This document shows, one piece after another, positions 1 through 34,222 of a DNA stretch of 34,222 nt. The number at the start of each line of letters is the position of its first letter. The first letter of the stretch is position 1. A model generated the notes under the pieces. That model saw only the letters and a list, made by a program, of their open reading frames with translations, was not told the origin of the DNA and did no database searches. Origin of the DNA: a bacterium (GTDB taxonomy: Bacteria; Bdellovibrionota_C; UBA2361; RFPC01); assembly GCA_022763385.1 (NCBI GenBank), contig JALEGQ010000046.1:1-34222 (forward strand), given 5' to 3'. A program made the position numbers and the translations under genes.

Positions 1-3000
1 CTGCGGTGAAGGCTGAGCCATCGAAGTACACCGAGTCGTATTTATAGAGCGCAATTCGGTCAATACAGTGGCCGTTAGAGCGTCCCGAGACCTCCATGGT
101 GTGGGTTCCGGCGCTAAAGTACTGCCGGACCGGTCGTCCAACATTATCCACCGTTTTCGCGTCCCATGACCAGGTATTCGGTTGATTTTGATACACCTTC
201 GTCCAGCCATTTAATCCCTGCTCACCAGAGATATTCTGGCCGGTTGGAAACTGAACCCACGAATCGTTGTGCTCTGTCCGATCACTTCCGCGACAGATCC
301 TTGAGCGCCATCGGAGCTCGTAGTTCCCCGGAGTAGAGATCTCAAAGGGAAACTGAACCACTCCATCACCCGGACGGCTGTAGTTGTTGTTCCCCGTCCA
401 CTCGTAGTACGACGTTCCCGTAAACGGGGTGAAGGCGGTCCGCTGAGTCCATCCCCCCTGAGGGTTACTGCTCTCAAACTCCATGATGAGCCGTCCCCCC
501 TGCTCCTGGAATGCACCATCACCACCGACATATCCGGTTCGGCGGATAAGCGCGATCCAGTCACTCGAAACCGAATGTGGTGGAACTCCGAGGGAAGCTT
601 CTCCCGGGCCTTCGATGGTGCGCACGGTCCCGTTCTGCAAAAACGGAGTCGTTCCAAGGTAGCGAGGATTAAACCACTTTACCGAATACTCAGCCCGCTC
701 CGAGAGGTCGATACGGGCTCCAGCAGTTCCAGAAGGAAACTGTATCACCGTAACTCCGTGCTCCGAGAGATGAGCTGCCTCGGTGGTCAGAGCTCGACAT
801 CCGCTATCTCCACGGCACACCGTATTATCGACCTCCAGCTCCGAAAATGGCACATGGCTCTGTAAGAACCAGACGGCGTTTCGAGAGATATCCCAAAGGT
901 CATCACGGGTGCGAAAGTCTTCGAGGTCAAGATCATTGTGTGGGAGCCCGTAGCCGAAATAGCACTCCATACCGGCACCACCAGCGAGGAATGTTCCCCA
1001 CAGCGCATGTTTTCTCGTCTGTCCCCGCCGCGCACTATCGCCTCCGGAGAGACCGGGATCCGGTCGACACCCTTCTTGAGCCCCTCCCTGTTCATCCCAG
1101 GCGACCACCCACTGCTGTCCCTGATCTCCAGAGCGTCGGATCCAATCACGAATCACGTCGTATCCACTATTTCCCGTTGCGTGTTGGATCGAAGCTCCCC
1201 CAAAGACCGTTGTTCCGAGCAGAGGAGCAAAGACCCGCTCCTTATCTTGAGGAAAGGTGTGAATGGTAATCAGTCGACGGTACGGATCGTGCGTCTTGAA
1301 GAACTGTGCATAGGCGAGCTGTTGTTCTTCCGTGTTGGTGTTCTCCTCCCCCATGTTCCAGGTAAGAGCGAGCAGGTGTCCGAACCGAGCGATGTATTCT
1401 CGGTAAAACAGACGACGCTTGTGCCACAACTCACCGCCGTGGAGAAGTTGGTCATTCTCCTGTTCCTGGAGGAATAAATTGAGATGAATTCCGCGCTCCA
1501 TCATGTGATCAAACACGATCGCCCACTGGTCAAGCTTGCTCACGTCAAAGCGGAGACACTCTCCACCGGAGCACGTATTGTTTGCGGGGTAATCAACCCA
1601 GGGCCACACCTCTTGCCCGTCACCGTAGGCGTTCATCCCAATAACATATTGGGTGTTGACCCCCTTTTCTGCGAGATAGTTCAATGCTCCAATGATCTCT
1701 TTCCCACGTCCGCCCCGCCAGGTCGGATCACCGTTCCGCCAATCATCCCGGTGTGGCGCAAAGTGATGTACTCCATCCTGAAGGTCGTTTTGAACCCCTC
1801 CGTTATCAAAGGTGTTATCAAACCCGGCGTATCCGAGAAAATTTTCAGGACTTCCGGCACCGACCTTGAGGAAGTATTCACCGCTTCCCCGAAAACGGAG
1901 ATACCGTTCACCGACATACTCCAGCATCCCTTTGCTTCGAAAGTCTGCTCCCTCTTTGTTTGAGTCGACTACTGAAAATGTCCCCCGCAGACCGTCGAAC
2001 CCGGTTGCCGTTCCAGAGGCGGGATTGACCTTGGTCGCGACCTTATCACCTGTTCGAAAACTCACCGCAAAGTTCCACACTCCGGTAGAAGGGGGAGTAA
2101 AGTTCACCCGCCACTTATCTCCGCTGGTGGCTCCTGAATTCGCGGCATCTCCATCGGCTGCGAAATATCCAGGAACAACATACACCTCACTCCCGTGAGT
2201 AAAGGTCACATCGAGTCGGTAGTCGGCAAATGGATTGATCGCGCGACGCTCACCGGCACTCGGGCCGTCAAAGGTGAGGGTAATCTTGTGCCACTGTCTC
2301 TGCTCGCCACTGATGGTATATCCCGATCCCCCACCCTGAGCAGCTCGAACGGTGAGCTGTACCCGATCACTTGCACTCTCGCCTTCATCATCACGGACGG
2401 TGAGCTGAAAGAGGTACTGACCTTCTCGGAGTTGCGAGGCGGTGAGGGTGCTTGAATCTTCACCCTGTAGCCCGGCGGTCGAGGGTCCAGAGATCTGCTC
2501 CCAGCGGTACGAGACGATCTCGCCTCCATCAGGGTCCGTCGCCTCACCACTGAACTGCGCTGAGTCGGTAGGGAGCTGAATGGTCTGATCTTCACCCGCA
2601 TCTACAGTGGGCCCCTGTGATGGAGTTGGCGTGGGAGTCGGTGAAGGAGTCGGAGTCGGAGTCGGAGTCGGAGAAGGGGTCGGTGTTCCGAAATCTCCAT
2701 CTGACGCAACACGCAAACGGAGACGAAGCGCTTGCCCCTCTCCCGCTCGTCCAGTACCACGGGCGCCGCTGAAGGGAGTCGCGCGAAGAGAGAGCGTCAT
2801 CGGACCGTCGACCACCCGTTCTCGGAGAACACCTGAGATCTCGCCGTCAAGAGTGTATGGAACCCGACTATCGGTACGAAGTCGCGCTCCGGTATCAAGG
2901 TCTGAAAACACGACACTGGCAACTTCATTCGCATCTGCAAGAGCAGCGAGGGCGATCGCTCGGACGTTGCCGAGATCTTCGATAGCGATCTCTTGCTCAC

Positions 3001-3580
3001 CGCCTATTCGTTCGTACCCAAGAATGGGTTGAGCGGTGTCGGCGTCCAAGAGCGCAAAGCCGAGCACCTGTGGAGTAACTCTCTCGTCTCTATCCAACGC
3101 CCCCTTCTTCTTCCGTTGCAGAGGTTTACGACAGCTCTCGACAAACTCCTCTTCATCACCGCTCTGCCGAACGAGGCGTTTGAGAGTTCGCTTCGCGCGA
3201 CGCCGTCTCCTCGCTGTTGTTGATGAGAGGCGAGCAAAGAAAGCACGCTTTGAACGGAGGCGAGAGGGAACACTCTCAAGGGTAGAGAGCTCTCCAAGTT
3301 GATTCAATCGGCGGAGTATCCGGGCACATAATCTCGCTTTTCCGGAACACTGAAACGACTCCCCCTCTCCACTCTGCCAGAGATAGCTTCCCTGGACCGT
3401 GCTCACCGGGCGCCGGGCACCGTCTCGAATCTGAAGCACACACATCCCCCGCTCTATCCCTCCAGAGACGAAGGGAACGACTTCCATTGCCGGTCGGGCA
3501 AAGAGCGTCAGGGGTGTGAATGCCACCGAGAGGAAAAAAAAGAAGAACGGGAACCGAATGACCACACGTGGATACTGCAT
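1..3580 (-). CDS. Secreted DUF5060-type glycoside hydrolase with PKD-like domain (C-terminus off window)
   Basis: A single open frame runs from an ATG at 3580 through the left edge, about 1193 codons with no stop, so the C-terminus is missing. Residues 1-28 form a signal peptide with a Phe-rich core. An Arg/Lys-rich helical segment follows (about 60-150), then a poly-(Pro-Thr/Ser) linker at about 297-320, a PKD/REJ-like domain (about 321-410, starting PTVDAGEDQ), and a DUF5060-like beta domain (about 420-510). A TIM-barrel-like region (about 540-910) contains TWNMGEEN near 742 and VVAWDEQGG near 826; both carry acidic residues of the kind that are catalytic in clan-A glycosidases. A beta-sandwich-like, probably carbohydrate-binding region ends the visible part. 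The family acts on polysaccharides outside the cell; the substrate cannot be told from sequence. The gene is divergent from the 3733 hydrolase. I am confident in the frame and exported glycosidase class, less so in the exact family. Confidence 0.85.
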   Translation of the reverse strand, partial: MQYPRVVIRFPFFFFFLSVAFTPLTLFARPAMEVVPFVSGGIERGMCVLQIRDGARRPVSTVQGSYLWQSGEGESFQCSGKARLCARILRRLNQLGELSTLESVPSRLRSKRAFFARLSSTTARRRRRAKRTLKRLVRQSGDEEEFVESCRKPLQRKKKGALDRDERVTPQVLGFALLDADTAQPILGYERIGGEQEIAIEDLGNVRAIALAALADANEVASVVFSDLDTGARLRTDSRVPYTLDGEISGVLRERVVDGPMTLSLRATPFSGARGTGRAGEGQALRLRLRVASDGDFGTPTPSPTPTPTPTPSPTPTPTPSQGPTVDAGEDQTIQLPTDSAQFSGEATDPDGGEIVSYRWEQISGPSTAGLQGEDSSTLTASQLREGQYLFQLTVRDDEGESASDRVQLTVRAAQGGGSGYTISGEQRQWHKITLTFDGPSAGERRAINPFADYRLDVTFTHGSEVYVVPGYFAADGDAANSGATSGDKWRVNFTPPSTGVWNFAVSFRTGDKVATKVNPASGTATGFDGLRGTFSVVDSNKEGADFRSKGMLEYVGERYLRFRGSGEYFLKVGAGSPENFLGYAGFDNTFDNGGVQNDLQDGVHHFAPHRDDWRNGDPTWRGGRGKEIIGALNYLAEKGVNTQYVIGMNAYGDGQEVWPWVDYPANNTCSGGECLRFDVSKLDQWAIVFDHMMERGIHLNLFLQEQENDQLLHGGELWHKRRLFYREYIARFGHLLALTWNMGEENTNTEEQQLAYAQFFKTHDPYRRLITIHTFPQDKERVFAPLLGTTVFGGASIQHATGNSGYDVIRDWIRRSGDQGQQWVVAWDEQGGAQEGCRPDPGLSGGDSARRGQTRKHALWGTFLAGGAGMECYFGYGLPHNDLDLEDFRTRDDLWDISRNAVWFLQSHVPFSELEVDNTVCRGDSGCRALTTEAAHLSEHGVTVIQFPSGTAGARIDLSERAEYSVKWFNPRYLGTTPFLQNGTVRTIEGPGEASLGVPPHSVSSDWIALIRRTGYVGGDGAFQEQGGRLIMEFESSNPQGGWTQRTAFTPFTGTSYYEWTGNNNYSRPGDGVVQFPFEISTPGNYELRWRSRICRGSDRTEHNDSWVQFPTGQNISGEQGLNGWTKVYQNQPNTWSWDAKTVDNVGRPVRQYFSAGTHTMEVSGRSNGHCIDRIALYKYDSVYFDGSAFTA
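2646..2669. repeat. Hexanucleotide tandem repeat (GGAGTC)x4 in the Pro-Thr linker
   Basis: Four perfect GGAGTC units lie inside the minus-strand glycosidase gene and encode alternating Pro-Thr. The wider linker, 2622-2689, has the same six-base period with substitutions. Slippage here would add or remove whole Pro-Thr pairs and keep the frame. Confidence 0.9.
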
Positions 3581-3613
3581 ACCTAAGAAATTCCATCAGA
3601 GAAAACTACTGCG

Positions 3614-3633
3614 CTCACTGAGTTTTCAGTGAG
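3614..3633. promoter_or_regulatory. Perfect inverted repeat between two divergent genes
   Basis: CTCACTGA and TCAGTGAG form a perfect 8-bp inverted repeat around GTTT, in the 152-bp gap between the glycosidase start (3580) and the hydrolase start (3733). No T-run follows on either strand and both genes point away from it, so an operator or 5'-leader hairpin is more likely than a terminator. The role is inferred. Confidence 0.45.
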
Positions 3634-3732
3634 TTTCTGACCTGTAGCCTCAGGGCTGCAAAAAATACTCCAAGACCTTTTCTCGTTGCGGCGGTAACGT
3701 ACAATACCCATTACTGGAAGCAAGTTTTTTCT

Positions 3733-4713
3733 ATGAATCACCCCTTTTCCCCACATTTCGAGCCACCAAGGTTCTTTCGAAATCCTGACCTTCAGACCGT
3801 GCTCGGAAGCTCTTTAAGGCCGATTCGTCCTCGTCCCGCTACTCGAGAACGGATTCAGACCTCAGATGGAGATTTTTTGGATCTCGATCTCATGGGTCCA
3901 GAAAGCTCACACGTTGTTATCATCTGCCACGGACTGGAGGGGTCAGCTCAGCGGGCCTATGTCCAGGGGATGGCTCGTACCCTCCTTGAGTACAGAGACG
4001 AAACTGTCCCAACCATAGCGGCGCTGAACTTTCGGGGATGCAGCGGGGAACCGAACAGAAAGCCCTACAGCTACCACAGCGGCTCTTCTGACGACCTCCG
4101 TGAGGTGATCGCCCATCTCAGTACGCGTTTCCCTGAGATCTCTCTCGTTGGCTTTTCCCTCGGAGGGAACGTCGTCTTAAAATACCTCGGCGAGATGGGG
4201 GCGCGTGGCGAGTCTCCCATTGCCCGAGCCGTAGCGATCTCGGTGCCCGTGGACCTGGCCGGGTGTGCGGAGAGGCTCGCCCTTCCCCGCAATCGATTCT
4301 ACATGCGCCGCTTCCTCCGAATGCTCCACGAAAAGCTCAGCGCAAAGGAAGCGATGTTTCCAAATGAGATCTCGGTGAGCAACTTCCACGAGCTTGAAAC
4401 TTTTGCGGATTTCGATGGGAGGTATATCGCCCCTCTCCACGGCTTCCGAGATGCAAAAGACTACTGGGAGCAGTGCAGCTCTCTTCCGCTCCTCTCACAG
4501 ATCCGCGTTCCCACTCTCCTGATCAATGCCCAAGACGATCCTTTTCTCCATCCCCGGTGTTTTCCGCACGAGGTGGCAACCGTGAATCCGCACTTCTCAC
4601 TGCTCACTCCGCAGTACGGTGGACACGTTGGGTTCTTCCATACTCCGTGGGACCGCGTCTACTGGAGTGAACAACAGACGGCACAATTTTTATTCGGAAG
4701 AGACGAAGAGTAA
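3733..4713 (+). CDS. YheT-like alpha/beta hydrolase
   Basis: This 326-residue protein belongs by eye to the YheT/EMB8 group of alpha/beta hydrolases, which are cytoplasmic esterase-like enzymes of uncertain substrate. The N-terminal PxFFRNPDLQTVLGS stretch is typical of that group. The oxyanion region is HGLEGS (66-71). The nucleophile elbow GFSLGGN places the Ser at 142, with Asp268/269 in NAQDDPF and His298 in YGGHVGFF, so the triad is complete. No signal peptide is seen. The start is the ATG at 3733; a GGAAG lies 12 nt upstream, which is a poor ribosome site, but the first residues match the family start. The gene is divergent from the glycosidase and its stop lies 3 nt from the convergent DUF1501 gene. 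Confidence 0.88.
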   Translation: MNHPFSPHFEPPRFFRNPDLQTVLGSSLRPIRPRPATRERIQTSDGDFLDLDLMGPESSHVVIICHGLEGSAQRAYVQGMARTLLEYRDETVPTIAALNFRGCSGEPNRKPYSYHSGSSDDLREVIAHLSTRFPEISLVGFSLGGNVVLKYLGEMGARGESPIARAVAISVPVDLAGCAERLALPRNRFYMRRFLRMLHEKLSAKEAMFPNEISVSNFHELETFADFDGRYIAPLHGFRDAKDYWEQCSSLPLLSQIRVPTLLINAQDDPFLHPRCFPHEVATVNPHFSLLTPQYGGHVGFFHTPWDRVYWSEQQTAQFLFGRDEE

Positions 4714-4716
4714 CCG

Positions 4717-6066
4717 CTACGAAAGAATGCCGAGCTTTTCGTACCGATATGACGAGTCAGGAAAGACGAGCTCTGGTGCAACCCCAAGCACCTCTGAAAA
4801 AACTTCCGCAAAGATATTCCGGTAGTCTATTCGCGGACGAAGGGCATTAAACTGCTCATCCTGTATTTCGGCGAGGGTAGGCGGTTCGCCGATGACTCCG
4901 GAAGAGATGTTCCCACCAAGTACGATTGTTGTGCTTCCATAGCCGTGGTCAGTTCCGGCTGTGGCGTAGTTTGCCGGAGCATTTTGGTAGAGCGTCCGTC
5001 CAAACTCTGAATAGAGAATGACATATGTCTTGCGAGCAACACCAAAGAGCTGCATATCACGATAGAAGGTGGCGAGGTTCGTTGATAGCTCTCGGAGCCG
5101 TCCTGAAAGGCTCTTTTCTGCCCGGTGCGGATTCGCCTGATCGCTGTGGGTATCGTACCCCGTCTGACTGACGAGAAAGACCTGATCCTTACCCGCGTAG
5201 GTGAGATCACGTCGAGTCTCCTTTGACCTGATGATCTTTGCGATATCGCGAAGCTGCACCCCAACAGAAGACTCATCATCGTAATCCCCGGCATCATTGC
5301 TCCCTACTTCCTGATTAATAATGGAGCGTTGCACGAGACCAGCCGTATCGTGAAGAACACGGTTCTCGTAAAGAAACTTCCCGGCAAGCTCTCCCCGCTC
5401 TTGCTGTAGCTCAAGGAGGTCTCGTTTCAACTTTCCGGCAAGAGAAACCTGAGCTCGATCTTCCCAATACGTTCCACGGTATCCGAAACTCTCCAGATCA
5501 CGGAGCTGTACCGGAGCCTTCTTTGCAGTGTTGACGTCAGAAGGGTTCGATACTTCAAACGCCCAGTACTGCAAGGTGTCCCAATCTTTCAGATCCATCA
5601 GGCGGGCGAGAAAACCACGCTTTTGTGCTCCATGAATGTCACTGCGGCCAAGGCTCATAATGACCTGACAGGTGTCGTGGCTCCGGCCAGGATTATCAGG
5701 GATGCCGTACCCCTGAACGATCTTCATCTTGTCCCCGGCTACCCGTACGAGCGGAGCAAACTCTGGGTGAAGCCCAACCTTCGAGGAGATCCCCGTCTGA
5801 GGATCTATCCGAAGCACACCACTCTGCTCCTGAGCGAACGAGGGCCGCAATCGTTGCGCGATAGGATCAACGAGGGGCCCTTCATAGAACGGATACGCCA
5901 TCAGACCATCAAGTCCTCCGAGGAGGTTTACGACGACGATATTTGCTCCGCTGCCTGCCTGCTGCGCAACAGAGAAGCTCGGTCCAGCGACCGTGCCGAG
6001 CAGCGCAGCACCGCCTGTTTGGGAGAGCACCTGCAAAAACTTTCTTCGCGAAAATGGCTTCGTCAT
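4717..6066 (-). CDS. DUF1501 protein with Tat signal
   Basis: This 449-residue protein begins with a twin-arginine signal (SRRKFLQV at 6-13, followed by a hydrophobic stretch to about 35), so it should be exported folded. The DUF1501 family belongs to the alkaline-phosphatase/sulfatase-like fold, and its function is not established. Visible family motifs are LLGGLDGL near 50, RSHDTCQ near 128, SQTGYDTHSDQ near 300, YSEFGRT near 350 and GTDHGYGSTT near 370. The ATG at 6066 has GGGGAGAAGG just upstream and begins 12 nt after the DUF1800 stop, so the two genes are almost surely one transcript. In many bacteria DUF1800 and DUF1501 genes occur as such a pair. Confidence 0.92.
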   Translation of the reverse strand: MTKPFSRRKFLQVLSQTGGAALLGTVAGPSFSVAQQAGSGANIVVVNLLGGLDGLMAYPFYEGPLVDPIAQRLRPSFAQEQSGVLRIDPQTGISSKVGLHPEFAPLVRVAGDKMKIVQGYGIPDNPGRSHDTCQVIMSLGRSDIHGAQKRGFLARLMDLKDWDTLQYWAFEVSNPSDVNTAKKAPVQLRDLESFGYRGTYWEDRAQVSLAGKLKRDLLELQQERGELAGKFLYENRVLHDTAGLVQRSIINQEVGSNDAGDYDDESSVGVQLRDIAKIIRSKETRRDLTYAGKDQVFLVSQTGYDTHSDQANPHRAEKSLSGRLRELSTNLATFYRDMQLFGVARKTYVILYSEFGRTLYQNAPANYATAGTDHGYGSTTIVLGGNISSGVIGEPPTLAEIQDEQFNALRPRIDYRNIFAEVFSEVLGVAPELVFPDSSYRYEKLGILS

Positions 6067-6078
6067 CCTTCTCCCCTC

Positions 6079-8073
6079 TTATCGCAAGGCTACGCGGTAT
6101 ACTGTCCCCATCGCACAGATCAGCGCCGGCATCTTCTGACGAAGATACCACTCTGCCTGAAAGTTTGGCTCAAACTGATGCACCTCTCCACCCCTGCTTT
6201 CATCGGTATAAGAACGGAGGAACTCCTCCAAGAGGCTGACTTCCGCAGTGGTAAGCTCGAGATCATAAACCTGAAGCGCGAGTCGGCGAATCATCTCCGG
6301 AAGAGGCTCTTGCTCATCGAGAGAGAACCGTTCTCGGAAATCAACCTTCTCGCCATTAAGCGCGTTAAAGATTTCGGCACATCCGTGCGTCCGTTGCTGA
6401 AGCAGTTGTGAGGAGAGCCACGCTTCTCCTCGTGAGATCTCTCCATTCCGATTGATGTTGCAGCTCTGCTTCCAGCCAAAGACGGAGGGAGGGCTGAAGA
6501 GCTCCTGCCCACTCATCTCAGCAGCCCGTGCGACGCTTGCATAGAGGCCGAGCGATCCGCTCCAGTTGCCCCCACTCGGAGAGAGACCGGTGGGAAAGAT
6601 TCTCCGAGCGAGCTTCACGAAATGCTCCACCGGGGAGGAGATACAGGAGCGCTTCGCCGGTTGAGAAAACATCGCTTTCGAACGGAGGATCTTCCGGAGA
6701 AAGGGCTTGAGCCGGTAACGAGATGAGATCAGGAGTGCAGCGAGTTCATTCCCCATCTCTTCTGAGATCCCAGGATAGAGCATATTTCCCGCGAGACGCT
6801 CAGCGATGTAGCGAGCAGCTCCGGGATGACGGTAGAGGATGTGATCGATAAACTGTTCTGCAGAGGGAGAGCCCTGAAGCTCTGCCCCCGGTATTCCAGC
6901 GAATGCCGTTCTCGGAGTGTTATCTCGAGCAGCAGGGAAGAACGAGATGATCAGTGAATCATTCCCAAGCTCTGGATCGGAGCCGAAGTCCTCTTGGTAC
7001 CCACTTACAAATCCGGTTGCCGCAACGATGGTCTCTTCATCGTAGTTCGGATGAAGGGTGAAGGGATCGATCGCCCCGAGCGTAAACAGCTCGAGCAACT
7101 CTCGAGCAAAGTTCTGATTCGGCGAAACAACGGTGTTATCCTTGTTGCCGAGCCAGACATTCATCGCTTGATCGGTGAGCATTCCGACCACGAGGGAGCG
7201 GAAGTTCCCGACTGCATGTTCCCGGAGAAGCTCCACATGGGCTTTCAATCCGTAACCTCGATATCCGTTGAAAGAAAATGAGAGTGAATCAAGGTCGGTA
7301 GCAAAGTGAGCGCTGAGCTGGAGAAACATCCAATCGTGAAATGGATTCCGACTCTCAACCATCTGGAAGAGTTGAGAGCTCTGTATGCCGCGAAAGGTCC
7401 ACACCTCTTCCGGTCGGTCATCACGCTCAGGCCGGTGCCGTCCAAGCGCTTCCCACTCCCCAAGCCGCAAACGAAAACGGTGATCTTCTTCAGGCGTTGT
7501 GACCCCATCAACGAGGGCATCGACCAAGGCGGCAAGACCATCCTCCCGTCCGATTCTCCTGAGCTCCGCAGTCCCCCCAAAGGCTACCTTGTTGAGCAGG
7601 TGAGTTATCTCCGCTTCGGTGAGATCATCGCGATAGGGCTCCAGTGAACTCCGAGCGTCTTCCCCCTCTTGAGTCGACCGATCCGCACACTCCCGGAGGA
7701 GTGATCTCACCCGTTCCAGCGTTGCTTCCTGCTTGCGCAGCCTTCGTCGAACGACTTTCAGCTTCCTTCGCCGCTTCTTTTTCCGGGAAAGCCGTACCTC
7801 AATCCGCTCAAGACGAGCGATCTTCCGCTCAAAGGCAGGCTCTCTGAGCGGAATAAACCGTCCCCCGACTTTCTTCTTGCCCTTTAAGCGACCGAGCTCA
7901 AAGGTGCCGTTGCGAGCACGGCAGAGCATCTTCTTGCCCCCCACAGAGGAGAACTGCCCGGCGGTCTTCTTCGTAATCTTGATCGAACGGCGACCAGCAG
8001 CAGCCTCGTACGGAAGCACCGTCATGAACGCCACAAGAATAAGAACACTGGATAAGTGGTTGAGAGTAGACAT
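6079..8073 (-). CDS. DUF1800 protein with Arg/Lys-rich N-terminal extension
   Basis: This 664-residue exported protein has a signal peptide (1-26, ending EAAA). A strongly basic region at about 28-130 includes an Arg/Lys run near 75-100 and looks helical or coiled-coil; a Cys sits near 49 and another near 111. The DUF1800 domain fills about 150-660, with the signature NQNFARELLELFTLG near 320 and HFATD near 255. DUF1800 proteins have no settled biochemical function; they are usually encoded beside DUF1501 proteins, as here. The basic extension is not part of the family and resembles the region after the signal peptide of the glycosidase at 3580. The gene is divergent from ubiD, with 262 bp between starts. 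Confidence 0.92.
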   Translation of the reverse strand: MSTLNHLSSVLILVAFMTVLPYEAAAGRRSIKITKKTAGQFSSVGGKKMLCRARNGTFELGRLKGKKKVGGRFIPLREPAFERKIARLERIEVRLSRKKKRRRKLKVVRRRLRKQEATLERVRSLLRECADRSTQEGEDARSSLEPYRDDLTEAEITHLLNKVAFGGTAELRRIGREDGLAALVDALVDGVTTPEEDHRFRLRLGEWEALGRHRPERDDRPEEVWTFRGIQSSQLFQMVESRNPFHDWMFLQLSAHFATDLDSLSFSFNGYRGYGLKAHVELLREHAVGNFRSLVVGMLTDQAMNVWLGNKDNTVVSPNQNFARELLELFTLGAIDPFTLHPNYDEETIVAATGFVSGYQEDFGSDPELGNDSLIISFFPAARDNTPRTAFAGIPGAELQGSPSAEQFIDHILYRHPGAARYIAERLAGNMLYPGISEEMGNELAALLISSRYRLKPFLRKILRSKAMFSQPAKRSCISSPVEHFVKLARRIFPTGLSPSGGNWSGSLGLYASVARAAEMSGQELFSPPSVFGWKQSCNINRNGEISRGEAWLSSQLLQQRTHGCAEIFNALNGEKVDFRERFSLDEQEPLPEMIRRLALQVYDLELTTAEVSLLEEFLRSYTDESRGGEVHQFEPNFQAEWYLRQKMPALICAMGTVYRVALR

Positions 8074-8127
8074 ATATCCCGAACAGACCGAAGCAATACT
8101 CGCGCTGACAAGGCGCTGGTCCTAATG

Positions 8128-8146
8128 GGTACGCAATTTACGTACC
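8128..8146. promoter_or_regulatory. Inverted repeat in the DUF1800/ubiD divergent gap
   Basis: GGTACG and CGTACC form a 6-bp inverted repeat around CAATTTA, extendable by two A-T pairs past one mismatch. It lies 55 nt upstream of the DUF1800 start and about 190 nt upstream of the ubiD start. It is a candidate operator; no promoter hexamers could be assigned with confidence. Confidence 0.3.
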
Positions 8147-8335
8147 ATCGCACTCTCTCACCTCGGCGCAGAAGAGACCGATAAGGTGGTTCCCACCCCT
8201 CAAAGATGAGAGGGAGGCCGCCCTCACCCGGAAAACTTTGCGCCCCTCGGGAGGTGATTGGATCTCCGGCCACGGTCCCGGCATACTAGAGAGGCCGTGG
8301 ACTTCACCGCCAAGCATTCACCGTACGGAGGTGCT

Positions 8336-10099
8336 GTGATTATCTCTGACCTACAAGAATTCCTCTCACTTCTCGAACGAGAACGGGATCTTATCGAAAT
8401 TGATGCCCCCGTTTCTCACGAACTGGAGGCAGCAGAGATACACCGACGGGTGATCGCCGAAGGAGGGCCTGCGCTCCTCTTCAAGAACGTTCGTGGGGCG
8501 AGCTTTCCCCTCGTGACCAACCTCTTTGGAACCGCCAAACGAGTAGAGCTCGCCTTTGGGAAGAAGCCGGAGGAGACCATCGCCCGTATCGCGAAGTTGC
8601 CGGAAGAGCTGATGCCCCCCTCCCTCTCGGCCCTCTGGGGGGAGCGAGACCTCTTTCTTTCATTGGCGAAGGTGGGGCTTTCTCGAAAACCGTGGCAGAA
8701 AGGTTCCCTTATCGCAGACACTCCGCCGCGGCTCACCCGCCTGCCCCTGCTGAAAACCTGGGAGGAGGACGGAGGACCGTTCATCACTCTCCCACTCGTC
8801 TACACTGAACACCCGAAGATGGGGATTCCGAATCTCGGCATGTATCGGATGCAACGGTACAACGATGACGAAACCGGCCTGCACTGGCAGATCGGAAAAG
8901 GGGGCGGCTTTCATCACCACGTCGCCCAGTCAGAGGGACGCCCCCTCCCCGTGAACGTATTTCTTGGCGGGCCACCAGCCCTTATCCTCTCCGCGATCTG
9001 CCCCCTGCCGGAGAACGTCCCGGAGTTACTCCTCGCCTCCCTCGTGCTCGGGAAGCGGCTTCCACTCCTCGACCAACCGTTCTCTGCTCTTCCGGCGGTC
9101 GCGAGCTCCGAATTCACCCTTGTTGGCGAGTGTCATCCGTACGAGAAACGACCGGAAGGGCCCTTTGGTGACCACTATGGTTATTACTCACTCCAACACG
9201 ACTACCCCGTCTTTCGGTGCAAAGCGTTGCTCCGAAAACACCGACCGATCTGTCCGGCGACGGTCGTGGGGAAACCAAAGCAGGAAGACTTCTTTATTGG
9301 TGACTACCTGCAGGAGCTCCTCAGTCCGATCTTTCCCCTCGTCATGCCGACCGTAAAGGATCTCTGGTCCTACGGCGAGACCGGCTATCATTCGCTTGCC
9401 TGCGCAGTAGTACAGGAGCGCTACAAGCGAGAGGCGATGGTCTCCGCATTCCGCATCCTCGGGGAAGGACAGCTCTCGCTCACGAAGTTCCTCCTCGTGG
9501 TTGATACACCGATGGATATCAAGAACTTTCCGGCTGTGCTCGAGTACATTCTAGAACGAGCTGATTTTCGAACAGACCTCTACGTCTTTTCGAATCTCTC
9601 GATGGACACCCTCGACTACACCGGTCCCGAAGTGAATAAGGGGAGCAAAGGAGTGCTCCTCGGTGTTGGAGCTCCCATTCGTAAGCTCCTCCACACCTTC
9701 ACCGGAGAGCTTCCCCAAAAGATCAATGAGGTCGCTGTCTTTTGCGGGGGGTGTCTCGTGGTCTCGGGGCCTTCCCACGAAGAAGAGCCGGAGCTCGCCG
9801 ATCGGATCGCTTCTTCCTCCTGCTTTGAAGGGTGGCCACTCATTATCATCGCTGACGACGCGAAGAAGACCGCAGAGACCCCCAGCTACTTTCTCTGGCA
9901 GAGCTTTACCCGTTTTGAACCCGGAGCGGATATCACCGCAGCCGGAAAGCAGATTCACCGCAATCACCTCAGCTACGAAGGACCGATCGTGATCGACACC
10001 CGAATGAAAGCTGGCTATCCGGATGAACTCGAGTGTGATCCGGAGACGAAAGCGCTTGTTGACCGGCGGTGGAAAGAGTACTTTCCGAGCGGAGTATAG
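8336..10099 (+). CDS. ubiD: UbiD-family decarboxylase (possibly of menaquinone synthesis)
   Basis: This enzyme is predicted to decarboxylate an aromatic or alpha,beta-unsaturated acid in the cytoplasm using prenylated FMN, which UbiX supplies. The GTG at 8336 is chosen because GGAGGT (8327-8332) precedes it and the product then opens IISDLQEFLSLLE, as family members do; the frame stays open upstream to a TTG at 8258, but that part has no family character. The product is 587 residues. Family motifs include the cofactor/metal region MYRMQRYNDDETGLHW and the PEGPFGDHYGYYS block carrying the conserved acidic residues. The length is nearer the long UbiD homologues tied to futalosine-type menaquinone synthesis than to E. 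coli UbiD (about 497). No other quinone gene is nearby, so the substrate is open. The 3' end abuts the HAD gene. Confidence 0.9.
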   Translation: MIISDLQEFLSLLERERDLIEIDAPVSHELEAAEIHRRVIAEGGPALLFKNVRGASFPLVTNLFGTAKRVELAFGKKPEETIARIAKLPEELMPPSLSALWGERDLFLSLAKVGLSRKPWQKGSLIADTPPRLTRLPLLKTWEEDGGPFITLPLVYTEHPKMGIPNLGMYRMQRYNDDETGLHWQIGKGGGFHHHVAQSEGRPLPVNVFLGGPPALILSAICPLPENVPELLLASLVLGKRLPLLDQPFSALPAVASSEFTLVGECHPYEKRPEGPFGDHYGYYSLQHDYPVFRCKALLRKHRPICPATVVGKPKQEDFFIGDYLQELLSPIFPLVMPTVKDLWSYGETGYHSLACAVVQERYKREAMVSAFRILGEGQLSLTKFLLVVDTPMDIKNFPAVLEYILERADFRTDLYVFSNLSMDTLDYTGPEVNKGSKGVLLGVGAPIRKLLHTFTGELPQKINEVAVFCGGCLVVSGPSHEEEPELADRIASSSCFEGWPLIIIADDAKKTAETPSYFLWQSFTRFEPGADITAAGKQIHRNHLSYEGPIVIDTRMKAGYPDELECDPETKALVDRRWKEYFPSGV

Positions 10100-10864
10100 A
10101 TGATCGATCTTTCACGCATTCGCACCGTTTTCTTTGACGCAGACGATACGCTCTATACGGTGAATGGATCTGTTGGAGAGCTCTATGCAAAGCACCTCAG
10201 AGCGCACGGATACGATGTCTCGGCAGACGAGATAAACATCGCCTTCCCTCGAGCCTGGGCCGCGCTAAGCGGCTCATACGAAAACCACGAAGATGCTCAC
10301 CGCACCTCTCACGAACGAGATGAACAGGTCTGGTTTGAGTATATCTCGCTCGTCATGAAAGAGCTTTCTCTCCCACGCCTCCCAGAAGAAATCTTTCACG
10401 CCATCTATGAACAGTTCGGGAAAGCCGAGAGCCGAGCCCTCCAGCCGTTCGTCCAAGACATGCTTCCGCTCTTGCGACAACACGGTGTTACCCTGGGAGT
10501 TCTCACCAATAACGACAAACGAATTCACACCCTTATCCCGGAGCTCGGCCTCCGCGATCACTTCTCTCACATCTTCTGCGCCAGCGACATTGGGTACAAG
10601 AAACCCTCCCGAAAAGTCTTTGAAGGAATCCAACAACACGTAGGTGCTCGCCCCGAGGAACTCCTCTACATCGGCGACTGCCCAAAGAACGACGTGCAAG
10701 GAGGACTCGACGCCGGATGGAGTGTCATCTGGTACAACAACGAAGGAATCTTCCCCCGCGCCAAACACGACGATCGAATCCGAACAACAATCGAAAAAGT
10801 GCCGACCATACGGTGCTTCAGTGAGTTGGTGAAAGCACTACAGCAGCAGAAAAAGGATTCATGA
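10100..10864 (+). CDS. HAD-superfamily hydrolase (phosphatase)
   Basis: This 254-residue protein has all four HAD motifs: DADDT (nucleophile Asp13, acid/base Asp15), TNND at 136-139, a Lys in YKKPS at about 167-168, and GDCPKND with Asp193 and Asp198. A helical cap lies between motifs I and II (about 20-115), as in subfamily IA phosphatases such as HDHD3 and phosphoglycolate phosphatase types. It should hydrolyse a small phosphorylated metabolite in the cytoplasm; the substrate is not predictable. The ATG follows the ubiD stop with no gap and GGAG lies within the end of ubiD, so translation is probably coupled. Confidence 0.9.
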   Translation: MIDLSRIRTVFFDADDTLYTVNGSVGELYAKHLRAHGYDVSADEINIAFPRAWAALSGSYENHEDAHRTSHERDEQVWFEYISLVMKELSLPRLPEEIFHAIYEQFGKAESRALQPFVQDMLPLLRQHGVTLGVLTNNDKRIHTLIPELGLRDHFSHIFCASDIGYKKPSRKVFEGIQQHVGARPEELLYIGDCPKNDVQGGLDAGWSVIWYNNEGIFPRAKHDDRIRTTIEKVPTIRCFSELVKALQQQKKDS

Positions 10865-10880
10865 ACCCGGCAACAACTCC

Positions 10881-10898
10881 GCTTCATCGCTGTGAAGC
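10881..10898. terminator. Hairpin between convergent HAD and aat genes
   Basis: GCTTCA and TGAAGC form a 6-bp stem with a 6-nt loop in the 64-bp gap between two convergent stops. The position suits a bidirectional terminator, but there is no clear T-run, so the call is weak. Confidence 0.35.
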
Positions 10899-10928
10899 AA
10901 ACCAGCGCAAATCTTTAGAGAGAAGCCT

Positions 10929-11627
10929 TTACCCCAACGGGCGCCATACCCCGTAGTTCTCCGGCTGAATCGGAAAGAGCTTCTTTTCTCCTTTCCGGAG
11001 CTGTTCCCGGAGCATCTCCTCAAACTCTTCGCGTGGGACTTCTCGAGCCCCGAAACTCTCCGTAAGCGGGGTAAGCACCTGACAATCAATCCACGGCACA
11101 CCCGCTTTCGTCACCCAATCAAGAAGAAAGCAGAGGCAGAGCTTTGAGGCGTTATCAACGTGGTGAAACATCGACTCACCTGCAAAGGTCTCTCCGATGG
11201 AAACTCCGTAGAGCCCCCCGACAAGGGCTTCACCATCGTAGCACTCCACGCTATGGGCATATCCCGCTCGGTGGAGCGCGACATACCCAGCCACAAGCTC
11301 ATCGGTAATCCACGTACCCTGCTGGTCTCTCCGATTCGTTGCCTGCTGACAACACTTCACCACCTGTTCAAAATTTTGGTTGAGAGCGATCGTATACCGA
11401 TGTTGGCGAAGAAAACGCTTGAGCGAACGAGATATCAAAAGGTGCTCGCCTTCAAGTACTGCCCGCTCCGGGGGAGCAAACCAGGTCAAGACGTCCTCGC
11501 GAAGTGGCCACGGGAAGATTCCCGAACGGTACGCCAACAACAGAGAATCGACCTCCACGTCTCCACCTACCGCGAGCAGTCCGTGCTCATCGCTGAGGTG
11601 AGTTGGTGGAAAACGACTGATAACCAT
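10929..11627 (-). CDS. aat: Leucyl/phenylalanyl-tRNA--protein transferase
   Basis: Aat moves Leu or Phe from charged tRNA to the N-terminal Arg or Lys of a protein, creating an N-degron that ClpS delivers to ClpAP. The 232-residue length from the ATG at 11627 equals that of E. coli Aat (234). An upstream TTG at 11657 would add ten residues but has no family support. Visible motifs are the PPTHLSDEHGLLAVGGD opening, GIFPW, the WFAPPERAV block, GTWITDELVAGY near 110, SVECYDGEALVGGLYG, and GESMFHHVDNASK near 165. It is divergent from clpS with 98 bp between starts, so the tagging enzyme and the degradation machinery may share a control region. Confidence 0.96.
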   Translation of the reverse strand: MVISRFPPTHLSDEHGLLAVGGDVEVDSLLLAYRSGIFPWPLREDVLTWFAPPERAVLEGEHLLISRSLKRFLRQHRYTIALNQNFEQVVKCCQQATNRRDQQGTWITDELVAGYVALHRAGYAHSVECYDGEALVGGLYGVSIGETFAGESMFHHVDNASKLCLCFLLDWVTKAGVPWIDCQVLTPLTESFGAREVPREEFEEMLREQLRKGEKKLFPIQPENYGVWRPLG

Positions 11628-11725
11628 GAAGATCTCTCTCCCTCCTATGCTTCTCAAGAGCTGAAAAGTGCGGCACTCTATTGAAGTTCGCCCCAGTATG
11701 ATACCGTGCAGCCAGGGTCTGTAGC

Positions 11726-12154
11726 ATGTTAGCCAATCTTATTATCGCCGCAAAAGGAAGAGCTTACAAAGGAGGGGCGATCTCTCCTTTCCTCCATGGA
11801 GAGGGTGCCATCTCTGCGGACGGTGGTGAAACTGACTCCGGAGACAGTGATTCGAGCGACGGCGGAGTGCAAACCGTTACCCGCGAAAAGGTTCGGGTAA
11901 AGAAGCCAAAACTCTATAAGGTATTTCTCCTGAACGACGACTACACCACCATGGATTTTGTAGTCTCGATATTGGAGCGGGTGTTCCAGAAGTCTCCCTC
12001 TGAAGCAACCCGGGTTATGCTCCAGGTTCACCAGCAAGGGTCTGGCCTCTGTGGGACCTATCCGAAAGAGATCGCTGAGGCGAAAGTTCAAACGGTGGAG
12101 GTCGAAGCCGCCAAGGCGGATTTTCCCCTCAAGTGCACCATGGAGGAAGAGTAG
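11726..12154 (+). CDS. clpS: ClpS N-degron adaptor with extended N-terminus
   Basis: ClpS binds destabilising N-terminal residues (Phe, Leu, Tyr, Trp) and passes the substrate to ClpA. The core is LLNDDYTTMDFVV with Asn70 and Asp71, plus His102; these match E. coli Asn34, Asp35 and His66 at a constant offset of 36, so the binding pocket is intact. The N-terminal 55-60 residues are Gly/Asp/Ser-rich and longer than usual. An in-frame GTG at 11867 would give a shorter, more typical protein but lacks a convincing ribosome site; AAAGGAGG at 11768-11775 fits neither start. The ATG at 11726 is therefore provisional. The stop overlaps the clpA GTG by one base. Confidence 0.93.
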   Translation: MLANLIIAAKGRAYKGGAISPFLHGEGAISADGGETDSGDSDSSDGGVQTVTREKVRVKKPKLYKVFLLNDDYTTMDFVVSILERVFQKSPSEATRVMLQVHQQGSGLCGTYPKEIAEAKVQTVEVEAAKADFPLKCTMEEE

Positions 12155-14394
12155 TGTTTAGCACAGAACTCGGGTATACCTTAGAAGCTGCGTGGCGAGA
12201 AGCCTCAACCCGGCAGCATGCCTACTTTACCCTTGAGCACCTGCTTCTTGCCCTCCTCTCCGACCCTGAAATAGCGACCATACTGAGGCGGTGTGGTGCT
12301 GACCTCGAGGAGCTTCAGGGAGATCTCGAAGAATTTCTCAGTACTCACGTAGAACAGGCGACGGGAAGCGATGCTGAGAAGGCAGATCCTGCTCAGACCC
12401 CGGCGGTCCAACGGGTGCTCCAACGAGCCATCATTCACATGCACTCTTCGGGAAAGAAAGTCATCTCAGCTCCAGAGGTGCTCGTTGCGATCTACAGCGA
12501 ACAGGAATCTCACGCCACCTTCTTCCTGCTGAAGCAGGAGGTCTCTCGGATGGACGTACTGAATTTCATCTCTCATGGCATCGCGAAGATTGATGAAGAT
12601 GAGATGGAGGACGAATACGAATTATCAGAGGAGGAAGGAGACTTCTCCTCTCGTGGAGGAAGTGCGCTGCAGAAGTACGCCGAAGAGCTGACAGAGCTCG
12701 CGTCTCGCGGAGAGCTCGATCCGGTGATCGGAAGAAACACCGAGATTGACCGAACCCTCCGTGTCCTCAGCAGGCGACAGAAAAACAACCCCCTCTTTAT
12801 TGGAGAGCCCGGCGTTGGAAAGACCGTAATGGCTCATGCCATCGCGCAACGGATTTTCTCTGGTACCGTTCCCCAATCACTCCAGAATGCGAAGGTGTTC
12901 TCACTCCACATCGGATCCTTGATCGCCGGAACAAAGTTTCGCGGAGAGTTTGAAGAGCGAATCAAGGCGATTACCAACGAACTCAAATCCGAGGAAAACG
13001 CGATTCTTTTCATCGATGAAATCCATACCATAGTTGGCGCCGGAGCCACCGGAAGTGGCTCTCTCGATGTTTCAAACTTCCTAAAGCCTCTCCTCTCAAA
13101 AGGAAACATGCGATGCATCGGGAGCACCACTCACGAAGATTTTAAAAAATCTTTTGAGAAAGATAAGGCGCTCTCTCGTCGATTTACTCCGATACTACTG
13201 GAAGAACCCTCACGTGACGAAACCGTTCGAATCCTTCATGGCCTCAAAGATCGCTTTGAGGAACACCACGGAGTAAAATACTCAAAGTCAGCCTTGGCAG
13301 CAGCGGCAAAGCTCTCAGAGAAACACATCACCGACCGCTGTCTTCCGGATAAAGCGATTGATGTCATCGATGAAGCGGGTGCCGCAAACACAGTCCTTCC
13401 GATCTCAAAACGGAAGAAGTATATCGGTGAAAAAGAGATCGCTGAAGTCGTCTCAAAGATCGCAAAAGTTCCCGTCAAAAACCTGAGCGGAAGTGCAAAA
13501 GAAAAACTCAAGAACCTAGAGCGAGAGTTGAAAGCTCAGGTGTTTGGACAGGATTCAGCGGTATCTGCAGTGGTTCTCGCCATGAAACGGGCAAGAGCGC
13601 AGCTCCAAGATGACTCAAAACCGATGGGAAGCTTTCTCTTTGCGGGACCAACTGGAGTCGGGAAGACAGAGCTCGCCAGAGCACTTGCTCGTTCCCTCGG
13701 AATCCATTTCCACCGATTCGACATGAGTGAGTATATGGAGAAACATGCGGTTTCTCGACTCCTTGGAGCACCTCCGGGGTACGTTGGCTATGAAGAAGGC
13801 GGACAGCTCACTGAACTCGTTCGGAAACATCCGTACGCAGTCCTCCTCCTTGATGAGGTAGAGAAGGCTCATCACGACATCTTTAATGTCCTGCTTCAGG
13901 TGATGGATAACGCCCAGGCAACCGACAACCAGGGCAAGAAAACGGACTTCCGAAATGTCATCCTGATCATGACGACGAACGCCGGCTCTGGAGCAGCAAA
14001 GGGAATCGGATTTGGTCAACAACAGAGCAACGATCACCGCGAGAAAGCAATCAAGGAGCTTTTCAAACCTGAATTTCGAAATCGGCTTGATGAGACCATC
14101 CACTTTTCTCCTCTTCCGCTTGAGATCATTCGTTCTGTGGTTGATAAGTTTGTCCTAGAATTAGAAGCACAGCTCTCGCAGCAGAAGATCTCGTTCCGAC
14201 TCTCAGATGCAGCTCGAGACTGGATCGCCGAGAGAGGCTTCAATGAAGAGCTCGGTGCGAGGCCGATGAGCAGGGTTATTCAGAAAGAGATCAAGGACAA
14301 GCTCGTTGACGATATCCTCTTCGGAAAGCTTGCAGAGGGCGGAGAGGTGCGGGTAACGGTAGAATCCGATATGCTTCATCTTAGTTTCTCTTAA
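12154..14394 (+). CDS. clpA: ATP-dependent Clp protease ATP-binding subunit ClpA
   Basis: ClpA is the AAA+ unfoldase that feeds substrates, including ClpS-bound N-degron proteins, to ClpP. The start is the GTG at 12154: GGAGGA at 12142-12147 sits 6 nt upstream and the product opens VFSTELGYTLEAA, as in ClpA. A frame extension to 12133 has no support. At 746 residues it is close to E. coli ClpA (758). Order of parts: N-domain (1-140), first ATPase with GEPGVGKT near 217 and LFIDEIHT, second ATPase with GPTGVGKT near 497 and LLLDEVEKA, and an IGF loop near 618 that docks ClpP. There is no ClpB-type coiled-coil insertion. clpP is not in the window. Confidence 0.97.
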   Translation: MFSTELGYTLEAAWREASTRQHAYFTLEHLLLALLSDPEIATILRRCGADLEELQGDLEEFLSTHVEQATGSDAEKADPAQTPAVQRVLQRAIIHMHSSGKKVISAPEVLVAIYSEQESHATFFLLKQEVSRMDVLNFISHGIAKIDEDEMEDEYELSEEEGDFSSRGGSALQKYAEELTELASRGELDPVIGRNTEIDRTLRVLSRRQKNNPLFIGEPGVGKTVMAHAIAQRIFSGTVPQSLQNAKVFSLHIGSLIAGTKFRGEFEERIKAITNELKSEENAILFIDEIHTIVGAGATGSGSLDVSNFLKPLLSKGNMRCIGSTTHEDFKKSFEKDKALSRRFTPILLEEPSRDETVRILHGLKDRFEEHHGVKYSKSALAAAAKLSEKHITDRCLPDKAIDVIDEAGAANTVLPISKRKKYIGEKEIAEVVSKIAKVPVKNLSGSAKEKLKNLERELKAQVFGQDSAVSAVVLAMKRARAQLQDDSKPMGSFLFAGPTGVGKTELARALARSLGIHFHRFDMSEYMEKHAVSRLLGAPPGYVGYEEGGQLTELVRKHPYAVLLLDEVEKAHHDIFNVLLQVMDNAQATDNQGKKTDFRNVILIMTTNAGSGAAKGIGFGQQQSNDHREKAIKELFKPEFRNRLDETIHFSPLPLEIIRSVVDKFVLELEAQLSQQKISFRLSDAARDWIAERGFNEELGARPMSRVIQKEIKDKLVDDILFGKLAEGGEVRVTVESDMLHLSFS

Positions 14395-14422
14395 CGAACA
14401 CACTGTGCAGGCAAGGGGTCGT

Positions 14423-15562
14423 ATGAAAGAAGAAAGGTTTTTCTCCGGTGAAGAGCGGATCGAGTTTTCACAGTTCATGGGACGCCCCTTTCGGATGGGA
14501 GAACCAGAGGCACTCCTCGTTGGCGACATCGAGCGGCTGGAGCAGAGTATCGCTGAGCAGGACAGAGAGAAGTTTCAGAGTTACCTGACCTCTCTTCATC
14601 CCGTATACGAGCTGATTGTCGGAACATTTTTTGAGTGGAGCCTCACCCTTCCATACCAACTCTCTCTGCTCGACGGAGAGGAGCACGAAGTAGAAAGCTA
14701 TGTATGTGCAACAAATGACCATTTTTCAGAAGCGATTGCACTCGTTTCTCGAAACTACTATCTCCCCTCAACTATTCCCCACGCGCTGAAGATATTTCAT
14801 GAGAACTATCCCTCGGCAAAGACGGTACTCGAAGTCCGTGCAGAGCGGGACAAGGGCAACAGCACCGACGTCGATCGGTATCTCCGCCCGATGCGTGAGC
14901 TCTTTACCGAACTTACCAAAAGCGTCGAGAGCGAAGAGTGGGACACTGCCGGTAAAGTTCTAGAACAATACGTTCACTGCACGAGAAGCCTGCACGACCT
15001 CATGGGCCATTACGTCTCTGTTTTCGGAAGCGTGGTGGCGAGAAATCGAGATGATTCAACCTGCGTTGCCCTTCTCCAGCAGGGGCTAGAGAGTTGTGCT
15101 GTATTCGAACATCTCTGGACTGCTGTTGAAAACTTCCCTCCAAGTGCCCGTGCCGCCATGCTGGCCGAGCATCTCCGGCACCATTTTTCCGGTCCCGGGC
15201 GAAAAGGAAGCGTCCGCATTGAAGAAGACGATAAAACATATCGACTCATATTTGAGCCGTGTGGGACCGGTGGAGCGATGAGGCGAGAGCAGCTCCCATG
15301 GCTCCACATCATTAACGAAGCATGTCCTGAGACCTGGGGAATCTCACGTCAGGTAAACAGCTACTGCGCACACTGCGCCCAAAATGAGATCACCTCCATG
15401 GGCAAACTCGGGTACCCCGCCTGGGTAACCGAATACAAACCTGACGCCAAAGCCCCCTGCGGCTGGACCATCTACAAAGACCCGAACGATATCCCAGAAG
15501 AATACTTCACCAGAATCGGCTTCAAAAAAGATCCAACCCTCTTCAAGCAAACACCCCCCTAA
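14423..15562 (+). CDS. Conserved protein of unknown function with Cys-rich C-terminal domain
   Basis: I do not recognise a named family for this 379-residue protein. The ATG at 14423 is chosen over a GTG at 14405 because AAGGGG lies 4 nt upstream. The N-terminal two thirds (about 1-260) look helical and acidic, with Phe/Tyr-rich segments; no signal peptide or membrane segment is seen. The C-terminal 110 residues look like a distinct domain: IFEPCGTGGAMRRE, CPETWG, a YCAHCAQNE motif, then GYPAWV and APCGWTIYKDPNDIPEEYF. The Cys and His spacing could bind a metal or serve redox or thiol chemistry, but that is inference. I have a faint memory of similar GxYCxHC...DPxDIPEEYY tails in proteobacterial hypothetical proteins. 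The gene starts 28 nt after clpA and may share its transcript. Confidence 0.8.
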   Translation: MKEERFFSGEERIEFSQFMGRPFRMGEPEALLVGDIERLEQSIAEQDREKFQSYLTSLHPVYELIVGTFFEWSLTLPYQLSLLDGEEHEVESYVCATNDHFSEAIALVSRNYYLPSTIPHALKIFHENYPSAKTVLEVRAERDKGNSTDVDRYLRPMRELFTELTKSVESEEWDTAGKVLEQYVHCTRSLHDLMGHYVSVFGSVVARNRDDSTCVALLQQGLESCAVFEHLWTAVENFPPSARAAMLAEHLRHHFSGPGRKGSVRIEEDDKTYRLIFEPCGTGGAMRREQLPWLHIINEACPETWGISRQVNSYCAHCAQNEITSMGKLGYPAWVTEYKPDAKAPCGWTIYKDPNDIPEEYFTRIGFKKDPTLFKQTPP

Positions 15563-15566
15563 CCCC

Positions 15567-15590
15567 CTCCCATTTGGTCTCCCATTTGGT
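15567..15590. repeat. Tandem 12-bp duplication at the left end of the RAYT unit
   Basis: CTCCCATTTGGT occurs twice head to tail, immediately after the stop of the preceding gene and immediately before the left REP-like motif. Its last bases (ATTTGGTACC) resemble the ATTGGTACC seen beside the right-hand motif on the other strand. Confidence 0.8.
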
Positions 15591-15599
15591 ACCCGGCAC
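15589..15599 (-). repeat. REP-like motif, left copy
   Basis: GTACCCGGCAC is the exact reverse complement of the two right-hand copies. It lies about 250 bp before the RAYT start. Confidence 0.65.
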
Positions 15600-15607
15600 C
15601 CGGCCGT

Positions 15608-15622
15608 TGGTACCAGGTACCA
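15608..15622. repeat. Palindrome with two GGTACC sites
   Basis: TGGTACC-A-GGTACCA is a perfect inverted repeat with 7-bp arms around one base, just right of the left REP-like motif. It shares the GGTACC core with that motif and may be part of the same element. Confidence 0.6.
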
Positions 15623-15752
15623 TCCGAGTGACCGAAAAAGTCCTGCCTCCCTAAACTTTTTCTCAAGTATTACCAGCAACTTAGGAATTCTTCTCAAAAA
15701 AACTCGCAGAATGACGAACGGATCATCCTGTTTTTTCCGATTAAGAAGGGAG

Positions 15753-15767
15753 CCCGAAATTTTCGGG
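15753..15767. repeat. Small hairpin upstream of the RAYT gene
   Basis: CCCGAA and TTCGGG form a 6-bp stem with an ATT loop, 85 bp before the RAYT start. The remainder of 15563-15851 contains no credible gene. Confidence 0.5.
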
Positions 15768-15851
15768 TAATGGATGAAAGGACGATGTCTCTCTTCTGCC
15801 GGTGCGGGGATGCAGAGCTCGCCTAAATGAAAGAAGTAAGGAAGAAGTACC

Positions 15852-16844
15852 ATGCCACGAAGAAGACGCTGTATTGAAAAGGATCAGACCTATGAAATCT
15901 GCTTTCGAGCTAAGAGCACGCTGCCCTTTGTCGCCTACCGGGTGATAGACCTCATCATTAACCACGCCCTCGCGAGAAGCCAACGAGATGAGAAGCTCTA
16001 CCTCTGCCACGACATCTGGAATGGCAGTCACAGCCACCTCATGGTCCGGACCAAGGATGGATACCAGTGTGTAAAATTCTGCATGGAGGTGAAGAAGAAG
16101 ATCACAGACTGCTTAAAACAGCTGCTGGGCCTTGAGGAACTCTCGATCTGGGAGGAGCGACCGATGATAGCGCTCGTAAAAGATCTCGAGAAGGCAAAGG
16201 AACGCATAGTATACCTATACGCCAATCCAGCCCAAGACAACCTGGTGGAGCGGATAGAGGACTTCCCAGGGCTCTCAAGCTACCGAGAGTTTCAAAAGGT
16301 GTTAGAGGAGGAATCGCTTGAGGCCACGACGATCCAGACGGTGCCGCGGCTAAGGCTGTCAAAATTTACCCGGGCAAAGAGTCGTACCCTCACTCCCGAG
16401 CAGGACTCAGCGTTAGTGGATGGATTATGGGAGCAAAATGAGGAGCGCCAGGAGCTCATACGGCACCCGAATATGTGGATGAAGGCATATGGGATAACCG
16501 ATGGGCCAAGAGTGGCAGAGATCAACCAAGAAGTGATGGAGCAGCTGAGGAAGCGAGAAGCGGAGGTAGCCGAACAACGTCAGGCGCAGAAGCGTCAGGT
16601 AATGGGGGCCAAGAAGCTACGGAAGGAACCGATCCTGAAGAAGCACAAGCCGAAGAAGAAAGAGCGAAAGATCTTCTACTTGGGGTCGTGCAATAAGGAG
16701 AGGATGAAGTATTTAGCAGCGTATGACTGGTTCTGTAAGCGGTGCCGTGAGTGCTACGAACGGTGGCTGAAGGGGGACTTCACAGTGGAGTGGCCAGAAG
16801 GAGCCTTTAGACCATCGCTTCCCCCTCCGGAATGCTGCACTTAG
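15852..16844 (+). CDS. REP-associated tyrosine transposase (RAYT), Y1/HUH type
   Basis: The 330-residue product looks like a Y1-family single-strand DNA nuclease of the RAYT group. The N-terminal TYEICFRAK segment is followed by the HUH pair as HSH at 60-62 (GSHSHLMVR). YLYANP at 121-126 and NLVERIEDFPGLSSY at 130-144 match the Y-I-x-x-NP and W/LSSY blocks of RAYTs; the catalytic Tyr is probably in the first block. The C-terminal half is unusually long and Lys-rich (about 250-285), then Cys-rich (CKRCREC near 300). AAGGAAG lies upstream of the ATG. Such proteins nick REP palindromes. The frame is intact, so the enzyme may be active. Confidence 0.85.
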   Translation: MPRRRRCIEKDQTYEICFRAKSTLPFVAYRVIDLIINHALARSQRDEKLYLCHDIWNGSHSHLMVRTKDGYQCVKFCMEVKKKITDCLKQLLGLEELSIWEERPMIALVKDLEKAKERIVYLYANPAQDNLVERIEDFPGLSSYREFQKVLEEESLEATTIQTVPRLRLSKFTRAKSRTLTPEQDSALVDGLWEQNEERQELIRHPNMWMKAYGITDGPRVAEINQEVMEQLRKREAEVAEQRQAQKRQVMGAKKLRKEPILKKHKPKKKERKIFYLGSCNKERMKYLAAYDWFCKRCRECYERWLKGDFTVEWPEGAFRPSLPPPECCT

Positions 16845-16930
16845 GACGACGCTGACCCAATTTCAGCCCTTCGTCCCCAAGATATTCGAGCAAGAAGACG
16901 CCAAACCTTCCTTCCAAATCCACTTGGAAC

Positions 16931-16967
16931 CGCACCAGTGCGACTTCAACTCACCCGATGGGGTGAG
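16931..16967. repeat. Two adjacent hairpins downstream of the RAYT gene
   Basis: CGCAC-CA-GTGCG (16931-16942) and CTCACCC-GATG-GGGTGAG (16950-16967) are perfect stems of 5 and 7 bp. They lie in the noncoding right flank of the transposase and could be REP-type substrates or the transcript end. The rest of 16845-17080 shows nothing I can call. Confidence 0.55.
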
Positions 16968-17082
16968 ATCTCGCCATCTCGCCCCTAAATTTCTCAGCAT
17001 CCTCACCATTTTCGCATCTCGCACACCTTTCGACCGCCAGAAATTCCATCTCCGTACCTCTATCACTCGATGAGTTCGATTA

Positions 17083-17116
17083 GTGCCGGGTACCAATGGC
17101 GGTTGGTGCCGGGTAC
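17083..17116 (+). repeat. REP-like motif, two direct copies at the glk 3' end
   Basis: GTGCCGGGTAC occurs at 17083-17093 and 17106-17116, 23 bp apart start to start. The first is followed by CAAT and the second by TAAT. The last base of the second copy is the final base of the glk stop codon (TAG on the minus strand at 17118-17116). Confidence 0.75.
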
Positions 17117-18090
17117 TAATTGAGGGTGGTGGCGAGGGCGGCGGTGCCGATCATTCCGGTTTCGTCGTTGAGGATTACGGTGAGGGGAGCGTCCTGGACG
17201 ATGGGACTCATTCTGCCTTGTCGGAGGTACTCTTCAACGGTCCCACCTTCTTTGAGTTTCGAGAGGATCTTGGGGGGGATTCCTCCTCCGAGATAGATTC
17301 CACCGGTGCAGAGGTTGTAGAGGACGCAGTTTCCGGCAAGACCTCCGAGTATGTTACAGAAGAGATCTATTGCTTTCTCTGCTCGCTCAGACTTTTTTGC
17401 GATTCCAAGTTCTGAGATCTGACGGGGAAGGTCATCGCCGGTAAGCTCTTCTTCGCCACGGTATTCCGGAAGAGTTCCGAGAAATTCATAGATGTTTGCC
17501 AGTCCGGGGCCACAGAGGACTCGCTCATAGCTCACTCTCCGGCCAAACTTCTTGAAAAGAAAACGGAGGAGTTCGAGGGAGAGTTCGTCTCGTGGTGCAA
17601 AATCGATATGCCCTCCTTCAGAGGAGAAAACGTGCCAGGTACCATCGATGCGGGCGGCGGAGGCGTGGCCGAGGCCGGTTCCCGGGGCAAGGATCGTGAT
17701 ACGGTCACTGCTGTGAACATCCCCGCCGGGGTGAAGTACCTCTAGGTCTGCGGCACCAAGATGGGGCAACGCCGCGGCAAGGGCATAGAGGTCGTTTACG
17801 ACTCTGCCCCGAGTGATATTCAGCCGCCTAGAGAGACTCTGCTCAGAGAAGTTCCAGGGAAGATTCGTGAGTTGTACCGATCCTCCGCGAACCGGACCGG
17901 GGACTCCAAAGCAGTAGGCCTTTACGTCTTTGGCTCCGGTCTCATGAAGAAAATACTCTACGGCATCCTCAAGAGAGGGGAAGTCTTCACTCCGATAGTG
18001 CTCTATCTTCTCAACACAGAGAAAATCATCTTTCACCGTATAGAGGCCGAGGCGGGTTGAGGTTCCACCGATATCACCAGCAAGAAACAT
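17116..18090 (-). CDS. glk: Glucokinase
   Basis: This enzyme phosphorylates glucose to glucose-6-phosphate with ATP in the cytoplasm. The 324-residue length matches E. coli Glk (321). Family motifs are the N-terminal phosphate loop GDIGGTSTR (5-13), the GVPGPV block, LTNLPW, the APGTGLG loop near 137, the sugar-binding EGGHIDFAP near 160, and GGIYLGGGIPPK near 265. AAGGAAG lies 6 nt before the ATG at 18090. It is the last gene of the holin-like/rsgA/ung/glk run, 19 nt after ung. Its stop codon lies in a REP-like repeat. Confidence 0.95.
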   Translation of the reverse strand: MFLAGDIGGTSTRLGLYTVKDDFLCVEKIEHYRSEDFPSLEDAVEYFLHETGAKDVKAYCFGVPGPVRGGSVQLTNLPWNFSEQSLSRRLNITRGRVVNDLYALAAALPHLGAADLEVLHPGGDVHSSDRITILAPGTGLGHASAARIDGTWHVFSSEGGHIDFAPRDELSLELLRFLFKKFGRRVSYERVLCGPGLANIYEFLGTLPEYRGEEELTGDDLPRQISELGIAKKSERAEKAIDLFCNILGGLAGNCVLYNLCTGGIYLGGGIPPKILSKLKEGGTVEEYLRQGRMSPIVQDAPLTVILNDETGMIGTAALATTLN

Positions 18091-18109
18091 AGCTCTTCCT
18101 TCTTTCTTC

Positions 18110-18823
18110 CTACGCAGAAAACTGTCCCCAGTCTATAGCCGGAAAACCTTTGCCTTCGAGCGCTTGATTCGCTTGAGAAAAATGTCGACACCCCAAAAAC
18201 CCCCGATGTGCAGAAAGAGGCGATGGGTGTGGTGCTTTCAGAACGGTATGTCGATCCGTATCAACAAAAGCAGCCTTCTTCTGAGCATACGAGCCCCAGA
18301 GAAGAAATACTACGCCCCTTCTTTTTTCATTCACTTCAGCGATCACTTTATCGGTAAATCGTTCCCAGCCCTTGTTTGCATGAGAGCCGGGTTTTCCTGC
18401 CCGAACCGTCAATACCGAGTTCAATAACAAGACCCCTTGCTTCGCCCAGCCAGAGAGCTCCCCGTGTTCTGGACGAGAAATACCGAGGTCCGATTCCAAC
18501 TCCTTATAGATATTCAGAAGTGAGGGCGGTGCAGGTACCCCTTCTTGAACAGAGAAACATAGCCCATGTGCCTGGCGGGGTCCGTGATACGGATCCTGCC
18601 CAAGAAGAACGACTCGAACTTCCTCGAATGGGGTAAGCGATAAAGCACGAAATACGTCTCGATTATGTGGATAAATCTGCTGGCCTGAGGCTCTTTCATT
18701 TTCGACAAATGAAAGAAGATCGAGAAAATACCGGCGCTCCCGTTCCGCTCCGAGGACATCTTTCCAAGAAAGCGCATGTTCGGTTTCGCTCAAATCTTTA
18801 CGGATATCTTCGGCATAGTTCAT
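18110..18823 (-). CDS. ung: Uracil-DNA glycosylase, family 1
   Basis: Ung removes uracil from DNA to start base-excision repair. The 237-residue product carries the family-1 water-activating loop GQDPYHG with Asp77 and His80, the uracil-binding Asn135 in LLLNSVLTV, and the Leu-loop HPSPLSA at 199-205. The length fits the family (about 225-230). The ATG at 18823 is preceded by GGGGAGG. It begins 17 nt after the rsgA stop. Confidence 0.97.
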
Positions 18824-18840
18824 AGTCTTTTTCCCTCCCC

Positions 18841-19782
18841 CTAATACTGCTGCGCCCGCTCAATCTCTTCTTTCATTGCCAGGAACGAATAGAATCTGCT
18901 CGGAGAAAGAAGCCCTTCTTCACAGGCTCCTTTGACTGCACACCTCTCTTCGGCAACGTGCTGACAATCGCTATACTCACAGCTCTGTGCATAATGAGAG
19001 ATATCTGGCATCCCCGATTGGAGTTGGGGGATGGTGAGATTTGAAATTCCAAAATTTTGCACTCCCGGGAGGTCAACAACAAAGAGATTCGACTTCACGG
19101 AGTGGTAGTGAAAGGCTTTCGCCTGAGAGGTGGTCTGCCGACCTTGCCCTGATTTCTCACTCACTTCACGGGTAGAGCGTTCAGCTTCGGGGACGAGTCG
19201 ATTCAAAAGAGAGCTCTTTCCAACGCCCGATACTCCAACAAGGCTCACTGTTTCGAGGCTCTCTCGTTGCAACCGCTCGAGAAAGGGCACAACGCCTTCT
19301 TCTTCGACTGTATTGGTCCGAAGTATCTCAATTCCAAGATCCTCGTATACAGATATCGCATACTGGGTCTCTTCATCGATGGTGAGATCGGTCTTGTTTA
19401 CCACAAGACATACTGGAATCTGCTCGAGGTGAGCAACAGCCAATACTCGGTCGACAAATCCTGGCTGAAAGAGCTTACCAACCGCAGTTACAATAAAGAG
19501 GAGATCGATATTCGCACAGAGGAGTTTCGTTTTCTTGCCATACAATCGCTGGAGAAGGTTTTTGCGCTCTTCATGAGAAGATATCAGATACTCATCACTC
19601 TCTCGTTGAAAGGTGATGCGATCACCGACCGTGATATCAAGCGCCTTTGTGGCGATAGTTCCCTGATGAGAAGCACCGTACCGATCCACAAAGTAGATCC
19701 ATCGCCTCGTGGTCGAGGTCACTACCCCACTCGCGTCATGAGGAAGCCACGATATCTCAGGAGTCGAATTCGACCGCGTCAT
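18841..19782 (-). CDS. rsgA: Ribosome small-subunit GTPase RsgA
   Basis: RsgA is a circularly permuted GTPase that helps the late maturation of the 30S subunit. Visible parts are an OB-fold (about 15-75), then G4 NKTD near 129, G1 [12 protein letters not shown] near 184, G3 DLPGVQNFG near 237, and a C-terminal zinc knuckle with the pattern C-x4-C-x-H-x5-C near 268-281. The ATG at 19782 shares its A with the TGA of the upstream gene (TGATG), with GGAGAG just before; a GTG one codon earlier is possible. The product is 313 residues. Tight coupling to the membrane protein gene suggests one transcript. Confidence 0.95.
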
Positions 19783-20234
19783 CACTCTCCGGAAATAGCT
19801 GTCGCTTCACTCGTAAGAAAGTATTCACGAACCTCCAAAATGAAACGGTATGCCTGCTCGAATACTGCACCCCAGTCAATCTCACTTCCAAATTCTTCGA
19901 CGATAACGGAGAGTACGGTAAACAATACGGGCGCAAGGATGGCTGGAAATATCCCACTCACCTCAATCCCAGGGAGAAGTTTCACGAGTAACCAGAAGAT
20001 AACCCCATTCACCAAGAGCAAGAGACCTGCCTGAACCGTGACGGTATCGGGAAGCTGGAAAAAGAGCGCTGTACTCCACACATGGGCGTTCACAAACGCC
20101 AGGGCAACAACAGCGAGAAAGGGGCCAAATATACTCGTTACTCGAAAGCGCGGCAGTATGAGCGCGGTAAGCATCATCGCAAATGACTGAAAGGCCCACC
20201 TCTGAAGAGAGAGTATTCCAACCGTTTCTAGCAT
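19782..20234 (-). CDS. Holin-4-superfamily-like (DUF360-type) membrane protein
   Basis: This 150-residue protein has four predicted membrane spans: LSLQRWAFQSFAMMLTALILP, the FGPFLAVVALAFVNAHVW stretch, a VQAGLLLLVNGVIFWLLVKLLPG stretch and FPAILAPVLFTVLSVIV. The repeated LxPG/LPG turns and the NAxxW/NGxxFW pattern match the small chromosomal family named after phage holin family 4, whose function is unknown; it is not evidence of a prophage. The start is taken at the ATG 20234, with GGGGGA upstream; the frame is open to 20333 but the extra residues are not membrane-like or family-like. It overlaps the rsgA start. Confidence 0.8.
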   Translation of the reverse strand: MLETVGILSLQRWAFQSFAMMLTALILPRFRVTSIFGPFLAVVALAFVNAHVWSTALFFQLPDTVTVQAGLLLLVNGVIFWLLVKLLPGIEVSGIFPAILAPVLFTVLSVIVEEFGSEIDWGAVFEQAYRFILEVREYFLTSEATAISGE

Positions 20235-20495
20235 GAGTCCCCCATGAACTGCTGGTGTGCCATCCAGCTCTAAATCGTTACGGCCCCCTCTCTGATGAGT
20301 GGCCCACCACGGGAGTTTACGAGGAGAACTCACCTTTTACCAGCTCAAGAGCTCTTCCTCCCAGAACCACCCGCAAAACGCTCTCCTCTGTGGTCCTCAG
20401 AAGCTCGAAATGAGAGAAATCTCCGGTGCGGTCATGACATTTCCACTTTTCGTCCTTATAGGTGCATAATGGGACCTTCAGCGGGTGGTAGGGCT

Positions 20496-20957
20496 ATGAA
20501 GTTTTTTTACAGAGATTTTTCGAGACCGCGATCGATCTCGTTCTCGTCGACTCAACATTCAAGCCGAAGGGGCTCGCCATCTCTGAGCGGTGGAATTCCC
20601 GGTGCACCACTCATTATCTTTATCCTCCTCCTCTTGATCGCTCCCCGGCTTGTCTTTGGCTTTTTCGCAGCCCTGCTCCTTTTCGTCGCATTGGCAGCGA
20701 TCTTCATCTGGTACAAGCTCTCCCGGCTGAAGCGCACCTTCTCCAACCAAATGGACTTTTTTGAGGAAACTCTTCGGCAAGATGCACAGAGCACCGACTC
20801 ATCATCACGGCCCCACTCAGAGAGCATTTCTGCGGTGTCCTACGAGATCGACGGAGACACGATAGAGGTCGTAGATGCCGAGGAGGAATCCTCCTCCCAT
20901 GCGTCCCGAGAGAAATCCTCGCGGAGGTGGGGAAACGATAAAAAGTGGTGGCGATGA
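20496..20957 (+). CDS. Small membrane protein of unknown function
   Basis: This 153-residue protein has a basic, Ser-rich N-terminus (1-35), then about 40 hydrophobic residues forming two spans or a hairpin (PLIIFILLLLIAPRLVFGFF and AALLLFVALAAIFIWYKL). A charged segment follows, with an acidic EIDGDTIEVVDAEEE stretch and a basic tail ending in KKWWR. The ATG at 20496 is chosen because the upstream frame (to 20295) looks noncoding; the ribosome site is weak. It overlaps the adenine deaminase start by 4 nt (ATGA), which implies translational coupling. No family is recognised. Confidence 0.65.
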   Translation: MKFFYRDFSRPRSISFSSTQHSSRRGSPSLSGGIPGAPLIIFILLLLIAPRLVFGFFAALLLFVALAAIFIWYKLSRLKRTFSNQMDFFEETLRQDAQSTDSSSRPHSESISAVSYEIDGDTIEVVDAEEESSSHASREKSSRRWGNDKKWWR

Positions 20958-22639
20958 ACGATTCTTCGCGCTCCTTTATCCTTGAGGGAAGCTTTGTTTT
21001 CGTCGCACAGAAACGGATCGCCTCTGGCAAGCTCTACATTGTAGGGGGGAAAGTCGGAACGTTTGAAGAAGGCCCCACCGATTCCACGAGATGGTTTACA
21101 CCTGGCTTTGTCGACGCTCATATCCATATTGAGAGCTCTCTTCTTGTTCCCACTGAGTTTGCCCGACTTGCTCTTCCTCACGGAACAGTTGCTACGGTCT
21201 CCGATCCACACGAGATCGCCAATGTACTCGGCGTGGCTGGTGTACAGTACATGCTCGAAAATGCGAGAAGGACGCCTCTGAAGATCCTCTTCGGTGCTCC
21301 TCCGTGTGTCCCGGCAACATGCTCAGCTCTTGAGACGGCTGGGGCTGAGCTTACTGCTTCCGATCTGAAAGAACTTTTCCAGGAGAAGGAGATTGGATAC
21401 CTCGCAGAAGTGATGAACTTTCCGGCGGTTCTCTCCCAAGAAGAAACCCTTATGGAAAAGATCCAGGTGGCTCTTGAACAGCAGGTACCGATTGACGGGC
21501 ATTTCCCCGGAGGTCGAGGAAGAGATGCGCAGCAGTACATCGAGGCAGGAAGGGCGGGGGAGGTGACGATCTCTACCGACCACGAATGCTTTACCATCGA
21601 AGAAGCACGAGACAAGCTCTCATGCGGGATGAAGATTGCTGTTCGCGAAGGGAGTGCAGCACAGAATCTCGAGGCATTGCATCCACTTTTTTCTTCCACC
21701 GATCCTGAAAACCTCATGCTCTGTTCTGACGACCGGCACCCCGACACCCTTGCACAAGGTCACATCAATGAGCTTCTCCGACGTCTCGTTGAGAAGGGCC
21801 ATGATCCCCTTTCGGTGATCACGTCGGCAACGGCGACACCGAAGGCCCACTACTCCCTTGATATCGGCCTCCTTGAGGAGGGTGACCCCGCTGATATCGT
21901 AGAGCTGGAGGATCTTACCTCTTTTCGAGTATTGGCCACCTACATCAATGGAGAGCAGGTAGCCAAAGAGGGACAGTGCCTCCTCCCCTCAGAACCAATC
22001 GAGGTACGGAATAATTTTTCATGTACCGAAATTTCCCCGCCCTCAATTCGGGTTTCGGCAACAAAAAGCTCAGAGGAGATACGGGTCATTGATGTCCTTG
22101 ATGGAGAGATCGTAACTGCTGAGGCCTTTCTCTCTCCCCGCATCGAGGACGGTGAGTATCGATGCGACCTCTCGCAAGATCTCCTGAAACTCGTAGTCAT
22201 AAACCGCTATCATGATGCTCCTCCCGCAGCAGCGTTCTGCCGAGGATTCACTCTCCGTCAGGGCGCAATCGCTTCGAGCGTAGCGCACGACTGCCACAAT
22301 ATCATCGCAGTGGGAACGAACGACGAGGATATCTGCGCCGCGGTCAATCTGGTCATCGAGAAGAAGGGTGGACTCTCACTCGCCGCAGGAGAGGAAAAAC
22401 GCATTCTTCCCCTTCCGGTCGGTGGTATTATGTCTGATCGCCCAGCAGAGGAAGTCGTTACAGCATATACAGCACTCGATACACGAGCACGAGAGCTCGG
22501 CTCTTCACTGCGTGCACCGTATATGTCGCTCAGCTTTCTCGCCTTACTCGTCATTCCAGAGCTAAAGTTAAGTGATAAGGGACTCTTTAGTGGAAAGAGT
22601 TTTGGATTTGTTTCGCTCGTACCAGAAAAAGGCCTTTAG
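20954..22639 (+). CDS. ade: Adenine deaminase
   Basis: This enzyme deaminates adenine to hypoxanthine for purine salvage. The product is 561 residues from the ATG at 20954, which overlaps the previous stop as ATGA; a GTG at 20945 is a less likely start. It belongs to the amidohydrolase superfamily. The metal-binding HIHIESS motif is at about 56-62, followed by LPHGTVATVSDPHEIANVLG, GHFPG near 175, a SDDRHPDTL block near 255 and HDCHNIIAVGTND near 440, all characteristic of Ade. The stop overlaps the convergent fliG stop. Confidence 0.95.
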   Translation: MNDSSRSFILEGSFVFVAQKRIASGKLYIVGGKVGTFEEGPTDSTRWFTPGFVDAHIHIESSLLVPTEFARLALPHGTVATVSDPHEIANVLGVAGVQYMLENARRTPLKILFGAPPCVPATCSALETAGAELTASDLKELFQEKEIGYLAEVMNFPAVLSQEETLMEKIQVALEQQVPIDGHFPGGRGRDAQQYIEAGRAGEVTISTDHECFTIEEARDKLSCGMKIAVREGSAAQNLEALHPLFSSTDPENLMLCSDDRHPDTLAQGHINELLRRLVEKGHDPLSVITSATATPKAHYSLDIGLLEEGDPADIVELEDLTSFRVLATYINGEQVAKEGQCLLPSEPIEVRNNFSCTEISPPSIRVSATKSSEEIRVIDVLDGEIVTAEAFLSPRIEDGEYRCDLSQDLLKLVVINRYHDAPPAAAFCRGFTLRQGAIASSVAHDCHNIIAVGTNDEDICAAVNLVIEKKGGLSLAAGEEKRILPLPVGGIMSDRPAEEVVTAYTALDTRARELGSSLRAPYMSLSFLALLVIPELKLSDKGLFSGKSFGFVSLVPEKGL

Positions 22640-23673
22640 ACGTACTGCTCTTCGTCCCCACCGCTGGCTATCGCGATCTTTCCTTCGGCCTCGAGCCGTC
22701 GGACGATATCAACTACCCCTTGTTGGGCCTTCTCCACGTCTTTGAGCTTGACTGGACCGAGGGTATCGAGATCTTCGTTCATCATCTCAGCAGCTCGTTT
22801 TGAAACGTTTCGGAAGAAGAGATCCGAGAGCTCAGGGCTGGCCGTCTTGAGCGAGAGAACCAGTTGATCCTTCGGCACCTCTTTGAGTACCGTTTGAATC
22901 CCCTTGTCATCGATATTCTTGATATCTTCAAAGGTAAACATGAGGTTTCGGATCTGCTCTGCCATATCCGGATACATCTCTTCGATCTCAGTGATAATTC
23001 GCTCTTCGTTGTTGCGATCAACGAAGTTAAGGATATCAGCAGCCGACTTCGGACCACTGACCTCTTCTTCGTTCTGATTGCCAGATCGAAGTGTTGAACG
23101 GAGCACTTCCCGTACTTCATCAACAACGTCTGCCTTCACCATGTTGAGATTTGCAATCCGAATCAGGATATCGGTCTGAGCCTCTTCACTCATCGTCTGC
23201 AGAACGCCGGCTGCCTGATCCGCGTTAATCTTCGTCAAGAGAAACGAAACCGTTTGAGGATGTTCCGCAGCCACAAACGCGTTTAAGATCTTCTCAGGAA
23301 CATCAGCAATGATCTGAGAGATAGGCTCTTTCCGAGATCCGGAGATATACTCGAGAAGCCCTTCTCCTGCCTCATCACCAAAAGCATCAGAGATCACGTC
23401 CCGAGCAAACTCACGACCATCAACGAGCAGGGTCTCCCCCGCCTTCATCATGGTGTGAAACTCCTTACTGATCAGAAACTGATCTTCTCGGGGAACTTCC
23501 GATACCAACATAAAGGCACGGCTGATCCGCTTGACCTCGTTTTCTTCAAGATTGGTGAGCACCTGAGACGCTATTCCCTTCCCGAGTGAGAGCAGGGTAA
23601 GCGCGGCCTTCTCAGTCGCACTGTATCTTCGCGAGGTCTCCCGTTCGCGTGCTCCTCCTCGTCCTGGTGGCAT
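22636..23673 (-). CDS. fliG: Flagellar motor switch protein FliG
   Basis: FliG forms the rotor ring that meets the stator and sets rotation direction. The 345-residue product has all three domains: FliG-N (about 15-115), the middle domain with the EHPQT motif at 137-141, and FliG-C (about 210-345). Torque-helix residues align with E. coli at a constant offset of 12: Lys276, Arg293, Glu300, Asp301 and Lys309 correspond to Lys264, Arg281, Asp288, Asp289 and Arg297, so two are conservative changes. The C-terminus ends QYV, close to TYV of E. coli. No other flagellar gene is in the window. It lies 172 nt downstream of the DUF2325-type gene on the same strand and convergent with ade. Confidence 0.95.
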   Translation of the reverse strand: MPPGRGGARERETSRRYSATEKAALTLLSLGKGIASQVLTNLEENEVKRISRAFMLVSEVPREDQFLISKEFHTMMKAGETLLVDGREFARDVISDAFGDEAGEGLLEYISGSRKEPISQIIADVPEKILNAFVAAEHPQTVSFLLTKINADQAAGVLQTMSEEAQTDILIRIANLNMVKADVVDEVREVLRSTLRSGNQNEEEVSGPKSAADILNFVDRNNEERIITEIEEMYPDMAEQIRNLMFTFEDIKNIDDKGIQTVLKEVPKDQLVLSLKTASPELSDLFFRNVSKRAAEMMNEDLDTLGPVKLKDVEKAQQGVVDIVRRLEAEGKIAIASGGDEEQYV

Positions 23674-23845
23674 TGTTAGGTCTCTCTTCGTTCGTTATGC
23701 CGAGGCCCCTCGCTTCTCATGGACGAGATGAGGGATCCTCTCTAGGTGTTATCGACACATTTTAGATAACCAAAAGAGTCTGAAGGTCTCTTATTTTCTT
23801 TCGGAGAGTGCGTTCATCACCGCACAACCAATCAAGTGACTGTTT

Positions 23846-26143
23846 TTACTGGATTTTCTCGTCTCCTTGCGATTTCAGATCCCGCAAAAAGGCGATGATG
23901 GGCTCAGATCCGGTCTGGCTAAAATGGTACTGATCTACCCCCCGGTTACGACAGACCCGACGAATTCCGTAGTAATCCGAGTGGGCCATACCTCGGGTAA
24001 TCCAGATAACGAGGTCAGAGGGCGTGAGCTGGCTCGCATCACTCCGAAGACTGCGAGAATCATGAATCACAATGGGAACGTCTTCCAGGGCGGCTTCTAT
24101 CTTCTTCCGTCGCTCGGGAGTGTATTCTCCACCCCATATAATAACTCGTGAGTAGTGAAACTCCTTTCCCAGCAGATCTTCTGCTGGGGCGCGCTCTTCC
24201 CCATCATACAGGCGAAGATCCTCCTCTGAACAGAGCAACCACCGCGCAAGGGGACGGTAAGAATTTTGATCTCCCGAACGAAGAGCCTTCCGAAGCGCTT
24301 CGGTAGTCCCCTCTAAATCTTCTTCCAGCTTCCCGAGAAATCCAAAGAACAACGCACTGTCTCTCATGATATTCTGAAAACCTTCGGTCTCATGGTGAAC
24401 CAGAGCGATATCACAGAACGGAGAGAGAAGCGCTTGATTATACTGCCACACCGCTCGTATCCGAGCCTTCTCAGAGTCCGGCAGGGCAGCATGGAGCTTC
24501 GCTAGCACCCCCTGTTGTGCCACTGTTGCCCCAGAGCCAGCAAACTGTTCTGCCAGCTCTGAGAACCACTCTCGTCCCCTGCGATTCAGAGATGGAGACG
24601 GCGGTGAAGATGGCTCTCTTTCTTCTTTCGGCGAAGCAGTGAGCGAGGCGACGAATCGGTCGCCTTTTTCGTCGAGCAATACTTGAAGCGCTTCCGCTTC
24701 CATATCACTTACGGCACGTAATACGGGAAGAAGCTTTCCCGGTTCAGGGGGCTGCTTTCCGATGCAGAGATAGGCCTCTCGCTTTGCTTCTTCTCCCCTC
24801 TCCCGAGCTGCTTGATAGAACGGCAGGATCTCATGCGCCTCTGAGTACGAGGCGATACACTCAAAAAACCTCTCATCACTCTCTTCCTGCAGGAGAGCAA
24901 TTCCTTCTCGCACGAAAAAAGCAACCGTCTTTCCCTGACTCTTCCTTCTCCCAAGCTCAATGAGCCGATTCGTGGCCGAAGTGCCGTCCGATAGTGATAC
25001 ATCACCCTCATCAAGGAGAAACCGAGCGCACTGCTCCGGAGTTACGCCGTGTCTATGGACCGCTCGATACAACGTGTATCCAGCAGGGTTTCTGCGGAGC
25101 GATCGAAGCAATCCGAGCCGTTCTTCCTCTGGGATACTCGTCAAGAGCTCTCGCACATCGCTCGGCCTCATCTTTTTATCGAGCAGTGCCTTTATTCCCT
25201 CGACAGCAGTCCGTACTGAGGCAGCGGGATAGGACTCTGGAATCGGAAAAACCCGCACCAATCCATCTGCTTTCTTTGGCGCCTCCAGCAGTACCGCCTG
25301 CAGTGACGAGAGGCGCTGGCTGATCTCTTCTAACAGGTATGGATTAGTTTTTTCGACCATTCGGTACTGTTTTACGGGATCGTTCCCCACCAAAACCAGC
25401 GGCACTAATGACCGCTCGCCTTGCTGAACCAGATATGAAAGCTCTCCTAAAAAGGCATCTCGATAGATAGCAACACACTCTGTCCCCTTTTTTGCCAACT
25501 TCGAAAAAGTATCGAGCAATTCATGGTAGGTTTCGTGTCGACCACTCGACAAGGCTCGCAATTCGGCTACATCACCCAAGAAATGAATATCTAAATATTC
25601 TTCACCAACAAACTGTCGTCTTATTGCCAGTGGCCCGGAGATAATCGGCTCATCACCTCCCTCTCGCTCCACACGTTCGAGCCTTGGCGCCCCAACTTCT
25701 TCTAAAGCTTGGAGAACTTCTTCGCGAGAAGGAAAGTTGTTCAACAGATCAGAAACCACCGGATCAGATAGACAGCTTTGCAATCTTGCATCGGAGGCTC
25801 GGAGTTCATCTTTTAGGGATCGAACGAGTCCAAGGATATCTCGCGCTTCACCGCTCTCAAATAGCCCCTTCATTCCCTCGGGAGAAATAGCTCCGCTGAC
25901 TCCCTGAGCGCCGACCTGACCCATGGCTTCGAGAACTTCATCCTCGGCCCTCCCCGTGATTCTGACGATAGCGGAAACCGCGTGTTTCTTTCCGACACGG
26001 TTTTCATGCTCCATCCGAGCCTCCTCGGGATCAATGACTCTTCCTCTTAGTTCTGGAATCTCATCTAATAGCTCTTCGTCGGCACTGCCTGGTGGAAAAG
26101 TGCCCGAGCGATCTCGTGGGCAGCGATCTATCCGTTCTTTCAT
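23846..26143 (-). CDS. 765-residue protein of unknown function with C-terminal DUF2325-like domain
   Basis: Most of this cytoplasmic-looking protein is unrecognised: no signal peptide, no membrane span, acidic and largely helical. The C-terminal 100 residues (about 664-757) resemble DUF2325: RVIIWGG, then IHDSRS, SDLVIWITRGMAHSDYYGIRRVCRNRG and a final FLRDL helix, suggesting a small Rossmann-like fold with a conserved His. The middle part has repeated helical units around LLTSIPEEERLGLLRSL (about 340-400), reminiscent of helical-repeat scaffolds; a Ser/Pro-rich linker lies near 530. AAGAG precedes the ATG at 26143. It is upstream of fliG on the same strand and divergent from the nucleotidyltransferase. 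A link to flagellar function is only inferred from position. Confidence 0.75.
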   Translation of the reverse strand: MKERIDRCPRDRSGTFPPGSADEELLDEIPELRGRVIDPEEARMEHENRVGKKHAVSAIVRITGRAEDEVLEAMGQVGAQGVSGAISPEGMKGLFESGEARDILGLVRSLKDELRASDARLQSCLSDPVVSDLLNNFPSREEVLQALEEVGAPRLERVEREGGDEPIISGPLAIRRQFVGEEYLDIHFLGDVAELRALSSGRHETYHELLDTFSKLAKKGTECVAIYRDAFLGELSYLVQQGERSLVPLVLVGNDPVKQYRMVEKTNPYLLEEISQRLSSLQAVLLEAPKKADGLVRVFPIPESYPAASVRTAVEGIKALLDKKMRPSDVRELLTSIPEEERLGLLRSLRRNPAGYTLYRAVHRHGVTPEQCARFLLDEGDVSLSDGTSATNRLIELGRRKSQGKTVAFFVREGIALLQEESDERFFECIASYSEAHEILPFYQAARERGEEAKREAYLCIGKQPPEPGKLLPVLRAVSDMEAEALQVLLDEKGDRFVASLTASPKEEREPSSPPSPSLNRRGREWFSELAEQFAGSGATVAQQGVLAKLHAALPDSEKARIRAVWQYNQALLSPFCDIALVHHETEGFQNIMRDSALFFGFLGKLEEDLEGTTEALRKALRSGDQNSYRPLARWLLCSEEDLRLYDGEERAPAEDLLGKEFHYSRVIIWGGEYTPERRKKIEAALEDVPIVIHDSRSLRSDASQLTPSDLVIWITRGMAHSDYYGIRRVCRNRGVDQYHFSQTGSEPIIAFLRDLKSQGDEKIQ

Positions 26144-26247
26144 GGGGATCTCTTTTGATAACTACCGGAACAGGGTATTTTTGAGCTCCTTCCTAGTCAA
26201 ATGCAGCCCATGTATACTCCCCTTCGAGAAAGAATCGGAAAAGGATT

Positions 26248-27003
26248 ATGGAAGCGATGCTGCTTGCTGCCGGGCTTGGGAGTCGGCTTGGAGCGATCAC
26301 CAAAGAGACCCCCAAATGCCTCGTTGAGGTGGCTGGAAAACCGATATTACAGTGGAATATCGAGAAGCTCCGTTCGGCGGGGTGTCAGCTCCTCGTCATC
26401 AACCTCTTCCACCTCGGAGATCAGGTGGTTCATTTCCTCGAAACTCACCACTTTTTTGGGCTGGATATCCGGCTCTCACATGAGCCTGAACTGTACAACA
26501 CTGGAGGAGGCCTCCGCTTTGCAGAGGGACTCTTCTCGGGGAGCTCCCCGATTCTCGTGCTCAATGCTGATATTCTCTGCTCTCTTCCCCTGGGAGAGCT
26601 CTACCAACACCACCGAACTCGAGAGAACGCCGCAACCCTGGTGACCCGAGCACCGAATGATCCCCGTGTTCTCCTCTATCGCCACAATGCCGAAGGGTTC
26701 GGAGAGCTCCGAGGGTGGCGCAACAACGCTTCTGGCGACGAAGGGATGGTTTTTCCCGAAGATTCCCAAGCGGAGCTCACAGAACGAGGCTTCTGTGGTA
26801 TCCAGGTGATCTCACCTGTAATTTTCTCGCACTTTGGAAGACCTGAAGAGAAGCGCTCTTCGATTTTCGGTTATCTCGATGCCGTGCGGGAGGGGTGTGC
26901 CGTGGAGGAGTACGGGGCAGATGACGAGCACTGGTTCGACATCGGGACCGCCTCTCAACTGGAAGAATGTCAGAGCTTTTTTGCTACTCACGAGGTCGTG
27001 TAA
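26248..27003 (+). CDS. MurU-like sugar-phosphate nucleotidyltransferase
   Basis: This 251-residue protein is a GT-A-fold nucleotidyltransferase that joins an NTP to a sugar-1-phosphate. The signature LAAGLGSRLGAITKETPKCL at 6-25 is clear, followed by VAGKPILQW, the ELYNTGGGLRFA block near 90, metal-binding LNADIL near 108, and the closing WFDIGTASQLEE. The short length without a C-terminal beta-helix is nearest to MurU (N-acetylmuramate-1-phosphate uridylyltransferase of cell-wall recycling) or mannose-1-phosphate guanylyltransferase types. AAGGA lies only 2 nt before the ATG at 26248; an ATG at 26257 is an alternative, but MEAMLLAAG fits the family opening better. Confidence 0.88.
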   Translation: MEAMLLAAGLGSRLGAITKETPKCLVEVAGKPILQWNIEKLRSAGCQLLVINLFHLGDQVVHFLETHHFFGLDIRLSHEPELYNTGGGLRFAEGLFSGSSPILVLNADILCSLPLGELYQHHRTRENAATLVTRAPNDPRVLLYRHNAEGFGELRGWRNNASGDEGMVFPEDSQAELTERGFCGIQVISPVIFSHFGRPEEKRSSIFGYLDAVREGCAVEEYGADDEHWFDIGTASQLEECQSFFATHEVV

Positions 27004-27008
27004 TTTTT

Positions 27009-29165
27009 ATGTCTCTTTTCATTCAAGCTCTCCTGCTTGTCCTCTCTCTCGGCCTCACCTCTCAGCACCCGGCCATCGCGGAAGAGAGCGCTGCCTCCGA
27101 AACCGTTCATCAGCCGCATGTCAGCGCTCGACTTCTCAGTGAACAGGAGGTACTCGGCAGAGGGTTGCGGGAGACCTTCGCCCTTGAACTCACTCCTGAC
27201 CCGGAGTGGCACCTCTATTGGCGGTACGCTGGAGACTCCGGTGCTGCGCCGAAACTCCACTGGGAGGTCGAAGGCGCTTCCCTCGCGGCGGACACCCTCT
27301 GGCCGACTCCAGAACGGATAGCGGTTGGTCCCTTTGTAAACTACGGCTATACCTCTCAAACCCTCTTGCTGACGGAGCTTCCGATCCCAGACGATGCACC
27401 AGGTGAGATAACGATACGGCTTGATGCTGAGTGGCTCGTCTGCCAAGAAGAGTGCATCCCGGGGAACGGAGAATTTCAACTGACCCTTCCCGTTGATGAC
27501 GGGAGTAGCTCTCAGCCAAGTTCCCACTCCGCAAAGATTACCACAGCGCAACAGCAGCTCCCGAGCGCAGAAGATTCCCTCGAACTCTCTGTCCTGGCGG
27601 AGAGCGAAGAAACAGTTGTGGTGAGCTTCCCCCTCGCGAAATCGCCAGCAACTCAGCCGTTTTTCTATCCGGCTCATCCGGGAATCATTGAAAACGCTGC
27701 TCCCCAGCAATTTACCCGTTCTGGTACCACGGGGACGCTTACTCTTCAGAAATCGAAAGGACTTCGACATACCGGGCCACGCGAAGGTCTCCTCGTCATA
27801 AGGGGCGAATCAACCACCGAGAGCTACGCCGTCACCGTTCCGACACAACCAAACGAGGCGATCCCGGAAGAGACATCCTCCAAAGATACTCCTCACTCCC
27901 TGCTTAACATTCTCTTTCTCGCCTTTCTCGGCGGCATCATCCTCAATCTCATGCCGTGCGTCTTTCCAGTGCTCTCGATCAAGATCCTCAGCTTTCTTGA
28001 AAAATCGGGAAAACAGAGCCACCAGGTACGACGACACGGACTCTCGTTTGCCGCTGGAATTCTCGTATCCTTCTGGATCCTCGCGCTCTCAATCCGCGGT
28101 CTTCGGGAAGCGGGAGAACAGCTCGGTTGGGGATTCCAACTCCAGAACCCGGCCTTTGTCGCCTGTCTTATCCTCCTTCTCGTCGCCGTCGCGCTCAACC
28201 TCTTCGGCGTCTTTGAATTCGGCAGCTCAATCCAACGGCTTTCCGGCTCTCTCGATCGCGATGGCGAAAGCTACACCCACTCCTTCTTGAGCGGAATTCT
28301 CGCCACCCTCCTCGCCACTCCGTGCACCGCTCCCTTCATGGGGGGAGCCGTGGCCTACGGGATACAGGCCTCGCTTCTTCCATCCCTGGCGGTCTTCACC
28401 GCATTGGCACTCGGACTGGCGACACCCTACGTTGTACTCACGTTCTTCCCACGACTGCTCACCGCCCTTCCCCGTCCCGGAGTGTGGATGGAGACCTTTA
28501 AAGAACTCATGGGATTCCCGGTTCTCCTCACCGCCCTGTGGTTACTGTGGGTCTACGAAAAGCAGAGCAGCTCGCAGCAACTCCTCGCCCTCCTCCTCGC
28601 TCTTCTCACGGTCTCTTTCGCCTGTTGGGGATACGGGAAGATCGCGCCGCTCTGCGCCTCTCGCAAGAGACAACGGATAGGGATGCTCTTTTTTATAACC
28701 CTCACCGCCCTCTCACTCTGGATCTGCATTCCGAGAACCGAGAAGGCTCTCGAGCAGCACACCTCATCGAGCACCACCTCCCAGAACCACCCGAGCGAGG
28801 GAGAAAAAGATAGCCACGGCCTGCTATGGCTTACCTTTTCACCGACCACGGTGGAGACACTGCTCAATGAAGGCCGGCCGGTCTATATCGACTTTACCGC
28901 CGCATGGTGCATCACCTGCCAGGTCAATAAACGAGTCATCTTCGGTTCTGAAGAGTTACGAGAAGAATTTCGAGAACGAAACGTCGCTCTTGTCCGAGGC
29001 GACTGGACGAACGAAGACCCCCTCATCACCGCCGAGCTCGAAAAATTCGAGCGGCTCGGAGTACCACTCAATGTGCTGTATGATCCCAAGTACCCTTCAG
29101 AACCAACGGTGTTTCCGTCCGTACTCACCCCCCAGATCGTACGAGAAGCCCTTGAAAAACTGTAG
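27009..29165 (+). CDS. ScsB/DsbD-type thiol:disulfide interchange protein
   Basis: The protein carries electrons from cytoplasmic thioredoxin across the inner membrane to periplasmic disulfide partners. Of 718 residues, 1-24 form a signal peptide. The N-terminal periplasmic part (about 30-280) contains the DsbD-alpha-like WLVCQEECIPG near 150. An eight-span membrane domain (about 295-600) has redox Cys in NLMPCVFPV near 318 and LLATPCTAPFMG near 438. A C-terminal thioredoxin domain has AAWCITCQ near 633. The enlarged N-domain is like ScsB. The ATG at 27009 begins 5 nt after the previous stop; the frame is open upstream to 26967, inside that gene. A periplasmic redoxin follows and may be a client. 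Confidence 0.92.
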   Translation: MSLFIQALLLVLSLGLTSQHPAIAEESAASETVHQPHVSARLLSEQEVLGRGLRETFALELTPDPEWHLYWRYAGDSGAAPKLHWEVEGASLAADTLWPTPERIAVGPFVNYGYTSQTLLLTELPIPDDAPGEITIRLDAEWLVCQEECIPGNGEFQLTLPVDDGSSSQPSSHSAKITTAQQQLPSAEDSLELSVLAESEETVVVSFPLAKSPATQPFFYPAHPGIIENAAPQQFTRSGTTGTLTLQKSKGLRHTGPREGLLVIRGESTTESYAVTVPTQPNEAIPEETSSKDTPHSLLNILFLAFLGGIILNLMPCVFPVLSIKILSFLEKSGKQSHQVRRHGLSFAAGILVSFWILALSIRGLREAGEQLGWGFQLQNPAFVACLILLLVAVALNLFGVFEFGSSIQRLSGSLDRDGESYTHSFLSGILATLLATPCTAPFMGGAVAYGIQASLLPSLAVFTALALGLATPYVVLTFFPRLLTALPRPGVWMETFKELMGFPVLLTALWLLWVYEKQSSSQQLLALLLALLTVSFACWGYGKIAPLCASRKRQRIGMLFFITLTALSLWICIPRTEKALEQHTSSSTTSQNHPSEGEKDSHGLLWLTFSPTTVETLLNEGRPVYIDFTAAWCITCQVNKRVIFGSEELREEFRERNVALVRGDWTNEDPLITAELEKFERLGVPLNVLYDPKYPSEPTVFPSVLTPQIVREALEKL

Positions 29166-29262
29166 CGTCTCTTCACCTTGTCCTTTCCTCTTTCCTCACG
29201 GTACAACGGGGGAAGGCACGGTAATGCAAACCTCGGGGTGTAGCCCCAAATCGGAGGAACGA

Positions 29263-29883
29263 ATGAATCGAAAACACACTGTAACCCTCTTACTCTCACT
29301 ACTCGTAGCACTCACTCTCCCAGGAATCGCCTTCGCCGAAATCGAGGTCGGAGAGATGGCCCCTCAATTCACCGCCGTAGATTCAAACGGAAACGAGCAC
29401 AACCTGAAAGACTTCAGGGGAAAGAACGTCGTTCTTGAATGGACTAATCCCCGGTGCCCCTACGTCGTAAAGCACTACGACACCAAGAACATGCAGTCCC
29501 TCCAGAAAAAGTATACCGACAAGGGGGTTATCTGGCTCACCATCAACTCCTCAGCAGAAGGAAAGCAGGGCAATCTCTCAGCAGAAGAGGCGAATCGATC
29601 AATCGCCGAAAGTGGCAGTGCTCAAACCGCCTACCTCCTTGATCCAGAGGGCAAGATCGGAAAGATGTACGGCGCGCGCACCACTCCTCACATGTACGTC
29701 ATCGACGGTGAGGGAACCCTCGTCTACGCTGGAGCAATCGACAACAATAGCTCCAGCCGACACACCACCGTCGCCAACGCCAAGAACTACGTCGCAGAAG
29801 CCCTCGACGCCATTATGATGAACAAGCCCGTTGAAGTCGCTGCCACCAACGCCTACGGCTGCTCCGTGAAGTACAAGTCTTAG
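29263..29883 (+). CDS. Periplasmic thioredoxin-fold redoxin (AhpC/TSA-like)
   Basis: This 206-residue protein has a signal peptide (1-25, ending AFA) and a redoxin fold: GEMAPQFTAVDSNGNEH, LKDFRGKNVVLEWTNPRCPY with a single active-site Cys65, LLDPEGKIGKMYGARTTPHMYVID with the cis-Pro, and a conserved tail ending GCSVKYKS with Cys200. Such one-plus-one Cys proteins reduce peroxides or protein thiols in the periplasm. The start is set by GGAGGA at 29253-29258, 4 nt before the ATG. It follows the DsbD-type gene by 97 nt, so DsbD may keep it reduced. The frame is open far upstream but that is not coding. Confidence 0.92.
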   Translation: MNRKHTVTLLLSLLVALTLPGIAFAEIEVGEMAPQFTAVDSNGNEHNLKDFRGKNVVLEWTNPRCPYVVKHYDTKNMQSLQKKYTDKGVIWLTINSSAEGKQGNLSAEEANRSIAESGSAQTAYLLDPEGKIGKMYGARTTPHMYVIDGEGTLVYAGAIDNNSSSRHTTVANAKNYVAEALDAIMMNKPVEVAATNAYGCSVKYKS

Positions 29884-29895
29884 GATCTTGCAAAG

Positions 29896-29907
29896 TTCTA
29901 CGTAGAA
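29896..29907. promoter_or_regulatory. 12-bp perfect palindrome after the redoxin gene
   Basis: TTCTACGTAGAA is a perfect palindrome 13 nt after the redoxin stop. It could be a protein-binding site; its position at a 3' end makes the role unclear. Confidence 0.4.
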
Positions 29908-29930
29908 GCATTTACGTGACTGCCGAAAAA

Positions 29931-29983
29931 GCGGGTACGGGCGGAAGCCTATGTAGGCATCCTGAGAATAACCCCGTACCCGC
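29931..29983. terminator. Long hairpin with internal hairpin, possible redoxin terminator
   Basis: GCGGGTACGGG (29931-29941) and CCCGTACCCGC (29973-29983) pair over 11 bp. The 31-nt loop contains a second stem, GCCTA/TAGGC. There is no T-run afterwards, so it may instead block 3'-exonucleases or be an intergenic repeat; the GGGTAC core is shared with the REP-like motif at 17083. Confidence 0.45.
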
Positions 29984-30104
29984 TGACGAAGCTTTCTGCC
30001 TCGGCACTAAGGGGCACAAAAGACGGTGAAATGTTGCCCCCCAGAGCCGGAATACCGAAAGACTTTTTCTATCCTTTTTTTGCTTCGGAGCCACAACGCT
30101 GATA

Positions 30105-30157
30105 CCGTTTGGAACGGATACGGCGCTGTGTGCCGTACCCCAGGCCGTATATGGCCT
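30105..30157 (+). promoter_or_regulatory. Three stacked hairpins ahead of the ELWxxDGT gene
   Basis: Three short perfect stems follow one another: CCGTT-tgg-AACGG (30105-30117), TACGGC-gctgtgt-GCCGTA (30119-30137) and AGGCC-gtatat-GGCCT (30142-30157). They end 36 nt before the ATG at 30193, so if transcription starts upstream they would fold in the mRNA leader. No known riboswitch was recognised. The whole 309-bp gap 29884-30192 has no credible gene. Confidence 0.4.
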
Positions 30158-30192
30158 CTACCTCGTATGCACTCGGCTCTCTGGAGAATGCC

Positions 30193-33048
30193 ATGGTTCC
30201 TCATCCCAAGATTGTTTTGTCGCCGATTTTTTTATTCCCAGAGAGAAACAGCCACTCTGTTTGTTCTCTCGTACTCCTTCTCTTTGCTCTCTTATTTTCA
30301 CCGTTCCGCGTAGAGGCACAGCTGTCGGCGATACCCCTTGCAGACCTGAATCAAAGTTCACTTGACCTTGGGATTAGTTACCGTGATGTCGCCGCTGACG
30401 GCAACTCTGCCGTAGTAAAGTGGGATCAGGGTCTGCTTCGTTATGATCGGGGAAGTGGTGCTTCTCACATCGTTATAAGCGACAGATTTCATGGGCTTGC
30501 TGTGGATCGCTATGGCATTCTGGCAGTGGAGCTCGACGTTGACCAGCAGGGCTTCTCTCTCTTTCGCTATGACTTTTCCTCAAATGTTCTCTCCCCACTG
30601 CAATATTTTTCCTCGGCAAAGTCCCCCATGATATATGGCACACCCGAGTACTCGTTAGTAATCTTTGAGGTGGCTAACCAAAGCAATGTCTATGAGGTGT
30701 GGAGGATTAACAATCTCACGGTAGCACCCTTACCAAATGTCCGAGGGAATGCATCTATACAGCGGTATGGAGACGAGCTGTATATCTGGAAAGATTCCCG
30801 GATTTACACAAGCAATGGGGCGGCGGTCGGATCGAGAGAGTTTCCGAACGTTTCATCAAGCGCTGGCGCCTACTATATCGACAACTCCAGTGCTGGCGGC
30901 AGCGAGATCCGAGAACGCGCATCAGGGAATATCGCTGAATTTACCTTCCCGTATATCTCAGATGCCTTTCGGCGTTGTCGGCTCAGCTATATCACCCCAA
31001 ACTCTAGCATCTCACGATACCTGGGGGGCTACCTTTGGCGCTCGGCCTCTGGCTCAGTGAGCTACTGGAACGGAAGAGATGCAACTGGCACACAGCTCCA
31101 AAATATTCCATGCAATGCCAACATCGATCAGCAACGGTTTACCGTTTGGCCAGACACATCATCAGTTGGAAGAGTTACACAACTGAATACTCCTTTTTTC
31201 CTTGATCGTACTCGGGGGGTTGGCGCGGTATATCGGGGAGCGAACGGCATCACTGCCTCGTTCATTCCAAATTTAATGAACCGCTACAGAAATTTTTATG
31301 AGGGAATTCAGACGATCCGAAATTCGAAGTTTATTGCCGGGGATGATCTCAATACGGGTGATAGAGTGTACTTGAAGCTCATAAATGGTACGGGCGTATC
31401 GTCTCCAGCTACTTCGATAAAGATTCGTGTGCCCGGCACTGTTAGCTTTTATCACCAGGATGAAGGGCTCGCAAAGGTAGGTCTCTCTGGATTTTACACA
31501 GGGCGTGATTTCAATGGTTGGTCCTCGCTATATGACAATACCCAACGATTAACAGACCTTATCCCCAGTCATAATGGCAACCAATTCAATGTCGGGAGTT
31601 TTCCAACCCTACATGAAAATGTAGACGACGGTATTCTCCTCTCCTATTTTTCAACCTCAAACGGCCAACAGTCGGCCGTCATGGATTTTCAAGGAAACAT
31701 TGCCCAGAATTTAGGATTTGATCTCCGGTACGATTCCACCATCATCAAATCTGAAGGAGCACTCTACATTCAAGGCCCCTCCTATCCACAACCAGCGAAG
31801 ATTTTGCGATTGAGTTCTGCCCATCAGCCACTACAAATGTTGGCTCAATCCCAAAATGCATTAGAACTCATCGGTGTACATCAAGGAGCTGTTGTCTATG
31901 TTGATGGAGCTGAACTTAAGCTTCGTGACGCATCAGGAAACGTTCACCAGCTCGCTCAGCTCAGCTTTCCTTCACCCGATCTTAATGATGATGCGATTGA
32001 TACCACTGAAGGGTTGTATTTTGATTTTGATGACGACCTCTGGTTCTCCGATGGAACACCATCCGGTTCTCGCCTGATAGCCTCTTCAAACTATGGCTAT
32101 GACATTGAGTATTTTATTGCTGGAGATAAGCTGGCTTGGATAGAAAGCCGTGAGTTAAAGTATCTAGATGCTCATGATGTTCCTCAGACGATAATGCAAA
32201 ACGTCTCTGAGGCTATCCAATGGGGAAGCCAGGTATTCTTTTCCGACTCACAGTCCTTCTTTCGCTTCGATGGAGTCGTGGTGACTTCCCTCCCGTCATT
32301 GCCTGCTGCCTTTGGTGAGAGTGTAGTCATTGAGGGAGATCTTTATCGTACCAAATTTCAACCTACTCCCGCGCTAGGAGTTTTTGACTTCAAGACTTTG
32401 GCTGAAAGCACTGTTGCGACACCAACTCTCCCGTATGGAGTCGATGGAGTTCCGCTTACTTCAGCTTCGTCCGCAATTCAGGGATATGAACCGGGTATCG
32501 TCACCCAAGGGGGACTCCAACTCTTGTTGGATCTTACGGATCTTCAATCTGGCTACCCACAGCTATCCTCATACTCCGGGACATACGATGGAGCCCAACA
32601 AGTGAAAGGAGGTCTATTCATCTCCGCTGATGGTGGCCTCACTGGAGGTGAGCCGTGGAGAATCGATGGGCTCGCTTTTGTCGACCACCGCGAAGATCTC
32701 GCCATTGAACTGGGAGCTCCCGTCCTCCGAAGCACTCGTCCAGTGCTTGGAACCACCGTTACACTGAAAGTTGACAATCTCCAGGCCGGAGAACAGATCG
32801 TCACTGCTATTGGAACGGTACAGAACTCTCCGACAGTCATTGGCCCCATCAGAGACTGGGTAGGACTGGGAACCGCCATACTGGTCGGACCAGTAGCCGC
32901 GACTGGCCAGCGAGAAACGATCAATCTTCCACTACCAAACGATCCAACCCTTGTGGGTGCCAACTTGGCGGTTCAGGTTTTCGTCATTGATGCCACGGGC
33001 AGTATTCGATCGAGCAATCCGCTGACTTGGATAGCAAATACAAATTAA
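30193..33048 (+). CDS. Large secreted ELWxxDGT-like repeat protein
   Basis: The 951-residue protein begins at the ATG 30193, with GGAG at 30183-30186 six nt upstream; the frame is open to 30109 but the upstream part is leader. An N-terminal signal peptide ends near VEAQ (about residue 42). The body (about 45-840) is beta-rich with irregular repeats of about 40-60 residues, the clearest being DLWFSDGTPSGSRL near 650 and GLTGGEPWRIDG near 816, as in ELWxxDGT propellers of Myxococcales. The C-terminal 100 residues form a beta domain with LPLPNDPTLVGANLAVQVFVID, common at the ends of exported proteins in planctomycetes and deltaproteobacteria. Its function is unknown; surface or extracellular. 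By eye the gene is more AT-rich than its neighbours, which may mark later acquisition. Confidence 0.82.
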   Translation: MVPHPKIVLSPIFLFPERNSHSVCSLVLLLFALLFSPFRVEAQLSAIPLADLNQSSLDLGISYRDVAADGNSAVVKWDQGLLRYDRGSGASHIVISDRFHGLAVDRYGILAVELDVDQQGFSLFRYDFSSNVLSPLQYFSSAKSPMIYGTPEYSLVIFEVANQSNVYEVWRINNLTVAPLPNVRGNASIQRYGDELYIWKDSRIYTSNGAAVGSREFPNVSSSAGAYYIDNSSAGGSEIRERASGNIAEFTFPYISDAFRRCRLSYITPNSSISRYLGGYLWRSASGSVSYWNGRDATGTQLQNIPCNANIDQQRFTVWPDTSSVGRVTQLNTPFFLDRTRGVGAVYRGANGITASFIPNLMNRYRNFYEGIQTIRNSKFIAGDDLNTGDRVYLKLINGTGVSSPATSIKIRVPGTVSFYHQDEGLAKVGLSGFYTGRDFNGWSSLYDNTQRLTDLIPSHNGNQFNVGSFPTLHENVDDGILLSYFSTSNGQQSAVMDFQGNIAQNLGFDLRYDSTIIKSEGALYIQGPSYPQPAKILRLSSAHQPLQMLAQSQNALELIGVHQGAVVYVDGAELKLRDASGNVHQLAQLSFPSPDLNDDAIDTTEGLYFDFDDDLWFSDGTPSGSRLIASSNYGYDIEYFIAGDKLAWIESRELKYLDAHDVPQTIMQNVSEAIQWGSQVFFSDSQSFFRFDGVVVTSLPSLPAAFGESVVIEGDLYRTKFQPTPALGVFDFKTLAESTVATPTLPYGVDGVPLTSASSAIQGYEPGIVTQGGLQLLLDLTDLQSGYPQLSSYSGTYDGAQQVKGGLFISADGGLTGGEPWRIDGLAFVDHREDLAIELGAPVLRSTRPVLGTTVTLKVDNLQAGEQIVTAIGTVQNSPTVIGPIRDWVGLGTAILVGPVAATGQRETINLPLPNDPTLVGANLAVQVFVIDATGSIRSSNPLTWIANTN

Positions 33049-33071
33049 GGACTCCAAGGAAGTTTCAGCTA

Positions 33072-33086
33072 GGAGAGGTCCTCTCC
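33072..33086. terminator. Short palindrome after the ELWxxDGT gene
   Basis: GGAGAGG-T-CCTCTCC is a perfect inverted repeat with 7-bp arms, 23 nt after the stop. It lies between two same-strand genes, could end transcription of the first or act as a binding site, and lacks a T-run. Confidence 0.3.
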
Positions 33087-33120
33087 GGATAAGCGTTCAC
33101 GTGTTAGGTAGGTATCTGAG

Positions 33121-33735
33121 ATGCCAGGACACTCAAGTTTCATCTGCATCGCCACGGTTGACCTCACCGCTCGGGAGGAGATCGAGCGGCTTCTTGCTTA
33201 TTCTTTTCGAGAAAGTCCCGAAAGACTCGCCCATATTCTCCGAGTGGCTCGGTTCACCGAGGAAGTACTCAAGTCGCTTCCGGCATCGGTGCTTGCCCCC
33301 TCAGCCCACGATCAGATCCTCCGAGCAAGCCTCCTCCACGACATCGGATACCTTCCTGAGCTGAAGCACTACCTGAGCGAGCACACCCCCTATGAAGTCA
33401 CCGGATGGCACCCCATCGATGGTGCCAACTACCTCCGGCACCGCAAAGAGCCACTCCTTGCCGAACTGATTGAAGGCCACAGCAACTCGCTTGAGGTCAC
33501 CGAACTGAGAGGATTCCCCCCGTTCACCCCCTCAGAACAGCTCGGCGCGAAGATTATCACCTACTGCGATGTTCAAACGGGCCCCACAGGAGAGCCCATC
33601 GACTACCACCAAAGACTCGAAGAGATCCGGAACCGAAAAGGAGAGGACTCCATCTCGTACCGAGCCCATAAAAACGCCAAACACCGAATAGAAGCGATTC
33701 TCGGAGAGATTAACGCCCTCCGAGAGACTTCTTGA
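33121..33735 (+). CDS. HD-domain phosphohydrolase
   Basis: This 204-residue protein carries a complete HD-domain metal site: His38 in LAHILRVARF, His73-Asp74 in LLHDIGY, His97 in GWHPIDGANYL, His120 in EGHSNS and Asp150 in YCDVQ. The HPIDGANYLR segment is typical of small HD proteins that hydrolyse nucleotides or phosphorylated small molecules in the cytoplasm; the substrate is not known. GGTAGGT lies about 9 nt before the ATG at 33121. No second domain is fused. It is followed 23 nt later by a truncated DUF3024-like gene. Confidence 0.9.
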   Translation: MPGHSSFICIATVDLTAREEIERLLAYSFRESPERLAHILRVARFTEEVLKSLPASVLAPSAHDQILRASLLHDIGYLPELKHYLSEHTPYEVTGWHPIDGANYLRHRKEPLLAELIEGHSNSLEVTELRGFPPFTPSEQLGAKIITYCDVQTGPTGEPIDYHQRLEEIRNRKGEDSISYRAHKNAKHRIEAILGEINALRETS

Positions 33736-33758
33736 AGAGCTACGTATAGGAGAAATGT

Positions 33759-34010
33759 ATGCCCATCCCTGATCTCGAAAGACAAGCCGCTGAAGCAAAG
33801 CTCAAAGCCTACTGTGAGAAAAAGGTGCCTCCACAGCATCGAGATCAGTACGGGGTGCCTGACACAACGAGCTATGCGCCCTGCTCTTCTCCGAGAGCTC
33901 TCTTCAGGGTTGCGTGTTTTAGCATTAAAAACTCTTCTTCCGAGATAACCCCAGACTCTCGAGCTTTCTGGAGATCCAAAAGCTCTGACCCGAGCGTTAT
34001 CTGCTCATGA
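33759..34010 (+). pseudogene. Truncated DUF3024-like gene
   Basis: A good ribosome site (AGGAGA at 33748-33753) stands 5 nt before the ATG at 33759. The first 32 residues, containing LKAYCEKKVPPQHRDQ, look like the start of DUF3024 proteins (about 100-120 residues). After about residue 33 the similarity stops, and the remaining frame is antisense to the SHOCT-type lipoprotein gene, so it is probably not meaningful sequence. I infer that the 3' part was lost by deletion or rearrangement. The family resemblance is from memory and needs a search. Confidence 0.5.
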
Positions 34011-34093
34011 TAGTGAGTCTGCTCCCCAGAAGAAGCAAGAAAACACCCACTCAGAAAAAGAGTAAAACCAAAAAGGAATGCACACCGAACCAT
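33872..34093 (-). CDS. Small lipoprotein with SHOCT-like domain
   Basis: This 73-residue protein has a lipoprotein signal with lipobox LSGC (Cys at about 17), so it should be lipid-anchored in the envelope. The segment LLDLQKARESGVISEEEFLMLKHATL (about 40-64) matches the SHOCT pattern (short C-terminal helix pair with GxIsxEEF), thought to mediate oligomerisation. GGGGAAGAG precedes the ATG at 34093. It is convergent with and overlaps the truncated DUF3024-like frame. The 129 bp to the right edge show nothing but an 8-C run. Confidence 0.8.
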   Translation of the reverse strand: MVRCAFLFGFTLFLSGCFLASSGEQTHYHEQITLGSELLDLQKARESGVISEEEFLMLKHATLKRALGEEQGA

Positions 34094-34222
34094 ATTCTCT
34101 TCCCCGTAAAACTAATGACTAAAGATAAGTAACAAACCAGAAACCCGAAAGCCCCCCCCACCGAGAGACCTCTTGAATCCCAAGAAAGACAAGCCGCCTG
34201 CATAAATAAAAACGAGACCAGC

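Follow-up and report, generated by a model that had tools for sequence, protein, structure and literature searches.

The window, a stretch of 34,222 nucleotides, is contig C190 of a 3.07-Mb assembly (228 contigs, 86.5% complete) that was taken as a metagenome-assembled genome (MAG) of Bdellovibrionota, relatives of predatory bacteria. It contains a long RAYT transposase gene that is flanked by convergent genes, namely one unassigned ORF and a glucokinase gene. The features of the locus are listed in Table 1. An Rfam search of the RAYT element gave no match.

Table 1. Features of the RAYT locus, in window coordinates.
Feature	Position	Strand	Remarks
Tandem 12-bp repeat CTCCCATTTGGT, two copies	15567-15590	+	Left border; copy 2 runs into left end palindrome 1
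Left doublet hairpin	15587-15622	-	Single-strand fold, -11.9 kcal/mol, z -3.3
Left end palindrome 1, GGTACCCGGCACC (reverse complement GGTGCCGGGTACC)	15588-15600	-	
Left end palindrome 2, GGTACCAGGTACC	15609-15621	undefined	21 bp past left end palindrome 1
Weak promoter-like box AAAACTCGCAGAATGACGAACGGATCA (AACT-N15-GGA)	15699-15725	+	Box score 18/22
Short leader hairpin CCCGAAA/TTTTCGGG	15753-15767	+	Conserved with the C164 paralogue (alignment, direct reading)
Long RAYT ORF	15852-16844	+	330 aa, intact; HUH H60/H62, W100, Tyr121, N125-P126 core; C-terminal domain ~145-330
3' non-coding stretch, RAYT stop to right end	16845-17081	+	
Right doublet hairpin	17079-17120	+	Single-strand fold, -12.8 kcal/mol, z -5.0
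Right end palindrome 1, AGTGCCGGGTACC	17082-17094	+	
Right end palindrome 2, GGTGCCGGGTACT	17105-17117	+	
Glucokinase gene	17116-18090	-	Convergent to RAYT; stop codon overlapped by right end palindrome 2

The first-pass annotation of this DNA had described an intact, unusually long RAYT of 330 residues. The reading frame is indeed intact, with its HUH and tyrosine residues in place, while its length is ordinary for its kind, given that the long-RAYT family of Bdellovibrionota (42 relatives) spans 312–352 aa. The closest named relatives of the protein come from Bdellovibrionales and Oligoflexia MAGs, and a search for relatives on plasmids or phages found none. Residues 1–144 of the family profile match the TnpAREP structure 4ER8 with an E-value of 5 × 10−11, compared with 0.014 for IS200/IS605 transposases; with its HUH and YxxxNP motifs and its greater proximity to TnpAREP than to IS200 TnpA, the protein belongs among the RAYTs. 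Across the 42 relatives, H60, H62, W100 and Y121 do not vary, the most frequent residues of the tyrosine motif include Y123 and A124, and the residue between the two histidines is variable (V, P, S, A, I and F, among others), the window copy having S. The Y1_Tnp model scores in 26 of the 42 relatives, and NCBIfam REP_Tyr_transpos matches the window RAYT under its cut-off (27.7 vs 80). Residues 145–330 have no convincing cover in Pfam and no assignment in PHROGs, and this part contains R284, P315 and P321, also invariant across the 42 relatives. Judged by sequence comparison, the conserved C-terminal domain of long RAYTs is new to Pfam. The AlphaFold model of the protein is poor (mean pLDDT, 51) and unsuited to a fold search. 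Contig C117 (L132) of the same genome encodes a distant long RAYT-like protein of 320 aa with inverted ends GTGTC[CA]GACACC, and GTGTCTGACACC also borders the doublet on C175.

The 11-mer GTGCCGGGTAC is found at positions 15589-15599 (-), 17083-17093 (+) and 17106-17116 (+). If one mismatch is allowed, the window contains five matches where 0.22 would be expected, and none of the shuffles reached five. These three positions agree with the one left and two right inverted copies reported earlier, but the 11-mer forms the core of a longer unit, the 13-bp imperfect palindrome GGTACCCGGCACC of the class GGTRC-NNN-GYACC, and a second left copy had been missed. With this copy, GGTACCAGGTACC, placed 21 bp beyond the first, both ends of the element are doublets, and the RAYT is bounded by inverted doublets of the 13-bp palindrome, which bears out the REPtron-like layout that had been proposed. 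As single-stranded DNA, each doublet folds into one hairpin, while lone 13-mers fold weakly and GGTACCCGGCACC by itself gives no fold. The palindromes at the element ends (GGTRCNNNGYACC) have no separate GTAG/GGAG foot, in keeping with the view that the motif is not of the GTAG/GGAG type.

The end palindromes vary with the RAYTs that they enclose. A significant inverted end motif (p < 0.05) was detected in 23 of the 42 RAYTs tested, nearly half having none, and a few of the 23 motifs are non-palindromic and may be due to chance. On the RAYT tree, related RAYTs have a common end palindrome, the motif labels having been read by eye from the flanks. The groups are those of GGTACCCGGCACC, GGTGCGTCCCACC (the ends of the own-genome paralogues C31 and C75), GGAACAYCCTACT (three relatives) and TGTAGC.GGGCTAC (several others), and another clade has the ends GGTAC.GGGTACC or a near form. 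Where a right motif was recognised, it is located in most members ~180–260 nt past the RAYT stop codon. In addition, a 3' box, GTGTATCTAC/GATCTATCTAC, lies 20–75 nt past the RAYT stop in about 15 relatives (e.g., L103, L107 and L121), and in two members (L116 and L117) this word sits in the 5' leader instead; GTGTATCT occurs in 9 of 44 members, the null maximum being 4. Co-evolution of the RAYT clades with their own palindromes forms part of what we consider to be the best explanation of the locus.

The genome-wide search proposed by the first-pass annotation gave a divided answer. The exact 11-mer occurs seven times in the genome and every copy sits at RAYT-element ends (three in the window, two at the ends of the C164 paralogue, and the last two at the contig ends of C68 and C192, both of which correspond to the left end of the C164 element); this word is thus ruled out as a dispersed REP. 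The palindrome class, on the other hand, is dispersed, paired and intergenic: GGTRCNNNGYACC has 47 sites in the own genome (G000) against 5 for the reversed control. The dispersed sites are thus sisters of the window palindrome; the main solo form among them, GGTGCCACGCACC, is present in 20 exact copies, nearly all of them intergenic. In a hand-assembled, non-exhaustive list of 62 sites that includes the RAYT ends, 41 have a neighbour within 60 bp, compared with 0.17 expected by chance, and the most frequent gap between paired sites is exactly 21 bp (12 of 22). The arrays combine GGTAC-NNN-GTACC with GGTGCCACGCACC, and their spacer AACCGAGAGG resembles the left end of C164. The palindrome class GGTRC-NNN-GYACC is a true REP-like family.

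We give hardly any credence to a reading in which the palindromes serve as ordinary regulatory or terminator sites and flank the gene by chance. Their intergenic position and capacity to form hairpins would fit it, yet the palindrome sequence tracks the RAYT clade, the inverted arrangement is carried at both ends in many relatives, and the enrichment of GGTRCNNNGYACC is absent in G002 (1 site vs 5 in the control) and G004 (5 vs 7), the same-genus and same-family genomes without a RAYT hit.

Several smaller repeats were noted in the own genome. Contigs C43 and C207 have in common a ~200-nt repeat with a GGTGCCACGCACC doublet at its border, which may be the right end of a RAYT missing from the assembly. 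A ~60-bp stretch starting with TTGGTACCAGGTACCATCAGATTCCGAGTG is present in two copies on contig C127 (L009 and L010), one of them followed by inverted GGTATCGGGCACC, and is a candidate short non-autonomous element. Two identical stretches ~1 kb apart on C47 (L152 and L153), each with GGTGCGTGGCACT after a stop codon, are a recent tandem duplication.

Related or nearly identical members of the family are found in different surroundings. In the own genome, unlike upstream sequences on C68 and C192 run into the same RAYT left end, which shares 97 nt with C164, and the contigs of the pairs C76/C80 and C97/C199 also differ in upstream sequence, with the same RAYT left end within each pair. The same left end, starting near AATCTGGTAGATGGTAAC, was read in eight differing flanks in G011, where further box copies are listed, and G003 has four RAYT paralogues in different places, 77–83% identical in DNA; the copy counts were inferred from contig ends of fragmented MAGs and not from reads. 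Since several RAYT subfamilies occur in at least two differing flanks within one genome, the unit resembles a self-mobile element and not an immobile single-copy REPtron. The long-RAYT units thus look, from their sequences, like an insertion sequence or a TIRtron rather than a static REPtron; the REPtron reading of the first-pass annotation holds for the layout and the dispersed relatives.

A classical REPtron would consist of a domesticated, immobile RAYT acting in trans on dispersed REPs, the extra copies being old duplications. The dispersed paired palindromes, matched in sequence to the RAYT, would suit it, and the literature describes tnpAREP/RAYT as the first prokaryotic transposase to have been domesticated, as a gene mostly present once per genome and as one for which evidence of mobility is absent (PMC8266576). 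We regard it as unlikely on account of the several own-genome RAYT subfamilies that have two left ends in different flanks, the at least eight left ends in differing flanks in G011 and the dispersed, diverged paralogues of G003. Judged by contig ends, the family does not consist of single-copy, immobile RAYTs, although the window copy itself is single.

Slightly less probable again is an artefact of assembly or strain mixture, in which one element would acquire two left contexts from rearranged strains or chimeric contigs. The stretch that C68 and C192 have in common with C164 is exactly 97 nt, like a k-mer overlap, and C164 is unbroken at its right end. Against this, the contigs of the pairs C97/C199 and C76/C80 also show single-base differences ahead of the end that they share and therefore represent different copies, the left ends of G011 differ at many positions, and even strain variation would place the element at different sites.

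Taken together, we consider it about 75% probable that the locus represents a complete TnpAREP/RAYT-type single-strand transposon of ~1.54 kb, which belongs to a long-RAYT family of Bdellovibrionota, has doublet-hairpin ends and mobilises solo doublets. By analogy with TnpAREP and IS200/IS605, a RAYT dimer would most likely recognise the terminal hairpins in single-stranded DNA with strand specificity, Tyr121 would nick the DNA at the element ends, and the cut ends would be joined, so that the excised unit could be inserted elsewhere (peel-and-paste). The scattered 13-bp doublets would be non-autonomous relatives whose movement depends on the same RAYT or on its sisters. The window copy might be active at present; as it occurs once and its nearest paralogue, C164, is 79% identical in protein, it may instead be an old or resting insertion.

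A promoter-like box precedes most RAYT genes of the family. AACT-N15-CGA is found at exact spacing upstream of RAYT in 26 of 44 members (null, 0.4), and AAC-N16-CGA in 33 of 44. The box of the window is within its own shuffle range and not significant alone, and the sequence at the box is 74% identical to the C164 paralogue, compared with 52–57% on either side. Genome-wide counts of a wider box pattern, relative to the control, were 84/7 in G011, 45/13 in G014, 39/7 in G018 and 17/2 in the own genome, an excess to which copied transposase left ends contribute. The box resembles, in both its spacing and its sequence, what we take to be alternative-sigma promoters, FliA and ECF types having been considered.

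According to Pfam matches in G011, G014 and G018, the box lies upstream of genes for ComEC-type competence, FliH/HrpE, SLT, Gp49, BrnT and ORF6N proteins, as well as DprA, a sigma-70 factor, a phage-integrase-type recombinase, GIY-YIG, UPF0102 and helix-hairpin-helix proteins, a pilin and a T2SSE ATPase. In the same genomes, it also precedes a ComF-like gene (double zinc ribbon and phosphoribosyltransferase domain) and a T3SS rod gene whose Pfam match is below the cut-off. Further Y1 transposases carry it as well, and genes downstream of other boxes presumably encode RecA (L306, box 161 nt upstream) and TadE-like and CpaE-like proteins, names that we read from the sequence. As the inspected boxes were hand-picked from search lists, without a formal test of competence-gene enrichment, and some are intragenic by chance, the link to competence is a lead. 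It is conceivable, if somewhat short of probable, that the long RAYTs of Bdellovibrionota belong to a putative alternative-sigma regulon together with competence (comEC, comF, dprA, helix-hairpin-helix, pilus), integron-like integrase, GIY-YIG nuclease, toxin–antitoxin and type III secretion genes. If the shared box were confirmed, single-strand transposition would be linked to DNA uptake and, were the regulon real, timed to the entry of single-stranded DNA into the cell. A repeated stretch with the box GAAACTTTTCAGAATTTTTGTCGATA is present in many copies on G014 contigs (e.g., L249, L252 and L312); no ORF was found downstream of the box at most of the G014 copies checked, and the stretch may be a small non-autonomous element that contains a promoter.

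A literature search for six of the palindromes returned unrelated papers only. Among known systems, RAYT/TnpAREP proteins and REPtrons, including E. coli TnpAREP, for which subclasses 2.1–2.8 have been defined (Quentin et al. 2018, PMC6006769), share with the long RAYT the HUH and YxxxNP core, an SS motif after the core, inverted repeats flanking the gene, and relatives that are dispersed and paired in intergenic DNA. In contrast to REPtrons, the long RAYT has a ~180-aa extra C-terminal domain without a Pfam match, the 13-bp palindromes at its ends lack a GT[AG]G foot, and several copies of it with differing flanks are found per genome. Subclass 2.3 (median 325 aa, Chromatiales/Alteromonadales) is similar in length, raised copy number and extra C-terminal domain; nevertheless, the long RAYT does not belong to it, as its alignment to 4ER8 shows no trace of the 55-aa core insertion which, with the motifs NHYH and YVDLNP, marks the subclass, and as it carries Y[LI]YANP instead of YVDLNP and has flanking palindromes.

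TIRtrons (Di Nocera 2013, PMC3733652; approximately subclass 2.1) also combine a RAYT-like gene with inverted end repeats and some dispersed dimers, but the long-RAYT ends lack GGGGWSAS and are short palindromes, not long TIRs, and the protein has ~330 aa in comparison with ~230 aa in TIRYT. The own genome contains a TIRYT-like gene as well (C111, L130; 224 aa), which is preceded by a box of the same kind and has the long inverted repeats AATTCGTCCCCGGGATGACTATCCCATTTTT; C111-like sequences adjoin GGTGCCACGCACC sites on C60 and lie upstream of an XPB-like helicase gene on C52. The IS200/IS605 elements are alike in their HUH Y1 transposase, hairpin ends and multi-copy state, whereas the long RAYT has YxxxNP and not YxxxQ, possesses a long C-terminal domain and is nearer to TnpAREP. 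The element is thus a new variant on the RAYT/REPtron–TIRtron theme, real and well supported. A many-copy long-RAYT family with clade-matched palindromic ends would represent a mobile relative of TnpAREP, and such a relative would make it testable whether REPs arose from a full transposon.
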